From the NCBI GenBank assembly GCA_902524595.1, contig CABZDS010000003.1, positions 1-64,000 on the forward strand: DNA of 64,000 nucleotides, in the 5' to 3' direction. The position numbers and the translations under genes are program-made. Positions 1 through 64,000 of the stretch are shown here, piece after piece. The stretch comes from an uncultured Pelagibacteraceae bacterium (lineage in GTDB: Bacteria; Pseudomonadota; Alphaproteobacteria; Pelagibacterales; Pelagibacteraceae). Each line of letters starts with the position of its first letter. Position 1 is the first letter of the stretch. The notes beneath the pieces are model-generated. The model made no database searches. It was not told the origin of the DNA and was given only the letters and a program-made list of their open reading frames with translations.

Positions 1-155
1 CTAATGCCAATTTTGTGGCAAAGGAAAGATTATATAAAAATATTTTTTTATTCTCTTGTAATATCAATATTTGTATTTGTTTTTTTACATTAGTTCTACA
101 ACTAAAATTTCCACAAGGAATTCTTGAGGAATTTATTATAAGGAATTTCTACTAA
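1..155 (+). CDS. TctB-like small transporter subunit, 3' end (partial)
   Basis: An open frame runs in from the window edge and stops with TAA at 153-155, overlapping the TctA start by one base (TAATG). The last ~20 residues (LKFPQGILEEF region) resemble the end of TctB small membrane subunits, and tctB-tctA order is typical of tripartite tricarboxylate transporters. The expected final membrane helix is not convincing in this frame: residues upstream are cysteine/asparagine-rich, whereas another frame reads more hydrophobic until a stop at 93. A frameshift or sequencing error around positions 60-95 is therefore possible. The call rests mainly on gene order. Confidence 0.45.
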   Translation, partial: NANFVAKERLYKNIFLFSCNINICICFFTLVLQLKFPQGILEEFIIRNFY

Positions 156-1627
156 TGGATTTTTTGTCTAATATTTCACTAATTTTAAATTATACGACAT
201 TTGGTCTAATTTTAGGATCTACAATAGTAGGAGTTTTGATAGGGGCACTACCAGGACTTAGTTCGGGTATGGCAATTGCATTATTATTACCTTTTACAAT
301 TTACTTAGAACCTAGCCAAGCAATTGCTGCAATGGCAGCTTTATATTGCGGAGGTACTTTTGGTGGTTCAATAACTGCAATATTGATCAATGCTCCAGGA
401 GCGCCACCAGCTGCTGCTACTGCATTTGATGGTTTTCCAATGGCACAAAAAGGTGAAGCTGGAAGAGCTTTAGGAATGGCAGCTGTATCCAGCGTGGTTG
501 GAGGAATATTATCTCTTGTTGTCTTAATTATTTTCGCACCAACTTTGGCCAGAATTGCATATAAATTTGGTCCACCGGAGTATTTTGCACTAGCAATTTT
601 TGGATTATCCATGCTTGCATCAATCAGTTCAAAATCCCCTGTAAAAAATTTAATTGGAGGCTTAATTGGTTTATTTGTTGCAACAATAGGAGTTCATTTA
701 ACAACTGGTGTATCAAGATTTACATTTGGAGTAGCAGAATTATTTGAAGGAATAAGTTTTGTTCCAGTCTTAATAGGTTTATTTGCAATGTCTGAGATTT
801 TGGTTCAAGCATCTAAAAGTGAATTATTATTAGAGAGAATAAAATTTTCAGCAATTAAGCTTCCCTCAATTTTAGAATTTAAAAACTGCGCAAAAACAAT
901 TCTAAGATCTTCAGGTATTGGAACATTTATTGGTATTCTTCCTGCTGAGGGAGGAACGGTAAGTGCAATGATTGGATATAATGAAGCTAGAAGATGGTCT
1001 AAAAATAAAGACAATTTTGGTAAAGGTGAAATAGAAGGTGTTGCGGCACCTGAGTCTGCAAATAATGCAGCAACTGGTGGAGCTATGATACCAACTCTAG
1101 CTTTAGGCATTCCAGGCTCAGCAACAACTGCAGTGATTTTAGGTGGTTTTCAAATTCATGGTTTAAGAGCTGGCCCTTATCTTTTTGAACAGCAACCTGA
1201 TCTTTTGTACACAATTTTTTATGGAATGTTATTGGCTAACTTTATATTTTTAATTTTTGGTCTACTCGGAGCAAAAATATTTTCTAGAATATCATTAATA
1301 CCAAGAGGCTATTTATGGCCTTCAGTTTTTGTATTTTGCTTGGTTGGATCTTATGGTTTATCCCAATCGATGGTTGATGTTTATATTATGTTAATTTCAG
1401 GTGTAGCTGGCTTCTTTTTAAGAAGATATGGTTTTTCTCCTGCACCAATTATAATGGGAATTGTACTTGGAGAATTAGTTGAAAATTCACTAGCTCAGTC
1501 AATAATAATTTTTGATCAAAATATATTTATGTTTTTCACAAGACCAATAGTACTAGTATTTTTTGCATTAACTTTTTTAAGTTTATTTTACAGACCAATT
1601 AAAAATCTAATAATGAAAGGAAAATAA
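155..1627 (+). CDS. tctA: TctA-family tripartite tricarboxylate transporter, large permease subunit
   Basis: A 490-residue polytopic inner-membrane protein, the usual TctA size. The N-terminal half has the glycine/proline-rich family signature (GALPGLSSGMAIALLLPFT near residue 30, GGTFGGSITAILINAPGAP near 66-84) and a second repeat-like copy near residues 310-345 (ATGGAMIPTLALGIPGSATT). TctA with TctB forms the secondary carrier that takes a carboxylate from a periplasmic TctC binding protein; no TctC gene is visible here. It overlaps both neighbours by one base (TAATG), so it is translationally coupled to the preceding TctB-like frame and to the MmgE/PrpD-like gene. That coupling hints that the imported substrate is a tricarboxylate handled by a PrpD-fold enzyme. 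The substrate is not determinable from sequence. Confidence 0.93.
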   Translation: MDFLSNISLILNYTTFGLILGSTIVGVLIGALPGLSSGMAIALLLPFTIYLEPSQAIAAMAALYCGGTFGGSITAILINAPGAPPAAATAFDGFPMAQKGEAGRALGMAAVSSVVGGILSLVVLIIFAPTLARIAYKFGPPEYFALAIFGLSMLASISSKSPVKNLIGGLIGLFVATIGVHLTTGVSRFTFGVAELFEGISFVPVLIGLFAMSEILVQASKSELLLERIKFSAIKLPSILEFKNCAKTILRSSGIGTFIGILPAEGGTVSAMIGYNEARRWSKNKDNFGKGEIEGVAAPESANNAATGGAMIPTLALGIPGSATTAVILGGFQIHGLRAGPYLFEQQPDLLYTIFYGMLLANFIFLIFGLLGAKIFSRISLIPRGYLWPSVFVFCLVGSYGLSQSMVDVYIMLISGVAGFFLRRYGFSPAPIIMGIVLGELVENSLAQSIIIFDQNIFMFFTRPIVLVFFALTFLSLFYRPIKNLIMKGK

Positions 1628-3051
1628 TGACCAAATCGTTTACACCAAATATTAAATCTAAGAGAGGGAAGGACTTAACAAAATATGTTGCAAACTTTGT
1701 ATACAAAACAAAATTTAAAAGTATTCCAAAAGAGGTAGTTGAATTGGCAAAAAAACATATTTTAGATGGTTTCGGTCTGGCATTATCAGGTTCGGTTGCA
1801 AGAACGGGCAACTACTTATTTGCACATATAAAAAAAAGTTCAGCTAAAGGAAAAGCAACTGTTATAGGATCTAAAATGAAAGTACCTACTAACTTTGCAG
1901 CATTAGCAAATGGTGTTGGAATACATTCTGATGATTATGATGATACACAATTAGCAGTAGCAAAAGATAGAGTTTATGGTCTTTTAACACATCCGACAGC
2001 TCCTTGTTTGCCTAGTGCTTTTGCTGAAGGAGAGGTTAATAAAATAAATGGAAAAGACTTTTTAAATTCATATTTGATAGGTGTTGATGTTGAATGCAAA
2101 ATCTCAGAAGCTATGTCTCCACGTCATTATCAACATGGATTTCATTCAACAGCTACTTGTGGAACATTTGCGTCAGCTTCTGCAGCAGCTAAAATAAGAA
2201 AATATGATTTAAATAAAATTGTAAAATCTTTAGGTATTGCTGCATCACTTAGCGCAGGTCTAAGAGAAAACTTTGGAACAATGACTAAACCTCTGCATGC
2301 AGGTAGAGCTGCAGAAAGTGGTGTTATAGCTTGCGATCTAGTAAGATATGGATGGTCATCTACTGATAAAATTTTAGAATCTCCAAGAGGTTTTTTTCAG
2401 GCACATGGAGGAGGCTATAATATTAATTCTTTGAAAGGTAAACTTGGAAGACCATGGACTTTTAAATCACCTGGAATTTCCATTAAACCACATCCTTGTG
2501 GATCTTTAACACATCCTGGGATGACTAAAATGCTAGAGTTAATAAAAAAATTCGATATTAAACCCGAGCAAGTCTTAAAGATCGATGTAGGCACAAATCA
2601 TAATATGCAAAACGCTTTAATACATCATAGACCAAAAAATGAATTTCAAGCAAAGTTCAGTATGGAGTATTCAATGGCAATATTGTTAATGGATAGAAGA
2701 GCTTACATACCAGAATACCAAGATAAGAGAATTAACAAACCAGATGTACAAGCAATGTTAAAAAAAGTTAATTTCTATAAAAATAAAATAGCTGAAGCTG
2801 CTGGTTACGATAAGATGACAACTATTATAGATATCTATTTAAAAAATGGAAAAAGAATTTCTGGCAGAGGTGATTTTGGTAAAGGAAGTCCTGCAATTCC
2901 GATGACATATGATGAAGTAGCTGATAAATTTTTAGGATGTACAGAATTTGCTAAGTGGCCATCTATAAAGTCGAAAAAAATCATTGATACAGTCAGAAAT
3001 TTAGAAAAAGTTAAAGATATTAGAATTTTAGGAAGATTATTATCTAAGTAA
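1627..3051 (+). CDS. MmgE/PrpD-family protein (2-methylcitrate dehydratase-like / isomerase fold)
   Basis: A 474-residue protein of the MmgE/PrpD fold. It shows the family's acidic substrate-pocket segment HSDDYDDT (residues 100-107) and a KPHPCG motif near residue 288, matching the conserved Lys/Cys loop of the superfamily. Members include 2-methylcitrate dehydratase, cis-aconitate decarboxylase and other dehydratases or isomerases acting on tricarboxylates. It differs clearly from the second PrpD homologue of this window (5865-7367), so it is probably not a redundant copy. It starts one base inside the TctA stop codon (TAATG), which ties it to tricarboxylate uptake. It ends four bases before the convergent Pcs-like gene. 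The exact substrate is unknown. Confidence 0.85.
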   Translation: MTKSFTPNIKSKRGKDLTKYVANFVYKTKFKSIPKEVVELAKKHILDGFGLALSGSVARTGNYLFAHIKKSSAKGKATVIGSKMKVPTNFAALANGVGIHSDDYDDTQLAVAKDRVYGLLTHPTAPCLPSAFAEGEVNKINGKDFLNSYLIGVDVECKISEAMSPRHYQHGFHSTATCGTFASASAAAKIRKYDLNKIVKSLGIAASLSAGLRENFGTMTKPLHAGRAAESGVIACDLVRYGWSSTDKILESPRGFFQAHGGGYNINSLKGKLGRPWTFKSPGISIKPHPCGSLTHPGMTKMLELIKKFDIKPEQVLKIDVGTNHNMQNALIHHRPKNEFQAKFSMEYSMAILLMDRRAYIPEYQDKRINKPDVQAMLKKVNFYKNKIAEAAGYDKMTTIIDIYLKNGKRISGRGDFGKGSPAIPMTYDEVADKFLGCTEFAKWPSIKSKKIIDTVRNLEKVKDIRILGRLLSK

Positions 3052-3055
3052 TGAT

Positions 3056-3826
3056 TTAAAATTGTAGTTTTTTCAATTTTATTGAAGTGCTTTTAAATAT
3101 ATCAATTAATAACTCGTAAATTGTTAAGAATATAAAATAGAAATTTGATATGACCCAAATAGTTATGAATAAATAATCATATAAATTATCTAATTTAAAA
3201 AAGGAAGTTATAAGTAATTTAAGAGTTGAAATAAACCATAAAGCCATAAAAATTGTAGATTGAATTTTATATTTTTTAACACGAAGAGGGTGAACATATT
3301 TTAAAGGTATAAATTTAAGTATAATACAAAATAAAATCAAAAATAAGTTTGCTATAGAGTTAAAATCAAAAAAATAAATATAAAGTAAGAGAATATTCCA
3401 AATGCAAGGAAAACCTTTGTAAAAATTATCCGAACTCATTAAATTGTTATTAGAATAAGAAATTGCAGATATAACAAGAATGATTAAAGGTATAACTATT
3501 TCAAAATACATAGGAACAATATCGAACCAATATATCATTATTGATGGGATTATTATGTAATTGAAAAAATCAATAACACTATCAAGCATTTTACCATCAA
3601 TATTTTTAACATTCTTTGCAACTTCAAATTTCCTTGCAAGTGATCCATCAACTGCATCAATAATTAATGCCACTCCTAGCCAAAGAAATGCACCTGCTTG
3701 ATTATTTTCAAAAACATTTATTAGTGATAAAAAACCAGCCACTAAACCTGAACACGTCAATAAATGAATACACCATGAGATATATACTTTTAAGTTAAGT
3801 TTATTAATCTTATTAAAATTAGACAT
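3056..3826 (-). CDS. pcs: CDP-alcohol phosphatidyltransferase, phosphatidylcholine synthase-like
   Basis: An integral membrane protein of 256 residues from an ATG at 3826; a TTG five codons upstream (3841) is the other possible start. It carries the CDP-alcohol phosphotransferase signature with the wide spacing seen in Pcs enzymes: DG-x2-AR, then 12 residues, then G-x3-D-x3-D, in the segment starting DAVDGSLARKFEV. Ordinary PgsA/PssA enzymes have 8 residues in that gap. Pcs condenses CDP-diacylglycerol with choline to phosphatidylcholine in the inner membrane. About seven or eight hydrophobic segments are visible. It lies just downstream of prpC on the same strand and is probably cotranscribed with the methylcitrate operon, although no metabolic link is obvious. 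Confidence 0.8.
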   Translation of the reverse strand: MSNFNKINKLNLKVYISWCIHLLTCSGLVAGFLSLINVFENNQAGAFLWLGVALIIDAVDGSLARKFEVAKNVKNIDGKMLDSVIDFFNYIIIPSIMIYWFDIVPMYFEIVIPLIILVISAISYSNNNLMSSDNFYKGFPCIWNILLLYIYFFDFNSIANLFLILFCIILKFIPLKYVHPLRVKKYKIQSTIFMALWFISTLKLLITSFFKLDNLYDYLFITIWVISNFYFIFLTIYELLIDIFKSTSIKLKKLQF

Positions 3827-3844
3827 TATCTTTAAAACCAAGAC

Positions 3845-4969
3845 TTATCTTTGATTTAAAAGCATAACTTGCCTATGCTTGTTACCTTTGTACTTAGCTA
3901 AAGGTCTTATCAGCTTATTTGATGCATGTTGCTCCATTATGTGAGCTGACCAACCTGTAATTCTTGAAATAACAAATATTGGAGTAAAGAAGTCGGTATC
4001 AAAACCCATTAAGTGATAGGTCGGACCAGTAGGATAGTCAACATTTGGGTATATATTCTTTTTGTCTATCATTTCTTTTTCAACAATTTCATAAATTTTC
4101 AAAAATTTTTTGTCTTTCTTAATCTTACACACTTTTTCAAAATAACTTTTCATTGTCGGTACTCGAGAATCCCCACTTTTGTAAACTCTATGTCCAAATC
4201 CCATAACTACTTCTTTATTCTTAAGTGCGTTTTTAATCCATTTGAGAGCCTTTTCAGGTTTTTTTATTTTATTCATCATATGCATAACCTCTTCATTTGC
4301 TCCACCGTGTAGTGGTCCTTTTAAACTTGCTATAGCTCCTGTTATTGCACCATGAATATCAGATAAACTACTTGTTATTGTTCTAGCAGTAAAAGTCGAT
4401 ACATTAAAACTGTGTTCTGCATATAAAATTAAAGATACATCAAAGGCTTTTACGATTTCTTTTTGTGGGACTTTTCCAAAACACATATAGAAAAAGTTTT
4501 CTGCAAAAGTTAGTTCTTTTTTTGGTTTAATAATCTTTTTACCTTTTCGAATTCTATAAAATGCTGCTAATGCAGTTGGTGTTTTGGCTAAAATTCTTAA
4601 AGCTTTTCTTGTATTTGCTTCCTGAGAATTATCTGTAGTTTCTTTATCTTCTAATCCCATCACACTAACAGCTGTTCTAGCAACATCCATAGGATGAGAC
4701 TTTTTAGGCATGTGTTTAATTATTTCGTAAAGATTTTTCGATAAATCTCTATGTCCTCGTTCAATTTTTTCAAATTGTCTTAGTTCAATACTATTTGGTA
4801 AATCACCTTTTAAAATAAGATATGCAGCTTCTTCAAATCTACAAAATTCACACAGATCTTGAACAGCATAACCCCTATAAGTTAACGAGTTAATTTCAGG
4901 CATAACTTTAGAAACTTCTGTTTCATCAACAACAATTCCTAATAAACCTTTTTTTACTTCTTCACCCAT
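3845..4969 (-). CDS. prpC: 2-methylcitrate synthase / citrate synthase-family enzyme
   Basis: A 374-residue citrate-synthase-fold protein, the short length typical of 2-methylcitrate synthases rather than the ~430-residue TCA enzyme. The catalytic motifs are present: LKGPLHGGANEEVM (first catalytic His), GFGHRVYK (second His and substrate Arg) and the NVDYPTGP segment with the following Asp-containing helix. PrpC condenses propionyl-CoA with oxaloacetate to 2-methylcitrate. The ATG overlaps the prpB stop by one base (TAATG), so it is the third gene of a prpD-prpB-prpC operon. The operon context, more than the sequence alone, supports methylcitrate over citrate synthase. Confidence 0.9.
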   Translation of the reverse strand: MGEEVKKGLLGIVVDETEVSKVMPEINSLTYRGYAVQDLCEFCRFEEAAYLILKGDLPNSIELRQFEKIERGHRDLSKNLYEIIKHMPKKSHPMDVARTAVSVMGLEDKETTDNSQEANTRKALRILAKTPTALAAFYRIRKGKKIIKPKKELTFAENFFYMCFGKVPQKEIVKAFDVSLILYAEHSFNVSTFTARTITSSLSDIHGAITGAIASLKGPLHGGANEEVMHMMNKIKKPEKALKWIKNALKNKEVVMGFGHRVYKSGDSRVPTMKSYFEKVCKIKKDKKFLKIYEIVEKEMIDKKNIYPNVDYPTGPTYHLMGFDTDFFTPIFVISRITGWSAHIMEQHASNKLIRPLAKYKGNKHRQVMLLNQR

Positions 4970-5865
4970 TATTCATGTCCCTCTGTACTAAAATTATATA
5001 TCTTTTCGTCTAAAGAGTTATATTTTTCATACTCTACTAGATCATATAATCTCTTTCTGGTTTGCATCTTATCTATAATATTATTTTGATGTCCATCCAC
5101 AAAAATGGCACGTAGACCATCCTCAACACTTTTCATCGCTAATCTTTGTGTAGTAACTGGATAAATAACAATATTATAACCAAGCTCTTCCAATTGTTTA
5201 AAATCTAGCAACTTGGATTTTCCAAACTCAGTCATATTAGCTAAAAGATAACAATTTAATGATTTTCTAACTTTTTCAAACTCAGCTTCATCTTTTAATG
5301 CTTCTGGAAAAATAATTTCTGCACCAGCATCAATATAAGATTTGCAACGATCGATCATTTTATCAATACCTTCTTCGCTTTTAGCATCAGAACGTGCAAT
5401 GATTTTAAATTGTTTGTCTGACCTTGCTTCTACACATTCTTTAATTTTTTTTGTCATATCCTCTTTTGATATCAATTCTTTATTGTCTAGATGACCACAT
5501 CTTTTTTGTTCAATCTGATCTTCTAAATGAATTGCTGAAATACCAAAATTTTCAAATGTTTGAACAGTAGCTTTACAAGATTTAAAACCTGTATCGACAT
5601 CTACAATGGTTGGAAGATTAGTTACACGTGCGATTTGTTTTGATCTGTTACTGACATCATTAAGAGTTGTTAATCCTATATCAGGATAACCCAAATCATT
5701 AGACATAACACCTCCAGATACATAGACTCCATCATATCCAATTTCTTCAATTACTTTTGCTGTTAATGGATTATACGCACCAGGTATTCTTAAAATTTTA
5801 TTAGATTTAAGTTTATTATCCAAATCAATTCTTTTCTCTTCAGGTTTTTTTTCAACAAAGTGCAC
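4969..5865 (-). CDS. prpB: 2-methylisocitrate lyase
   Basis: A 298-residue member of the isocitrate lyase/PEP mutase superfamily. The catalytic loop KRCGH is at residues 121-125, preceded by the metal-binding DVDTGF (89-94) and HLED (113-116) segments. PrpB cleaves 2-methylisocitrate to pyruvate and succinate, the last step of the methylcitrate cycle. Translation appears to start at a GTG (5865) that overlaps the prpD stop (TAGTG), so it is coupled to prpD; no upstream ATG is available in frame. It is shorter than true isocitrate lyases (>400 residues), and the PrpC/PrpD neighbours argue for the methylcitrate role. Confidence 0.92.
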   Translation of the reverse strand: MHFVEKKPEEKRIDLDNKLKSNKILRIPGAYNPLTAKVIEEIGYDGVYVSGGVMSNDLGYPDIGLTTLNDVSNRSKQIARVTNLPTIVDVDTGFKSCKATVQTFENFGISAIHLEDQIEQKRCGHLDNKELISKEDMTKKIKECVEARSDKQFKIIARSDAKSEEGIDKMIDRCKSYIDAGAEIIFPEALKDEAEFEKVRKSLNCYLLANMTEFGKSKLLDFKQLEELGYNIVIYPVTTQRLAMKSVEDGLRAIFVDGHQNNIIDKMQTRKRLYDLVEYEKYNSLDEKIYNFSTEGHE

Positions 5866-7367
5866 TAAAATATTCCTTTTTTATTATTTGATTTTAAATA
5901 CCTTTTACTTACTTCAATATTTAATTTTGTTAATTGATTATTTTTTAATTTTTTTAAATTTTGAACATCTTTTAAAAATCTGTCACTTTCTTTTTTAGAA
6001 ATAATATTTTCTGTTAAAATCTTAAATTTATTTATATAATGTATTCTTTCAAAAGGTCTTTTGCCATAAGGATGAGCATCTGCTCTTTCTAGTTCTTCAA
6101 TTACTTTTTTTCCATTTTTTAATGTTACTACAACTTTTGCTCCAAAAGATTTCTTTTTTGGATCAGGATCGTGATATTTTTTCGTCCATTTCTTATCCTC
6201 ATGAGTTTTAATGGACTTCCATATTTTAATTGTGCTTTTTTTCTTAGCTCTCTTTTTAGTATAAGACTTTACATGATGCCAATCTGCATCTTCTAAAGCT
6301 ACTGCAAAAATATACATTATTGAGTGATCTAGAGTTTCTCTACTTGCGTTCGGATCCATTTTTTGTGGATCATTAGCTCCAGTTCCTATTACGTAATGAG
6401 TATGATGGCTTGTATATATATCTATTTTTTTAATTGTATTTAAATTATCAATTTTTTTATTAAGAACTTTTGCAATATCAATTAATGCTTGAGCTTGATA
6501 TTCTGCAGAATATTCTTTTGTATATGTTTCGAGAATGGCTTTCTTTTCTTCGTTTTTTTTGGGCAAAGAAACAAAATATTTAGCATTTTTTCCGTCTAAT
6601 ATTCTTGCTATTACACTATCTTCACCCTCGTAAATAGGACTTGGAGCTCCTTCACCTCGCATCGTTCTATCAACTGCTTCAATTGCTAATTTTCCTGCAT
6701 GAGCTGGAGCATACGCTTTCCAACTTGAAATCTCACCTTTTCTTGATTGTCTTGTTGAAACACTTACATGTAATGCTTGTTGAACAGCTTGATATATAGT
6801 TTCTGTTTTTAATTTTAACATTGATCCAATGCCAGCGGCAACACTTGGTCCTAAGTGAGCAATATGATCGACTTTATGTTTATGAAGACAAATAGATTTT
6901 ACAAGATTAACTTGAACTTCATAAGCAGTTATAATTCCTCTTAATAAATCATTTCCGTTTTTTTTTAATTGTTGTGCAACTGCTAATAGAGCAGGAATGT
7001 TATCACCAGGATGGCTGTAATCAGCCGCTAGAAATGTATCATGAAAATCTAATTCTCTGACAGCAGTTCCATTTGCCCACGCAACCCATTCGCAATCAAA
7101 TTTAAGTTTTGAGTTTATGCCAAAAAGATTAGCTCCATTTTTTCTAACATGTTTTTTTGCCATTTCTCTTGCAGATATTACAGGTCTTCTATTTAAGGAA
7201 GCTACAGCAACAGAAGCGTTATCAATAATTCTATTAATTACCATTTCTATTGAATTTTTATTTAATTTAGCACTATCACTTGCTATCTCTGCTATTTTCC
7301 AAGCAAGTTGCTTCTTTTTTGGTAAATTTTTTTTTGATGGGTAAACTTTTACAATATGTTTAATCAT
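5865..7367 (-). CDS. prpD: 2-methylcitrate dehydratase
   Basis: A 500-residue MmgE/PrpD-family enzyme. It has the family segment [16 protein letters not shown] near residues 95-110 and a long lysine-rich C-terminal half typical of PrpD. PrpD dehydrates 2-methylcitrate to 2-methyl-cis-aconitate. It is the first gene of the reverse-strand prpD-prpB-prpC run, with coupled junctions to prpB. Together these let the cell burn propionyl-CoA to pyruvate and succinate without B12, a plausible route for propionate units from DMSP-acrylate or odd-chain/branched substrates in a marine oligotroph (inference). A second PrpD homologue lies 2.8 kb away beside the TctA transporter. Confidence 0.9.
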
Positions 7368-7387
7368 TGAGAAAATTTAATACTCCC

Positions 7388-7404
7388 TGATTAAGATTTA
7401 ATCA
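7388..7404. promoter_or_regulatory. Perfect inverted repeat upstream of prpD
   Basis: TGATTAA-GAT-TTAATCA is a perfect 7-bp inverted repeat with a 3-nt spacer, inside the 40-bp gap between gph and prpD (both reverse strand), about 20 bp upstream of the prpD ATG. It could be an operator for the prp operon or a weak, GC-poor terminator of gph. The sequence alone does not separate these, and such AT-only palindromes occur by chance in this base composition. Confidence 0.3.
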
Positions 7405-7407
7405 ATA

Positions 7408-8097
7408 CTAATTAATAAGGTATTTATTAATTATTTGATCAATACCATTAAAATCTTTTATCAAATGATTATGATATATCTCATTTATAGTTTTATCAGT
7501 ATATCCATCCTCAACTAATATAAATGGTAATCCAGCAGCTTTTGCAGATTCAGAGTCAGTTTCGCTATCTCCAATCATTATTGATTTTTTTAATTCACCT
7601 TGAATAATTTCAATTACATTTGTCAAGTGTCTTGGATCTGGCTTACAATAGTCAAAAGTATTATATCCAGCAACGTATTCAAAATAATCGTATACATTTA
7701 TTTGTTTTAAAAGATCTACAGCCAAATGTTCAGTTTTATTAGTGCAAACAGCCATCGAAATATTATTTTTTTTACACCACTGAAGAAAATCTAGAACTCC
7801 AGGAAGTAATTTGCTTTCAACTGCAATATTGTTTCCATAATAATCTATAAATTCATCAACCATTTTAGATTTTATTTTTTCATCATCAATTTTTTTTAGT
7901 TCTTTTCTAGCTTGATTCCATAAAGATCTCCCAATCATAGAGGCCGCACCTTTACCAACTAAGTTTCTTATTTCATTGGTGGATTTACTTTCGTATCCAA
8001 ATTTTTTCATTACATGATTATGTGCATTCATTAGATCAGGAGCTGTATCAATTAAAGTCCCATCTAAATCAAAAAGAACTGTGAATTTTTGTGTCAT
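7408..8097 (-). CDS. gph: Phosphoglycolate phosphatase-like HAD hydrolase
   Basis: A 229-residue HAD-superfamily phosphatase. Motif I is FDLDGTLID with nucleophile D10 and acid D12; motif II is the CTNKT segment; motif III/IV is the KPDPRHL and MIGDSETDSESAKAAG region. The helical cap between motifs I and II (residues ~20-95) is the type found in Gph, which removes phosphate from 2-phosphoglycolate. Substrate assignment within HAD phosphatases is uncertain from sequence alone. It sits upstream of prpD on the same strand, with a 40-bp gap. Confidence 0.8.
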   Translation of the reverse strand: MTQKFTVLFDLDGTLIDTAPDLMNAHNHVMKKFGYESKSTNEIRNLVGKGAASMIGRSLWNQARKELKKIDDEKIKSKMVDEFIDYYGNNIAVESKLLPGVLDFLQWCKKNNISMAVCTNKTEHLAVDLLKQINVYDYFEYVAGYNTFDYCKPDPRHLTNVIEIIQGELKKSIMIGDSETDSESAKAAGLPFILVEDGYTDKTINEIYHNHLIKDFNGIDQIINKYLIN

Positions 8098-8166
8098 TTA
8101 AAAAGTATTAATAAGAAATAAATTGTGAATTAATTAAACTAATACACGGTTATATACAAGCATCTA

Positions 8167-8781
8167 ATGAATAGTCAAAATTTACAAAATAAACTTCGAG
8201 ATAAATTTTTAAAAAAAGGTGTCAAAATGAAGGGTCCTGAGACAGTTTTTTTTTCTGAAGATACTAAAATTGGAAAAAATGTAGAGATAGAACCTTATGT
8301 TGTATTTGCTAATAAAGTTCAGATAGGAAACAACGTCAAAATTTTATCTTTCTCTCATCTTGAGGGTGTTAAAATAGATAATGATGTGAGTGTTGGTCCA
8401 TACGCTCGTTTGAGACCTGGAACAAAAATTAAATCCGGATCAAAAATTGGAAATTTTGTTGAAGTAAAAAAAACCACAATAAACAAAAATTCTAAAGTTA
8501 ATCATTTGTCATATATTGGCGATGCTTTAGTAGGAAGAAATGTTAATATTGGAGCTGGAACAATAACTTGCAATTATGATGGAAGAAAAAAAAGTAAAAC
8601 AAATATTAAGGATAAAGTATTTGTAGGTTCAAATACATCTTTGGTAGCACCAGTTACTTTAAATGAAAAAAGTGTTATAGGAGCAGGCTCAGTAATTACA
8701 AAAAACGTGACCAAAGGGTCTCTAGCACTAACAAGACCAAAGCAACAAGAAAAAAAAATTACAAAAGGAGATAAAAAGTAA
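8167..8781 (+). CDS. glmU: GlmU C-terminal acetyltransferase domain as a stand-alone protein
   Basis: A 204-residue left-handed beta-helix protein matching only the C-terminal half of bifunctional GlmU. It begins in the linker-helix region ([20 protein letters not shown], residues 4-23), then shows hexapeptide repeats. The acetyltransferase motifs [26 protein letters not shown] (with the expected catalytic His) and [11 protein letters not shown] are all present. It should therefore acetylate glucosamine-1-phosphate, but the ~230-residue N-terminal uridylyltransferase domain is missing. There is no room for it upstream, because gph lies divergent 69 bp away. The UDP-transfer step must come from another gene. 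The stop overlaps the glmS ATG (TAATG), so the amino-sugar enzymes are coupled. Confidence 0.9.
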
Positions 8782-10601
8782 TGTGTGGAATAGTTGGAAT
8801 TACAAGCTATAAAGAGGTCACTCCTAGAATTATAAGTTCATTAAAAAAACTTGAGTATAGAGGCTACGACTCTGCAGGTATAGCAACTCTTTCAGAAGGA
8901 AATATAAATGAAGTAAAGTGTGAGGGTAGGGTAGACGCTTTAGAGAAAAACATTATACAAACAAAAATATCTGGTTCTATTGGTATAGGACACGTTAGAT
9001 GGGCCACACATGGAAAACCTAGTACAATAAATGCGCACCCTCATTCATCAGAAGATGTATCAGTAGTGCACAATGGCATAATTGAAAATTCAACTATTCT
9101 AAAAAAATTATTAGAAAACAAAGGCTATAAGTTTAAATCCCAAACAGATACAGAAGTAATAGTTCATTTGGTTACTGATTATTTAAAAAAAAATAATCTT
9201 AAAAATACAATTATAAAGGTTCTAAAAAAATTGCATGGCAGTTTTGCACTAGGAATAATTTTCAAAGACCAACCAGACTTGATAGTTGGGGCAAGAAGAG
9301 GCTCTCCGCTTGCAGTTGGTTATGGACCAAACGAACATTATCTTGGTTCAGATTCTTATGCATTAAAGTCAATGACTAATAAAATTTCATTTTTAAATGA
9401 TGGAGAATTTTGCATATTAAAAAAAGACCAAGTTGAATTTTTTGATGCTAATGGAACTAAAGTAAACAAAAAAATTTTAAATCTTTCTAAAGATGATCAA
9501 AATTATGAAAAAGGAGATTACAAATATTATATGGCCAAAGAAATAGACGAGCAGCCAATCACTTTAAAAAATTGTATTAATGAGTACATCGACAAACATA
9601 ATAAGGATATAAATATTTACAATTTTCCTTGGAAAATAAGTGAAATTTCATCAGTGGTTTTAATTGGATGCGGAACAGCATATCATTCATGCCTTGTTGC
9701 CAAGTATTGGTTTGAGCAAAATACAAGTTTAGATGTAAGTGTTGATATTGCATCTGAGTTTAGATACCGAAAAATTAAATTTAAAAAGGATTGCGTTTAT
9801 GTGTTTGTCTCTCAATCAGGAGAAACTGCAGATACATTTGCAGCATTAGATTTGTGTAAAAAGAATAATGTTAAAACTTGTGCAGTAGTAAATGTTGTTG
9901 AAAGTTCGATTGCAAGAGACGCAGATTTAGTTTTGCCTATTCATTGTGGCCCAGAAGTTGGTGTTGCATCAACAAAAGCTTTTTTAGGACAAATGTTAGT
10001 ACTTTATTTATTATGTACTAAACTTTCTTATGATCAAAAATCAATTAATAAAAAGGACTATCAAAAGAAGATAAAAGATTTACTTTCTTTATCTAAATCT
10101 GCAAAAAATACACTTACCATTGAAGATAAAATTCAAACACTTGGAAAAGATTTTGCTGATTCTAAAGGATCAATGTTTTTGGGCAGAGGTTATTCATATC
10201 CAATTGCACTTGAAGGTGCTTTAAAACTAAAAGAACTTGCTTATGTTCATGCTGAAGGTTATCCAGCAGGTGAAATGAAACATGGACCTCTTGCTCTCAT
10301 AGAAGAAGGTATGCCAGTAGTGGTAATTGCTCCAAGAGATGAACATTACAAAAAAACTATTTCAAATATGCAAGAAGTTATATCAAGAGGTGCAAAAGTT
10401 TTACTAATAACAAACAAAAGTACTGATGAAATTTATTCAGAAAATATTTGGGAGCAAATAGAGGTTGATGCCATATCTGATGAACTCATTCCTTTTTTGA
10501 CTACAATTCCTTTGCAAAAGTTAGCTTATTACTCTGCATTAGATAAAGGATACGATATAGATAAACCAAGAAACTTAGCTAAATCTGTCACTGTTGAATA
10601 A
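8781..10601 (+). CDS. glmS: Glutamine--fructose-6-phosphate aminotransferase (isomerizing)
   Basis: A 606-residue, full-length enzyme. The N-terminal class II glutamine amidotransferase domain starts MCGIVGI, with Cys2 as nucleophile after Met removal, and includes GHVRWATHG and NAHPH. Two SIS sugar-isomerase domains follow (IGCGTAYHSC near residue 295, SQSGETADT near 345, and the ending NLAKSVTVE typical of GlmS). It makes glucosamine-6-phosphate from fructose-6-phosphate and glutamine, the first step to UDP-GlcNAc. It is coupled to the upstream acetyltransferase gene by TAATG. No glmS ribozyme-like leader is possible with this overlap. Confidence 0.97.
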   Translation: MCGIVGITSYKEVTPRIISSLKKLEYRGYDSAGIATLSEGNINEVKCEGRVDALEKNIIQTKISGSIGIGHVRWATHGKPSTINAHPHSSEDVSVVHNGIIENSTILKKLLENKGYKFKSQTDTEVIVHLVTDYLKKNNLKNTIIKVLKKLHGSFALGIIFKDQPDLIVGARRGSPLAVGYGPNEHYLGSDSYALKSMTNKISFLNDGEFCILKKDQVEFFDANGTKVNKKILNLSKDDQNYEKGDYKYYMAKEIDEQPITLKNCINEYIDKHNKDINIYNFPWKISEISSVVLIGCGTAYHSCLVAKYWFEQNTSLDVSVDIASEFRYRKIKFKKDCVYVFVSQSGETADTFAALDLCKKNNVKTCAVVNVVESSIARDADLVLPIHCGPEVGVASTKAFLGQMLVLYLLCTKLSYDQKSINKKDYQKKIKDLLSLSKSAKNTLTIEDKIQTLGKDFADSKGSMFLGRGYSYPIALEGALKLKELAYVHAEGYPAGEMKHGPLALIEEGMPVVVIAPRDEHYKKTISNMQEVISRGAKVLLITNKSTDEIYSENIWEQIEVDAISDELIPFLTTIPLQKLAYYSALDKGYDIDKPRNLAKSVTVE

Positions 10602-10635
10602 ATAATAAAGTCTGTTAAAACAATTCTGAGTTGAA

Positions 10636-12015
10636 ATGAAAAATTGGAAAATAAATAGCTGGAGAAAATATCCCGTCAAACATATTCCTCAATATGTAGA
10701 TGAGAAAGAATTGGAAATGGTTTTAAATAAATTAAAAACCTTTCCTCCTCTCGTATTTGCAGGTGAAACAAGACATTTAAAAGATCAATTGGCAATGGTC
10801 AATGATGGAAAAGCATTTCTATTACAAGGCGGAGATTGTGCGGAAAGTTTTGCAGAATTTCATCCTGATAATATAAGAGATACTTTTAAGGTTATTCTTC
10901 AAATGGCATTGGTGATGACTTACTCAGCATCTTTACCAATCGTGAAACTTGGAAGAATTGCTGGACAATTTTCAAAACCAAGAAGTGCTCCAACTGAAAA
11001 ACAAGGTGATAAAGAATTACCAAGTTATTTAGGAGACAATATAAATGCAATAGATTTTAATGAAAAAGCTAGAAGACCTGATCCAAAAAGAATGTTTAAA
11101 GCTTACTCTCAATCCGCATCAACTTTAAACCTTTTAAGAGCTTTCTCAAAAGGTGGTTTTGCTGACCTAAATAAGGTTCACCTATGGAATTTAGATTATA
11201 TTAAGAAAAGTCCACAATCTAAGAAATTCAAAGAATTAGAGGATAAAATAGCAGATGCATTAGCTTTTATGGATGCTTGTGGAATAACATCCGATTTTAA
11301 TAATAGATTATACACAGTTAACTTTTGGACTTCTCATGAAGCTTTACACTTACCTTTTGAAGAAAGCATGACAAGAGTTGACTCAACTACAGGAGAATAT
11401 CACGATACTTCAGCTCACTTTGTTTGGATAGGGGATAGAACAAGACAATTAGATGGAGGACATGTTGAGTTTTGTAAAGGAATAGAAAATCCAATTGGCA
11501 TTAAGTGTGGCCCAACTTCTAAACCAGATGAGATTGCAAAGATATGTGAAGTTATAAATCCTAAAAACGAAAAAGGAAAAATTACTTTAATATCAAGATT
11601 CGGTCATAAGAATGTTGAAAAATTCTTACCAAAATTAATTAGAGATATAAAAAAAGAGGGATTAAATGTTGTATGGTCGTGTGATCCAATGCATGGCAAT
11701 ACAATTAAATCAACTACTGGTTTTAAAACTAGACCTTTTAATGATGTTGTAAGTGAAGTTAAAAATGTATTTGCAGTTCATCAAGCAGAAGGTTCTTATG
11801 CTGGAGGTCTTCACGTTGAAATGACAGGGCAAGATGTGACAGAGTGTACAGGTGGAGCGAAAAAAATATCGGATGCAGATTTATCAAGTAGATATCACAC
11901 GCACTGTGATCCAAGATTGAACTCTGATCAAGCTATAGAATTAGCATTTTTAATTTCAGATGAGATAAAAAAGAATAGTTTGTATTCTAAATCTGCAATT
12001 AAAGCGGCATCTTAA
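10636..12015 (+). CDS. Class II 3-deoxy-7-phosphoheptulonate (DAHP) synthase
   Basis: A 459-residue protein of the plant/actinobacterial class II DAHP synthase family. Recognisable motifs are GGDCAESF near residue 66, the VWIGDRTRQLDGGHVEF segment near 265, GIKCGPTSKPDE near 290, and a C-terminal metal/PEP-binding region with TGQDVTECTGG near 397. It condenses PEP and erythrose-4-phosphate, the entry to aromatic amino acid synthesis. It is the single DAHP synthase in this window and stands alone between glmS (34 bp upstream) and nadE (37 bp downstream) on the same strand. Confidence 0.94.
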   Translation: MKNWKINSWRKYPVKHIPQYVDEKELEMVLNKLKTFPPLVFAGETRHLKDQLAMVNDGKAFLLQGGDCAESFAEFHPDNIRDTFKVILQMALVMTYSASLPIVKLGRIAGQFSKPRSAPTEKQGDKELPSYLGDNINAIDFNEKARRPDPKRMFKAYSQSASTLNLLRAFSKGGFADLNKVHLWNLDYIKKSPQSKKFKELEDKIADALAFMDACGITSDFNNRLYTVNFWTSHEALHLPFEESMTRVDSTTGEYHDTSAHFVWIGDRTRQLDGGHVEFCKGIENPIGIKCGPTSKPDEIAKICEVINPKNEKGKITLISRFGHKNVEKFLPKLIRDIKKEGLNVVWSCDPMHGNTIKSTTGFKTRPFNDVVSEVKNVFAVHQAEGSYAGGLHVEMTGQDVTECTGGAKKISDADLSSRYHTHCDPRLNSDQAIELAFLISDEIKKNSLYSKSAIKAAS

Positions 12016-12052
12016 CAGTTTAAAAATAAATTTTTTTTCTTATATTTAGATT

Positions 12053-12790
12053 ATGACGCCTAAAAACAAAGTGAATCACATTAAAAACTGGATATCAGAT
12101 TATGTAAATTCTATGCCGAAAAAAGCTCAATCTTTAGTAATTGGTATCTCTGGCGGAATAGACTCTTCTGTCTCAAGCACACTAAGTGCAATGACTGGTT
12201 TAAAAACAATTGTTTTATCAATGCCTATTAAACAAAAATCTGCACAACATGATTTAAGTTTGGCACATCAAGAATGGTTAAAGAAGAATTTTAGCAATGT
12301 AGAGGGACACACATTAGAGTTAGATAGTTTATTCAAAACATTTGAAGGAACACTAAATAATTTTGGTAGTGAACACGGGATGGCTAACTCTAGAGCAAGA
12401 TTAAGAATGACAACGCTTTATCAAGTAGCTGCTGCGAATAATGGAATAGTTGTTGGAACAGGAAATAAAGTAGAGGATTTTGGAGTTGGTTTTTATACAA
12501 AATACGGTGATGGTGGAGTAGATATTTCTCCAATAGCAGATTGCAATAAAACTGAGGTATGGGAGCTTGGTAAAGAACTAGAAATTTTAAAAGAAATTGT
12601 AGACGCTCCTCCTACAGACGGATTGTGGGATGATGGTCGTACTGATGAAGGTCAGCTTGGTTTGTCATATAAAGAATTAGAAGAAGCAATGGGTAATGAA
12701 AACTCTATAAATAGAGACAAATACAATTTAATTCGAAGAGCAAATTTGCATAAAATGGAACCTATTCCAGTATGCAAAATTCCTAATTAA
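12053..12790 (+). CDS. nadE: NAD synthetase, ammonia-dependent type
   Basis: A 245-residue adenine-nucleotide alpha-hydrolase. The PP-loop SGGIDSS is at residues 33-39, and downstream are NSRARLRMTTLY and TGNKVEDFGVGFYTKYGDGGVD-type motifs of NadE (the latter near residues 140-160). There is no N-terminal nitrilase/glutaminase domain, so it should use ammonia to amidate nicotinate adenine dinucleotide. It is preceded by a T-rich stretch with a TATATT box 7 bp before the ATG, which could give a very short leader. A weak AT-rich hairpin (12795-12812) follows the gene. Confidence 0.93.
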   Translation: MTPKNKVNHIKNWISDYVNSMPKKAQSLVIGISGGIDSSVSSTLSAMTGLKTIVLSMPIKQKSAQHDLSLAHQEWLKKNFSNVEGHTLELDSLFKTFEGTLNNFGSEHGMANSRARLRMTTLYQVAAANNGIVVGTGNKVEDFGVGFYTKYGDGGVDISPIADCNKTEVWELGKELEILKEIVDAPPTDGLWDDGRTDEGQLGLSYKELEEAMGNENSINRDKYNLIRRANLHKMEPIPVCKIPN

Positions 12791-12835
12791 TCAAATAGAT
12801 TCACAAATCTATAATTTAAGTATATTCCTAGTTGT

Positions 12836-14197
12836 ATGGCTAAAGATATTTTTTTAATAAATAGTCTTGGTGGGAAGAAAGAAAAATTTATACCTAAAAA
12901 TGAAAAATCAATAGGCATGTATGTTTGTGGTCCAACTGTTTACGATGATCCACATATTGGTAATGCTAGACCATTAGTAGTTTTTGATATTCTTTATAGA
13001 ATTCTAAAAAATAAATATGGATCATCATCTATAAAATATATAAGGAATATAACAGACATAGATGACAAAATAATTAAAGCATCTAATGATCAAAATATTT
13101 CTATAAATGATTTAACTTCAAAAATTACTAAAAATTTTCACAAGGATTGTAATTACTTAAAATGCGAAACACCAACCAATGAGCCAAAGGCAACAGAAAA
13201 CATAAAACAAATGATTGAAATGATCACAGAACTAGAGAAAAAAGGGTTTGCATATTCAAAGGATAAACATGTTTATTTTGAAGTTAAAAAATTTAGTGAT
13301 TACGGAAAACTATCTAATAAAAAATTAGATGAATTAATAGCTGGTTCACGAGTAGAGGTTTCAGAAATAAAAAAAAACCCTGAAGATTTTGTATTATGGA
13401 AACCATCAACAGATAATGAGCCTTCTTGGGATTCTCCTTGGGGAAAAGGCAGACCAGGTTGGCATTTAGAATGTTCGGTTATGTCTAAAAGATATTTAGG
13501 GGAAGAATTTGATATTCATGGTGGTGGGAGAGACTTGATTTTTCCTCATCATGAAAATGAGATTGCTCAATCAAGGTGTGCAAATGAAACAAATTCGTTT
13601 GCAAATTATTGGGTTCATAATGGATTTATAACTCTTTCTAATGAAAAAATGGCAAAATCTCAGGGAAATATATTAAAAATAAAAGATTTTAAAAATAAAT
13701 ATAATGGCCAAGTTTTAAGATTAGCATTAATTAGTGCTCACTATAGACAAGGATTAGATTGGAATGAAAAATTAATATCAGAATGTGAAAAGACTTTAAG
13801 TAAATGGTATTCAATATACTCTGTTGTTGATAAGAGCACAATATTACAAGACAAGGTATTAGCTCCTTTATATGATGATTTAAATACTCCTGGCTATATA
13901 GCTAATTTGCATGCTTTATATAGTAAAGCTTCAACTGGAACGAACGAAGATAAAGCAACTTTTGTAAAAGCTTGCAACTTTATAGGTCTATTAACTGATA
14001 CCTCAGAAGAGTGGCTACAAACAAAAAAAAATACAATTTCTCTTTCAGAAGATGAAATTAATTCAAAAATAGTTGAGAGAAATAAAGCTAGAGATGAAAA
14101 AAATTATGAATTAGCTGATAAAATTAGGAAAGAACTTTTAGATAAGGGTATTTTAATTGAAGATAAAGATGATACAACCTCGTGGAAATTAAAATGA
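12836..14197 (+). CDS. cysS: Cysteinyl-tRNA synthetase
   Basis: A 453-residue class Ia aminoacyl-tRNA synthetase. It has the zinc-ligand Cys31 in MYVCGPTVYD, the HIGH-type motif HIGN (40-43), the GWHLECS and HGGGRDLIFPHHENE zinc/active-site segments, and the KMSKS-type loop KMAKS near residue 271. It charges tRNA-Cys with cysteine in the cytosol. The length is normal for a bacterial CysRS. The TGA stop overlaps the ATG of cimA (ATGA), so the two are translationally coupled, an arrangement also seen in other alphaproteobacteria. Confidence 0.97.
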   Translation: MAKDIFLINSLGGKKEKFIPKNEKSIGMYVCGPTVYDDPHIGNARPLVVFDILYRILKNKYGSSSIKYIRNITDIDDKIIKASNDQNISINDLTSKITKNFHKDCNYLKCETPTNEPKATENIKQMIEMITELEKKGFAYSKDKHVYFEVKKFSDYGKLSNKKLDELIAGSRVEVSEIKKNPEDFVLWKPSTDNEPSWDSPWGKGRPGWHLECSVMSKRYLGEEFDIHGGGRDLIFPHHENEIAQSRCANETNSFANYWVHNGFITLSNEKMAKSQGNILKIKDFKNKYNGQVLRLALISAHYRQGLDWNEKLISECEKTLSKWYSIYSVVDKSTILQDKVLAPLYDDLNTPGYIANLHALYSKASTGTNEDKATFVKACNFIGLLTDTSEEWLQTKKNTISLSEDEINSKIVERNKARDEKNYELADKIRKELLDKGILIEDKDDTTSWKLK

Positions 14198-15795
14198 GTA
14201 AAGAAAAAATCTATATATTTGATACAACACTTAGAGATGGGGCACAAACTCAAGGGGTTGACTTTTCATTAAATGAAAAAGAAAAAATCGCTAAATCTTT
14301 GGATAACTTAGGTGTTGATTATATAGAAGGCGGTTGGCCAGGAGCAAATCCAATGGATACAGAATTTTTTAATAAGGATCAGAACTTTAAAAATGCAAAC
14401 CTTACAGCCTTTGGTATGACCAAAAAATCAGAGCATAGTGCAAAAAACGACCCTATGTTGTCATCTCTGATAAATTCAAAGAGTTCATCTGTTTGTTTAT
14501 TTGGCAAAAGTTGGGATTTTCATGTTGATGTGGCCTTAGGTATTTCAAATGATCAAAATTTAAAAAATATAAGCGAGAGTGCAAAGCATATAGTTAATTC
14601 AGGTAAAGAATTTATATTTGATGCTGAACATTTTTTTGATGGTTATAAATCAAATCCTCAATATGCAATATCATGTTTAAAAGCTGCATATGATAATGGT
14701 GCAAGATGGATTGTTTTATGTGATACTAATGGAGGGACATTACCTCACGAAATTTCTAAAATCGTTGAGGAGGTAACAAGACATATACCTGGTAAAAACC
14801 TTGGCATTCATGCTCACAATGATACTGAAAATGCAGTTGCCAATAGTTTAGTAGCTGTGCAAGCAGGAGTTAGGCAGGTTCAGGGCACAATAAATGGACT
14901 AGGAGAAAGATGTGGTAATGCAAATTTGATGTCTTTGATTCCAACTTTTTTTTTAAAAAAAGACTTTTCAGACAAATATGAAATTAATATCATGCCAGAA
15001 AACATTAAAAATTTAACTCAATGTTCAAGATTATTAGATGAAATATTGAATAGAAAACCGAATAAACATTTACCTTATGTGGGCGCTTCTGCATTTTCAC
15101 ACAAAGGTGGAATGCATGTATCAGCTGTACAAAAAGATCCAAAAACTTATGAACATATTAATCCTGATGAAGTAGGTAATGCAAGGAATATTGTTATTTC
15201 TGATCAATCCGGACAATCTAATATAATGTCTAGATTAAATGCAATTGGTATTAATATTAAAAAAAACGATTCAAAAATAAAAAAACTTCTTGATGAAGTA
15301 AAGGATAGAGAGTTCATAGGATATAGTTATGATGGTGCTGATGCATCTTTTGAACTTTTAGCTAGAAGATTGATTGGGGAAATACCAAGATATATTTCAA
15401 TTAACGAATATGATGTTTCTGTTAAGAAGGATTCTACCGGAGAAGTAAAATCATTTGCAAAAGCAAAACTTGAGGTGGACGGTCATGAAATATTATGTGA
15501 AGGGGAAGGCAACGGGCCTGTTAACGCTTTAGATAATGCAATTAGAAAAAATGTAAATAAACTTGAAAAATACTCAGAATATTTAAAAGATCTAAAATTA
15601 GTTGATTATAAAGTTAGAATATTAAACACTGGAACTGGAGCTGTAACCAGAGTTTCAATAGAAAGTGCGGATTCAAAACATGGTAATTGGTTTACCATAG
15701 GTGTTTCTCCAAATATTATTGATGCATCTTTTAAAGCACTAGTTGACAGTTTAGACTATAAGCTATTTAAGGATAATGCTCCTGCAAGTACTTAA
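14194..15795 (+). CDS. cimA: (R)-citramalate synthase
   Basis: An HMGL-like TIM-barrel protein of 533 residues from the ATG at 14194. A GTG four codons upstream (14182) is possible, but the ATGA overlap with cysS favours 14194. The N-terminal catalytic motif is FDTTLRDGAQTQGVDFS, and the metal-binding HAHNDTENAVANS is near residue 207. The C-terminal ~130 residues form the LeuA-type dimerisation/regulatory domain (HEILCEGEGNGPVNALDNA). CimA condenses pyruvate and acetyl-CoA to citramalate, giving 2-oxobutyrate for isoleucine without threonine. The family also contains isopropylmalate and homocitrate synthases, but the length and TQGVDFS motif fit CimA best. Confidence 0.9.
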   Translation: MSKEKIYIFDTTLRDGAQTQGVDFSLNEKEKIAKSLDNLGVDYIEGGWPGANPMDTEFFNKDQNFKNANLTAFGMTKKSEHSAKNDPMLSSLINSKSSSVCLFGKSWDFHVDVALGISNDQNLKNISESAKHIVNSGKEFIFDAEHFFDGYKSNPQYAISCLKAAYDNGARWIVLCDTNGGTLPHEISKIVEEVTRHIPGKNLGIHAHNDTENAVANSLVAVQAGVRQVQGTINGLGERCGNANLMSLIPTFFLKKDFSDKYEINIMPENIKNLTQCSRLLDEILNRKPNKHLPYVGASAFSHKGGMHVSAVQKDPKTYEHINPDEVGNARNIVISDQSGQSNIMSRLNAIGINIKKNDSKIKKLLDEVKDREFIGYSYDGADASFELLARRLIGEIPRYISINEYDVSVKKDSTGEVKSFAKAKLEVDGHEILCEGEGNGPVNALDNAIRKNVNKLEKYSEYLKDLKLVDYKVRILNTGTGAVTRVSIESADSKHGNWFTIGVSPNIIDASFKALVDSLDYKLFKDNAPAST

Positions 15796-16514
15796 TGTCA
15801 TTAAGAAATATAACCTTCATTTTACACAAACCTCAATTATCAGAAAATATAGGAGCATGTGCTAGAGCTTTAAAAAATTTTAATTTCAACACTTTGTCAA
15901 TTGTGAATCCAAAACCTTCATTTCCAAATGATAAAATTATTGCAACATCCGTTGGTGCAAAAGATATTATCAAAAAGGCACATGTTTATGACGATTTAGA
16001 GACATCATTAAGTAATTTAGATATATTGGTTGCCACATCTGCAAGATTTAGAAATAAAAATATTAAACATATTTCTATAACTGATCTTAATAAGATTAAT
16101 TACAATAAAAATGTTGGCTTTCTTTTTGGATCTGAGGCATCTGGATTATCAAATAACGAAGTTAGCTATGCTGACTATACTTTACAAATTCCAAGTAATA
16201 AGAATTTTAGATCTTTAAATTTGTCTCATAGTCTAATTATTGTGGCTCAAATAGTATACGGACTAATCTCAAAGAAAAAATTTACTTTTGAAAAATCAAA
16301 AAAAATTAAAAGCGCAAATAAGACTGATATTCAAAAAATGTTAAATCTATGTATTAATAATTTAGAGAATAAGAATTTTTTTCACCCACCTGAAAAAAAA
16401 CCTATCATGATGGAAAATCTTAGAAGTATTTTTTATAAATTAAATCTATCCCAAAAAGAAACTCGCATTTTATCAAGTGTATTTGCTGGCTTAAGCAAGG
16501 AAAAGGTAGATTGA
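15795..16514 (+). CDS. trmJ: tRNA (cytidine/uridine-2'-O-)-methyltransferase TrmJ
   Basis: A 239-residue SPOUT methyltransferase. It starts with the TrmJ/LasT-type NITFILHKPQLSENIGACAR (residues 4-23 region), and has the knot motifs GFLFGSEASGLSN near 110-125 and IPSNKNFRSLNLSHS near 135-150. A helical C-terminal extension matches TrmJ dimers. It methylates the ribose of position 32 in several tRNAs using S-adenosylmethionine. The ATG overlaps the cimA stop (TAATG), extending the cysS-cimA-trmJ coupled run. The next gene, rpsD, has its own strong promoter beginning inside the trmJ stop region. Confidence 0.9.
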   Translation: MSLRNITFILHKPQLSENIGACARALKNFNFNTLSIVNPKPSFPNDKIIATSVGAKDIIKKAHVYDDLETSLSNLDILVATSARFRNKNIKHISITDLNKINYNKNVGFLFGSEASGLSNNEVSYADYTLQIPSNKNFRSLNLSHSLIIVAQIVYGLISKKKFTFEKSKKIKSANKTDIQKMLNLCINNLENKNFFHPPEKKPIMMENLRSIFYKLNLSQKETRILSSVFAGLSKEKVD

Positions 16515-16538
16515 CAAAACATAACTTAGGCTTATAAA
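16511..16538 (+). promoter_or_regulatory. Promoter of rpsD (TTGACA - 16 bp - TATAAA)
   Basis: TTGACA at 16511-16516 is followed after 16 bp by TATAAA at 16533-16538, close to the sigma-70 consensus and the best-looking promoter I found in the window. The predicted start (about 16545) lies only ~5 nt before the rpsD ATG at 16550. The mRNA would therefore be nearly leaderless, with no room for a Shine-Dalgarno sequence. The -35 box overlaps the trmJ stop codon. Confidence 0.7.
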
Positions 16539-16549
16539 GCCCTCTATCA

Positions 16550-17167
16550 ATGACAAAAAGATTAAACTCTAAACATAAAGTAGATAGAAGGTTAAAAGTA
16601 AACTTATGGGGCAGACCAAAAAGCCCTTTTAATACAAGAGCCTATCCTCCGGGCCAACATGGACAAACAAAAGCTGGAAAACCTTCAGATTACGGAATTC
16701 AGCTTCAGGCAAAACAAAAATTAAAGTCTTATTATGGTAACATGAATGAAAGACAGTTTAGAAATGTTTATAAAAAAGCAATTATGAAAAAAGGTGATAC
16801 TGCTGAAAATCTAATTGGATTATTAGAGAGAAGATTAGATGCTGTGGTCTATAGATCGAAATTATCTAATACAATTTTTTCATCTAGACAGTTGATCAAT
16901 CATGGTCATGTTAAAGTAAACGGAAAAAAAGTTAATATTGCAAGCTATCAAGTTAAAGAAGAGGATATGATTGAAATCAGAGACAAATCAAAACAACTAG
17001 GGTTAATTGATATTGCTCTTGCAAATAAAGAGAGAGAAGTTCCAGAGTATATTCAATTAGATGAAAAAAATAAAAAAGTTAAATTTGTTAGAGTTCCATC
17101 TTTTGAAGAAGTTCCTTATCCAGTTGTGATGGAACCAAACCTTGTTATCGAATATTATTCCAGATAA
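16550..17167 (+). CDS. rpsD: 30S ribosomal protein S4
   Basis: A 205-residue S4 protein with the full two-domain layout. The N-terminal segment reads [19 protein letters not shown] and [12 protein letters not shown]. The S4 RNA-binding domain is at ~95-155 ([30 protein letters not shown]). It nucleates assembly of the 16S 5' domain. It is monocistronic-looking, with its own promoter directly upstream and a methyltransferase gene 5 bp downstream. The predicted leaderless start is unusual for an S4 gene, which in enterics is controlled through its leader and the alpha operon. Confidence 0.98.
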
Positions 17168-17172
17168 GCCTT

Positions 17173-17784
17173 TTGATTAAAAGAACATCTAAATCTCATA
17201 TAGACAAAATATTATCAGAAAAAAAGAATTGGAAAATTTTAGATATTGGTTGTGGTTTTAACCCAAGTCAATTCGCCACAACTGTTTGTGATGTATTAGA
17301 TTTGAAAGAACAGTATTCAGATAAAAAATTTGTTAAGCTTGATAACGAGAATCTTCCTTTTTCTGATAACGAATTTGATTTTGTTATAGCATCTCACGTA
17401 TTAGAGCATGTAAAAGATCCTACTAAATTTTTGAACGAAATTTCTAGAGTTGCAAACCAGGGATATATAGAGGTACCTACTAAACTAGAGGACAACTTAG
17501 TTTTTGAAAATAAAAAAGCTCATTTATGGCACTTAACTTTTGATGATGTTAATCAGGTCATTAATATCTCAAAAAAAATTCAATTTTTTGAACCAATTTT
17601 AGCAGTAAGCTCTATAAAAAAGTTAAATAATTATTTTAGAGATAGTTTACTCTTAGAACTACACTGGGAGAATACTATTGAATTTAAATTTAACGAAAAT
17701 AATCAAAAGTATGAAAATATATCTATTCTTAGTCTTTTCAAAAAATATTTTTCAAAAAAATTTAGAATGTTGTTAAAAAAATAG
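17173..17784 (+). CDS. Class I SAM-dependent methyltransferase (Methyltransf_11 type), substrate unknown
   Basis: A 203-residue protein with the Rossmann-fold methyltransferase motifs: motif I ILDIGCGFNPSQF (~22-34), acidic loop VCDVLDL, and post-motif FSDNEFDFVIASHVLEHV (~65-82). This is the ubiE/Methyltransf_11 pattern. The start is a TTG (17173), 5 bp after the rpsD stop; no ATG is available before motif I. A role in surface polysaccharide or small-molecule methylation is possible, but nothing in the neighbours fixes it. The gene ends immediately against the convergent grxD. Confidence 0.8.
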   Translation: MIKRTSKSHIDKILSEKKNWKILDIGCGFNPSQFATTVCDVLDLKEQYSDKKFVKLDNENLPFSDNEFDFVIASHVLEHVKDPTKFLNEISRVANQGYIEVPTKLEDNLVFENKKAHLWHLTFDDVNQVINISKKIQFFEPILAVSSIKKLNNYFRDSLLLELHWENTIEFKFNENNQKYENISILSLFKKYFSKKFRMLLKK

Positions 17785-18123
17785 TTAACTTTTTGGTTTA
17801 TAGTTAATTCCTTTAGTCTCAAACAGCTTTACTAATTCTCCACTCTCATACATTTCTTTTACAATATCACAACCACCAACGAACTCATTTTTTACATACA
17901 GTTGAGGAATTGTTGGCCAATCACTGTAAACTTTAATTCCTTCCCTAAGTTTTTGATCAGCTAAAACATTTACACCTTTAAAATTGACTTCGAGGACTTT
18001 TAAAATATTTGAAGTTGCCATTGAAAATCCACATTGCGGTGCATCAGGTGTACCTTTCATAAAAAGACATACTTCGTTATTTTCAATTTCACTTTTTATT
18101 AAATCATTTGTTTCTTGTTCCAT
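17785..18123 (-). CDS. grxD: Monothiol glutaredoxin (Grx4/GrxD type)
   Basis: A 112-residue thioredoxin-fold protein with the monothiol active site CGFS at residues 31-34, preceded by the signature FMKGTPDAPQ, and the WPTIPQLYVKNEFVGG glutathione-binding loop near 70-85. Such proteins bind a [2Fe-2S] cluster with glutathione and deliver it to acceptors, often with a BolA partner. The bolA gene is immediately upstream with no gap, so the pair is probably coexpressed and acts in Fe-S trafficking. It is the last gene of the reverse-strand purine/bolA/grx run. Confidence 0.95.
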   Translation of the reverse strand: MEQETNDLIKSEIENNEVCLFMKGTPDAPQCGFSMATSNILKVLEVNFKGVNVLADQKLREGIKVYSDWPTIPQLYVKNEFVGGCDIVKEMYESGELVKLFETKGINYKPKS

Positions 18124-18354
18124 TTAAATTTCCTTTGTTTTAATTGCTAAAGCGTGAAGCTCGTTTCCCATTTTACCTTTTAAAGAACTATATACCATTT
18201 TGTGTTGTTCTATTTTACTTTTACCTGAAAATTCAGATGATGTCACTGTAGCAGAATAATGGTTTCCATCTCCTGCCAAATCTTGAATTTCAACTTTTGC
18301 GTCAGGTAAACCTTCTTTAATTAAACTCTCAATTTCTTTCAAATCCATTGCCAT
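18124..18354 (-). CDS. BolA-family protein
   Basis: A 76-residue small BolA/IbaG-type protein. It has the KH-like fold, the HYSATVTSSEF segment, the conserved KIEQHKMVYSSLK helix and the ELHALAIKT tail. It lacks the extended loop of long BolA proteins. Monothiol-Grx/BolA heterodimers coordinate [2Fe-2S] clusters, and the directly adjacent grxD supports that partnership. The ATG overlaps the purL stop region (1-bp overlap), so expression is tied to purine synthesis genes upstream, an arrangement shared by several alphaproteobacteria. Confidence 0.93.
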   Translation of the reverse strand: MAMDLKEIESLIKEGLPDAKVEIQDLAGDGNHYSATVTSSEFSGKSKIEQHKMVYSSLKGKMGNELHALAIKTKEI

Positions 18355-20546
18355 TAATTATCTATATACTTCTTTAACCAATATTTATGTGCATCTGCCA
18401 ATTCTTCAATAGATAAATTGATATCATCTTTATATGCGATTGATTGTCCATTAACTGTCCCCAATTCATCAAAATGTACTGAATATTTGCTTAAAATCTC
18501 TTTTACTTTCTTCAAACTAGCTTCATGTATTTCTACAATATATCTAGCCTGATCTTCTCCAAAGAAATATTCATATTTATTTGTTAAACCTTTAAGTGAA
18601 TTAATTTTTATTCCTTTTTTTCCTTTAATACACATTTTCGATACTGCTGTTAAAATTCCACCTAATGATACATCATGGCAACTCTCAATAAGATTTTTTC
18701 TAGATAAATCTAATACAGTCTCACCAATGTTTTTTTCATTAAATAAATTAACAGTTGGTGGTGGACCTTTTTTTTCATTTAAAAGCTCTCTTGCAAAAAT
18801 ACTTTGATCTAAATGCCCATCAGTTTTACCAATTACATAAACTAAGTTTCCTTCAGTTTTAAAATCCATAGTAAGCATTTGTTTATAGTCAGAGATTAGT
18901 CCAACACCTCCAATTGTCGGTGTAGGCTTTATGCCTTTATCTTTTGTTTCGTTATAAAACGAAACATTTCCAGATACGACTGGAAAATCTAGATACTTAC
19001 TTGCTTCTGTAATTCCTTCTACGCATTCTACAAATTCACCCATATTTTTTTCTTTTTCTGGGTTTCCGAAGTTTAAACAATTTGTAATAGCAATAGGTTT
19101 GGCTCCAACTGAAATAAGATTTCTATAACTCTCACAAACTATTTGTTTTCCCCCAGTTAATGGATGTGAGAAACAATATAATGCAGACGAGTCTACTGAT
19201 GCTGCTACCGCTTTATTGGTCCCATGAACTCTTACAACACCAGCATCACCTCCTGGTTTCTGAATTGTGTCACCCATTACTGTATGGTCGTATTGATCCC
19301 ATATCCATTTTTTATCTGAAATGTTTGAATTACTTAAAATCTTCTTCAAGCAATCTGATAATTTTAGAGTTTTAAATTCATCTTTATCAAATTTTAATTT
19401 TTGAGGTAATTTAGTTTTTTTCCAAGGACGATCATATATTGGAGCATTTTCAGCAAGAAGATCAATTGGTATTTCAGCAACTTTTTTATTATCAAATATT
19501 AATTCTATTTTTTTTGAATTAGTTGTTTTACCTATAACTGCAAAATCTAGGTTCCATTTATCAAATATTTTCTTCGCGTGTTCTTCTTTTCCTTTTTCAA
19601 GAACTATAAGCATTCTCTCTTGACTTTCAGACAGCATTATTTCGTATGGAGTCATTTTTTCTTCCCTACAAGGAACCTCACTAAGATTTAATTCAATTCC
19701 AAGGTTTCCTTTTGATGCCATTTCTACACTCGAAGATGTTAATCCTGCTGCACCCATATCTTGAATTGCAATGATTGAATTATCAGCCATTAATTCTAGG
19801 CACGCTTCGAGTAATAATTTCTCAGTAAATGGGTCTCCAACTTGAACTGTTGGTTTTTTTTCTTCAATTTTGTCATCAAAAGTTGCTGAAGCCATACTGG
19901 CACCATGAATTCCATCTCTTCCAGTTTTTGAACCTACGTATATTACTGGTTTATCTAATCCAGCTGCTTTTGAGTAAAAAATCTTATTTTTATTTACTAA
20001 GCCGAGAGTCATGGCATTTACTAATATATTGCCATTGTAAGACTCATCAAAAGTTGTTTGACCAGCAATAGTTGGAACTCCAATACAATTTCCATATCCA
20101 CCTATCCCTTTGACAACTCCTCTTAATAAATTTCTTGTTTTTTTATGTTGTGGTGAACCAAAATGAATTGAATTTAGATTTGCTATTGGCCTTGCTCCCA
20201 TTGTAAATACATCACGCATGATTCCACCAACTCCAGTCGCCGCACCTTGATAAGGTTCAATAAATGAAGGGTGATTGTGGCTTTCAATTTTAAATACAAT
20301 TGCATCTTCATCTCCAATATCAATGACACCAGCATTTTCTCCAGGTCCTTGGATGACCTGTTTTCCTTTGGTGTGCATTTTTTTTAAATGTTTTCTAGAA
20401 GACTTATAAGAGCAATGTTCGTTCCACATTGCAGAAAATATTGCAAGCTCAGTTAAATTGGGTGTTCTCTTAAGAAGTTCACATATTTTAGAAAATTCTT
20501 CTTTTTTCAATCCGTGGTCTATTGCAATTGCTTCTGTAACTTCCAT
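18354..20546 (-). CDS. purL: Phosphoribosylformylglycinamidine synthase subunit PurL (small type)
   Basis: A 730-residue ATP-dependent synthetase subunit, the short PurL that works with separate PurS and PurQ. The N-terminal motif is [19 protein letters not shown] near residue 40. Glycine-rich nucleotide-binding segments follow ([12 protein letters not shown] near 68, SHNHPS near 91, GGVGGIMRD-type region near 105). A second, homologous half begins near residue 430. It forms FGAM from FGAR, glutamine and ATP. It overlaps purQ by one base and lies in the order purB-purC-purS-purQ-purL-bolA-grxD (transcription order). Confidence 0.97.
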
Positions 20547-21229
20547 TATTTAAAATTATCTAAAATATTTTTGAAAAATAATGAACCGTCTTCACCTGAT
20601 AAATATTTGTCTATCATTCTTTCAGGATGTGGCATCATTCCAAGAACATTTTTATTATTATTAAAAATTCCAGCTATATTTTTAATTGCTCCGTTTGGAT
20701 TAGTTGTTTCATTTTCTGTACCATCTTCTCCACAATACGTTACAGCTATTTGATTATTATCTTCCAATGATTTTAATTCATCATCACTACAAAAGTAATT
20801 TCCTTCATTATGTGCAATATGAAGTTCTAAAACATCCTTTTTTAAATCTTTAAAATATTTATTTTGTTTATCTTTAACTTTTACAAAAACATTGCTGCAT
20901 ATAAAATTAAGAAACTTGTTTTGTTGCAAAATTCCTTTTAGTAAGCCGGTTTCAGTTAAAATTTGAAATCCATTACAAATACCTAATACTAAACCACCGG
21001 AATTAGCAAAATCAATTACTGATTTTATAATCTTTGATTTAGAAGCAATGCTTCCACACCTTAAATAATCACCATAAGAAAAGCCACCAGGCAATACTAT
21101 CAAATCTGATTTTGGAATAGATTGATCATTATGCCAAACCATTTGATTTTTAAAACCAAATTTTTTTAGAGCTACATCCATGTCTCTATCACAATTTGAT
21201 CCTGGAAAAATAATGACTGATGATCTCAT
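20546..21229 (-). CDS. purQ: Phosphoribosylformylglycinamidine synthase, glutaminase subunit PurQ
   Basis: A 227-residue class I glutamine amidotransferase. The nucleophile is Cys85 in GICNGFQ, and the catalytic His/Glu pair lies in MMPHPERM near the C terminus. [12 protein letters not shown] (47-58) is the oxyanion/ammonia-channel region of PurQ. It supplies ammonia to PurL for FGAM formation. It overlaps purL by one base and follows purS with a 3-bp gap, so the three subunits should be made together. Confidence 0.97.
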
Positions 21230-21232
21230 TTA

Positions 21233-21466
21233 TTAAACTATTTTGTAATCCTCAATAACAAGATTTGCTAATAGTTTTTTACACATATCATCTACCAAAG
21301 ACTTTGCTTTTTTTTCATCTTTCTCTTTAACTTCAATTTCAAAATATTTACCTTGTCTCACATCTTCTACATTTCCAAAGTTCATTCCATTAAGGGTTTG
21401 TTGAATAGCCTTTCCCTGAGGATCTAAAACTCCATTTTTAAGAGTTACAATTACTTTAATTTTCAT
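21233..21466 (-). CDS. purS: Phosphoribosylformylglycinamidine synthase subunit PurS
   Basis: A 77-residue PurS protein, with KVIVTLKNGVLDPQGKAI at the start and the NVEDVRQGKYFEIEV core. It bridges PurQ and PurL in the FGAM synthase complex of organisms with split PurL. It overlaps purC by one base on the 5' side. The size is normal. Confidence 0.95.
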   Translation of the reverse strand: MKIKVIVTLKNGVLDPQGKAIQQTLNGMNFGNVEDVRQGKYFEIEVKEKDEKKAKSLVDDMCKKLLANLVIEDYKIV

Positions 21467-22251
21467 TATTTTTTTTTAATTTTTACAGCTTGTGGTTTGG
21501 TGTATTTTAATGGTCTAATATTTGATTGTTCATGAAGTATATCTAATCTTCTTGCAACTTCTTGATAAGCCTCAATTAGATTTCCAAGGCCTTTTCTAAA
21601 TCTATCTTTATCTAATTTTTTATCACTATTTACATCCCATAGTCTGCAGGTATCTGGACTTATTTCATCTGCGAGTATGATCTCTTTTTTTCCATTTTTC
21701 TCATATCTTCCAAATTCTACTTTAAAATCTACAAGTTTAATTCCAACACCTCTAAACATGCCTTGAAGAAAATCGTTAATTCTATTTAATTCTTTATTAA
21801 TTATATTTAATTCATCATTTTCCATCCATTTAAAAGCTAAGATATGTTCAGTACTTACTAAAGGATCTCCTAAAGCATCATCTTTTAAGCAATACTCTAT
21901 TAATGGATTGTCTAATACCGTCCCATCTTCAATACCCAATCTTTTAGTTAACGATCCAGTTGCAATATTTCTTACAATAAATTCAATAGGTATAATTTCA
22001 ACATGCTGAACTAGTTGCTCTCTCATATTTAACCGTTTTACTAAATGATTTTTGATACCAACATTATTTAATTGAGTTAGTATATGCTCAGAAATCCTAT
22101 TGTTTAAAATTCCTTTACCATCCATCACTGCTTTTTTTTGATTATTAAATGCAGTTGCATCATCTTTAAAATGTTGGATAACATATTTTTTATCATTACT
22201 TGCAAAAATTATTTTTGCTTTACCTTCATATAATTTTTTTCCTTTTTTCAT
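21466..22251 (-). CDS. purC: SAICAR synthetase
   Basis: A 261-residue phosphoribosylaminoimidazole-succinocarboxamide synthase. KLYEGKAKIIF is at the N terminus, the ATP-binding QHFKDDATAFN follows near residue 27, then IPIEFIVRNIATGSLTKR near 85-102 and LADEISPDTCRLWD near 185-200. It joins aspartate to CAIR in purine synthesis. It overlaps purB and purS by one base each, giving a tightly coupled purine operon. Confidence 0.97.
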   Translation of the reverse strand: MKKGKKLYEGKAKIIFASNDKKYVIQHFKDDATAFNNQKKAVMDGKGILNNRISEHILTQLNNVGIKNHLVKRLNMREQLVQHVEIIPIEFIVRNIATGSLTKRLGIEDGTVLDNPLIEYCLKDDALGDPLVSTEHILAFKWMENDELNIINKELNRINDFLQGMFRGVGIKLVDFKVEFGRYEKNGKKEIILADEISPDTCRLWDVNSDKKLDKDRFRKGLGNLIEAYQEVARRLDILHEQSNIRPLKYTKPQAVKIKKK

Positions 22252-23543
22252 TATTTAAATACTCTTTTAAATATATAATTTACATTTTTTAAGTGTTTGT
22301 CATATGTAAAGATTTTATCTAATCTTTTTTCACTTATCTTGTCAGTGATTGATTTATCATTTTTTAAAAGTTTTAAAAGGTTTGTATTCTTAGCAAAACT
22401 AGCTTTTGCATGAGACTGAACCAATCTATACGCTTTCTCTCTAGCGATACCTGATTTAGTAAGTTCTAACATTACCTCTTGAGAAAAAACAAGACCTCTT
22501 GTTAAGTTTAAATTTTTTATCATCATTTTTGGATAAACAATCATTTTCTCTAAAATTCCTGACAGTCTAACTAAAGCAAAATCTAAAGTTATATTTGCAT
22601 CCGGACCAATATTTCTTTCAACACTAGAATGAGAAATATCTCTTTCATGCCATAAAGAAATATTTTCTAAAGCTGGAATTACATAACTTCTTACCATTCT
22701 TGCAAGTCCGGTGAGATTTTCACTTAATATTGGATTTTTTTTATGAGGCATAGCAGATGAGCCCTTTTGATCTTTTGAAAAGTATTCTTGTAATTCATAA
22801 ACTTCTGATCTTTGTAAATGCCTTATTTCTGTCGCTACTCTTTCAACAGATCCAGCAATAATCCCAAGAACCGCAAAATAATGTGCATGTCTATCTCTTG
22901 GTATAATTTGAGTTGAAATTGGCTCAGCTTTTAATTTTAATTTTTTTGCAACATAAGTTTCAATTTTAGGATTTATATTTGCAAACGTTCCTACAGCCCC
23001 AGAAATTGCACATGTTGATACATTTTCTATTGCATCTTTTAATCTTAATTTGTTTCTTTTAAATTCTTCATAAAATGACGCTAATTTTAGTCCAAATGTA
23101 ATTGGTTCCGCATGAATACCATGACTTCTTCCAATGCATGGAGTTAATTTATATTTTTTTGCCTGTTTTTTTAGAACAGTTAAAATTTTATCAATGTCTC
23201 GTAATAAGATATTTCCTGACTGAACCAATTGAATATTTAAAGTTGTATCTAAAACATCAGATGAGGTCATGCCTTGATGAAGATATCTTGCTTTAAGACC
23301 CGCCTGTTCCGTAATTGATGTCAAAAAAGCAATAACATCATGCTTAACTTTTGCTTCTATATCATGAATTCTTTTAACTTTGATTTTACCTTTTTTTTTA
23401 ACTAATGACGCAACTCCTTTAGGAATAATTTTATATTTTTCCATTGCCTCAGCTGCAGCAATTTCTACATCTAGCCAAATTTTATATTTGTTTTCTTCAG
23501 ACCAAATACTGACAAGCTCTTTTCTAGAATATCTTGATATCAT
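22251..23543 (-). CDS. purB: Adenylosuccinate lyase
   Basis: A 430-residue fumarase/aspartase-superfamily enzyme. The signature SSAMPHKKNP lies near residue 263, the catalytic-His segment GRSHGIHAEPITFG near 135-148, and TSSDVLDT near 88. It removes fumarate from SAICAR and from adenylosuccinate. It starts directly at the stop of map (1-bp overlap) and is coupled to purC downstream. Confidence 0.97.
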   Translation of the reverse strand: MISRYSRKELVSIWSEENKYKIWLDVEIAAAEAMEKYKIIPKGVASLVKKKGKIKVKRIHDIEAKVKHDVIAFLTSITEQAGLKARYLHQGMTSSDVLDTTLNIQLVQSGNILLRDIDKILTVLKKQAKKYKLTPCIGRSHGIHAEPITFGLKLASFYEEFKRNKLRLKDAIENVSTCAISGAVGTFANINPKIETYVAKKLKLKAEPISTQIIPRDRHAHYFAVLGIIAGSVERVATEIRHLQRSEVYELQEYFSKDQKGSSAMPHKKNPILSENLTGLARMVRSYVIPALENISLWHERDISHSSVERNIGPDANITLDFALVRLSGILEKMIVYPKMMIKNLNLTRGLVFSQEVMLELTKSGIAREKAYRLVQSHAKASFAKNTNLLKLLKNDKSITDKISEKRLDKIFTYDKHLKNVNYIFKRVFK

Positions 23544-24313
23544 TAATTATATGGGGGCCTCGTATAACCTTTAACAGATTCTGTGAAAATTTCATATGAA
23601 TCTTCAGTGATACCAACAGTATGCTCAAATTGTGCTGATAAAGATTTATCTTTAGTTACTGCTGTCCAACCATCATTTAAAACTTTTGTGTCATATTTTC
23701 CGTAATTTATCATTGGTTCAATAGTAAAAGTCATACCAGGTATTAGTTCTTTGCCAGTATTTTTAGATCCGTAATGAAGTATATTAGGAGGTTCATGAAA
23801 TACATTGCTTATTCCATGCCCACAAAAATCTCTTACAACTGAATAACCTTTGCTTTCAACATAAGATTGAATTTCAAACCCTATATTACCAAGTTTTTTT
23901 CCTGGTTGTAAAATTGATATTGCATTCATTAATGAGTCATAGGTTGCTTCAATTAAATTTTTTGCCTTAACTGGTACATTACCAATTTCATACATTCTGC
24001 TTGTGTCCCCATAATAATTATCAACCACTGCTGTTACATCAACATTTACCGCATCACCATCTTCCAAAACTCTTTCAGAAGGTATTCCATGACAAACTAC
24101 ATGATTTAATGATGTACAAAGTGATTTTTCAAATCCTCGATAAAATAATGGCGCTGAATAGCCTCCATTATCTTTTATAAATTCATAAGCTAACTTATCA
24201 ATTTTATCTGTTGATATTCCAGGTTTAATATAATCTGTAAGCATGTCCAAAGTCTTTGATGCAAGCTTTCCAGCAACTCTCATCTTTTCAAATTTTTCTT
24301 TATAATCAATCAT
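23543..24313 (-). CDS. map: Methionine aminopeptidase type I
   Basis: A 256-residue pita-bread-fold metalloprotease. The five metal ligands are visible: Asp pair in NVDVTAVVDNYYGDTSR, His in GHGISNVFHEPPN, Glu in FTIEPM, Glu in AQFEHTVGIT. It removes N-terminal Met from new proteins. It overlaps the sfsA 3' end by 8 bp and the purB start by 1 bp, so it sits in the middle of the reverse-strand run. The length is typical. Confidence 0.97.
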   Translation of the reverse strand: MIDYKEKFEKMRVAGKLASKTLDMLTDYIKPGISTDKIDKLAYEFIKDNGGYSAPLFYRGFEKSLCTSLNHVVCHGIPSERVLEDGDAVNVDVTAVVDNYYGDTSRMYEIGNVPVKAKNLIEATYDSLMNAISILQPGKKLGNIGFEIQSYVESKGYSVVRDFCGHGISNVFHEPPNILHYGSKNTGKELIPGMTFTIEPMINYGKYDTKVLNDGWTAVTKDKSLSAQFEHTVGITEDSYEIFTESVKGYTRPPYN

Positions 24314-24992
24314 CTATAATATTAATTTTTTTTTCAATTTTTATCTCTTCAGAACTCAGTTTGCATCTATAAGCGAGAAATTTTACTCCTGCTTTTTTTG
24401 CTTTTTTGTAATTTTCAAAATAAATATGATCAATATCTTTTGCAATTCTAAAATTATTTATATTTTGAATTTGCGTTAAAAATAAGACATATGGTTTGTA
24501 TCCTTTTTTAATTGATTTAATTAACATATTTAGATGTTTTGTTCCTCTTGATGTTACCGCATCAGGAAATTCTGCAATATCATTCTCTCTAAATAATGTA
24601 ACATTCTTAACTTCTATTAAATTACTATCACATAAAAAATCGAATCTTGTATCATCACTAAATTTAAATTCCGGTTTAATATTTTTTATAGTTTTAAATT
24701 CTGATATTAATTTATTTTCTAATCCGTGATTAACAATTTTGTTAGCTCTATGAGTGTTTACTCCAACGTATCTTTTTTTTGCTTTAATAATTTCTAATGT
24801 GAATTTCAATTTTCTTTTTGGATCATTGTGTTCTGTAAGTAAAACTTCATTACCTTGATCTAAAAGACCCTGCATAGATCCAGTGTTCGGACAATGTGCC
24901 GTTATAATCTTGGTATTTACTTTTATATCAGCGAAAAATCTCTTATATCTTTTTAATAATTTTCCTTTAATAAGGCTATTTGTAAATTTCAT
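24306..24992 (-). CDS. sfsA: SfsA-family protein (sugar fermentation stimulation protein homologue)
   Basis: A 228-residue SfsA protein with the family segments CPNTGSMQGL near residue 34, YVGVNTHRAN near 75, a SRFDFL-type DTRFDFLCD and EVKNVTL, then FPDAVTSRGTKHL near 140. The fold joins an OB-like N-domain to a PD-(D/E)xK nuclease-like domain, and the conserved D...E-V-K is visible (FDFL...IEVKNV). Its cellular role is not well defined; nucleic-acid binding or cleavage is suspected for the family. Its start lies 22 bp from the divergent CinA-like gene, implying a shared promoter region. Confidence 0.93.
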   Translation of the reverse strand: MKFTNSLIKGKLLKRYKRFFADIKVNTKIITAHCPNTGSMQGLLDQGNEVLLTEHNDPKRKLKFTLEIIKAKKRYVGVNTHRANKIVNHGLENKLISEFKTIKNIKPEFKFSDDTRFDFLCDSNLIEVKNVTLFRENDIAEFPDAVTSRGTKHLNMLIKSIKKGYKPYVLFLTQIQNINNFRIAKDIDHIYFENYKKAKKAGVKFLAYRCKLSSEEIKIEKKINIIDD

Positions 24993-25014
24993 ATAAATTT
25001 ATTTATATTTACAT

Positions 25015-25767
25015 ATGCAAAATAAAAAAGAGATAAATGCTGGTATTTTAATTATCGGTAATGAGGTTCTATCGGGTAGAACACAAGATGTTAATACAAG
25101 CACATTAGCAATTTGGTTAAATTCATTAGGCATACCTGTTGCAGAAGTTAGAGTTATTCCTGATGATGAAAGTATTATAATAAATACAGTTAATGAACTA
25201 AGAAAAAAATATTCTTATATATTTACAACAGGAGGAATAGGGCCCACTCATGATGATATTACAGCAGAGTCTGTTTCTAAAGCATTTAATATTGAATACG
25301 GTTTTCATAAAGAAGCTTTTTCAATACTAGAAAATTATTATAAGCCAGGAGAATTTAATGAAGGTAGACAAAAGATGGCTAGAATGCCTGTTAGCGCTAA
25401 TTTAATTTTAAATCCATCTAGTGGTGCCCCTGGCTTTTATGTTGAAAATGTATTTTGTCTTCCAGGAGTTCCATCTATTATGAAAGCTATGCTTGGAAAT
25501 TTAAATAACCTTTTGATTGGAGGGGAACCAATATTGAGTGAAACAATTAATTTAAGAACCGTTGAAAGTGAAATAGCTAAATCATTAGCTGATGTTCAGA
25601 AAAATAATACTGATGTAGATATTGGAAGTTACCCGTTTTTTAAATCAGGTAAACTTGGTGTTTCAATAGTACTTAGATCAGTTAGTAAAAATAAAATTGA
25701 TAAATGCAATAATGAAATACTTAAATTTGTAAAAGAAAAAAATATTGAATTGGATAAAATAAAATAG
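25015..25767 (+). CDS. CinA-like molybdopterin-binding-domain protein
   Basis: A 250-residue protein with a MoCF-biosynthesis (MogA/MoeA-like) domain: ILIIGNEVLSGRTQDVNTS at the N terminus, FTTGGIGPTHDDITAESV near residue 72, and FCLPGVPSIMKAML near 142. This is the N-terminal half of CinA, the competence/damage-inducible protein family linked to NMN deamidation and FAD/ADP-ribose hydrolysis. The C-terminal PncC amidase domain is absent, which is common in alphaproteobacteria where it is a separate gene. It diverges from sfsA with only 22 bp between starts. Confidence 0.88.
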   Translation: MQNKKEINAGILIIGNEVLSGRTQDVNTSTLAIWLNSLGIPVAEVRVIPDDESIIINTVNELRKKYSYIFTTGGIGPTHDDITAESVSKAFNIEYGFHKEAFSILENYYKPGEFNEGRQKMARMPVSANLILNPSSGAPGFYVENVFCLPGVPSIMKAMLGNLNNLLIGGEPILSETINLRTVESEIAKSLADVQKNNTDVDIGSYPFFKSGKLGVSIVLRSVSKNKIDKCNNEILKFVKEKNIELDKIK

Positions 25768-25783
25768 ATATATTAAAAGCGTT

Positions 25784-26695
25784 ATGAAATTTTATAATAC
25801 ACATATTATCAAGTTTTTAGTTATAAAATTTATATACTTTATACTTAATTTAATTAATATTAGAAAATATTTTTTTAAAGATGACTTTGATTTAAAAAAA
25901 AATAAGTATCACAAAGAAAATATCTTAGAAAAAAAACTGTTAAATAATTTAAGCTCAACAATAAAATCAGTTTCAAATTCAAATAAATTTATTAGACAAA
26001 GTGATGAATTAAAAAATGGCAAAGAATATAAAAATTGGTATAAAGATGATCTGCTATATCAATTATCACTTAATTATAGCCCTACCAAAAGGCGTCATGA
26101 TTATTTAAAAAGATATAATTTTCATTTTTTTCCTATAAGAGAAAAAGTAAAAAAAATTTTAGAAATAGGTGTTGATAGAGGGGAAAGCTTAACAATTTGG
26201 AAAGAATATTTTCCAAATGCTGAAATACATGGGCTTGATATAAATAAAGAATGTTTAAAATATAATGATGATAGAATTAAAATTACTATTGGTGATCAAT
26301 CCGATCCTAAATTTTTAGATAAATTTGGTCAAGAAAACAGATTTTTTGATATTATAATAGATGATGGTTCACACATGCATGATCATATAATTAAGTCATT
26401 TACAAGTTTATATCCTTACTTAAATAATAATGGTTATTATGTTGTCGAAGACGTTATAAATAATTATGAAACTACAAATTTTTTTACAAGATACGCATAT
26501 GGTGTAAATTATTATCCAACCAACAAAGCGACTGTTGATGAGCCTGGATATGATAATATTGATTTAAAAAATAGTGAAGATATTAAAAATTTAGTTGCGT
26601 TAACCTTCTATAGACACCTAATATTTTTAAAAAAAGGTTTTAATCCAGAGGAAAATCCTTTCAAAAATGTAGTAGAAAAAAAATTTATTTACTAA
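25784..26695 (+). CDS. SAM-dependent methyltransferase (cephalosporin-hydroxylase/CmcI-like family), cargo unknown
   Basis: A 303-residue protein. The first ~25 residues are hydrophobic and could anchor it to the membrane. After a low-complexity Lys/Asn-rich region comes a methyltransferase core: ILEIGVDRGESL (motif I, near residue 125), AEIHGLDIN (acidic loop), DIIIDDGSHMHDH (near 185) and YVVEDV. This order of motifs (IGV..G.S, G.D, DDGSH, EDV) is typical of class I methyltransferases found in polyketide/macrolide and sugar modification clusters. The target is unknown. Translation starts 16 bp after the CinA-like gene. Confidence 0.75.
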   Translation: MKFYNTHIIKFLVIKFIYFILNLINIRKYFFKDDFDLKKNKYHKENILEKKLLNNLSSTIKSVSNSNKFIRQSDELKNGKEYKNWYKDDLLYQLSLNYSPTKRRHDYLKRYNFHFFPIREKVKKILEIGVDRGESLTIWKEYFPNAEIHGLDINKECLKYNDDRIKITIGDQSDPKFLDKFGQENRFFDIIIDDGSHMHDHIIKSFTSLYPYLNNNGYYVVEDVINNYETTNFFTRYAYGVNYYPTNKATVDEPGYDNIDLKNSEDIKNLVALTFYRHLIFLKKGFNPEENPFKNVVEKKFIY

Positions 26696-26700
26696 ATCTA

Positions 26701-27105
26701 ATGTTGTATTTTGCTTATGGAAGTAATCTTAATCATTTTCAAATGAAAAGAAGGTGTAAAGACTCCAAATTTATCAAGAAAATAAATTTAAAAGGATATA
26801 CTCTTAATTTTAGAAGCAAATATCGAGCAGCAGATATTGAAAAAAAAAATAATTCTATTGTGCCAGGTGGATTGTATGAAATATCGAAAAGCGATGAAAA
26901 AAAACTAGATATTTACGAGGATTATCCAATTCTCTATAAAAAGATTTATTTTAATTATTACAACAAAACTGTCATGACTTATATAATGCCTAAAAAAACT
27001 ATTTTTAGATATCCCACTGTAAGATATCTAAATGTGGTAAGACAAGGATATAAAGATTGTAAGTTAGATCAAAAATATCTCAAAAAAGCTTTAGTGAATT
27101 TTTAA
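26701..27105 (+). CDS. Gamma-glutamylcyclotransferase-like (GGCT/AIG2 fold) protein
   Basis: A 134-residue protein beginning MLYFAYGSNLN, the conserved YGSN substrate loop of the GGCT-like fold, with a VPGGLYEIS segment near 57-65 followed by DEKKLDIYED carrying the acidic residue expected for catalysis. Members release 5-oxoproline from gamma-glutamyl amines or act on related amide bonds. The exact substrate is unclear. It starts 5 bp after the methyltransferase stop and is followed 3 bp later by azlC, so it is likely in one transcript with them. Confidence 0.8.
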   Translation: MLYFAYGSNLNHFQMKRRCKDSKFIKKINLKGYTLNFRSKYRAADIEKKNNSIVPGGLYEISKSDEKKLDIYEDYPILYKKIYFNYYNKTVMTYIMPKKTIFRYPTVRYLNVVRQGYKDCKLDQKYLKKALVNF

Positions 27106-27108
27106 TTA

Positions 27109-27795
27109 ATGCTTTCAAAATCTAAAATATTTTTTAAAGGTACAGCTGCTGTTTTACCTCACATGTTATCAGTTATTCCTTTTGGAATTATAACTGGAGC
27201 CATTGGTGTTGAATTAGGTTTTGATCCAATTTTAGTTTATGCAACTTCTTTAATTATCTTTGGAGGAGCATCACAGATTATATTCATGCAACTTTTATCA
27301 GGTGGAGCTTCAACATTAGTAGCCATTACATCAGTTGGGGTAATTAATTCGAGACATTTGTTATATGGAGCAGTTTTATCTGAATATCTTGAAAAACTTA
27401 GTTTTATAAAAAAATTATTTATATCTTATTTTATTGTAGACCAAGGTTTTGCAGAATCTAATAAGTACATTAAACAGAATAAAAATTTACCCAATCCACA
27501 TTATTATATCCTCGGCACAGGGGTAACCCTTTGGCTTTGTTGGCAATTATCGACAATTAGCGGCATTATATTGGGCTCATTTATTCCGGAAGAATTGGGT
27601 TTAAAATTTGCGATTCCTCTTACTTTTCTAGCACTCATTGTAAATGACTTGAGAAAATTAGACCATGTTTTTGTTATGTTGGTATCTGGATTTGCGTCAT
27701 TAATATTATTTGATACCCCATTTAAATCTTACATAATATTATCTCCTATAGTTGCTTTAATTGCAGCTTTTATAATGCTGAGGCTAAAAAAATGA
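27109..27795 (+). CDS. azlC: AzlC-family branched-chain amino acid exporter, large subunit
   Basis: A 228-residue membrane protein with the AzlC signature GASQIIFMQLLSGGAS near residues 52-67 and NSRHLLYGAVLSEYL near 79-93. About five to seven hydrophobic segments are visible. With AzlD it forms a two-component exporter (LIV-E family) for branched-chain amino acids or analogues. The stop overlaps the azlD ATG (ATGA), which supports a functional pair. Confidence 0.9.
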   Translation: MLSKSKIFFKGTAAVLPHMLSVIPFGIITGAIGVELGFDPILVYATSLIIFGGASQIIFMQLLSGGASTLVAITSVGVINSRHLLYGAVLSEYLEKLSFIKKLFISYFIVDQGFAESNKYIKQNKNLPNPHYYILGTGVTLWLCWQLSTISGIILGSFIPEELGLKFAIPLTFLALIVNDLRKLDHVFVMLVSGFASLILFDTPFKSYIILSPIVALIAAFIMLRLKK

Positions 27796-28109
27796 GCTGG
27801 TTTTCAATTCTTATATCAGGAATTGTTACTTATTTTTCAAGGATGGCCATGGTAGCTTTAATTGATAGAGAAATGCTTGGAGCAAAAGTCAAAGAGGTTC
27901 TAAATTACGTCCCAGCAGCTGTATTTCCTGCAATAATATTTCCTGGTGTATTTTTTAATGACTTTGGTTCACTGGTCCAAATTACAGATCCAAAAATTTA
28001 TGGAGCAATAATTGCACTAGTTGTTGGATTTTTTTCAAAAAACGTCATTGCAACAATTTTTTCAGGATTATTATCTTATTGGTTTATTATTTTTATAATA
28101 TTAAAATAA
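27792..28109 (+). CDS. azlD: AzlD-family small exporter subunit
   Basis: A 105-residue membrane protein with three or four hydrophobic helices and the AzlD-type VLNYVPAAVFPAIIFP segment near residues 36-51. It overlaps azlC by 4 bp (ATGA), the standard azlCD layout. It probably completes the exporter channel. The next gene, a large outer-membrane protein, begins 30 bp later and may or may not be cotranscribed. Confidence 0.88.
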   Translation: MSWFSILISGIVTYFSRMAMVALIDREMLGAKVKEVLNYVPAAVFPAIIFPGVFFNDFGSLVQITDPKIYGAIIALVVGFFSKNVIATIFSGLLSYWFIIFIILK

Positions 28110-28139
28110 TAAATATTAAATACAATATAAATTACTGAA

Positions 28140-30410
28140 ATGATTGTACTTAAACATAGGTTTTATTTTTTATTTATTTTTATTTTTCTTCTTGTTGAGA
28201 CAAATGTTTTTGCTAAAGCGACATATATCAGAGCTCTAGAAGTACATCATTCTCGTAACGCAACTGGAGTAACTTTTAATAAAGATGGAAGTAAGATGTA
28301 TCTTCTTTCTTCTCGACGGAAAGAAGATAATGGTGGATTTCATGGTAATGCAAATGATAGTGTTACCGAATATAGTTTAAGTACAAATTTTAGTTTACTA
28401 GGAGTTACATCCAATGACTCAAGTGTTGATGCAGAAATGAAAGTGCGTCAAAAATGTGGAAGTGGAACTGGAGCCCTAGTAAATCCAGATGATTTACACT
28501 GGAATCATGATGGAACTAGACTTTTTGTAGTAGATGGCACAACTAATAATAATCATACAGATTTAAAAAAAGTTTGTCAAATTACTTTAAACAATCCGTA
28601 TGTTATTGATGTTGATAATTTGGTTGATGATTTTGATAACAGTTTCGATACTACTACAAATTCAACTTCAGCAGATGGTCACAATACAGATGTTGGAAGT
28701 GGACTAACAATTAATGGTATGGGCGGAATAGATTTTAATGGAGAGGGTACAAAAGTATTTATTACACACCTCCTAGAAAAAAAAATTTATTCTTTTACTT
28801 TACACACTGCATGGAATTTTGGTTCAGCAGAATATACAGGAAATTCATTTGATTTTAGTAGCATTATAGGAGGAACAGCAGCAGCAAGTGCTGTAAAATT
28901 TAGTAGAGATGGGAGACAAATGTTTATCAATGACCAAACAGAAGATAAAATTTTTCAATGGAGTTTATCATCAGCATTTGATTTAACTTCTACGATAACT
29001 TTGCGTGGATCTTATAGTACTAGATCAGATTGGCAAAATATAAGTACTTCAGATAATGTTACTGCATCGAGCGAAAGTGCTCTTCAAGGTCTAGAGTTCA
29101 ACAATGATGGATCAAAATTTTTTATTACCATGAGTCAGAGGATAAAAACAAATGATTTTCATTACGTAATGGAATATGAATTAGATTGTCCATATGGAAT
29201 TGTTTATTGCGAAAGTCCAGTTTCGGGCTCCAATAAAGCATTAATAGGAGTTATAGAATCTTACACTGAAATGTCCAAAAGAGTTATGAAGAATAATATA
29301 CATCCAGTAATGCATCGTCTTGAATGGTTAAGAAGACATAAAGATAAAGATAATTTAACAAATCAAAATTTAAAATTTAACTTTTCTAATGAAAAACTTT
29401 CAGCATTATCTAAAGTCATACCTGTTGGAAACAAGAAAAATTCAATAAAAAAATACCAAAAAGGTACTTGGTTTTTTTGGAGTGAGGGACAAATTGGTTT
29501 TGGTGATATTAAGTCGAATTCTAGATCTTTAAAAAAAGAAATAGATACCGATGGTATAATTTTTGGAGTCGATAAAAAAGTAAGTGAAAATAAAATGTAT
29601 GGATATGCAATACAATATGGAAGAGATAGTAGCGACATAGGATCTTCCTCTGCAATTTTAGATACTGATAATTATAGTTTGGTTTATTATGGATCATTAT
29701 CTGGAAAAGAAGGAAATTATTTAGATGGAGCTATAGGCATAAGCACTCTACAAACTAATCATTTAAGAACTAATAATTTAATAGATCAAGCGAGAGATCC
29801 TAATTCGAATTTAACTGGAAAAAGAGATGGCAAGCAGGCTTTTGGATCAATGAAATTAAACAAAATATACAATAAAGATAATACTAATATTAATCCTTTA
29901 TTAAGATTTGATCTTGGCTTTACAGAACTTGATGAATTTCAAGAAAGTGGTGATGCTCATTCATTAATTTATGATAAACATCAAATTCCAAAAGGTGTAG
30001 CCACATTAGGGTTATTGGCAGATAATACTAAGATATTTAATCAAGGTACCAAATTAAAAAATATTTTTCGTATAGAATATTCAAACGATTTTAGCCCATC
30101 TACTAATACCAACGTTTCATACGTTAGTGATCCTAATACAGATTATTTTATAAGAATTGGTAATCAATCTGCTCATAATTATAAAATTGGGCTGGGTTTT
30201 GATCTATCAACTATTTCTGGATGGTCAATTATTACAAATTACGAAATTCAAAACGCTAATGGAAATGGTAGTATTGACAATTTATACTTATCTGCAGGTT
30301 GGGTACCAAATAATAATACCGAGTTAAATATCTCCATTAAAAATAATAACTCATTATTTGTTGGTTTAAGACGTAAACTTTTATATAACAAAAAAATATC
30401 TAAAAATTAA
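28140..30410 (+). CDS. Propeller-repeat autotransporter-like surface protein (paralogue A)
   Basis: A 756-residue predicted secreted protein. A signal peptide ends near residue 26 (ETNVFA|KA). Residues ~30-350 hold at least five degenerate blocks of the type F-(N/S)-x-DG-(S/T)-K/R-M-F/Y-(I/V), spaced 45-75 residues, as in YVTN/NHL-like beta-propellers. A conserved linker VMHRLEWLRRHKDKDNLTNQ follows (~389-408), then ~310 residues of alternating amphipathic strands with aromatic ends, as in autotransporter beta-barrels. This is therefore probably a type V-like surface-displayed propeller. It is a clear paralogue of the gene at 34424-36862 but has no Ig-like domain, no tRNA fragment beside it and no terminal aromatic residue. 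Ligand and function are unknown. Confidence 0.7.
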   Translation: MIVLKHRFYFLFIFIFLLVETNVFAKATYIRALEVHHSRNATGVTFNKDGSKMYLLSSRRKEDNGGFHGNANDSVTEYSLSTNFSLLGVTSNDSSVDAEMKVRQKCGSGTGALVNPDDLHWNHDGTRLFVVDGTTNNNHTDLKKVCQITLNNPYVIDVDNLVDDFDNSFDTTTNSTSADGHNTDVGSGLTINGMGGIDFNGEGTKVFITHLLEKKIYSFTLHTAWNFGSAEYTGNSFDFSSIIGGTAAASAVKFSRDGRQMFINDQTEDKIFQWSLSSAFDLTSTITLRGSYSTRSDWQNISTSDNVTASSESALQGLEFNNDGSKFFITMSQRIKTNDFHYVMEYELDCPYGIVYCESPVSGSNKALIGVIESYTEMSKRVMKNNIHPVMHRLEWLRRHKDKDNLTNQNLKFNFSNEKLSALSKVIPVGNKKNSIKKYQKGTWFFWSEGQIGFGDIKSNSRSLKKEIDTDGIIFGVDKKVSENKMYGYAIQYGRDSSDIGSSSAILDTDNYSLVYYGSLSGKEGNYLDGAIGISTLQTNHLRTNNLIDQARDPNSNLTGKRDGKQAFGSMKLNKIYNKDNTNINPLLRFDLGFTELDEFQESGDAHSLIYDKHQIPKGVATLGLLADNTKIFNQGTKLKNIFRIEYSNDFSPSTNTNVSYVSDPNTDYFIRIGNQSAHNYKIGLGFDLSTISGWSIITNYEIQNANGNGSIDNLYLSAGWVPNNNTELNISIKNNNSLFVGLRRKLLYNKKISKN

Positions 30411-30412
30411 AA

Positions 30413-30766
30413 CTATTCTTCTAAAATTTGTATTTCTTTAAAAATTTTTACTATTTTTTTATCTTTGACTTCAGCTTCAACCAATATACATTTGTACATT
30501 GCATTTGAATTCATCTCAGCAATTTCTTTTTTAAATGAACAATCATCAATGTTACTCATCAGTAAATGCTCTTTCAATTCTGGGGGATCTCCTAAAAACA
30601 TCATTAATCCTATGACTTCCTTACTATTTACTTCCTCGATTTTATCTAAATCATCTATATTAGATATTTTATTTGCAACATCTAAGCTTGTATCCATGAA
30701 TTTACTTAAACCAACATAAACCAAGTAAATTATTCCGAAAAACCCAATTATTTTTACATACTTCAT
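30413..30766 (-). CDS. Small hypothetical membrane-anchored protein
   Basis: A 117-residue protein with one N-terminal hydrophobic segment (KIIGFFGIIYLVYVGL, residues 4-19) that could be a signal anchor, followed by a soluble ~95-residue acidic domain with two cysteines. I do not recognise the family. It lies convergent to propeller paralogue A (2-bp gap) and diverges from the oxidoreductase gene 86 bp away. Its codon use looks like that of the neighbours, and the reading frame is bounded on both sides, so I regard it as a real gene. Confidence 0.6.
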   Translation of the reverse strand: MKYVKIIGFFGIIYLVYVGLSKFMDTSLDVANKISNIDDLDKIEEVNSKEVIGLMMFLGDPPELKEHLLMSNIDDCSFKKEIAEMNSNAMYKCILVEAEVKDKKIVKIFKEIQILEE

Positions 30767-30852
30767 GTAATTTTATTAAAGTATTATAGTATTTTATATA
30801 AAAATTAATATTAATATTAATAATTTTATTATCAATTTATAGAGTAGAATTT

Positions 30853-32145
30853 ATGTATTTATACTCAAAGCTTCAAAATTTTAAAAAACCTATCCGTATT
30901 GCTTTTCTAGGTTGTGGAAAATTTGTTTCAATGTTTCTTGCCCAATACAATCAATTAAACAAAATTATTTTAGATTCCATTGTTGAACTTGATTTAGAGA
31001 GAGCGAAAAAAAATTGTTCAAATAGTGGATTATCAAATGAAACGATAAAGAAGATTAATTTTGCAGATAATTTAGATAAAGTTTTAGATAGAGAAATTGA
31101 TGTATATATTGAAGCCACAGGCAATCCTATAGCGGGCACTATTCATGCAAAAAAAATTATAGAAAATAGGAAACATGTAATAATGGTCAATGTTGAGGCA
31201 GATGTATTGTGTGGAAAATATTTATCTGACTTAGCTAAAGAAAATAATGTTATTTGTTCCATGGCTTATGGGGATCAACCATCTTTAATATTAGAACAAA
31301 TTGAGTGGGCAAAATTAAATGGTTTTGAAGTTATTTGTGCTGGCAAAGGAACAAAATATCACCCATCATTTGAATACTCGACACCAGAAACTGTCTGGGG
31401 GCACTATGGTTTAACTAAGAAAAGAGCTGAAAATGAATCTGGAATGAACCCTAAAATGTTTAACAGTTTTTTATGTGGAGACAAATCATCAATTGAAATG
31501 TGTGCTGTTAGTAATGCTACAGACCTAAAGTGCCCAAATAGTGGACTAACTTATCCTCCAATAGGTGTTTATGACATTGCTAAAAAATTAATTCCAAAAT
31601 CTGAAGGAGGCTTATTAGATTATTCAGGTCAGGTAGAAGTTATTTCATGCATCGATTTAGATAAAAAAGATATACCTAACGATCTTAGATGGGGAGTGTA
31701 TATTGTTATTAAAGCTCAAAATGAATATGTAAAAAACTGTTTTAAAGACTATGGAATGGTAACAGATACAACAGGAAGTTACTCAGCCATTTGGAGACCT
31801 TATCATTATATTGGATTAGAATTGGCTCAATCAATTTATTCCATAGTGCTTGATAACAAAGCAACAGGTCATACAAAAAATTTTAATGCTGAAATAGCTA
31901 CTGTTGCTAAAAAAGATTTAAAGGCAGGACAAAAACTTGATGGAGAAGGGGGTTATTGTGCAAGAGGAAGATTAATTTCATCCAAGAGATCAAAAAAGGA
32001 AAGAATTTTACCTATGGGTTATACTGATAATGCTACTTTAAAAAAAGACATCAAGAAAGATGAATTTATAAGTTTAGATGATGTAGAACTGAATTTACCA
32101 AAACAAATTATTGAAGCAAGAGAATATCAATACAATTTAATTTAA
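30853..32145 (+). CDS. NAD(P)-dependent oxidoreductase, homoserine dehydrogenase-like with C-terminal SAF domain
   Basis: A 430-residue protein. The N-terminal Rossmann fold begins RIAFLGCGKFVSMFLAQ (residues 16-32) and includes DVYIEATGNPIAG (~86-98) and HVIMVNVEADVLCG (~110-123), the pattern of homoserine-dehydrogenase-like NAD-binding domains. The C-terminal ~80 residues (KDLKAGQKLDGEGGYCARG onward) match an SAF domain, which is found in such oxidoreductases and in sialic acid synthases. Related proteins act on sugar acids or branched sugars, but the substrate is not predictable here. A 20-bp gap separates it from the convergent TPR-glycosyltransferase gene. Confidence 0.8.
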   Translation: MYLYSKLQNFKKPIRIAFLGCGKFVSMFLAQYNQLNKIILDSIVELDLERAKKNCSNSGLSNETIKKINFADNLDKVLDREIDVYIEATGNPIAGTIHAKKIIENRKHVIMVNVEADVLCGKYLSDLAKENNVICSMAYGDQPSLILEQIEWAKLNGFEVICAGKGTKYHPSFEYSTPETVWGHYGLTKKRAENESGMNPKMFNSFLCGDKSSIEMCAVSNATDLKCPNSGLTYPPIGVYDIAKKLIPKSEGGLLDYSGQVEVISCIDLDKKDIPNDLRWGVYIVIKAQNEYVKNCFKDYGMVTDTTGSYSAIWRPYHYIGLELAQSIYSIVLDNKATGHTKNFNAEIATVAKKDLKAGQKLDGEGGYCARGRLISSKRSKKERILPMGYTDNATLKKDIKKDEFISLDDVELNLPKQIIEAREYQYNLI

Positions 32146-32164
32146 AAACTTATGAAAAAAATTA

Positions 32165-33865
32165 TTAATTTAATTTAAATTTATCTTTTAATTTTTTATA
32201 AATTTTATCTGTCACATCGTTCCAATCATTATAAGTTTTTTGTCTAAATATATTCAAGGAAGAATAAGGATTGTAATTATACATAGCACCCCATCTCCAG
32301 TCTGGATCTATATTTAAAATACCCCACGTCTCTTTATTTAGTGTCGATGAAAGGTGCAATAAAGAGGTGTCAATAGTTATTACAAGATCTAATTTTTCAA
32401 TAACAGCAGTTAATTCATCTAGTTTAAAATTACCAAGATTGGTTATATTTTTTGAATTAAAATAATCTATATCTTCATTTTTTACCTTATTTTGTAGACA
32501 ATAAAAATTACAATCTATATTTAAGATTTTTTCAAAAGATTGTAATGGTACTGACCTAGAGACAGATGACCCAGACCACGCTAGACCAACATTAAATTTT
32601 TTATTAGATTTAATAATATCCAAGTTTAAATCTTTTTCATTTTTAATTTTTAATATATGATTGTTATTATTTAGCTTCTTTGTATAAAAATATTTTATCA
32701 AAGAACTTAAAGCAATTTTACCATCAATATCCTCAACAATTTCTAAACTTCTTTTTTTAATTTTTAAATTTTTAATATCATTTTTGAATAAACTATAAAT
32801 ATTGTCTTGTACTGAAAATGTTATTTTTCCTGCTATTTTTAGAATTTGGGGTATATATTTAGAAAATTGAATTGCATCACCAATTCCTTGATCATTATAA
32901 ACAAGAATATGTTTATTAGATAAATTAATATTCTTTAAATCTTTATATTCTTTTATTTGTTTATAAAGGTTTGGAATTGATGGGTCAAAAGAGGAATAAT
33001 ATTTCCAACCCATCTCAAACTCTCCTTGGTATAAATACCTTAGTGCAAGAAAGTTGTGAAAAAATTTATTCTTTTCAATTTCAGAATTGTTTTCTTTTAA
33101 AATATTATAACCTTTCTCCCTTTTTCCTATGTTGAAATATAGATTAATTAATTTGACTAAAAATTTTATATTTTTTTGGTTTTCTTGAAGTATATCAATT
33201 GCTTTATCAATTTTATTATTTAATAAATAGTATTCGGCTAAGTTATATTTGAATTCTATATAATCTTCATCTGTTTTTTTAGCAATTTTATAAAAAATAT
33301 TTGAATTTTTAATATCTTTTTTTTTAATATAACTTAGAAAAATATTATTTATTAATAACTTGTCGTTTTCATCTAATTTATATCCTTTTATAAAATAATT
33401 TAGAGCTTTATCAGGTTCATTTCTATTTTGATATATACAACCAATTTGATTAAGTATTTTTTTATCATTACCGTTTATATTTAGATATTCATTATAGAAC
33501 TTTATGGCATTATTAAATTCATTGTTTAATTCATATGCATATGCAAGATTTAATATTATATCCAAATTTTTTTTGTCTAAATTATAAATTTTATTTATGT
33601 AAAATATTGCTTTATCAAAATTCTTATTTTTCATATATAATGCAGAAAGATTTTTTAGAGGATCAGTAAAATCATTTTTAATTTTGTGTGATTGTATAAA
33701 GTTATTTTCAGCATTACTCAATTCTCCTTTATTAAAGCTGATAATTCCTTTGAAATTAAAAATAATTTCTTTATTATTATTGTTTTCTATTTCTTCACAA
33801 ATTGTTAGTGCTAAGTCAAAATTTTTTTTTTTAATATATTCAATAATTTGATTAATTTTACTCAC
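32165..33865 (-). CDS. TPR-repeat protein with a glycosyltransferase-like (GT9/GT41-type) C-terminal domain
   Basis: A 566-residue protein. Residues ~1-290 contain about eight tetratricopeptide repeats (e.g. DKAIFYINKIYNLDKKN, NAIKFYNEYLNINGND). The C-terminal part has LVYNDQGIGDAIQFSKYIP near 315, NVGLAWSGSS near 425 and VITIDTSLLHLSSTL near 500, which fits the family of bacterial TPR-heptosyltransferase-like proteins. It may glycosylate a surface structure or protein; this is inference. The start is a GTG at 33865, since the overlapping ATG at 33867 is followed at once by a stop. It directly borders the tRNA-Leu islet. Confidence 0.82.
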   Translation of the reverse strand: MSKINQIIEYIKKKNFDLALTICEEIENNNNKEIIFNFKGIISFNKGELSNAENNFIQSHKIKNDFTDPLKNLSALYMKNKNFDKAIFYINKIYNLDKKNLDIILNLAYAYELNNEFNNAIKFYNEYLNINGNDKKILNQIGCIYQNRNEPDKALNYFIKGYKLDENDKLLINNIFLSYIKKKDIKNSNIFYKIAKKTDEDYIEFKYNLAEYYLLNNKIDKAIDILQENQKNIKFLVKLINLYFNIGKREKGYNILKENNSEIEKNKFFHNFLALRYLYQGEFEMGWKYYSSFDPSIPNLYKQIKEYKDLKNINLSNKHILVYNDQGIGDAIQFSKYIPQILKIAGKITFSVQDNIYSLFKNDIKNLKIKKRSLEIVEDIDGKIALSSLIKYFYTKKLNNNNHILKIKNEKDLNLDIIKSNKKFNVGLAWSGSSVSRSVPLQSFEKILNIDCNFYCLQNKVKNEDIDYFNSKNITNLGNFKLDELTAVIEKLDLVITIDTSLLHLSSTLNKETWGILNIDPDWRWGAMYNYNPYSSLNIFRQKTYNDWNDVTDKIYKKLKDKFKLN

Positions 33866-33900
33866 ATCTATAATTTTAAATTAATTATAACAAAATAAAT

Positions 33901-34006
33901 AAAATTTTACTTATTACTCTTGTTCAATTATAAATATTAGCATAAATACTCATGAAATTCATTAATTCCCTCGTGGTGAAATTGGTAGACACAAAGGACT
34001 TAAAAT
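33901..34006 (+). repeat. Left 106-bp direct repeat (tRNA-Leu promoter region plus 5' half)
   Basis: It matches 37010-37115 over 106 bp with four mismatches and no gaps. It covers ~66 bp upstream of tRNA-Leu and the tRNA 5' half through the anticodon loop (ending GGACTTAAAAT). Beyond 34006 the two copies diverge abruptly. This is the left junction of the islet. Confidence 0.9.
33967..34006 (+). pseudogene. Truncated tRNA-Leu(UAA) 5' half
   Basis: Forty bases match the 5' half of the intact tRNA-Leu at 37076 (CCCTCGTGG..., D-arm, anticodon stem and loop with TAA), but the first base is T instead of G and the anticodon 3' stem, variable arm, T-arm and acceptor 3' strand are missing. Only scattered words (TTGC, CAG, AGTCT) in the following 40 bases recall the missing half. 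It cannot make a functional tRNA. It is best read as the host half left behind by integration, or as a decayed duplicate. Confidence 0.85.
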
Positions 34007-34129
34007 AGTTTGCATTCAGGTATTTCAGAGTCTCTAATAGTCTCTAATAGTCTTAATCCCTTATAATCCTATAACTTTAGAAATTGATAGATTTTTTTTA
34101 TTGGAAAATTTGAATAATAAATTTTGCTA

Positions 34130-34162
34130 AACTAGAAACAAACTAGAAACCAGAGAGATAAA
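34130..34162 (+). repeat. Left arm-type repeats of the tRNA-Leu islet (2 x ACTAGAAAC, 11-nt period)
   Basis: ACTAGAAAC occurs at 34131 and 34142, and the 33-bp block (to GAGATAAA) is repeated at 36972-37004 with two mismatches in the same orientation. The one-helical-turn spacing resembles arm-type binding sites of tyrosine recombinases. Confidence 0.7.
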
Positions 34163-34208
34163 TCAAATAGCTGTTTTTCAATCAATTAATATGAATAAGA
34201 ATGTAAAT

Positions 34209-34228
34209 AAAAATTTTTATCGAGTAAG
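34209..34228 (+). repeat. Left copy of a 20-bp islet repeat
   Basis: A 20-bp word ending TTTATCGAGTAAG is identical at 36865-36884, just after the cargo stop codon; similarity continues more loosely for ~25 bp (GAA...TTTTTTAT...TTTTTA). The preceding GTAAATAAAAATTTTT also matches the last codons of the cargo gene, so this could be a remnant of a lost cargo 3' end. Confidence 0.6.
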
Positions 34229-34423
34229 TAGCGAAAGTTTTTTATTTTTACTTAAAGATGGAAATAGCTTCATTATTTTTTTTGTAAACAGATTTTGTAG
34301 ATAACCAACTTTAGTTGTTCCGGATATATTAAAAAAACCACAGTTTAATCAATTTTGGTCCCTATATAGTCATTGCAACATCTGTATTTATCATGTTTAA
34401 AGTTAACATTTTAAACTTTTTTC

Positions 34424-36862
34424 ATGAAAAAAATATTTTTAATATTTTTATATATTTTATTAATTCAATCAGATGTTTTAGCATTTACTTTTAAACAATC
34501 ATCAGCAGATATTCAGAGTACATCAAATTCAATTAGAGGTATAAATTTTAAACCTGATGGTACTAAAATGTATATTACTGAAAGTGAAAATGATACAATT
34601 CTTCAATATTCATTAAGTACAGCTTATGATTTAAGTACAATGTCCTTGGATGCAGCAACATCCATATCGGCAGCAGACTTGGCTCATGCTATAGAATTTA
34701 ATTCAGATGGTACCAAAATGTTTATTATCGATAATAAAAATAATAAGGTCGAGGAATATACATTGAGTACTGCTTGGGATACCACTGATATAACTCATAA
34801 TGGGGATTATAGTATACCAACTGAAGATGAACCAAGAGGAATAGATTTTAATTCAGATGGCACTAAACTTTTTGTGATAGGTAAAGAAACTGACAGAGTA
34901 CGTTCGTGGACACTAGCAACAGCTTTTGATATAGATAGCGGAAAGTCAGGTGCAAATTCTTCAGATCGTACTAATAGTTATGAAAATAATTCAAGAAATT
35001 TGCAGTTTAATTCTGATGGAACCGTGATTTATATTGCTGGGTCTGATGATGATGAGATAAACAAACTTACATTAAGCACAGCTTATGATACTAGTTCTTC
35101 TTCATTAGATACTTCTCAAACAGCTACTACTTATGATGTAAGTGCTCAATCGAATGAAATGAGGGGCTTTGTATTTATTGACAATTCTAGCGTTACTTCC
35201 TTAGGCCATGCTGCAAAGTTCTTTATTACAGATGATATAAGTTCTGGAGCTAATACAATTAAACATTATTTTATAAATGCAGATCCAACTTTGTCTTCCT
35301 GTTCACCCGCAGATGGAGCTACAGGGGTTGGGCTTAATGATAATATTGTGCTTACTTTCAGCGAGATTGTAGATGCAGAAAGCGGAAATGTAGTTATAAA
35401 AAAATCATCAGATGACTCAGTTTTTGAGTCAATAGATATCACAGGTTCAAAAGTTTCTGGAACAGGGACAACTGTAATTACTATAAATCCTACAGAAACA
35501 TTTGTAATAGACACTGATTATTACATAACAATCGATGCATCAGCTTTTGATGATGTAGATAGCGCTTCGTATACAGGTATCAATGACTCAACAACTTGCA
35601 ATTTTACTGCTGGTCAAACTAACCCTCTTTTGGATGATAAAGATCTTATAGGAGCTATAGAAGGCCAAGTAGAGATGTCACATCGAGTTATTAGACAAAC
35701 AACAACTACAGTAATGCATCGAATTGAATGGTTAAGAAGACATAAAGATAGAGAAAATTTAACAAACCAAAATATTAATTTTCAATTTTCTGATACAATG
35801 TTTTCATCTATTTTAAAAGCAATCTCAATATCTAACAAAAAAGAGTCAATAGATAAAAATTTATCCAATAATTGGTTTCTTTGGAGTGAAGGAGATATAA
35901 GTATTGGAAAATCTGGAATTAAACAGGGTCTATCATCTTCAGCAAAAAAAGCAGATACAAATGGAATAACCATTGGAGCAGATAATAGATTAAATTCAAA
36001 CAAAATGTATGGTCTTGCACTTAGATTTGGTGAAGATGATATTGAAGTTGGCTCTTCTGGAACTACGATAGATACAGATGCATACAGCTTAAGTTTGTAT
36101 GGAACTTTATCTTCAAAAGACAATAATTTTTTGGATGGTATACTAGGAATGAGCACTTTAAAGTCTGATCATATAAGAAAGAAAAATTCTGATACGCTAA
36201 CTGGCAAAAGGGATGGTAAACAAATATTTAGTTCAATCAACTTAAGTAAATTATTTTATAAAGATGATTTTAATTTTAATCCAACTGCAAGAATTGATTT
36301 TGGGTATACAGAATTGGGTGGTTACAGCGAAAGAGGAAAAAATGCTTTAATTTATGACAAGCATGAAATTTTAACAGGAATAACTTCTATCGGAATGTTA
36401 TTTGATAATATTAATCAGTTCAAAAAAGGGATTATATTAAAAAAAATAGCTCGATTAGAATATAGTGCTGATTTTAGCCCTTCATCAAATACAAAACTTT
36501 CATATCTATCAGATCCAGCGACAGATTATAATTTGACTGTTGGTAATGAAGCAAGTCACAACCTTAGAGCAGGTTTAGGGTTTGATCTTTCTACAGATAA
36601 TGGTTTTTCTGTTATAGCTAATTACGAAAGATTTCAAAAAAAAGATTCTGGTCACACGGATACCATGTATTTTACTGCAGGCTGGATATCAAATAAAAAA
36701 ACTCAATATGCTCTAACTTTAAACGGTATAAATAATATTTTTACAGAATTTAGTGTAAGTAAAAATATTAATAATTATAATCTTAAATTTAATATTAATT
36801 CTGATTTACTTAACGAAAATGAAAATCAAACAGCAACTTTATTTGTAAATAAAAATTTTTAA
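34424..36862 (+). CDS. Propeller-repeat autotransporter-like surface protein with Ig-like domain (paralogue B, islet cargo)
   Basis: An 812-residue predicted secreted protein. The signal peptide ends near residue 20 (SDVLA|FT). Four regular propeller blocks (F-N-S/P-DGTKM/L-Y/F-I) with QYSLSTAYDLST-type tails fill residues ~38-270. An SbsA/Big_5-like Ig domain (SPADGATGVGLNDNIVLTFS onward) spans ~290-393. The linker VMHRIEWLRRHKDRENLTNQ (~430-449) and a ~330-residue autotransporter-type beta-barrel ending in Phe follow. The linker and barrel closely match paralogue A at 28140-30410, while the propeller is tidier and the Ig domain is extra. It is the sole cargo of the tRNA-Leu islet. It may present a binding head at the cell surface; ligand unknown. 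Confidence 0.75.
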   Translation: MKKIFLIFLYILLIQSDVLAFTFKQSSADIQSTSNSIRGINFKPDGTKMYITESENDTILQYSLSTAYDLSTMSLDAATSISAADLAHAIEFNSDGTKMFIIDNKNNKVEEYTLSTAWDTTDITHNGDYSIPTEDEPRGIDFNSDGTKLFVIGKETDRVRSWTLATAFDIDSGKSGANSSDRTNSYENNSRNLQFNSDGTVIYIAGSDDDEINKLTLSTAYDTSSSSLDTSQTATTYDVSAQSNEMRGFVFIDNSSVTSLGHAAKFFITDDISSGANTIKHYFINADPTLSSCSPADGATGVGLNDNIVLTFSEIVDAESGNVVIKKSSDDSVFESIDITGSKVSGTGTTVITINPTETFVIDTDYYITIDASAFDDVDSASYTGINDSTTCNFTAGQTNPLLDDKDLIGAIEGQVEMSHRVIRQTTTTVMHRIEWLRRHKDRENLTNQNINFQFSDTMFSSILKAISISNKKESIDKNLSNNWFLWSEGDISIGKSGIKQGLSSSAKKADTNGITIGADNRLNSNKMYGLALRFGEDDIEVGSSGTTIDTDAYSLSLYGTLSSKDNNFLDGILGMSTLKSDHIRKKNSDTLTGKRDGKQIFSSINLSKLFYKDDFNFNPTARIDFGYTELGGYSERGKNALIYDKHEILTGITSIGMLFDNINQFKKGIILKKIARLEYSADFSPSSNTKLSYLSDPATDYNLTVGNEASHNLRAGLGFDLSTDNGFSVIANYERFQKKDSGHTDTMYFTAGWISNKKTQYALTLNGINNIFTEFSVSKNINNYNLKFNINSDLLNENENQTATLFVNKNF

Positions 36863-36864
36863 TG

Positions 36865-36884
36865 AAAAATTTTTATCGAGTAAG
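36865..36884 (+). repeat. Right copy of the 20-bp islet repeat
   Basis: Identical to 34209-34228. It begins two bases after the cargo TAA. It lies outward of the cargo, with the arm-type repeats ~90 bp further on, so the order of the two repeat types is mirrored at the two ends although each is directly repeated. Confidence 0.6.
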
Positions 36885-36971
36885 AAGTGAAGATTTTTTA
36901 TATTTTTAACTCTTATTTTCCTAATTTTAAGTGTATTGATTTAATCAATAATAAATAGGATTTTATAGGAC

Positions 36972-37004
36972 AACTAGAAACAAACTAGAAACTATAGAGA
37001 TAAA
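36972..37004 (+). repeat. Right arm-type repeats of the tRNA-Leu islet (2 x ACTAGAAAC, 11-nt period)
   Basis: ACTAGAAAC at 36973 and 36984, in the same orientation as the left pair. The block ends five bases before the right 106-bp repeat. It points toward the intact tRNA-Leu. Confidence 0.7.
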
Positions 37005-37009
37005 ATAAA

Positions 37010-37115
37010 AAAATTTTACTTATTACCCTTGTTGAATTATAAATATTAGCATAAACACTCATGAAATTCATTAATGCCCTCGTGGTGAAATTGGTAGACA
37101 CAAAGGACTTAAAAT
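37010..37115 (+). repeat. Right 106-bp direct repeat (tRNA-Leu promoter region plus 5' half)
   Basis: Matches 33901-34006 with four mismatches. This copy continues into a complete tRNA-Leu. If the islet integrated by recombination in the anticodon loop, this copy came with the element and now drives the functional tRNA. Confidence 0.9.
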
Positions 37116-37161
37116 CCTTGCCCTTTTGGGAGTGCCAGTTCGAGTCTGGCCGAGGGCACCA
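37076..37161 (+). tRNA. tRNA-Leu (anticodon UAA)
   Basis: An 86-nt class II tRNA that folds fully: acceptor GCCCTCG / CGAGGGC, anticodon loop CTTAAAA with TAA, a long variable arm (TGCCCTTTTGGGAGT region), T-loop TTCGAGT, discriminator A and encoded CCA. It decodes UUA. The nadK ATG begins only 3 nt after the CCA, so nadK translation starts on the processed tRNA trailer. Its upstream region and 5' half are duplicated at 33901-34006. Confidence 0.97.
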
Positions 37162-37164
37162 TTA

Positions 37165-37935
37165 ATGGTTAATCCTTTTATAGTTTCTGATAAAAATACT
37201 AGATCATCCAAAATTAAAAGAGCGGTTTTAAAAAGAATAAAGACGCATTCTTTGTCAAAATCTAATGTAATAATTGTGATAGGTGGTGACGGCTTTATGC
37301 TCGAAACATTAAAAAAATATAACAAATACAATAAACCATTTTATGGAATAAATTCAGGAAACTATGGTTTCCTCATGAATAAATTTTCTAAAAAAACAAA
37401 CTATAACAAGTTAATTAAAGGAAGATTGGTCTCTATATCTCCATTAGAAATGAGTGTAAAAAATAAATCAAACATAAAAAAAAAATGTATTGCAATTAAC
37501 GAAATTTCAGTTCTAAGACAAAGTAGACAAACTGCATCTTTAACTATTCTAAATGGTAAAAAACAAATTATTAAACATTTAATTTCTGATGGTGTATTGG
37601 TATCAACACCCGCTGGTAGTACAGCTTATAATCTTTCTGTTCATGGTCCTATTCTCAGTATAGATTCTAATAAGTTATCTATAAGTCCTATAAGTGCTTT
37701 TAGACCTAGGAGGTGGAGGGGAAAAATAGTAAGTGATAAATCTAAAATTACAATTAAGAATTTAAATTATATAAAGAGACCCATAAGTGCTGTTGCTGAT
37801 AATATTGAGGTAAGAAATGCAAAATTAATATCAATTAAAACTAATAAAAAAATTAAATTTAATTTAATATTTGATAAAAATAGAAGTCTTCAGAAAAAAA
37901 TTAAAATCGAACAGATAAGAAATGAAATAAATTAA
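37165..37935 (+). CDS. nadK: NAD kinase
   Basis: From the ATG at 37165 the protein has 256 residues. The catalytic GGDG motif is at residues 40-43, then AINEISVLR near 111 and SDGVLVSTPAGSTAYNLS near 144-161, the substrate loop of NAD kinases. It phosphorylates NAD to NADP with ATP. An in-frame GTG at 37126 lies inside tRNA-Leu and is rejected as start. The ATG is 3 nt after the tRNA, so there is no Shine-Dalgarno outside the tRNA and translation must use a leaderless-like end after tRNA processing. The stop codon touches the tRNA-Thr islet core. The gene is therefore squeezed between two integration sites. Confidence 0.93.
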   Translation: MVNPFIVSDKNTRSSKIKRAVLKRIKTHSLSKSNVIIVIGGDGFMLETLKKYNKYNKPFYGINSGNYGFLMNKFSKKTNYNKLIKGRLVSISPLEMSVKNKSNIKKKCIAINEISVLRQSRQTASLTILNGKKQIIKHLISDGVLVSTPAGSTAYNLSVHGPILSIDSNKLSISPISAFRPRRWRGKIVSDKSKITIKNLNYIKRPISAVADNIEVRNAKLISIKTNKKIKFNLIFDKNRSLQKKIKIEQIRNEIN

Positions 37936-37982
37936 TGGTGCCCCCGCACGGACTCGAACCGCGGACCTATTGATTACAAATC
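37935..37982 (-). repeat. attL-like 48-bp copy of the tRNA-Thr 3' half
   Basis: Identical over 48 bp to 39468-39515, which is the 3' half of the intact tRNA-Thr from the anticodon loop to the CCA end (reverse strand). Beyond 37982 the sequence diverges. This is the classic footprint left by a tyrosine recombinase that targets tRNA 3' halves: the distal copy is the original host half, displaced by the insertion. Confidence 0.92.
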
Positions 37983-38040
37983 TTGTATCATTGATTAGAT
38001 AGATATGGTTTTGCAATACTTATAAACAATAATCACTAAT

Positions 38041-38062
38041 CTCGACACACGTACGACACAAT
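38041..38062 (+). repeat. Left arm-type repeats of the tRNA-Thr islet (2 x 11 nt)
   Basis: CTCGACACACG then TACGACACAAT, 11-nt period, 58 bp inside the core and 15 bp before the cargo GTG start. Same orientation as the right-end trio. They may also overlap the cargo promoter, so a recombinase bound here could repress cargo expression (inference). Confidence 0.7.
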
Positions 38063-38076
38063 GGTAGAATTTTTTT

Positions 38077-38982
38077 GTGAAATTAGAATTTAAAAAGGGT
38101 TCAAAGTACTCAAGAAAAGATATTGGTTGGGTCTGTTATCCAGATAAGGGAAGACCTGCTGGTGGTGATTGGGATACTGGTTATGTTCGAGTTGAAGATA
38201 ACCTAATAATCTTTATGAACATCGGTGTTCCAGGAACTACTGAACACGATTTTGACAATCATTATGACCATTCAAAGGGAGTAATTGTTTGGTATGGAAA
38301 ACCAAAGTCCCACTCTCAACAACCAACTTTTCAAAAGTTGTTATCTGGGGAAATGACTCCACATTTTTTTGCAAGATGGGATAACAAAGATCCGCAATTT
38401 GCATATTTAGGTATTGGCAAAGTTGTTAGCTATAAAGATGGAGTACCTTGTTTAGATGGAAATAAAAAAGAAGTTGAGACAATAGAATTAAAATTAACTG
38501 TTGAAGATTCTGGTGAAATAATTCCAATTCAAAATCAAACAAATGTTGATAAACAAAAAGATAGTTTAGTAGATAATAATTTAGTTCCAAAGTCTTCGTT
38601 CCTACTAGAGAAACATCTTGAAGATTATATTATTAAGAATTGGACCAATATCGAGTTAAATGATGATTATGATATTCATAGAGAAAACAATAAATTATGC
38701 ACACAGTATTCAACAGGTTCAGGACCATTAGATATTTTAGCAATTAGCAAAGATAAGAATGAATTCTTAGTAATTGAATTAAAAAAGGGTAGAGCTAGCG
38801 ATGTAGTTTTAGGACAAATACAAAGATATATGGGTCATATAAAAAATAATTTAGCTGGTGGCAAAAACGTAAAAGGGCTTATAATTGCATTAGAGGACGA
38901 TAAGAATTTAAGAGATGCATTGTCTGTTGCTCCAAATATAAGGTTTATGAAATACGAAGTATCGTTTAAACTGGTAGGATAA
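38077..38982 (+). CDS. Two-domain endonuclease: DUF3427-like N-domain plus NucS-like PD-(D/E)xK C-domain
   Basis: A 301-residue protein starting at GTG (38077); the ATG at 38061 is out of frame. Residues ~4-115 (KGSKYSRKDIG... to FAYLGIGK) resemble the DUF3427-type domain attached to restriction-like helicases and nucleases, a probable DNA-recognition module. Residues ~175-300 form a PD-(D/E)xK nuclease: E178/E182, D219 in GSGPLDIL, E234 and K236 in VIELKKG, and Q247 in GQIQRY, as in NucS-like nucleases. It could be a single-protein (type IV-like) restriction enzyme acting on foreign or modified DNA. It is the main cargo of the tRNA-Thr islet. No methyltransferase partner is present. Function is inferred. 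Confidence 0.75.
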   Translation: MKLEFKKGSKYSRKDIGWVCYPDKGRPAGGDWDTGYVRVEDNLIIFMNIGVPGTTEHDFDNHYDHSKGVIVWYGKPKSHSQQPTFQKLLSGEMTPHFFARWDNKDPQFAYLGIGKVVSYKDGVPCLDGNKKEVETIELKLTVEDSGEIIPIQNQTNVDKQKDSLVDNNLVPKSSFLLEKHLEDYIIKNWTNIELNDDYDIHRENNKLCTQYSTGSGPLDILAISKDKNEFLVIELKKGRASDVVLGQIQRYMGHIKNNLAGGKNVKGLIIALEDDKNLRDALSVAPNIRFMKYEVSFKLVG

Positions 38983-39363
38983 ATGAAAAAAATTTTAGGG
39001 ATTGTGGTTCTGGGTTTATTTTTACAGGGTTGTGGAGGCGCTGGAATAAGTTTTACTACAGATAAAAATCGATATGTTAATACACCCGAGTCTACTTTAT
39101 GCATTGATTACTATGAAGCTTTGATAACTGGAAACATACACTCTACCCCTAGAAGAGAAATGATTGAAGAGCGTGGGATTGATTGTTCGCCTTACAAAGA
39201 AGAGGGTATAATAAAAGGTGAGGCAACAAATGCGTATTATGAAAAATTAAAAGGTAATCTCGAACATCTTGGAAGCAATACTACATCTAATAATTTAAAA
39301 ACTAGACCAGTTAATTGTTCTACAAGAAAAGTTGGTGGATATAACAGAACCTTTTGTTACTAA
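38983..39363 (+). CDS. Small lipoprotein of unknown function (islet cargo)
   Basis: A 126-residue protein with a lipoprotein signal peptide: MKKILGIVVLGLFLQGC, lipobox LQGC with Cys17 as the lipidation site, followed by GGAG. The mature part (~110 residues) is hydrophilic with four further cysteines and no family I recognise. The ATG follows the nuclease stop with no gap, so the two are translationally coupled. A cell-envelope partner of a cytosolic nuclease is odd; it might be an entry-exclusion or surface-modifying factor, but nothing in the sequence proves this. Confidence 0.7.
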   Translation: MKKILGIVVLGLFLQGCGGAGISFTTDKNRYVNTPESTLCIDYYEALITGNIHSTPRREMIEERGIDCSPYKEEGIIKGEATNAYYEKLKGNLEHLGSNTTSNNLKTRPVNCSTRKVGGYNRTFCY

Positions 39364-39382
39364 GTTAAACGACTACTTGATC

Positions 39383-39413
39383 ACGACACTACCTCGACAC
39401 ACTCTCGACACAA
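39383..39413 (+). repeat. Right arm-type repeats of the tRNA-Thr islet (3 x 11 nt)
   Basis: CGACAC at 39384, 39395 and 39406, i.e. three tandem 11-nt units (CACGACACTAC, CTCGACACACT, CTCGACACAAT), starting 20 bp after the lipoprotein stop and ending ~55 bp before the tRNA-Thr core. Confidence 0.72.
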
Positions 39414-39467
39414 TAGTTTAAATTTTTTAGTTTTAGCAAAAATAATTAGTGTTGATTTTATTGAGTG

Positions 39468-39515
39468 ATGGTGCCCCCGCACGGACTCGAACCGCGGACC
39501 TATTGATTACAAATC
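39468..39515 (-). repeat. attR-like 48-bp core within the intact tRNA-Thr
   Basis: Identical to 37935-37982. It is the 3' half of tRNA-Thr, supplied by the element to restore the gene after integration. The core runs from the anticodon loop to one base past the CCA end. Confidence 0.92.
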
Positions 39516-39544
39516 AATTGCTCTACCAGCTGAGCTACAAGGGC
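39469..39544 (-). tRNA. tRNA-Thr (anticodon UGU)
   Basis: A 76-nt reverse-strand tRNA: acceptor GCCCTTG / CGGGGGC (with G-U pairs), D-arm GCTCAGCTGGTAGAGC, anticodon loop TTTGTAA with TGT, T-loop TTCGAGT, encoded CCA. It decodes ACA. It is the integration target of the 1.5-kb islet: the 3' half is duplicated at 37935-37982. Confidence 0.97.
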
Positions 39545-39577
39545 ATTAAGAGTTTTGTATTACGATTTTTAATATTA

Positions 39578-40321
39578 TCAAGTTTTATTTTTGTATTGAT
39601 TTATATGATGAAAAACTATTGCAGCACTATTAGATATATTTAAACTCTCAATATTTTTATTAATGTCTATTTTTACAGAAAAATCTGTATATTTTTTTGT
39701 GTGTTCTCGCATACCAAATCCTTCTGAACCAAATAATAAAATATTATTTCCATCCCATTTAATATCATTAAACTTTTTCTCACAATTTGCTTCAAAACCA
39801 TAAATCCAAAAATTGTTTTCTCTTAAGAATTTAAGAGTAGTATTTATATTTGATACTTCAAGAATTTTCATATGTTCCATACATCCGCTAGCAGACTTAT
39901 ACATAAGTTTACTTTCCGAAGGAAAATGTCTCTCTTTAATAATTATTCCATCTATATCAAAGGATGCAGCACTTCTAATTATTGAACCTATATTTCTAGG
40001 ATCTGAAACTTCATCTAAACATGCTATTGTTAAATTTTTTTTTGATCTGATAAATTCTTTAAAATTAATTTTTTCAAAATGCTCAATTTCAGCAACATAT
40101 CCTTGATGTGTAATTCCATCTTTTGAACAATACTTGTCTAGCTCTTTTCTTGTTTTGTAATAAATTTTTATATCTTTAATTAGATTTTTTTTTGGACTTA
40201 CTCTATGTATATTTTTTTTACTTTCTTCTGTAAGAAAAACTTTTAAAACTTTTCTTTTTGGATTTTTTAAAGCCTCTATCACCGCGTGTTTTCCAACTAT
40301 AAAAAAAGATGATTTGTTCAT
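39578..40321 (-). CDS. rlmB: TrmH/RlmB-family rRNA/tRNA 2'-O-methyltransferase
   Basis: A 247-residue SpoU-type SPOUT methyltransferase. The N-terminal substrate-binding region begins SFFIVGKHAVIEAL, and the catalytic knot has CLDEVSDPRNIGSIIRSAAS near 98-117, LLFGSEGFGM near 194-203 and SLNISNSAAIVFHHI near 223-237. RlmB methylates G2251 of 23S rRNA; related TrmH enzymes modify tRNA G18, and the N-terminal domain favours RlmB. It diverges from the tRNA-Tyr/tuf transcription unit with ~140 bp between them. Confidence 0.88.
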   Translation of the reverse strand: MNKSSFFIVGKHAVIEALKNPKRKVLKVFLTEESKKNIHRVSPKKNLIKDIKIYYKTRKELDKYCSKDGITHQGYVAEIEHFEKINFKEFIRSKKNLTIACLDEVSDPRNIGSIIRSAASFDIDGIIIKERHFPSESKLMYKSASGCMEHMKILEVSNINTTLKFLRENNFWIYGFEANCEKKFNDIKWDGNNILLFGSEGFGMREHTKKYTDFSVKIDINKNIESLNISNSAAIVFHHINQYKNKT

Positions 40322-40381
40322 GATAATTGATGAATTTACACTATTTTTTAAGCTATTTTCCTATATTTCACGTATTGCATT

Positions 40382-40431
40382 TGTACAATAAAAATATATA
40401 AAACGCATGTTGTTTAAAGCTTTATTGTACA
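40382..40431. promoter_or_regulatory. 11-bp perfect inverted repeat around a putative promoter upstream of tRNA-Tyr
   Basis: TGTACAATAAA (40382-40392) and TTTATTGTACA (40421-40431) are perfect inverted copies 28 nt apart. Between and before them lie TTGCAT (40375-40380) and TATAAA (40397-40402) with a 16-bp spacer, a plausible promoter for the tRNA-Tyr/tRNA-Gly/tuf unit. A second, GC-rich hairpin (GGGG-TGCTT-CCCC, 40433-40445) follows. These could be paired operator half-sites or the stem of a leader RNA. Confidence 0.45.
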
Positions 40432-40460
40432 TGGGGTGCTTCCCCCTAAAATTATATTAA

Positions 40461-40546
<86 letters not shown>

Positions 40547-40587
40547 TTCAATAATTTTTTTTATAACACGGAGTGTACTTGGGTGTT

Positions 40588-40661
40588 GCGGGTGTAGTTC
40601 AATGGTAGAACGCTAGCCTTCCAAGCTGGATGTAAGGGTTCGATTCCCTTTACCCGCTCCA
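40588..40661 (+). tRNA. tRNA-Gly (anticodon UCC)
   Basis: A 74-nt tRNA: acceptor GCGGGTG / TACCCGC, anticodon loop CTTCCAA with TCC, T-loop TTCGATT, encoded CCA. It decodes GGA/GGG and lies 40 bp upstream of tuf. Confidence 0.96.
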
Positions 40662-40701
40662 AAAAATTAAATTAAGGATAAAAAAAAGAGGTAAACAAGT
40701 A

Positions 40702-41892
40702 ATGTCAAAAGAAAAGTTTGTAAGAAATAAACCGCACTGTAATATTGGTACCATAGGTCATGTCGATCATGGTAAAACAACATTAACTGCTGCGATCACA
40801 AAAGTTTTAGCAGAGTCAGGTGGTGCACAATTTACTGCTTATGATCAAATTGATAAAGCTCCAGAAGAAAAAGAAAGAGGAATTACAATATCAACCGCTC
40901 ACGTAGAATATGAAACAGAGAAAAGACACTATGCACATGTAGATTGCCCAGGACATGCTGACTATGTAAAAAATATGATTACAGGTGCTGCACAAATGGA
41001 TGGTGCAATCTTAGTTGTTAACGCAGCGGATGGCCCAATGCCTCAAACAAGAGAACATATTCTTTTAGCAAGACAAGTTGGTGTACCAGCTATTGTTGTT
41101 TACTTAAATAAAGTTGATCAAGTTGATGATAAGGAAATGATAGAACTTGTTGAAGAAGAAATAAAAGACTTACTCACGTCATATAAATTTCCAGGAGATA
41201 AAACACCCATTGTTAAAGGTTCGGCATTAGCAGCGGTTGAAGGTAGGGATGATGAGATAGGAAAGAATTCTATAATGGAGCTTATGAAATCTGTTGATGA
41301 ATTCATTCCACAGCCAGATAGACCAAAAGATAAGGATTTCTTGATGCCAGTTGAGGATGTTTTTTCAATCTCAGGAAGAGGTACTGTTGTAACTGGTAGA
41401 GTAGAATCTGGTATTATTAAAACTGGTGATGAAATAGAAATTGTTGGAATAAGAGAAACCAAAAAAACAGTGTGTACTGGTGTAGAAATGTTTAGAAAAC
41501 TTTTAGACTCTGGTGAAGCCGGAGATAATATTGGTGCTCTTTTGAGAGGAGTTGAAAGGACTGACGTTGAAAGAGGTCAAGTATTATGTAAACCTGGTTC
41601 AATAACTCCGCATACTAAATTTGAGGCACAAGCATATGTATTAAAAAAGGAAGAGGGAGGAAGACATACTCCATTCTTTACAAAATACAGACCTCAGTTT
41701 TATTTTAGAACGACTGATGTTACAGGTGAGGTAGAGTTACCAGCTGGTACTGAAATGGTGATGCCAGGTGATGATGCTAAATTTACAGTTAAATTAATTA
41801 CACCAATTGCAATGGCAGAAAAGTTAAACTTTGCTATTCGAGAAGGTGGAAGAACAGTAGGAGCTGGAGTAGTAACTAAAATTATAGAGTAA
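40702..41892 (+). CDS. tuf: Elongation factor Tu
   Basis: A 396-residue, full-length EF-Tu. The P-loop GHVDHGKT is at 19-26, then DCPGHADY (G3) near 81, NKVD (G4) near 136 and SAL (G5) near 174, followed by the two beta-barrel domains. It delivers aminoacyl-tRNA to the ribosome. The position, between tRNA-Gly and tRNA-Trp and upstream of secE-nusG, is the classical tRNA-tuf arrangement. A Shine-Dalgarno-like AGAGG (40688-40692) precedes the ATG. Confidence 0.99.
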
Positions 41893-41899
41893 ACTCCAT

Positions 41900-41975
41900 A
41901 GGAGTGTAGCTCAATTGGTAGAGCGCCGGTCTCCAAAACCGGAGGTTGGGGGTTCGATTCCCTCCGCTCCTGCCA
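41900..41975 (+). tRNA. tRNA-Trp (anticodon CCA)
   Basis: A 76-nt tRNA: acceptor AGGAGTG / CGCTCCT, anticodon loop CTCCAAA with CCA, T-loop TTCGATT, 3' GCCA. It lies 7 bp after the tuf stop and 9 bp before secE, so it is excised from the tuf-secE transcript. Confidence 0.97.
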
Positions 41976-41984
41976 GTAAAAATT

Positions 41985-42176
41985 ATGAAAAACCCATTAA
42001 AATTTATTCAGGAAGTAAAGCAAGAGGCTTTTAAAGTTACTTGGCCCACTGGTAAAGAAGTTATACAGGGTTCTTTGATGGTGGTTGCAATGGCAATCGT
42101 TGCAGCTTTATTTTTTCTTTTGTTGGATCAGGTCCTTCAATTTTTTTTAGAACTAGTCTTAAAGGTTAATCTGTAA
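41985..42176 (+). CDS. secE: Protein translocase subunit SecE
   Basis: A 63-residue single-helix SecE starting at the ATG 41985. In-frame sequence upstream lies inside tRNA-Trp and is rejected. The FIQEVKQEAFKVTWPTGKEV amphipathic region (residues 6-25) and one membrane helix (~30-55) are typical. It is part of SecYEG in the inner membrane. It overlaps nusG by one base (TAATG). Confidence 0.95.
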   Translation: MKNPLKFIQEVKQEAFKVTWPTGKEVIQGSLMVVAMAIVAALFFLLLDQVLQFFLELVLKVNL

Positions 42177-42706
42177 TGAAAAATTGGTATATTGTACAAT
42201 CTCACTCAAGCTTTGAAAATAAAGTTGCACAGGAAATAAAAGAAGAAGCATCAAAAGCAAATCTTGAAGATAAAATTGAAGAAATTATCGTTCCTACTCA
42301 TGATATTACTGAGGTTAAAAGAGGAAAAAGAGTCCAAAGAAAGAAAAAATACTTTCCTGGATATATTTTGTTGAAGAGCGAAATGGATAATACAATTTAT
42401 CACATGATTAAGAATTTAAAAAAAGTAAGTGGTTTTTTGGGAACAAAAGGTACTCCAATACCTGTATCTGAAAAAGAAATTGAGAAAATACTTGGTCAAA
42501 TTAAAGATGGTGTAGTACAACCAAAATCTGGTGTTGAATATAATGTAGGTGAAAAGGTGCAAGTTATAGATGGACCTTTTGCGTCATTCAGTGGTTTGGT
42601 TGAAGATATAGATGAGGACAAATTAAGATTAAAAGTTTCTGTATCAATATTTGGAAGACCAACACCTGTAGACTTAGAATATAGTCAAGTAGAGAAAGCG
42701 AGCTAA
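42176..42706 (+). CDS. nusG: Transcription termination/antitermination factor NusG
   Basis: A 176-residue NusG with the NGN domain ([16 protein letters not shown] at the start, [11 protein letters not shown] near 62) and a C-terminal KOW motif ([20 protein letters not shown] near 123-142). It binds RNA polymerase, Rho and the ribosome. It is coupled to secE and rplK by one-base overlaps. Confidence 0.98.
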
Positions 42707-43134
42707 TGGCAAAAAAAGAAATAAGTGGATATATTAAATTACAAATTAAAGGTGGTCAGGCAAATCCAGCTCCACCTGTGGGTCCAGCTTTGGGTCAAAG
42801 AGGGATAAATATTATGGAGTTTTGTAAAGCGTTTAATGAGAAGACAAAATCATTTGCTGGTAAACCAGTCCCGGTTATAATCACAGTATATAAAGATAAA
42901 AAATTTGACTTTATTATTAAATCACCACCAGCCTCTCATTTTATTAAAGAAGCGGTTAAATTAAAAAGTGGATCAAAAGAACCTGGTAGAAATGTTGTTG
43001 CAAAGATTTCAAAAAAACAATTAAAAGAAATAGCGGAAAAAAAAATGGCAGATTTGAATGCTCATGACGTTGATGAAGCAGCAAAAATTATTGCGGGATC
43101 TGCAAGATCTATGGGAATTGAGGTTGTGGAATAA
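42706..43134 (+). CDS. rplK: 50S ribosomal protein L11
   Basis: A 142-residue L11 with the N-terminal [18 protein letters not shown] segment and a C-terminal rRNA-binding domain (SARSMGIEV near the end). It forms the GTPase-associated centre. It is coupled to nusG and rplA by TAATG overlaps. Confidence 0.99.
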
Positions 43135-43823
43135 TGTCATCGAAAAGATTTAGAAAATTGCCTGAAAAAACTCGAGATTTAAATGCTGATACAGTTGATA
43201 AGCTAATTCCAATTTTAAAACAAAATTGTACTACTAAATTTGATGAGTCTTTAGATTTAAGTTTACAAATTAATAATAAGCAAAAGAAAAGTGAGATTGC
43301 AATTAGAACGGCAATCAATTTGCCAGGTGGAACCTCAAAAAAAGTAAAAGTAGCTGTAGTTTGTGAAGAGAACAAATTTCAAGAAGCAAAAGATGCAGGT
43401 GCAGATATTGTAGGTGGAGACGATCTTGTAGAGGAAATTAAAGCAGGAAACATAAACTTTGAAAAATTAATTTGTACTCCAGGAATGATGATTAAACTTT
43501 CAAAATTAGGAAAAGTTCTTGGTCCAAAAGGATTAATGCCAAATCCTAAATTGGGGTCAGTTACAAATGATATTAAACAAGCTGTCACTAATGCAAAATC
43601 TGGACAAGTCGAAATAAGAAATGACAAAGATGGAAATATTTGTGTAAGTATTGGAAATAAATCATTTGCTAATGATAAGTTAATAATGAATTTTAATGCA
43701 ATAATAGATGCATTAGAAAAGGAAAAAGCAAACAATACAATTAAAGGTGATTTAATTAAACAAGCTTTTATAACTTCTACAATGGGCGTTTCATACAAAA
43801 TTAAATTAGGTAAGAGTTTTTAG
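43134..43823 (+). CDS. rplA: 50S ribosomal protein L1
   Basis: A 229-residue L1 protein with GADIVGGDDLVEEI near 94-107 and KLGKVLGPKGLMPNPKLGSV near 126-145, the hallmark region. It forms the L1 stalk and in many bacteria represses its own L11-L1 operon. It follows rplK with a one-base overlap. Confidence 0.99.
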   Translation: MSSKRFRKLPEKTRDLNADTVDKLIPILKQNCTTKFDESLDLSLQINNKQKKSEIAIRTAINLPGGTSKKVKVAVVCEENKFQEAKDAGADIVGGDDLVEEIKAGNINFEKLICTPGMMIKLSKLGKVLGPKGLMPNPKLGSVTNDIKQAVTNAKSGQVEIRNDKDGNICVSIGNKSFANDKLIMNFNAIIDALEKEKANNTIKGDLIKQAFITSTMGVSYKIKLGKSF

Positions 43824-43825
43824 TT

Positions 43826-44335
43826 ATGATGAATAAAGAGCAAAAGAAACAATATATATCTGATATGACAAATCAGTTTGAAAAATCTGAAGCTGTAATA
43901 GTCACTCATTATCAAGGTTTAACGATGAATCAACTTGATGACTTAAGAGCTAAAATGAGAGAACATGGTATAAAATTTAAAATTACAAATAATAGAATAA
44001 CAAAATTAGCTTTAGAAAGAACAAGATGCAAAGATCTTTCAGACTTGTTTTCAGGCCCTACAGCCGTAGCTTTGTCTGAAGATGCAATTACTTCAGCAAA
44101 AATTTTATCAAATTTTTCAAAAGAAAATGAAAATTTAAAGATTCTAGGTGGAATCATGGGTTCTGAAATTTTAGACGTGGCTGGTGTCAAAAATGTAGCT
44201 ACCTTACCTTCTTTGGACGAAGCAAGGGCAAAAATAGTAGGAATATTGAGGTCTCCAGCACAAAAAATGGCAAGTATTTTACTTGCGCCAGCGTCAAAAA
44301 TCGCTATTTTAGCGCTCGAAAAATCAAAAAAATAA
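43826..44335 (+). CDS. rplJ: 50S ribosomal protein L10
   Basis: A 169-residue L10. The N-terminal rRNA-binding domain contains VTHYQGLTMNQLDDLRAKM near 27-45 and KITNNRITKLAL near 52. The C-terminal helix (KIAILALEKS) binds L7/L12 dimers. The start is either of two adjacent ATGs (43826 or 43829). It is 2 bp from rplA and 18 bp from rplL. Confidence 0.97.
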   Translation: MMNKEQKKQYISDMTNQFEKSEAVIVTHYQGLTMNQLDDLRAKMREHGIKFKITNNRITKLALERTRCKDLSDLFSGPTAVALSEDAITSAKILSNFSKENENLKILGGIMGSEILDVAGVKNVATLPSLDEARAKIVGILRSPAQKMASILLAPASKIAILALEKSKK

Positions 44336-44353
44336 CCAGGGACAAGATTTATT

Positions 44354-44722
44354 ATGGCTGACTTAAATAAAATTATAGACGACTTATCAAGTTTAACTGT
44401 TGTAGAGGCAGCTGAACTTTCAAAACAACTTGAAGAAAAATGGGGAGTGACTGCAGCAGCAGCTGTAGCAGCAGCACCAGCAGCAGGTGGAGAAGCACCT
44501 GCAGAAGAAAAAGATGAATTTACAATTATGCTTACTGCAGCTGGAGATAAAAAAATTAATGTTATAAAAGAGGTAAGATCTATTACCGCTTTAGGACTTA
44601 AAGAAGCAAAAGATTTAGTTGAAGGTGCACCGAAAGAAGTCAAAACAGGTGTTAATAAAAAAGAAGCCGAAGAGATTAAGCAAAAACTTGAAGCAGCTGG
44701 CGCAAAAGTAGAACTAAAATAA
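44354..44722 (+). CDS. rplL: 50S ribosomal protein L7/L12
   Basis: A 122-residue L7/L12 with an N-terminal dimerisation helix, an Ala-rich hinge (~residues 35-52) and the globular C-domain ([17 protein letters not shown] near 86-100) that contacts translation factors. The Ala/Pro hinge is encoded with GCA-rich codons that stand out in this AT-rich sequence. It is followed by a hairpin in the gap before rpoB. Confidence 0.99.
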
Positions 44723-44739
44723 ATTAGATAGGATTATTC

Positions 44740-44761
44740 ACTGGTTATATTATTAATCAGT
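44740..44761 (+). promoter_or_regulatory. Hairpin in the rplL-rpoB gap
   Basis: ACTGGTTA and TAATCAGT pair over 8 bp (one G-U) with a 6-nt loop, ending ~7 nt before the rpoB ATG. In enterobacteria this gap holds an RNase III site and attenuator that set the rpoB:rplL ratio, so this stem is a candidate counterpart. It would also partly mask the region just upstream of the rpoB start. Confidence 0.4.
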
Positions 44762-44768
44762 AGTTGAG

Positions 44769-47700
44769 ATGCAATTATCTTTTACAGAAAAAAAAAATAT
44801 AAGAAAAAGTTTCGGGAAACTTAAGGAAAGCTTATCAATACCTAATCTTATTGAGGTACAAAAGAATTCTTATAAAGAACTAACAGAATTTAAGAAGGAT
44901 GTGGAGCAACATTTAGTCAAAGGTTTTGACAGAGTTTTTAAAAGTATTTTCCCAATTGAAGATTTAAATGATAAGGCAACGCTGGAATATGTTTCTTATA
45001 AACTAGAAAAACCAAAGTTTGATGTTGAAGAATGTATTGCTAGGGGTCTTACATATTCTGCAGCTTTGAAATGCACCCTTAGGTTAGTAGTTTACGAAAT
45101 TGATCAAGAGAATAATACTAAAGATGTTTTATCTGCAAAGGAACAAGAAGTATATATGGGTGAAGTTCCAATGATGACAAACAGTGGAACATTCATAACA
45201 AATGGTGTTCAAAGAGTTGTCGTTAATCAGATGCATAGAAGTCCAGGTGTATTTTTTGATCATGATAAGGGTAAATCTCATGCTAGTGGAAAGTTATTGT
45301 TTAATTGTAGAGTAATTCCCAATCGTGGTTCTTGGTTAGATTTTGAATTTGATGTTAAAGATTTATTATATTTTAGAATAGATAGGAAAAAGAAAATATT
45401 AGTATCTACTTTATTACAAGCTCTCGGTTTTAATAAAAATGATATTGTTGATGAATTTTATAGAAAAGAAACATTAATATACGATAAAAACTTAAAAAAG
45501 TGGAAAACTAAATTTGATCCAGAAAATTATAAAGCTAAAAATTTTTCAGAAGAAGTAATTGATGCAAAAAATAATAAGATTGTTGTAAAATTAGGAGAAA
45601 AAATTAATTTTTTAACAGCAAAAAAACTTTCAAATGATGGTTTAAAAGAGATATTTATTTCAAGTGAAGCTCTTTATGGTAAATTTTTACATAGAGACAT
45701 TATTGTTGGAGAAGACACTTTTAAAATCGGGACTGAATTAAATGAAACAATCTTAAGTAAAATTGTTGAATCTGATATAAAAACTATTGAAATTTCTAAA
45801 ACAAACTCAATAAATAAAGGTCCATATTTACTATTGAGTCTTTTTAATGATAAAAATGAAAATAAAAATGATGCAATTACTGAAATATATAAAGTTTTAA
45901 GACCAGGAGAACCTCCAACAATAGAAATAGCAACTCAAATATTTAACAATTTATTTTTTAGTTCTGATAGATATGACCTTTCAGATGTTGGTAGAGTAAA
46001 GATGAATTCAAGATTGGAATTAACTTGTTCTGATAAGATTACAATATTAAGAAATGATGACATATTAGCAATAATTCAGAAAATGTTAGATCTTAGAGAT
46101 GGAAAAGATGAAGTAGACGACATTGACCATCTAGGAAATAGGAGAGTAAGGTCTGTAGGAGAGCTCGTTGAAAATCAAGCACGTATCGGTGTTTATAGAA
46201 TGGAAAGAGCAATTAAAGAAAAAATGACAACTCTTGATGTAGAGTCAGTAATGCCTCAAGACTTAATTAACGCAAAACCTCTTACAATTTCTTTGAAAGA
46301 TTTTTTTGCTACCTCGCAATTGTCTCAATTTATGGATCAAACTAATCCTTTATCTGAAATAACCCATAAAAGAAGAGTGTCCGCACTAGGCCCAGGAGGT
46401 TTAACAAGAGAAAGAGCTGGGTTCGAAGTAAGAGATGTTCATCCAACTCATTACGGGAGAATTTGTCCAATCGAAACTCCTGAGGGTCCAAATATTGGTT
46501 TAATAAATAGTTTGTCTACTTATTCAAAAATAAATAAATATGGTTTCATTGAAAGTCCTTATAAAAAAGTAAAAGATGGAATAGTTCAGAGCAATATAGA
46601 GTATCTATCTGCAATGGAAGAAACTAAATTCACAATTGCGCAAGCAAATTCCTTGATTGATAAAAACGGCAAATTTACTGAAGAACTTGTCTCATGTAGG
46701 CAAAATTTAAATTTTATATTAGCCAAACCTGAAAATATTGATTATATCGACGTATCACCAAAGCAACTTGTATCAGTTGCTGCTTCACTTATACCGTTCT
46801 TAGAAAATGATGATGCTAATAGAGCATTAATGGGTTCAAACATGATGAGACAGGCAGTTCCATTATTAAAACCTGAAGCTCCACTTGTGGGAACTGGTAT
46901 CGAAAGTGATGTTGCTCTCGATTCAGGTGTAACTATTGTTGCAAGACGAGACGGAGTTGTTGATAAAATTGATGGAAAAAGAATAGTTATTAAAGCTTCT
47001 AGTGAAAAAGATTATTCTAAATCAGGTGTAGATATCTATAATTTACAAAAATTTAAAAGATCTAATCAAAATACATGTATAAATCAAAAACCATTAGTAC
47101 GAGTTGGTGATAAGGTTAAATCTGGTGATATTATAGCTGATGGTCCATCCACTAAAGTTGGAGAACTTGCTTTAGGTAAAAATGTGACCGTAGCTTTTAT
47201 GCCATGGCAAGGTTATAACTTTGAAGATTCAATATTGATCTCAGAGAGATGTGTAACTGATGATGTATTTACGTCAATTCATATCGAAGAATACGAAGTA
47301 ATGGCCAGAGATACTAAATTGGGTGAGGAAGATATTACAAGAGATATTCCAAATGTTAATGAAGAATCTTTAAAAAACTTAGACGAATCTGGAATAGTTT
47401 ATATTGGAGCGGAAGTAAAACCCGGAGATATTTTAGTAGGAAAAGTAACACCCAAAGGAGACACCGCTTCAGGTCCTGAAGAAAAATTACTAAGGTCAAT
47501 TTTTGGAGAGAAAGCTATTGATGTAACTGATACCTCATTAAAAATGCCAAGTGGTAGTGGGGGTATTGTAGTAGATGTAAGAGTATTTAATAGACATGGT
47601 ATTGATAAAGATGAAAGATCAATAACTATAGAAAGAGCTGAAATTGAAAGTGTTCAAGAAGATAAGAAAGTCGAGGAAGAAATTTTAGAAAGAAGTATTA

Positions 47701-48851
47701 AACAAAGACTTTCATCAATTTTAAATGGTATAAAAACTAATAAAAAAATAAAAGATGTGGAAGTTAATACAGCTTTATCAGAAGAAATAATAAATAATCT
47801 CCCCATTTCTGATTTATTTAAAATTACAATGGAAGACCAGGACAAACAATCTTCTTTGTCTCAGATAAAAGACCAATACAACAGTGCAAAACAAGATATT
47901 CAAGAGAGATTTGAGGATAAAGTTTTAAAAATTAGACAAGGAGATGATTTATTACCTAGTGTTATGAAAATGGTTAAAGTATTTGTTGCTATAAAGAGAA
48001 GATTGAGGCCAGGTGATAAAATGTCAGGAAGGCACGGCAACAAAGGAGTGGTTAGTAAAATAGTTCCAGTCGAAGACATGCCATACAGAGAAAATGGTAA
48101 ACCAGTGGATATAGTTCTCAACCCTTTAGGTGTTCCAAGTAGGATGAATGTTGGTCAGATATTAGAAACACATTTAGGATGGTCATGCACAGAACTTGGA
48201 GAAAAATTAAATCAATTGGTAAATGAAAACCAAAAGAAAATAGAAAAAACAGAAAAAATAAAATCATTTTTAAAAAATGTATATGGAAAAGAAATATTTG
48301 ACGAAGATATTGAGAAATTAAATCAATCAGAGTTTGAGGATTTATGTTCAAACATAAGACATGGAGTTCCAATAGCAACACCAGTATTTGATGGAGCTAA
48401 AGAAAATGATGTTACAAAAATGTTAGAATTAGCAGAGTTGCCTAATTCGGGACAAACTACTCTTTGGGATGGAAGAACAGGGGAGAAATTTGATAGACCA
48501 GTTACAGTTGGGACTATTTATATGTTAAAACTTCATCATTTAGTAGAAGATAAAATTCACGCTAGATCTACTGGACCATACAGCTTGGTAACACAACAAC
48601 CTTTAGGTGGAAAAGCTCAATTAGGTGGCCAAAGATTTGGAGAAATGGAAGTTTGGGCATTAGAAGCTTATGGAGCATCTTATACACTTCAAGAAATTTT
48701 AACTGTTAAATCTGATGATGTTGCTGGTAGAGTTAAAGTCTACGAAACTATTGTAAAAGGTGAGGAAAACTTTGAGTCCGGTATACCAGAATCATTTAAC
48801 GTTTTAGTTAAAGAAATTAAATCTCTAGCACTAAATGTTGAGTTAAATTAA
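44769..48851 (+). CDS. rpoB: RNA polymerase subunit beta
   Basis: A 1,360-residue, full-length beta subunit. The rifampicin-pocket region ([20 protein letters not shown], near residues 518-537) reads as wild type, with Ser, His and Ser equivalents intact. C-terminal motifs include [11 protein letters not shown] and a [19 protein letters not shown] segment near 1265. It forms the catalytic core with beta'. It starts 46 bp after rplL and ends 1 bp before rpoC. Confidence 0.99.
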
Positions 48852-48852
48852 T

Positions 48853-51800
48853 ATGAGCAAAGAATTAACAGATCTATTTAAATCATCAGAAATTTCAGAA
48901 GCGCAAAATTTTAATAGCATTAAAATAACTCTTGCTAGTCCAGAAAAAATTAAATCTTGGACTTATGGTGAAATAAAAAAACCTGAAACAATAAATTATA
49001 GAACCTTTAGACCAGAAAAAGATGGATTATTTTGTGCAAGAATATTTGGACCTATAAAGGATTATGAGTGTCTATGTGGTAAGTATAAGAGAATGAAGTT
49101 CAGAGGAATTATATGTGAAAAATGTGGTGTAGAAGTAACAAAATCAAACGTAAGACGTGAAAGAATGGGTCACATTAATTTAGCAACACCTGTCGCTCAT
49201 ATATGGTTTTTAAAATCGTTACCGAGTAGAATATCTCTTGCAATAGATATGAAGTTAAAAGAGGTTGAAAGAGTACTTTACTTTGAAAACTTTATAGTTA
49301 TTGAGCCAGGCTTAACTGGACTTAAGAAGAATCAGCTTTTAGGTGAAGAGGAACTTATAAAATACCAAGATGAATACGGTGAAGAATCGTTTACTGCAGG
49401 TATAGGAGCGGAGGCAATTTTAGAAATACTTAAGTCGATTGATTTAGAACAGGAAAAAGAAGTTTTAATTAAATCAATTAAAGAGACTAAATCAAAAGTT
49501 TCGGAAGAAAGATCAATTAAAAGATTAAAATTAATAGAGTCTTTTATAGAAACTGGAAACAAACCTGAATGGATGATTTTAACAACAATACCCGTGATAC
49601 CGCCAGAACTAAGGCCATTAGTTCCATTGGATGGAGGTAGATTTGCTACATCTGATTTAAATGATTTATACAGAAGAGTAATAAATAGGAATAATCGTTT
49701 GAAAAGATTAATGGATCTAAAAGCTCCTGATATAATTGTAAGAAATGAAAAGCGAATGCTTCAAGAGTCTGTAGATGCATTATTTGACAATGGTAGAAGA
49801 GGGAGAGTAATCACAGGTACAGGAAAAAGACCTCTTAAATCTTTAGCTGAAATGTTAAAAGGTAAGCAAGGTAGATTTAGACAAAACCTATTAGGTAAAA
49901 GAGTAGATTATTCAGGAAGATCTGTGATTGTAGTTGGACCAGATTTAAAATTACATGAATGCGGTCTACCAAAAAAAATGGCTCTAGAATTGTTTAAACC
50001 GTTTTTGTATGCAAGATTAAATAAACTTGGATTAGCATCTACAATAAAACAAGCCAAGAAACTTGTTGAAAGAGAAAGAAATGAAGTCTGGGATGCTTTG
50101 GAATTAATTGTTAGAGAGCATCCTGTTATATTAAATAGAGCTCCAACATTACATAGACTAGGCGTTCAAGCATTTGAGCCAAAATTAATTGAAGGTAACG
50201 CAATTGAACTGCATCCATTAACTTGTGCAGCATTTAATGCAGATTTTGATGGAGATCAAATGGCAGTTCACGTACCATTAAGTTTAGAGGCACAATTAGA
50301 AGCAAGAGTATTAATGATGTCTACAAACAATATTTTAAGCCCATCAAATGGCAAACCTATTATTGTTCCAAGTCAGGACATGATTTTAGGTATATATTAT
50401 CTTTCTCAACCTCCATATCAAACAGATAGAGTAGAAGGATATTTTGTAAATACCTCAGAGATAGAACATGCTCTAGAAATTGGTCAAATTAAAGTTCATT
50501 CAAGAATTGTTTCAAGATTTGCTACAATTGATGAAAAAGGCAATTCCAAATATGAAAAACATATTAGTACAGCTGGAAGATTTTTATTAGCAAACTTAAT
50601 TCCAAAAAATATAAATAATAAATTTGCTTTAGTTGACAGATTATTGCCAAAGAAAATAGTTTCTGAAGTTATTGATCATGTTTTCCGATTTTCTGGACAG
50701 AAAAGTACAGTAATATTTTGTGACAAATTAAAGGACCTGGGATTTAAACACGCTTTTAAAGCAGGAATATCATTTGGTAAAGACGATTTAGTAATACCAG
50801 ATAACAAACAACAATTAATTGATGAAACTAAAAAACTTATTTCTGATTATGAAAATCAATATGCAGAAGGATTAATAACTAGAGGTGAAAAATACAATAA
50901 AGTTATTGATGCGTGGTCGAAATGCACAGATAAAGTAGCTTCAGAAATGATGAAAAGAATTTCTGCAACAGAAATGACTGAAGATGGTCTAAAAATTAAT
51001 TCTGTATTTATGATGGCAGATAGTGGAGCTAGAGGTTCAGCAGCTCAAATGAAACAGTTAGCTGGTATGAGAGGTTTAATTGCAAAACCATCTGGAGAAA
51101 TAATAGAATCTCCAATTACATCAAACTTTAAAGAAGGGTTAACTGCATTAGAATATTTTAACTCAACACATGGTGCTCGAAAAGGACTAGCTGATACTGC
51201 ATTAAAGACTGCAAGTTCTGGATACTTAACAAGGAGACTTTGTGATGTTGCTCAAGATTTAACAATTACTCAAGTTAAATGTGATAACCCAAGTTTCATA
51301 AAACTTACAGAGGTCTTAGAAGGTGGAAATATAATGGTTAGCTTATCTGAAAGAGCTCTTGGAAGAGTAACAGCAAAAGATGTAAAAAATCCGTTAACAG
51401 GTGAAGTTTTAATAAAGAAGAATAGCATGATCGATGAGGCTGCATGTGAAAAAATTGACTCTGCAGGTGTAAAAAACTTGAATGTTTATTCGGTAATGAC
51501 ATGTAGTTTGAAAGAAGGTGTATGTGCAACTTGTTATGGAAGAGATTTATCAAGAGGTAAAATGGTACATGTTGGTGAAGCAATTGGAATGATATCAGCT
51601 CAATCTATTGGCGAGCCAGGAACTCAGCTTACAATGAGAACTTTTCACGTTGGAGGAACTGCATCAGTGAAACAAGACTCTCAAATAGTATCTAACAATA
51701 ATGGTATATTAAAGATTGTTAACACAAATCTATTAGTAGACTCAAAAAAGAATTTAATTGTAATGGGAAGAAATACAGAATTATCTATAGAAGATGATAA

Positions 51801-53016
51801 TGGATTACAAGTAGCTGCTTATAAGGTTCCATATGGATCAAAACTTTTCTTTGAGAATGGAGATAAAGTTAAAAAAGGATCAAAAATATGTGAATGGGAT
51901 CCATATACAACGCCTGTTATTGCTGAAAAAGATGGAATAGCAAATTATGTAGATTTAATAGATGGTGTATCAATTGCGGAAACAACTGATGATGCAACTG
52001 GAATTTCTACAAAAGCTGTAGTTGATTGGAAAACACAATCTAAGAATACTGATTTAAAACCAAGAATTACATTAAGAGATGCAAAAGGAAATGTAGTTAA
52101 AAAAGCTGATGACAATGAAGCAAGATACTACTTAGTACCAGACTCAATTTTATCTGTTAAAGATGGTCAAAAAATTTCAGCTGGTGATGTAATAGCCAGA
52201 TTACCTAAAGAGACAACGAAGACTAAAGATATTACAGGAGGTCTCCCAAGAGTTGCTGAATTATTTGAAGCAAGAAAAGCAAAAGATAGTGCAATTATTG
52301 CAGAAAATGATGGTAAAGTAATATTTGGCAAAGAGGTAAGAGGTAAACAGAGAGTAACAATTGAATCCGAAAATGGTGATACTTCAAGTTACTTAATTCC
52401 AAAAGGAAAACATATTAATTTTAATCAAGGGGAAAAAATTAAAAAAGGTGAGTACCTGTTAGATGGTCAACCATTACCACATGATATTCTTAGAATATTA
52501 GGTATTGAAGAATTAACTGAATATTTCGTTAATCAGGTACAAGATGTTTACAGATTACAAGGTGTAATCATAAATGATAAGCACATAGAAGTTATCCTTA
52601 GACAAATGCTGAAAAAAGTTGAAGTTAAAACCCAAGGTGACAGCTCATTACTTCCTGGAGAAATTATTGATAGAATAAGATTTGAAAATATGAATGAGCA
52701 ACTTGTTAAAGATGGTAAAAATCCTGCTATTGGAGAGAGGGTTTTAATGGGAATAACTAAAGCTTCCCTTCAAACAGAGTCATTCATTTCAGCTGCTTCT
52801 TTCCAAGAAACTACAAGAGTTCTAACAGACGCTGCTATTAAAGGTAAGGTAGATAAGTTATCAGGATTAAAAGAAAATGTTATTGTTGGTAGATTAGTTC
52901 CTGCTGGAACTGGATCTGTTAAAAATTTGTGGAACAAAAAAGCTCGTTTAGATGATGAAAAATTCATTGCTGAAAATGAAAAGATAGAGCAAGCAGAAAA
53001 CCCTGTAAATCAATAA
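48853..53016 (+). CDS. rpoC: RNA polymerase subunit beta'
   Basis: A 1,387-residue beta' subunit. The N-terminal zinc site uses C73, C75, C88 and C91. The absolutely conserved Mg-binding motif NADFDGDQ is at 462-469. The second zinc site (Cys residues near 815-900, including [11 protein letters not shown]) and the bridge/trigger region near 925-940 ([18 protein letters not shown]) are intact. It follows rpoB with a 1-bp gap. No clear intrinsic terminator follows. Confidence 0.99.
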
Positions 53017-53045
53017 AAAAACGTCATTTTTCCTTGTCTTTTAAT

Positions 53046-53127
53046 TTGACAAATGGAATTTCTATAGTAATTTGTGCGTGTTTTTGGTTGGAATGTAGTG
53101 TCTTGTTCACTAAACGCTGCCACAAAT
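53046..53127 (+). promoter_or_regulatory. Putative rpsL promoter and structured leader
   Basis: TTGACA (53046-53051), 16 bp, then TAATTT (53068-53073) is a plausible promoter. The leader can fold: ATTTGTG (53070-53076) with CACAAAT (53121-53127), CGT (53077-53079) with ACG (53114-53116), and TAGTG (53096-53100) with CACTA (53108-53112). The outer stem overlaps the -10 box, so it would form only in read-through RNA from rpoC. It may be an autoregulatory leader of the S12/S7 operon. Confidence 0.4.
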
Positions 53128-53173
53128 AACATGACAGTTATTTCCTCTAAATTCAAACTAATATAAAAATTTT

Positions 53174-53545
53174 ATGCCAACAATTAACCAATTGTTAAGA
53201 AAAGGAAGAGATAAACAAATTTCCAGGAACAAAGTTCCTGCACTTCAAAAACAACCTCTGAAAAGAGGTGTTTGTGTTAAAGTTTATACAACGACTCCAA
53301 AAAAACCAAATTCTGCATTAAGGAAAGTAGCAAGAGTTAGATTATCAAATGGTTTTGAAGTTACAGCTTATATACCTGGAGAAGGCCATAATTTACAAGA
53401 GCATTCTGTAGTACTGATAAGAGGTGGACGTGTTAAAGATTTGCCTGGTGTTAGATATCATATTCTTCGCGGCAACTTAGATACCCAAGGTGTTGCAAAT
53501 AGAAAACAAAGACGTTCTCTATACGGAACAAAAAAAGGTAAATAA
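53174..53545 (+). CDS. rpsL: 30S ribosomal protein S12
   Basis: A 123-residue S12 with the decoding-site segment [18 protein letters not shown] (near residues 39-57) and the [13 protein letters not shown] and [12 protein letters not shown] loops. The Lys residues linked to streptomycin response are the common wild-type ones. It is followed 2 bp later by rpsG, as in the universal str operon. The 157-bp gap before it holds the promoter/leader described separately. Confidence 0.99.
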
Positions 53546-53547
53546 AG

Positions 53548-53733
53548 ATGTCTAGAAAAAGAAAAGCTCCAAAAAAAATTCCTATTGTTGATCCTAAATA
53601 CAAATCTGTAATAATACCAAAATTAATAAATTCAATAATGTTAGATGGTAAAAAAACTATTGCTGAAAAAATAGTTTATGATGCTATTGACAAGATAAAA
53701 TCAAAATCTAAAGATGAACCTCTTCCAGTTTTA
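53548..53733 (+). pseudogene. rpsG: rpsG (30S ribosomal protein S7), 5' part only, cut at a junction
   Basis: The first ~62 codons read as S7 (SRKRKAPKKI, KFINS-type [31 protein letters not shown]). After about position 53733 the frame continues 24 codons into sequence that is the antisense of gatB and then stops at 53808. Normal S7 has ~156 residues, so about 60% of the protein is missing, as are the expected fusA and second tuf of the str operon. S7 is essential, so an intact copy must exist in the cell, or this join is not real. Confidence 0.93.
53724..53733. other. rpsG / gatB inverted junction (rearrangement or chimera breakpoint)
   Basis: Left of here the plus strand reads as rpsG; right of here the minus strand reads as gatB. 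Both reading frames look authentic across roughly 53724-53733, which suggests ~10 nt or less of shared sequence at the join. The two genes meet 3'-cut to 3'-cut, i.e. one side is inverted. Confidence 0.85.
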
Positions 53734-53951
53734 ATTGCTTGTTCAATACAAAATTCATTTATAACTGGTAACATTCCTGGAAATGCTGCATCTACGAGAC
53801 TAACTTGAGTGTTAGGTTCTGCACCAAATTTTGTTGATGATTGTGAGAAAAGTTTAGACTCTGAAGTAACTTGAGCGTGCACTTCTAAACCAATTATCAC
53901 TTCATATTGTTTATTTTCTCTATCAATAAGATATTCACTATTTTTACTCAC
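53724..53951 (-). pseudogene. gatB: gatB (Asp/Glu-tRNA amidotransferase subunit B), 5' part only, cut at a junction
   Basis: From a GTG start at 53951 (8-bp overlap with the gatA stop), 76 codons match Gat[21 protein letters not shown] near residues 16-35 and [19 protein letters not shown] near 44-62, then [10 protein letters not shown] (67-76). After that the frame runs into antisense rpsG. Normal GatB has ~480 residues. The catalytic kinase domain would be mostly lost. GatCAB is needed to make Gln-tRNA and/or Asn-tRNA in organisms lacking those synthetases, so a complete copy is expected elsewhere. Confidence 0.92.
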
Positions 53952-55404
53952 TTAACCACCAGTCTGAAATATCATTTTTAAAATTAATTTTATCTTCTAA
54001 TGCATAAGAAATATTAAGTATATTTTGCTCATCAAAAGGTTTTCCAATTACTTGAAGACCTAAAGGATAATTATTTTTATCTTTACCGGCTGGTATAGAA
54101 ATACCTGGTAATCCTGCTAGATTTATTGGAACTGTAAATATATCATTTAAATACATTGATACTGGATCATTTGTTTTTTCAGCAATTTTAAAGGCTGAGC
54201 TTGGAGTAGATGGAGTTAAAATTGCATCAACTTTAGAAAAGGCATCATCAAAATCTTTTTTTATTAATTGTCTTACTTTCTGCGCTTTTAGATAATAGGC
54301 ATCATAGTATCCAGAAGATAAAACGTAAGTTCCAATCATAATTCTTCTTTTAACTTCATCACCAAAACCTTCAGATCTAGTTTTTTCGTACATTTCTATT
54401 AAATTTTGACCAGGAGATCTAAAACCATATTTAACACCATCGTATCTAGCTAGATTTGAAGATGCTTCAGCTGGTGCAACAATATAATAAGTTGGTAATG
54501 CGTAATTAGTATGTGGAAGCGAAATATCGATAATTTCTGCTCCACAATCTTTTGCATATGAGATACCATTTTTCCATAGCTGTTCAATTTCGTCAGGCAT
54601 ATTATCAACTCTATATTCTTTAGGAATACCAATTTTCTTTCCTTTAATATCTTTTGATAATTCTTTTGAATAATAATTTCTTTTGTAATCAATTGAAGTT
54701 GAATCTTTTTGATCAAATGAAGAAATCACCTCTAAAAGCATAGAACAGTCTCTTACATTTTTCGTCATAGGTCCTGCTTGGTCTAAAGATGAAGCGAATG
54801 CTACAATTCCATAACGAGAACAACTTCCATATGTAGGTTTAAGTCCAACAGTTCCTGTAAATGATGCTGGTTGACGAATAGATCCACCTGTATCTGTTCC
54901 AATAGTAACTGGAGTTAAATTTGAAGCAACAGCTGCAGAAGAACCTCCTGAAGATCCACCAGGGACTAAATTTTCTCCTACCGGATTTTGAACATTTCCA
55001 AAAAAACTTGTTTCATTTGAAGAGCCCATAGCAAATTCATCGCAATTAAGTTTACCAAGAAGTATTGCTCCTTGACTCCACAAATTTTGGGTAACTGTAG
55101 ACTCATATGTGGGAAAGAAATTATTTAATATTTTGCTACCTGCTGTTGTTCTAACTCCATTTGTACAGAATAAATCTTTAACAGCAATAGGAATACCCGG
55201 TAGTTTTAAATCTAAATTAGGATTAGAATCAAATTTCTTTGACTGATCTATTGCTTTTTCAAAATTATCCGTAACATAAACATTTAATTTTTTTGATTTT
55301 TCAGCACGGTTTATAAATGCTTTTGTAATTTCCTCTGAAGATAGTTTTTGTTTTTTTATATTCGATGTTAATTCAAATAAACTTTGACTTGTTATATCTG
55401 ACAT
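53944..55404 (-). CDS. gatA: Asp/Glu-tRNA amidotransferase subunit A
   Basis: A 486-residue amidase-signature enzyme. The catalytic Lys is in PIAVKDLF near 70, and the Ser cluster in [14 protein letters not shown] (~147-160) and [11 protein letters not shown] (~169-179) completes the Ser-cisSer-Lys triad. GatA releases ammonia from glutamine and passes it to GatB. It is coupled to gatC upstream (TAATG) and overlaps the gatB start by 8 bp. It is complete and undisturbed by the nearby junction. Confidence 0.97.
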
Positions 55405-55691
55405 TATTCAACAACCTTTGGTACAACAAAAAAATCTTTATTTTCTTGAGGTGAGTTTTTTAAAATTTTTTCTCTAATATTTTTTGATTTAATTTCATCT
55501 TTTCTAAATCTAAGGGTGGTCTCAGCAATTGATGTTAAAGCTTGAACATTATCAGTATTTAATTCATTTAATTTTTCTATAAATTCAAATATATTATTTA
55601 AGTCGCCCTTTAATTTGTTGGCTTTTTCATCATCAATAGAAATTCTTGCTAATTTCGAAATGTGCTTTACTGTTTTAAGATCTATACTCAT
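55404..55691 (-). CDS. gatC: Asp/Glu-tRNA amidotransferase subunit C
   Basis: A 95-residue GatC starting at the ATG 55691. The in-frame extension to 55748 is not family-like. The segments VKHISKLARISIDDEKANKL (residues 7-26) and FIEKLNELNTDNVQ are typical. GatC stabilises the GatA-GatB complex. The short gap to divergent ruvX (~50 bp) should hold promoters for both directions. Confidence 0.93.
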   Translation of the reverse strand: MSIDLKTVKHISKLARISIDDEKANKLKGDLNNIFEFIEKLNELNTDNVQALTSIAETTLRFRKDEIKSKNIREKILKNSPQENKDFFVVPKVVE

Positions 55692-55740
55692 ATGGTAAAA
55701 ATATTGCCGCAAACTATCACTTAAGTAAATAATATACAAT

Positions 55741-56196
55741 ATGATCACAATTAAGGAGTTTAAAAAGAAACAGCTAAATACATCTAGATTGATTGGTCTT
55801 GATTTAGGTTCAAAGAGAATTGGTGTAGCTATATGTGATGAAAATCAAAAAATTGCCACACCGCTTAAAACAATAAACAAATCCAAATTTGAGGATCTGA
55901 TCAATGAATTAGAGGATATTATTAGAGAAAATAATATTAAGGGAATAATTATTGGTAATCCAATAAATATGGACGGAACCTTTGGTAAATCTTCTCAATC
56001 AGTCAATGATGTGTCAAAAGCAATATCAAAAGAAATTAATCTTCCAATAAGTCTTTGGGATGAAAGATTATCAACAGTTGGGGCGTTTAAATTAACTGAA
56101 AATTTAGGTATTAATGTAACTAAAAGAGAAAAAAATATAGATAAAAATGCTGCCGCATTTATCTTACAAGGTGCCATAGATTTTATTAATAATTAA
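55741..56196 (+). CDS. ruvX: Holliday junction resolvase-like / pre-16S rRNA nuclease
   Basis: A 151-residue YqgF-family RNase H-fold protein. The first acidic motif is LIGLDLGSKRIGVAICDE near 18-35, then IIIGNPINMDG near 74-84 and LWDERLSTVGA near 108-118, with the last acidic residue in KNIDKNAAAFILQGAID. It matures the 16S 5' end and may resolve branched DNA. It diverges from gatC and precedes pyrB. Confidence 0.93.
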   Translation: MITIKEFKKKQLNTSRLIGLDLGSKRIGVAICDENQKIATPLKTINKSKFEDLINELEDIIRENNIKGIIIGNPINMDGTFGKSSQSVNDVSKAISKEINLPISLWDERLSTVGAFKLTENLGINVTKREKNIDKNAAAFILQGAIDFINN

Positions 56197-56238
56197 TACT
56201 TGCATTAATCAACCTTTGTGGCTATAGAGTTGGTTTTA

Positions 56239-57177
56239 ATGGCAACTAAAACCAAAGCTATTAAAATTTCTCAAAAACATCTCCTGGGTATTCAAGATTT
56301 ATCAATAAATGATGTTAATTTAATCTTAAAAGAAGCTGAAAAATTTATTGAGTTAAACAAAAGTAAAAATAAAAAATTGGATTTACTTAAGGGAAAAACA
56401 CAAATTAACCTTTTTTTTGAACCATCAACAAGAACACAAAGCTCATTTGAACTAGCAGGAAAAAGATTAGGTGCAGATGTTATGTCAATGAATATAACAA
56501 ACTCAGCAATTAAAAAAGGTGAAACGCTAATAGACACCGCAATGACATTAAATGCAATGCATCCTGATATAATAGTTATTAGACATCAAGATTCAGGAGC
56601 TTGTAATCTTTTATCTCAAAAAGTTAATTGTGCTGTTTTAAATGCTGGTGATGGAAGAAGAGAGCACCCTACCCAAGCATTACTTGATGCATTAACTATA
56701 TTAAATAGGAAAAAAAAAATTCAAGGATTAAAAGTTGCAATTTGTGGAGATATTCTACATTCAAGAGTAGCAAGATCTAATATTTACTTGCTAAACATGT
56801 TGGGTGCCGAGGTTAATATTGTAGCTCCGTCAAACCTTTTACCAAAAGATATAGAAAAATTTGGAGTTAATATTTTTTCAAATATGAAGAGAGGCGTAAA
56901 AGATTGCGACATAGTAATGATGCTTAGACTTCAAAATGAAAGAATGAGTAGTTCATTCTTGTCATCTAATAGAGAGTATTATGAATACTATGGACTAACA
57001 CAGGATAAATTAGAATATGCAAAATCAGATTCAATTATTATGCATCCTGGTCCAATGAACCGCGGTATTGAAATTGATACAAAACTAGCTGATGACACCA
57101 ATATGAGTGTTGTAAAAGAACAAGTTGAATTAGGTGTTGCTATAAGAATGGCATGTTTAAAAATTTTTTGTGAATGA
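56239..57177 (+). CDS. pyrB: Aspartate carbamoyltransferase catalytic chain
   Basis: From the ATG 56239 the chain has 312 residues; a GTG at 56218 would add seven. The carbamoyl-phosphate loop is [13 protein letters not shown] near 53-65, [10 protein letters not shown] lies near 138, and [12 protein letters not shown] near 271. It condenses carbamoyl phosphate and aspartate in pyrimidine synthesis. No pyrI regulatory gene is present. It overlaps the downstream dihydroorotase-like gene by 4 bp (ATGA), suggesting a class A-type PyrB-PyrC' complex. Confidence 0.96.
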
Positions 57178-58463
57178 TGAAAAAAAAATACTTTATTAAC
57201 GCAAATATAATTGATCCTCATAACAACATAAGTGAAATAGGAGGATTAATAATAGGTGAAGATGGAAAAATTGAAGGTGTTGGCAAAAAGGTGAATAAAA
57301 ACAATATTCCTAGTAGAGAAAAAGTTATTGATTTAAAAGAGAATTATATTTTCCCTGGTATAGTTGATATGAGAGTATTTGTAGGTGAGCCAGGTTATGA
57401 ATATAAAGAAAATTTTAGAACTTTGAGCAATGCTGCATTATGCGGGGGAGTAACCTCAGTTGTAACAATGCCTAATACTGATCCAATAATTGACAACGTT
57501 TCAATAGTAGATTTTTTAAAAAGACGAGGTAGAGATAAATCAAAAATAAATATATTTCCCACAGCATCTCTAACAAAGGGTACTGAAGGTACAAATATGA
57601 CAGAGTTTGGTCTTCTACAAAGTAAAGGGATAATAGCATTTACAGATGGAATTAAAACAATTCAGAATACAAGAGTTATGTCCAGAATAATGAATTCAGC
57701 AAAAGATTTGGGATCTTTAATAATGCAATATGCCGAAGATCAAGAATTGGCTGAAAATGGCATGATAAATGATGGAATAATTTCGACAAAACTTGGTTTA
57801 CAAGGTATCCCAGAAATAGCAGAACTAATAATTATAGAGAGAGATTTAACATTATTAGAAGAATATAATTGTCGTTATCACATTTCTCAGATTTCATCAG
57901 GAAAAGCAGTTGAAATTATTAAAGATAGAAAAGATAAAGTAAGATTTTCCTGTGGGGTATCAATAAATAATTTATCTTTAAATGAAAATGATATTGGTGA
58001 CTTTAGAACTTTTTTAAAATTGTCACCGCCACTTAGAACTGAAGATGATAGATTAAGTTTAGTGCAAGGATTAAATGATGGTACAATCGATGTAATAGTT
58101 TCAGATCACAAACCTGAAGATGAAGAGCAAAAAAGATTAACATTTGCTCAAGCCGCAACAGGAGCAACTGGTATTGAAACGTTATTATCTTTGTCATTAG
58201 AATTATATCACAATGGATCTGTAAAACTTGAAAAAATTATTGCTGCAATAACCTCAAATCCAGCAAAAATTTTGAAAATTAATAAAGGTAATTTATCCGT
58301 AGGTAATGATGCAGATTTCTGTATTGTGGATATAAATAAACCTTGGGTAGTAAAGCAAGAAAATTTGGTTTCTAAATCAAAAAATACTTCAATTGAAAAT
58401 AAAAGATTACAAGGAAAAGTTACCAATACATACGTAAAAGGACAAGAGCTTTACAATATTTAA
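57174..58463 (+). CDS. Dihydroorotase-like protein lacking the metal-binding HxH motif (PyrC'/PyrX type)
   Basis: A 429-residue amidohydrolase-fold protein aligned along its length with class I dihydroorotases: [20 protein letters not shown] near 60-79, VVTMPNTDP near 96, FTDGI near 156, SDHKPED near 308. The first metal motif, normally HxH in D-x-H-x-H-x-R-x-P-G, reads RVF. The TPHH-type histidine motif reads [10 protein letters not shown]. Two sets of zinc ligands are thus missing, so it is probably inactive as an enzyme. Such PyrC' proteins act as structural partners of PyrB. The ATGA overlap with pyrB fits that. An active dihydroorotase should be encoded elsewhere. Confidence 0.88.
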
Positions 58464-59036
58464 ATGGAAATTTTTATTTTATCACTTTTATCATATTTAT
58501 TAGGTTCTATTCCTTTTGGATTTTTATTAACAAAAATTTTTTTAAAAAAAGACATAAGAGAAACAGGATCGGGTAATATAGGCGCCACCAATGTTTTAAG
58601 AACTGGTAATAAATTTTTAGGTTACTCAACTTTATTACTAGACATTTTAAAAGCGGTTTTGCCAATAATTTATGTTAAATTAAATTATCCAGAATCTATT
58701 TACATTTGTTCATTATCTGTTTTTTTAGGACATGTATTTCCAATATGGTTAAAATTTAAAGGTGGTAAGGGTGTTGCAACATATGTTGGAATGTTGATTA
58801 TTCTAAATTATTTTTTGGGTATTGTTTTTGGTATTGTTTGGGTAATTACATATTTAATTTCTAAATATTCATCGTTAGGATCAATTCTTGGATCATTAAG
58901 TGTTCCTATTTTTATAATTTTTTATAGCAATGATAACATCATGTTTTACTTCATAATGTTTATTTTAATTTTTTACACTCATAGAGAAAACGTTAAACGC
59001 TTGATAAATAAAGAAGAAACTAAGACAAAAATTTAA
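58464..59036 (+). CDS. plsY: Acyl-phosphate:glycerol-3-phosphate acyltransferase
   Basis: A 190-residue multi-spanning inner-membrane protein. The conserved cytoplasmic motifs are GSGNIGATNVLRTGNK near 36-51 and KFKGGKGVATYVG near 96-108, plus GSIPFGF near 13-19. It transfers an acyl chain from acyl-phosphate to glycerol-3-phosphate, the first step of phospholipid synthesis. It starts directly after the pyrC-like stop with no gap, so it is likely cotranscribed with the pyr genes. Confidence 0.95.
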   Translation: MEIFILSLLSYLLGSIPFGFLLTKIFLKKDIRETGSGNIGATNVLRTGNKFLGYSTLLLDILKAVLPIIYVKLNYPESIYICSLSVFLGHVFPIWLKFKGGKGVATYVGMLIILNYFLGIVFGIVWVITYLISKYSSLGSILGSLSVPIFIIFYSNDNIMFYFIMFILIFYTHRENVKRLINKEETKTKI

Positions 59037-59040
59037 TAAT

Positions 59041-59068
59041 TTGACAGTTTAACTGTTTTAAGTACGTT
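59041..59068 (+). promoter_or_regulatory. Promoter of topA (TTGACA - 16 bp - TACGTT) with overlapping palindrome
   Basis: TTGACA at 59041-59046 and TACGTT at 59063-59068 have a 16-bp spacer. The predicted start is ~59075, two bases before the topA ATG (59077), i.e. a leaderless mRNA. ACAGTT-T-AACTGT (59044-59056) is a perfect inverted repeat that overlaps the -35 box and spacer and could be an operator or a supercoiling-sensitive site. Confidence 0.55.
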
Positions 59069-59076
59069 CACTAATT

Positions 59077-61644
59077 ATGAATCTAGTAATTGTTGAAAGT
59101 CCAGCAAAAGCAAAAACAATTAATAAATATTTAGGATCAGATTATACAGTTCTTGCAAGCTATGGGCATATAAGAGATCTTCCTTCAAAAAATGGTTCAG
59201 TTGATCCTGAAAATGATTTTAAAATGATTTGGGAAGTAGATAGTTTTTCAAAAAAATATTTAAAAGAAATTACAGATAGTGCTAAAGATTCAAAAAAAAT
59301 TATCCTAGCTACAGACCCTGATAGAGAAGGTGAAGCAATAGCTTGGCATGTAAAAGAGTTTCTTGAAGAAAAAAAATTATTAAAAGATAAAGAAGTTGAA
59401 AGAGTTGTTTTCAACGAAATAACAAAAAAAGCAGTTACAAATGGAATAGATAATCCAAGAAAAATAGAGCCACATTTAGTTGATGCTTATATGGCAAGAA
59501 GAGCTTTAGATTATCTAGTAGGTTTTAATATCTCCCCCATTCTATGGACAAAATTACCAGGTTCTAAATCTGCTGGTCGAGTTCAGTCTGTAGCTCTAAG
59601 ACTTTTAACCGAAAGAGAACATGAAATAGAAGTTTTTCAACCAAAAGAATTTTGGACTTTAAATATAATTTTTAAAAATAACAAAAATGAAAAAATAAAT
59701 ACAACTATTTCACAATTAGATGGAAATAAGGTTGAAAAATTTTCATTTAAAAACAAACAAGATATTAACGATGCTTTATCTCGAATAAAAAATAAAAAAT
59801 ACAATATAACAGACATAAGCTCAAAAACTTATAACAGAAATCCATCAGGCCCTTTTACTACATCAACATTACAACAAACAGCATCAAGTAAACTTGGTTT
59901 TGGAGCATCAAGGACAATGCAAATTGCTCAAAGACTATATCAAGGAATTGATATTGAAGGTGAAACCGTAGGATTAATTACTTATATGAGAACAGATGGA
60001 ACTAATATTTCAAAAGATGCGATAACAACTTTCAGAGATTTTATAATGCAGAATTATGGTGATAAATATTTACCGGAACAACCTCTAAATTATAGTGGTA
60101 AAAAAGCAAAGAATGCTCAAGAAGCTCACGAAGCTATACGTCCAACAGAAATAATTCGAAAACCAGAAGATATGAAAACATACTTAAGTACTGATCAATA
60201 TAAACTTTATAATTTAATATGGTCTAGATCTTTATCATCACAAATGCAGTCAGCAAAATTTGATAGAAAAACTATTACCATCAATTCAGATGACGATAAA
60301 AATATATTCAAAGCTAGTGGTTCAACATTAAAATTTGATGGTTTCCTTAAACTGTATAAGATCGATGAAAATGATGATGACAATGAAAATACTTTGCCAG
60401 ATGTTAAAAAAGGTGATGTAATGTTTGAAGATCATATTGATGAACAGCACTATACACAACCACCACCTAGATATTCAGAGGCAAGTCTAGTTAAAAAATT
60501 AGAGGAGCTAGGAATTGGAAGACCATCTACTTATGCAAGTATTATTTCAGTAATAGCTAATAGAGGTTATGCTGATATAAATAATAAAAGATTTTTCCCA
60601 ACTGATAGAGGGAAATTACTTTCTGCTTTTTTAGAAAAATTATTTACCAAATATGTTGATTATGATTTTACTGCAAAATTAGAAGATCAATTAGACGATA
60701 TAACATCAGGTAAAGAAAATTGGATAAAAGTCTTAGAGAACTTTTGGAAAGACTTTAATTCTAATGTTTCAGGTGTGAAAGAAAAAAGAACCAGAGAAGT
60801 ATTAGACCTATTAAATGAAAGTCTTGGATCACTAATATTTGAGGTCGATAAGGATGGAAATATTGATAGAAAATGCAAGCTTTGTGAATCTGGACAATTA
60901 AGTTTAAAAAATAGTTTTAGAGGTGGTGCTTTTATTGGGTGTTCAAATTATCCAGAATGCAAATTTACAAGACCACTATCAAAATCTAAAGCAGCACAAC
61001 AATTGACACTAGCAGAACCTAAATTCATTGGAAAAAATGATAAAGGTAAAGATATTTTTCTTAAAAATGGAAGATTTGGTCCATATTTGCAATTTGAGAA
61101 AGAAATCATAGAGGAAGATGAAAAAATTAAAAAGAAAAAAAGAAAATTAAAGAAAGAGGAAAATAATTTAAAAAATGTTTCTATCCCTAAAGGAATTGAG
61201 ATTGAAAATATTGATTTAAAAAAGGCAAAATACTTATGCTCGTTACCGTTAAGTTTAGGTAAAAATCCTGAAAATGATAAAGATATTACTGTGAATGTTG
61301 GAAGATTTGGTCCTTATCTTAAATGTGAAAATAAATCTGCTAGACTAGAAAATGTAGATGAATTGTTCACGATTGGGTTGAATAGAGCTGTTACATTAAT
61401 TGCTGAAGCTAAACCAGGAAGAATTTCATCATCTATGATAAAAGATTTAGGAGAGCACCCTGAAGATAAAAAGCCAGTTAGAGTGATGAAAGGTCAGTAT
61501 GGTCCTTACATTAAATACAAATCGTTAAATGCGACTATTCCCGAAGAAAAAGATCCTGCTGAATTAACTATGGAAGAAGCATTAATTTTAATTGAGAAAA
61601 GAAAAGAATACGATAGAAATAAAAAGAAAAAGAAAAGCAAATAA
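59077..61644 (+). CDS. topA: DNA topoisomerase I
   Basis: An 855-residue type IA topoisomerase. The Toprim domain begins LVIVESPAKAKTINKYLG and contains DPDREGEAIAWH near 84-95. The active-site Tyr is in GLITYMRTDGT near 303. One C-terminal zinc ribbon (C-x2-C ... C-x5-C, near 604-628) is followed by three GRFGPYL-type repeats (near 665, 746 and 808) typical of alphaproteobacterial TopA, and a Lys-rich tail. It relaxes negative supercoils. Its own promoter lies in the 40-bp gap after plsY. Confidence 0.98.
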   Translation: MNLVIVESPAKAKTINKYLGSDYTVLASYGHIRDLPSKNGSVDPENDFKMIWEVDSFSKKYLKEITDSAKDSKKIILATDPDREGEAIAWHVKEFLEEKKLLKDKEVERVVFNEITKKAVTNGIDNPRKIEPHLVDAYMARRALDYLVGFNISPILWTKLPGSKSAGRVQSVALRLLTEREHEIEVFQPKEFWTLNIIFKNNKNEKINTTISQLDGNKVEKFSFKNKQDINDALSRIKNKKYNITDISSKTYNRNPSGPFTTSTLQQTASSKLGFGASRTMQIAQRLYQGIDIEGETVGLITYMRTDGTNISKDAITTFRDFIMQNYGDKYLPEQPLNYSGKKAKNAQEAHEAIRPTEIIRKPEDMKTYLSTDQYKLYNLIWSRSLSSQMQSAKFDRKTITINSDDDKNIFKASGSTLKFDGFLKLYKIDENDDDNENTLPDVKKGDVMFEDHIDEQHYTQPPPRYSEASLVKKLEELGIGRPSTYASIISVIANRGYADINNKRFFPTDRGKLLSAFLEKLFTKYVDYDFTAKLEDQLDDITSGKENWIKVLENFWKDFNSNVSGVKEKRTREVLDLLNESLGSLIFEVDKDGNIDRKCKLCESGQLSLKNSFRGGAFIGCSNYPECKFTRPLSKSKAAQQLTLAEPKFIGKNDKGKDIFLKNGRFGPYLQFEKEIIEEDEKIKKKKRKLKKEENNLKNVSIPKGIEIENIDLKKAKYLCSLPLSLGKNPENDKDITVNVGRFGPYLKCENKSARLENVDELFTIGLNRAVTLIAEAKPGRISSSMIKDLGEHPEDKKPVRVMKGQYGPYIKYKSLNATIPEEKDPAELTMEEALILIEKRKEYDRNKKKKKSK

Positions 61645-62105
61645 TGTCTGCAGATGAAAATATAAAGAATTTAAATATTATTCTTCCAAAAGCCAATGAT
61701 CCTGTTGGATCATATGCCGCTACAAGAATATCTGGAAATTTACTATATATATCTGGTCAAATATCAATTGATGAGAATGGAAATTTAATTAAGGGAAAAC
61801 TCGGAAAAGATTATAATACTGAGCAAGGTTATGAGGCAGCTAAAAGATGCGCATTAAGTATAATATCTCAAGCAAAAAAAGCATGTGGTGATGATTTATC
61901 CAAAATTAAATCATGTTTGAAACTTACTGGATATGTTAATTCTACTGATGATTTTATTGAGCAACCAAAAGTAATAAATGGAGCCTCAGATCTAATAAAA
62001 AGCGTATTTCACGAAGCCGGCTCACATGCAAGAGCTGCTGTTAGTGCTAACAGCCTTCCGTTAGGAGTTGCAGTTGAAGTTGATGCAATATTTGATCTTA
62101 ATTAA
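61644..62105 (+). CDS. RidA/YjgF-family protein
   Basis: A 153-residue member of the YjgF/YER057c/UK114 family, of the longer 'YjgH/TdcF-like' type. Motifs include LLYISGQISIDENGNL near 32-47 and HARAAVSANSLPLGVAVEVDA near 127-147, with the conserved Arg in HARAAV that binds carboxylates in enamine deaminases. It probably hydrolyses reactive enamine/imine intermediates. It overlaps the topA stop by one base and ends right at the convergent ugd stop. Confidence 0.9.
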   Translation: MSADENIKNLNIILPKANDPVGSYAATRISGNLLYISGQISIDENGNLIKGKLGKDYNTEQGYEAAKRCALSIISQAKKACGDDLSKIKSCLKLTGYVNSTDDFIEQPKVINGASDLIKSVFHEAGSHARAAVSANSLPLGVAVEVDAIFDLN

Positions 62106-63395
62106 TTATCTACCAATACTAAAATAATTTATTTTATTTTTTTTCATTTCAGAAGTTGAGTAAAGATTTCTCATATCAAAAACTTTAAAATTTCTTTTTT
62201 TTGTAATTTTTTTAAAGTTTAGTTGCTTAAATTCATTCCACTCTGTGTGAATAATTATTAGATCTGCCATTTTGCAGGCATCTTTTATATTTTCAAAAAA
62301 TTTAATATTTTTGGATTTAAAAATTTTTTTTTTACCAGTTGGATCGTAATAATTTATATATGCACCTTTTCTTGATAATGCTGGTATCATTTTTAATGTG
62401 GAAGAATCTCTCATATCATCAGTACCTGGTTTAAAAGTAACACCTAAAAATGTAATTTTTTTATTTTTAATTTTGTTACCCATTATTTTGCTAATTTTAT
62501 TTAATAATAAATTAGATCTTTTATCATTTGAATTTATTACTGATTTTACAATTGAAAGATTTGTTTTAAACATTCGACCAGTTGAAACCAGTGCCCTTGT
62601 ATCCTTTGGAAAACATGATCCACCATAGGCTGGACCAGCACGTAGAAATCTGCTTCCAATCCTTTCATCTAAACCCATTCCAATTGCTACTTCTTTAACA
62701 TCTATATTTGATTTTTCACATAAATTGGCTATTTCATTAATAAATGTAATTTTAGTCGCTAAAAAAGCGTTTGATGCATATTTAATTAGTTCCGCCGATC
62801 TTCTAGAAGTATGAAAATATCTTCCACCCTTCTTAATTAAAGGGAGATATAATTTTTTCATAATTTTATTCGCTTTATTGCTGCTAGTACCTACAACAAC
62901 TCTATCTGGAAATTGAAAATCTCTAATAGCTTCACCTTCTCTTAAAAATTCAGGATTAGATACAACATCAAACTTATTTTTATTTATATTTGATTTTAAG
63001 ATTTTTGTAATTTTATCACCTGTTGTAACTGGGACTGTAGATTTAGTAACTATTATTTTATACCTATTTAGATTAGATTTTATACTTTTGGTAACATTAA
63101 ATACATATTTCAAATCAGCTTTATTATTTTTGGTAGGAGTTCCAACGCAAATAAATATGATATCTGACTTTTTTATTGAGCTAGAAATATCTGTTGTAAA
63201 TAAAAGTCTTTTTTTTTTTAAATTACTTACAACCATTTCTTGAAGACCAGGTTCATAAATTGGGATTATTCCTTTATTTAATTTTTCTATAATTTCTCTG
63301 TTAATATCAACACATGTAACTGTATTACCTAAGTCAGAAAAACAGGCCCCACTAACTAAACCAACATAACCAGATCCAATAATACAAATTTTCAT
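62106..63395 (-). CDS. ugd: UDP-glucose 6-dehydrogenase
   Basis: A 429-residue enzyme. The N-terminal NAD-binding motif is IIGSGYVGLVSGACF near 4-18, and FICVGTPT near 81 follows. The catalytic Cys lies in GPAYGGSCFPKD near 254-265, with Lys in AELIKYASNAFLATKI near 200. It oxidises UDP-glucose to UDP-glucuronate for surface glycans or glycolipids. The ATG overlaps the galU stop (ATGA), so UDP-glucose synthesis and use are coupled. Confidence 0.97.
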   Translation of the reverse strand: MKICIIGSGYVGLVSGACFSDLGNTVTCVDINREIIEKLNKGIIPIYEPGLQEMVVSNLKKKRLLFTTDISSSIKKSDIIFICVGTPTKNNKADLKYVFNVTKSIKSNLNRYKIIVTKSTVPVTTGDKITKILKSNINKNKFDVVSNPEFLREGEAIRDFQFPDRVVVGTSSNKANKIMKKLYLPLIKKGGRYFHTSRRSAELIKYASNAFLATKITFINEIANLCEKSNIDVKEVAIGMGLDERIGSRFLRAGPAYGGSCFPKDTRALVSTGRMFKTNLSIVKSVINSNDKRSNLLLNKISKIMGNKIKNKKITFLGVTFKPGTDDMRDSSTLKMIPALSRKGAYINYYDPTGKKKIFKSKNIKFFENIKDACKMADLIIIHTEWNEFKQLNFKKITKKRNFKVFDMRNLYSTSEMKKNKINYFSIGR

Positions 63396-64000
63396 AGCTT
63401 AGAAATTTCAATTCCAGATTTAATATAACCTTTCAAAGACCCACAATCTAAATAATTACCTTTAAATTTATGTCCGATGAATAAATTTTGATCTAATATC
63501 ATTCTTCTTATTGCATCTGTAATATGTATTTCTCCACCTTTACCTTTTTTTTGATTTTTTAAATAATGAAAAATTTTTTTTGATAAAATGTATCTTCCTA
63601 CTACAGCGTTATTTGAAGGAGCATCTTTAGTATTAGGTTTTTCAATTACATCGGCAATTTTAAAATTAAATTTATCAATATTTTTTTTAATTGAATAAAT
63701 TCCCCAACGATCTACATTGTTTTTTTTAACTTTCATACTAGCCATTACAGATCCTTTTAATTTTTTATGAATTTTTATCATATCTTTTGAACAATTCTTT
63801 TTCATAATTAAATCATCAGGTAACAACATTAAAAAATAATTATTTTTTATAAATTTTTTAGTTTTAAGTACAGCATCTCCTGTTCCCATGGGTTTATTTT
63901 GATAAACAAATTTAATTTTTTTTTTAAAAAAAAGAATTTTTTTATACTCTTTTATTATTCTAGCATCTTTTTTTTTTCTTATAATTGATTTGTAAAAATT
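63392..64000 (-). CDS. galU: UTP--glucose-1-phosphate uridylyltransferase, C-terminal part (runs off the window)
   Basis: The reverse-strand frame is open from the window end to a TGA at 63392-63394, giving ~202 codons. It includes KFVYQNKPMGTGDAVLK, LMLLPDDLIMK, ADVIEKPNTKDAPSNNAVVGRY (split over positions ~63575-63650) and GNYLDCGSLKGYI, all typical of the middle and C-terminal parts of GalU. The ATG at 63889 is an internal Met (normally Leu in GTGDAV context), not the start. The N-terminal nucleotide-binding motif lies outside the window. It makes UDP-glucose for the coupled ugd. Confidence 0.92.
   Translation of the reverse strand, partial: NFYKSIIRKKKDARIIKEYKKILFFKKKIKFVYQNKPMGTGDAVLKTKKFIKNNYFLMLLPDDLIMKKNCSKDMIKIHKKLKGSVMASMKVKKNNVDRWGIYSIKKNIDKFNFKIADVIEKPNTKDAPSNNAVVGRYILSKKIFHYLKNQKKGKGGEIHITDAIRRMILDQNLFIGHKFKGNYLDCGSLKGYIKSGIEISKL

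What the first reader, a model, noticed from the sequence alone, without database searches (positions are those of the whole stretch)
38077..39363. Nuclease plus lipoprotein pair as a possible compact defence or exclusion module
The islet's first gene joins a DUF3427-like domain to a NucS-like PD-(D/E)xK nuclease with all key residues (D219, E234, K236, Q247). The second is a lipoprotein translated with no gap. A single-chain restriction-like nuclease without a methyltransferase would have to recognise modified or structured DNA. Coupling it to an envelope lipoprotein is unusual and may combine DNA-entry surveillance with cleavage, or phage exclusion with restriction.
Basis: partly seen in the sequence, partly recalled or inferred. 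Interest (0 to 1): 0.72.

Follow-up and report, generated by a model that had tools for sequence, protein, structure and literature searches.

The report
Integrase-less tRNA cassette carrying restriction nuclease
The two genes are the swappable cargo of a 1.5-kb DNA cassette sitting precisely in a transfer-RNA gene of an ocean SAR11 bacterium; about half of the sampled relatives hold similar tiny cassettes at that spot, with phage-type landing sites but no integrase of their own, and several, like this one, carry a stand-alone DNA-cutting enzyme that may attack modified phage DNA.

Summary
38077-38982 encodes DUF3427 + a NucS/EndoMS-type PD-(D/E)xK domain (D219/E234/K236/Q247 invariant); a lipoprotein-like ORF follows with zero gap. 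The "nuclease + lipoprotein module" reading does not hold: the nuclease (82-97% DNA identity in other Pelagibacter) has at least six other downstream neighbours or none, and the lipoprotein recurs (98%) without it. The real unit is a 1,533-bp cassette (37935-39467) inserted precisely in tRNA-Thr(TGT), flanked by a 48-bp tRNA repeat, with 11-bp-phased repeats inside each end (CGACAC x2 left, x3 right) and no integrase. Of 80 sampled Pelagibacter tRNA-Thr sites, 39 hold such units (61 distinct, mostly 0.4-2.5 kb, up to four in tandem). Left and right repeats match within an element (0/5000 permutations). One marine phage contig has an attP with this tRNA core, repeats 16-17 nt identical to one cassette class, and its integrase gene where cassettes carry cargo. 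Other cargo includes stand-alone nucleases (Mrr, McrB-N fusions, DpnI-like, DUF4268). Best reading: att-flanked gene cassettes probably moved in trans by phage integrases; this one carries a type IV-like restriction nuclease. Mobility and restriction are inferred, not shown.

The parts
37935..37982 (-). Displaced 3' half of tRNA-Thr (48-bp direct repeat): attL-type core, left border of the cassette
   Evidence: 48/48 identity with 39468-39515; nadK ends 14 nt before it, as nadK ends 14 nt before the intact tRNA at empty sites in close relatives
38041..38063 (+). Left inner repeats CTCGACACACGTACGACACAATG (two CGACAC units, 11 bp apart, at 38043 and 38054): candidate integrase arm-type site
   Evidence: same class in L003, L018/L116, L022/L115, L111_1; left and right ends match within elements across 61 units
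38065..38070 (+). -10-like hexamer TAGAAT 6 nt before the start codon; candidate promoter for leaderless cargo transcription
   Evidence: Conserved TG-R-TARANT, T-run, start codon in about 50 cassette leaders; inference from sequence
38077..38982 (+). Cargo gene 1: DUF3427 + NucS_C PD-(D/E)xK nuclease, 301 aa, first codon 95 nt after the tRNA half
   Evidence: Pfam, PADLOC PDC-S02 over residues 160-300, fold match to EndoMS/NucS Z 13.2 over 113 residues
38983..39363 (+). Cargo gene 2: 126-aa lipoprotein-like ORF
   Evidence: 98% identical copy without the nuclease in G242
38983..39017 (+). Shared junction block ATGAAAAAA.TTTTAGGGAT.GTGGTTCTGGGTTT (start + signal-peptide codons) found after gene 1 whatever gene follows
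39384..39414 (+). Right inner repeats CGACAC-N5-CGACAC-N5-CGACACAAT (three units at 39384, 39395, 39406, 11 bp apart): candidate integrase arm-type site
39468..39515 (-). Second core copy inside the intact tRNA-Thr gene: attR-type core, right border
39469..39544 (-). Intact tRNA-Thr (TGT)
   Evidence: ARAGORN

Best explanation
37935-39467 is a non-autonomous gene cassette built from the two integration-site halves (attL and attR, core plus arm-type integrase-binding repeats) of a tRNA-Thr-integrating phage or phage satellite, with cargo standing where the phage integrase gene would be. Steps: (1) a tyrosine integrase supplied in trans by an infecting or resident phage or satellite recognises the paired 11-bp-phased arm repeats and the 48-bp tRNA core and inserts or excises the cassette at tRNA-Thr, restoring the tRNA (structure shown, recombination inferred); (2) the fixed leader of about 94 nt, with arm repeats and a -10 element just before the start codon, expresses the first cargo gene (inferred); (3) here that gene is a single-chain, ATP-independent, type IV-like restriction nuclease: DUF3427 reads modified DNA and the NucS-type PD-(D/E)xK domain cuts (domains shown, activity inferred); (4) the lipoprotein is a separately exchangeable second cargo joined at a shared signal-peptide block, not an obligate partner of the nuclease (lack of fixed coupling shown).
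For: Precise insertion: nadK ends 14 nt before the half copy here and 14-17 nt before the intact tRNA at empty sites in relatives with 91-95% identical NadK (L055, L057, L059, L061, L063). Census: 39 of 80 Pelagibacter tRNA-Thr sites carry at least one half copy, 12 in tandem; 61 distinct units in all. Repeats matched left-right within elements: mean longest common string 10.2 against 7.4 +/- 0.21, 0 of 5000 permutations. Standard leader: first ORF starts 88-97 nt after the core in 38 of 49 small units. No integrase in the islet; the host assembly has one PF00589 protein, without an arm-binding domain. An integrase-bearing element at the same tRNA (L062) encodes Arm-DNA-bind_3 + Phage_integrase. 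Phage contig L206: attP with the tRNA core, 17-nt identity with the left arm of L125_2 and 16-nt with the right arm of L111_4 (maximum of 300 shuffles: 14), integrase ATG 102 nt after the core, terminase small subunit. Transfer: nuclease DNA 93-97% identical (L002, L003) and lipoprotein 98% (L116) in hosts with nadK 75-78%; the same nuclease in four arm classes. Nuclease. Nuclease-type co-cargo.
Against: No helper was found for this cassette's own CGACAC class; the phage link rests on one contig and another class. No circular form or junction read was seen. Integrases resembling that of L062 are rare (3 of 250 genomes), so homologous recombination between conserved flanks could also spread the cassettes. 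Some units have poorly matched arms (L092_1, L109, L131_1). Much cargo is not defence (pilins, globin, protease-like, unknown secreted proteins). The DUF3427 part of the structure model is unusable (pLDDT about 30), and DUF3427 itself is only a proposed reader.
Confidence: 0.64

Rival explanations
1. Fossil CIMEs: the cassettes are decayed prophages or satellites that lost everything but their att ends and some cargo; they are no longer moved by integrases and spread only by homologous recombination between conserved flanks (nadK and tRNA-Thr/rlmB).
For: No integrase in nearly all units; integrases of the L062 type rare; a single host tyrosine recombinase; some units with mismatched arms; flanks conserved at the sites.
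Against: Decay would not be expected to yield a uniform leader with the first codon about 95 nt from the core in front of unrelated cargo, nor to keep left and right repeats matched in many classes; clean empty sites and tandem stacks coexist.
Confidence: 0.25
2. The nuclease and lipoprotein form a dedicated two-part defence or exclusion module.
For: The ORFs abut (TAAATG) and share the islet.
Against: Nuclease with at least six other neighbours or none; lipoprotein 98% identical without the nuclease; the abutting junction block occurs with many unrelated second genes.
Confidence: 0.04
3. The nuclease is a mismatch/repair enzyme like NucS/EndoMS rather than a restriction enzyme (compatible with the cassette reading).
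For: Catalytic domain closest by sequence and fold to NucS/EndoMS (2vld, 5gke).
Against: Far below the NCBIfam NucS equivalog cut-off (34 against 216 bits); the N-terminal domain is DUF3427, and relatives with the same catalytic domain carry MrcB_N or a third N-terminal domain instead; patchy presence, 4 of 397 genomes for the full-length form, does not fit a core repair gene.
Confidence: 0.1

Closest known systems
CIMEs (cis-mobilizable elements; defined in PMC5704250)
   Same: att-flanked, no integration or transfer genes, can stack in tandem at a tRNA gene
   Different: Here mostly 0.4-2.5 kb with one to three genes, a standard leader, matched arm classes and many cargos at one site in about half of the genomes; origin by ICE/IME decay not shown
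Phage satellites (PICI, P4, PICMI; PMC10803314)
   Same: Phage-type attachment sites in the chromosome; defence-type cargo; presumed dependence on a helper
   Different: Known satellites encode their own integrase (PICMI also alpA and a primase); these cassettes do not, and no packaging was shown
CALIN / integron gene cassettes and MITEs (as reviewed in PMC11389934)
   Same: Small units lacking their recombinase, moved in trans; tandem arrays; single-gene cargo
   Different: Borders are a tRNA-Thr 3' half with phage-integrase-like arm repeats; attC hairpins or transposon inverted repeats were not seen, though attC was not formally searched
Additive flexible genomic islands of Methylopumilus (repeated last 20 bp of tRNA-Lys) and tycheposons (both in PMC10872708)
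   Same: tRNA-bounded islands in streamlined planktonic bacteria
   Different: Tycheposons are described there as 4-200 kb with a tyrosine recombinase; no arm repeats, fixed leader or minimal single-gene cassettes are described in what I read
Type IV / modification-dependent restriction enzymes (SauUSI, Mrr, McrBC) and PADLOC candidate PDC-S02
   Same: Reader-domain + nuclease logic; DUF3427 as in SauUSI; catalytic domain matches PDC-S02
   Different: Single chain without helicase/NTPase; NucS-type catalytic domain instead of PLD; N-terminal domain swapped among relatives

Membership tests
CIME | Flanked by attL and attR sites | tested here: met
   48-bp tRNA-Thr direct repeat and matched inner repeats; site function itself not assayed
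CIME | Lacks integration and transfer genes | tested here: met
   Only two ORFs in the islet, neither a recombinase
CIME | Derived by decay of an ICE/IME | tested here: inconclusive
   Leader corresponds to a phage attP/int region for one class; no ICE/IME remnant genes seen
Phage satellite (PICI/P4/PICMI) | Encodes its own integrase and regulator/replication genes | tested here: not met
   Absent
Phage satellite (PICI/P4/PICMI) | Packaged by a helper phage | not testable with these tools
   No virion data
Tycheposon | 4-200 kb element with tyrosine recombinase at a tRNA gene | tested here: not met
   1.5 kb, no recombinase; definition from PMC10872708
Integron cassette / CALIN | attC recombination site at each cassette end | not tested
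   No attC search was made; the borders seen are tRNA-Thr repeats
NucS/EndoMS | NucS C-terminal catalytic domain with intact active site | tested here: met
   PF01939 over cut-off; Z 13.2, 2.6 A over 113 residues to 5gke; residues invariant
NucS/EndoMS | Full-length equivalog match including the NucS N-terminal domain | tested here: not met
   NF003270 34.2 bits against cut-off 216; N-terminus is DUF3427
Type IV restriction enzyme | Proposed reader domain for modified DNA fused to a nuclease | tested here: met
   DUF3427 over cut-off, proposed reader in SauUSI (PMC3874153); relatives use MrcB_N. The reading function is a literature proposal
Type IV restriction enzyme | Cleaves modified and spares unmodified DNA | not testable with these tools
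   No methyltransferase in the islet; cleavage needs an assay
PADLOC PDC-S02 | Match to the candidate-defence model | tested here: met
   E 1.3e-57, but over residues 160-300 only

The most novel reading that the evidence does not exclude
SAR11 bacteria carry an integron-like platform in which standardised one- to three-gene cassettes, each a phage integration site with cargo in place of the integrase gene, are inserted, stacked and exchanged at tRNA-Thr (and probably at other tRNAs) by whichever phage integrase matches their arm repeats; phages that can move a cassette thereby spread single-gene anti-phage enzymes and surface genes among the ocean's most abundant bacteria.
Probability: 0.42. 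Interest if true: 0.88.

Novelty: new variant of a known kind. Interest (0 to 1): 0.72.

Why it matters
SAR11 genomes are streamlined and seem poor in integrases, yet have a flexible gene pool. A system of minimal att-flanked cassettes at one tRNA gene, about half occupied, often stacked, and including several stand-alone nucleases, would explain how such genomes trade defence and surface genes at little cost in DNA. It gives a directly testable link between marine phage integrases and host gene exchange, a rule (half tRNA + arm repeats + start codon at about 95 nt) for finding more such cargo, and a set of compact restriction-nuclease candidates with swappable N-terminal domains.

Tried and rejected
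(1) Exact CGACAC-arm pattern in viral contigs: 0 hits; triple CGACAC pattern: 35 hits, none near the tRNA-Thr core, so chance or unrelated. (2) Nuclease as query in viral contigs and phage genomes: none; with a broad alignment, two distant contigs. (3) tRNA-Thr region in phage records: matches at 60-90% identity to phage-encoded tRNAs in the rows listed; of 31 viral contigs with the 22-nt core nearly all are complete tRNA genes. (4) The L062 integrase as common helper: no relatives in phages or viral contigs, 3 of 250 genomes. (5) The single host tyrosine recombinase as mover: it lacks an arm-binding domain, which does not fit many arm classes; not pursued. (6) Structure from ten near-identical sequences: pLDDT 39.6, discarded; the second model is usable only for residues about 174-293; nothing is claimed about the fold of DUF3427. 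(7) A dedicated nuclease-lipoprotein pair: rejected on co-occurrence. (8) Literature on SAR11 tRNA-Thr cassettes: none found in the held library; the tycheposon paper itself is not held, so a prior description cannot be excluded.

Full report
WHAT WAS CLAIMED AND WHAT IS THERE. The window is Pelagibacter (SAR11): the closest sequences are Pelagibacteraceae single-cell genomes. Gene 1 has DUF3427 (residues 4-141) and NucS_C (206-274), both above Pfam's cut-offs, and matches the PADLOC candidate-defence model PDC-S02 over residues 160-300. Gene 2 has no convincing family match; it has a lipobox (LQGC) by eye only.

THE UNIT IS A CASSETTE IN tRNA-Thr. A 48-bp perfect direct repeat (37935-37982, 39468-39515) is the 3' half of tRNA-Thr(TGT), whose intact gene is at 39469-39544. 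The element is therefore 1,533 bp. Inside each end lie CGACAC repeats with an 11-bp period, two on the left (38043, 38054) and three on the right (39384, 39395, 39406). No integrase is present. In relatives with NadK 91-95% identical (L055, L057, L059, L061, L063), nadK ends 14-17 nt before the intact tRNA; in the window it ends 14 nt before the half copy and 1,547 nt before the intact one. That is a precise insertion.

A LARGE FAMILY OF SUCH UNITS. I located the tRNA-Thr site in Pelagibacter genomes, took stretches around 80 of them and looked for half copies. The sites were taken mainly in order of match to the window's flank, with some added because one search already showed a second copy, so 39 of 80 is not an unbiased frequency. 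39 have at least one half copy; 12 hold two or more units in tandem, one holds four. About 14 are clean empty sites with nadK directly beside the tRNA (my count); the rest have a single core copy but extra DNA, which I did not resolve. With the loci found through the nuclease there are 61 distinct units, 0.4-7.7 kb, 49 of them under 3 kb. In 38 of these 49 the first ORF starts 88-97 nt after the tRNA half, right behind the left repeats and a -10-like TAGAAT/ATAAAG with a T-run. The repeat motif differs between units (CGACAC; CTGACAACAAT; GCGTCACA; TACACACTAT; CCGCACTATGTCCGCA; and, in the larger units, GACTACA, TTCACTTA and others) but agrees between the two ends of one unit: mean longest common string 10.2 against 7.4 +/- 0.21 in 5,000 permutations, none reaching it. 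This is what arm-type integrase sites would look like. The integrase-bearing unit L062 at the same tRNA has an arm-DNA-binding domain.

A CANDIDATE HELPER. Among 31 viral contigs with the 22-nt core, one (L206, IMGVR_UViG_3300017731_002668) has the core outside a tRNA gene, flanked on both sides by such repeats. Its right repeats (CCGCACTATGTCCGCAA) are 17-nt identical to the left arm of cassette L125_2 and its left repeats (CCGCAATCTGTCCGCA) 16-nt identical to the right arm of L111_4; shuffled phage arms reached 14 at most. The contig encodes a Phage_integrase whose ATG lies 102 nt after the core, and a terminase small subunit. After integration the half tRNA would be followed by this arm and the integrase gene, and the intact tRNA preceded by the other arm: the anatomy of the cassettes, with cargo where the integrase gene was. 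A pattern combining the core and two arm units finds only this contig. No helper was found for the CGACAC class of the window.

THE TWO GENES ARE SEPARATE CARGO. The nuclease recurs at 82-97% DNA identity where nadK and rlmB are only 73-80% identical, in at least four arm classes (window and L003; L002; L005 and L010; L004), in the larger elements L006/L007, and at other places (L008, L009, L013). Its downstream neighbour differs nearly each time: this lipoprotein (window), a 224-aa protein (L002), a 336-aa protein (L003), a NUMOD3 protein (L004), a 164-aa membrane-like protein (L005), another secreted protein (L009), a 191-aa protein (L010), or none. The lipoprotein is 98% identical in G242 beside a 118-aa gene and no nuclease. 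Several of these second genes share their first 35 nt or so (ATGAAAAAACTTTTAGGGATCGTGGTTCTGGG), and truncated copies of that block remain where another gene follows (L004, L005): a seam at which second genes are exchanged (inference).

WHAT THE NUCLEASE IS. The catalytic residues are invariant down to about 30% identity. The C-terminal model (residues about 174-293, pLDDT mostly 65-92) matches EndoMS/NucS at Z 13.2, 2.6 A over 113 residues; the next unrelated entries, McrC among them, lie at Z 8.6 and below. In relatives the same catalytic domain is joined to MrcB_N (L015, L016, L174, above cut-off) or to a third, unassigned domain (L014, L176, L177), and a DUF3427-like domain occurs with an HNH-like end in L175 (Pfam match below cut-off; HNH by eye). 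DUF3427 is the proposed modified-DNA reader of SauUSI (PMC3874153; PMC7159879). So a single-chain modification-dependent nuclease is the best guess; no activity is shown.

CO-CARGO. Proteins that I picked from other units (picked because they looked like enzymes, so not a random sample) include Mrr (L070), MrcB_N-NOV_C (L093), MrcB_N-HNH (L109), DpnI-like (L100_2), DUF4268/PDC-S11 (L125_2, L111_3), T5orf172 (L092_2), Exo_endo_phos (L075_2); large units carry a MmeI-type restriction-modification protein, ResIII/Mrr_cat helicases and a MkoA-like/PLD protein. A check not selected by site: of six MrcB_N proteins in 171 Pelagibacter genomes, four lie in or beside tRNA-Thr cassettes. Other cargo is not defence: pilins, a globin, a protease-like protein, many unknown secreted proteins. 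The site is thus a general gene-exchange site with many nucleases, not a pure defence island.

VERDICT. Observation confirmed; the paired-module reading not supported; the restriction reading of the nuclease plausible; the main result is the cassette family. Shown: precise insertion, recurrence, matched repeats, fixed leader, cargo exchange, one phage attP of the same build. Inferred: mobilisation in trans, leaderless expression, cleavage of modified DNA. As a kind it stands next to CIMEs, CALINs and MITEs (hitchers that rely on another element's recombinase) and I file it as a new variant; I found no description of it in the library searched, which lacks most subscription papers.

Noticed in passing
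38983-39017; L002, L003, L004, L005, L009, L010, L115, L217, L223, L224, L227: A 32-35 nt block encoding MKKLLGIVVLGL starts many unrelated second genes and also survives as truncated stubs, suggesting a DNA seam for gene exchange rather than only a conserved signal peptide.
   Followed up: partly
L217/L225 (G003), L223 (G074): Similar repeats (CCAGCACAAGACCAGCACAT) precede cargo with the same block near tRNA-Leu(TAA), so the cassette system may use other tRNA genes too.
   Followed up: no
L005, L085, L097, L100, L111: Cassettes made of several tandem pilin-like genes that share the N-terminus FTLIELLVVVAIIGILAAVGVVAYNGYT and differ after it.
   Followed up: no
L062 (G172:C72), 7.7-kb unit: Integrase-bearing element at the same tRNA-Thr with a 768-aa primase-looking protein (by eye) and small genes, satellite-like; arms TTGACTACA.
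   Followed up: partly
L014, L176, L177: A third N-terminal domain (MKQYxRVMLGR...GFIGADF...) fused to the NucS-type nuclease, with no Pfam match in L014; a possible unnamed reader domain.
   Followed up: partly
L175: DUF3427-like domain (below Pfam cut-off) followed by an HNH-like C-terminus in another alphaproteobacterium.
   Followed up: no
G000:C7:42420-42944 (L170): The only PF00589 tyrosine recombinase found in the window's assembly (88% complete), about 317-325 aa with a SAM-like N-terminus; role unknown (Xer or other).
   Followed up: no
L019, L020: Small lipoprotein-like ORFs (NGCMTAQ...LCYDYF) distantly like the window's lipoprotein (36% over 80 aa), one near tmRNA; may be a wider SAR11 lipoprotein family.
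   Followed up: no
window 34424-36862; L125 first unit: 812-aa protein with repeated GTKMYI/STAYD-type segments beside the tRNA-Leu/nadK site; a similar-looking 715-aa protein sits inside a tRNA-Thr unit of L125.
   Followed up: no
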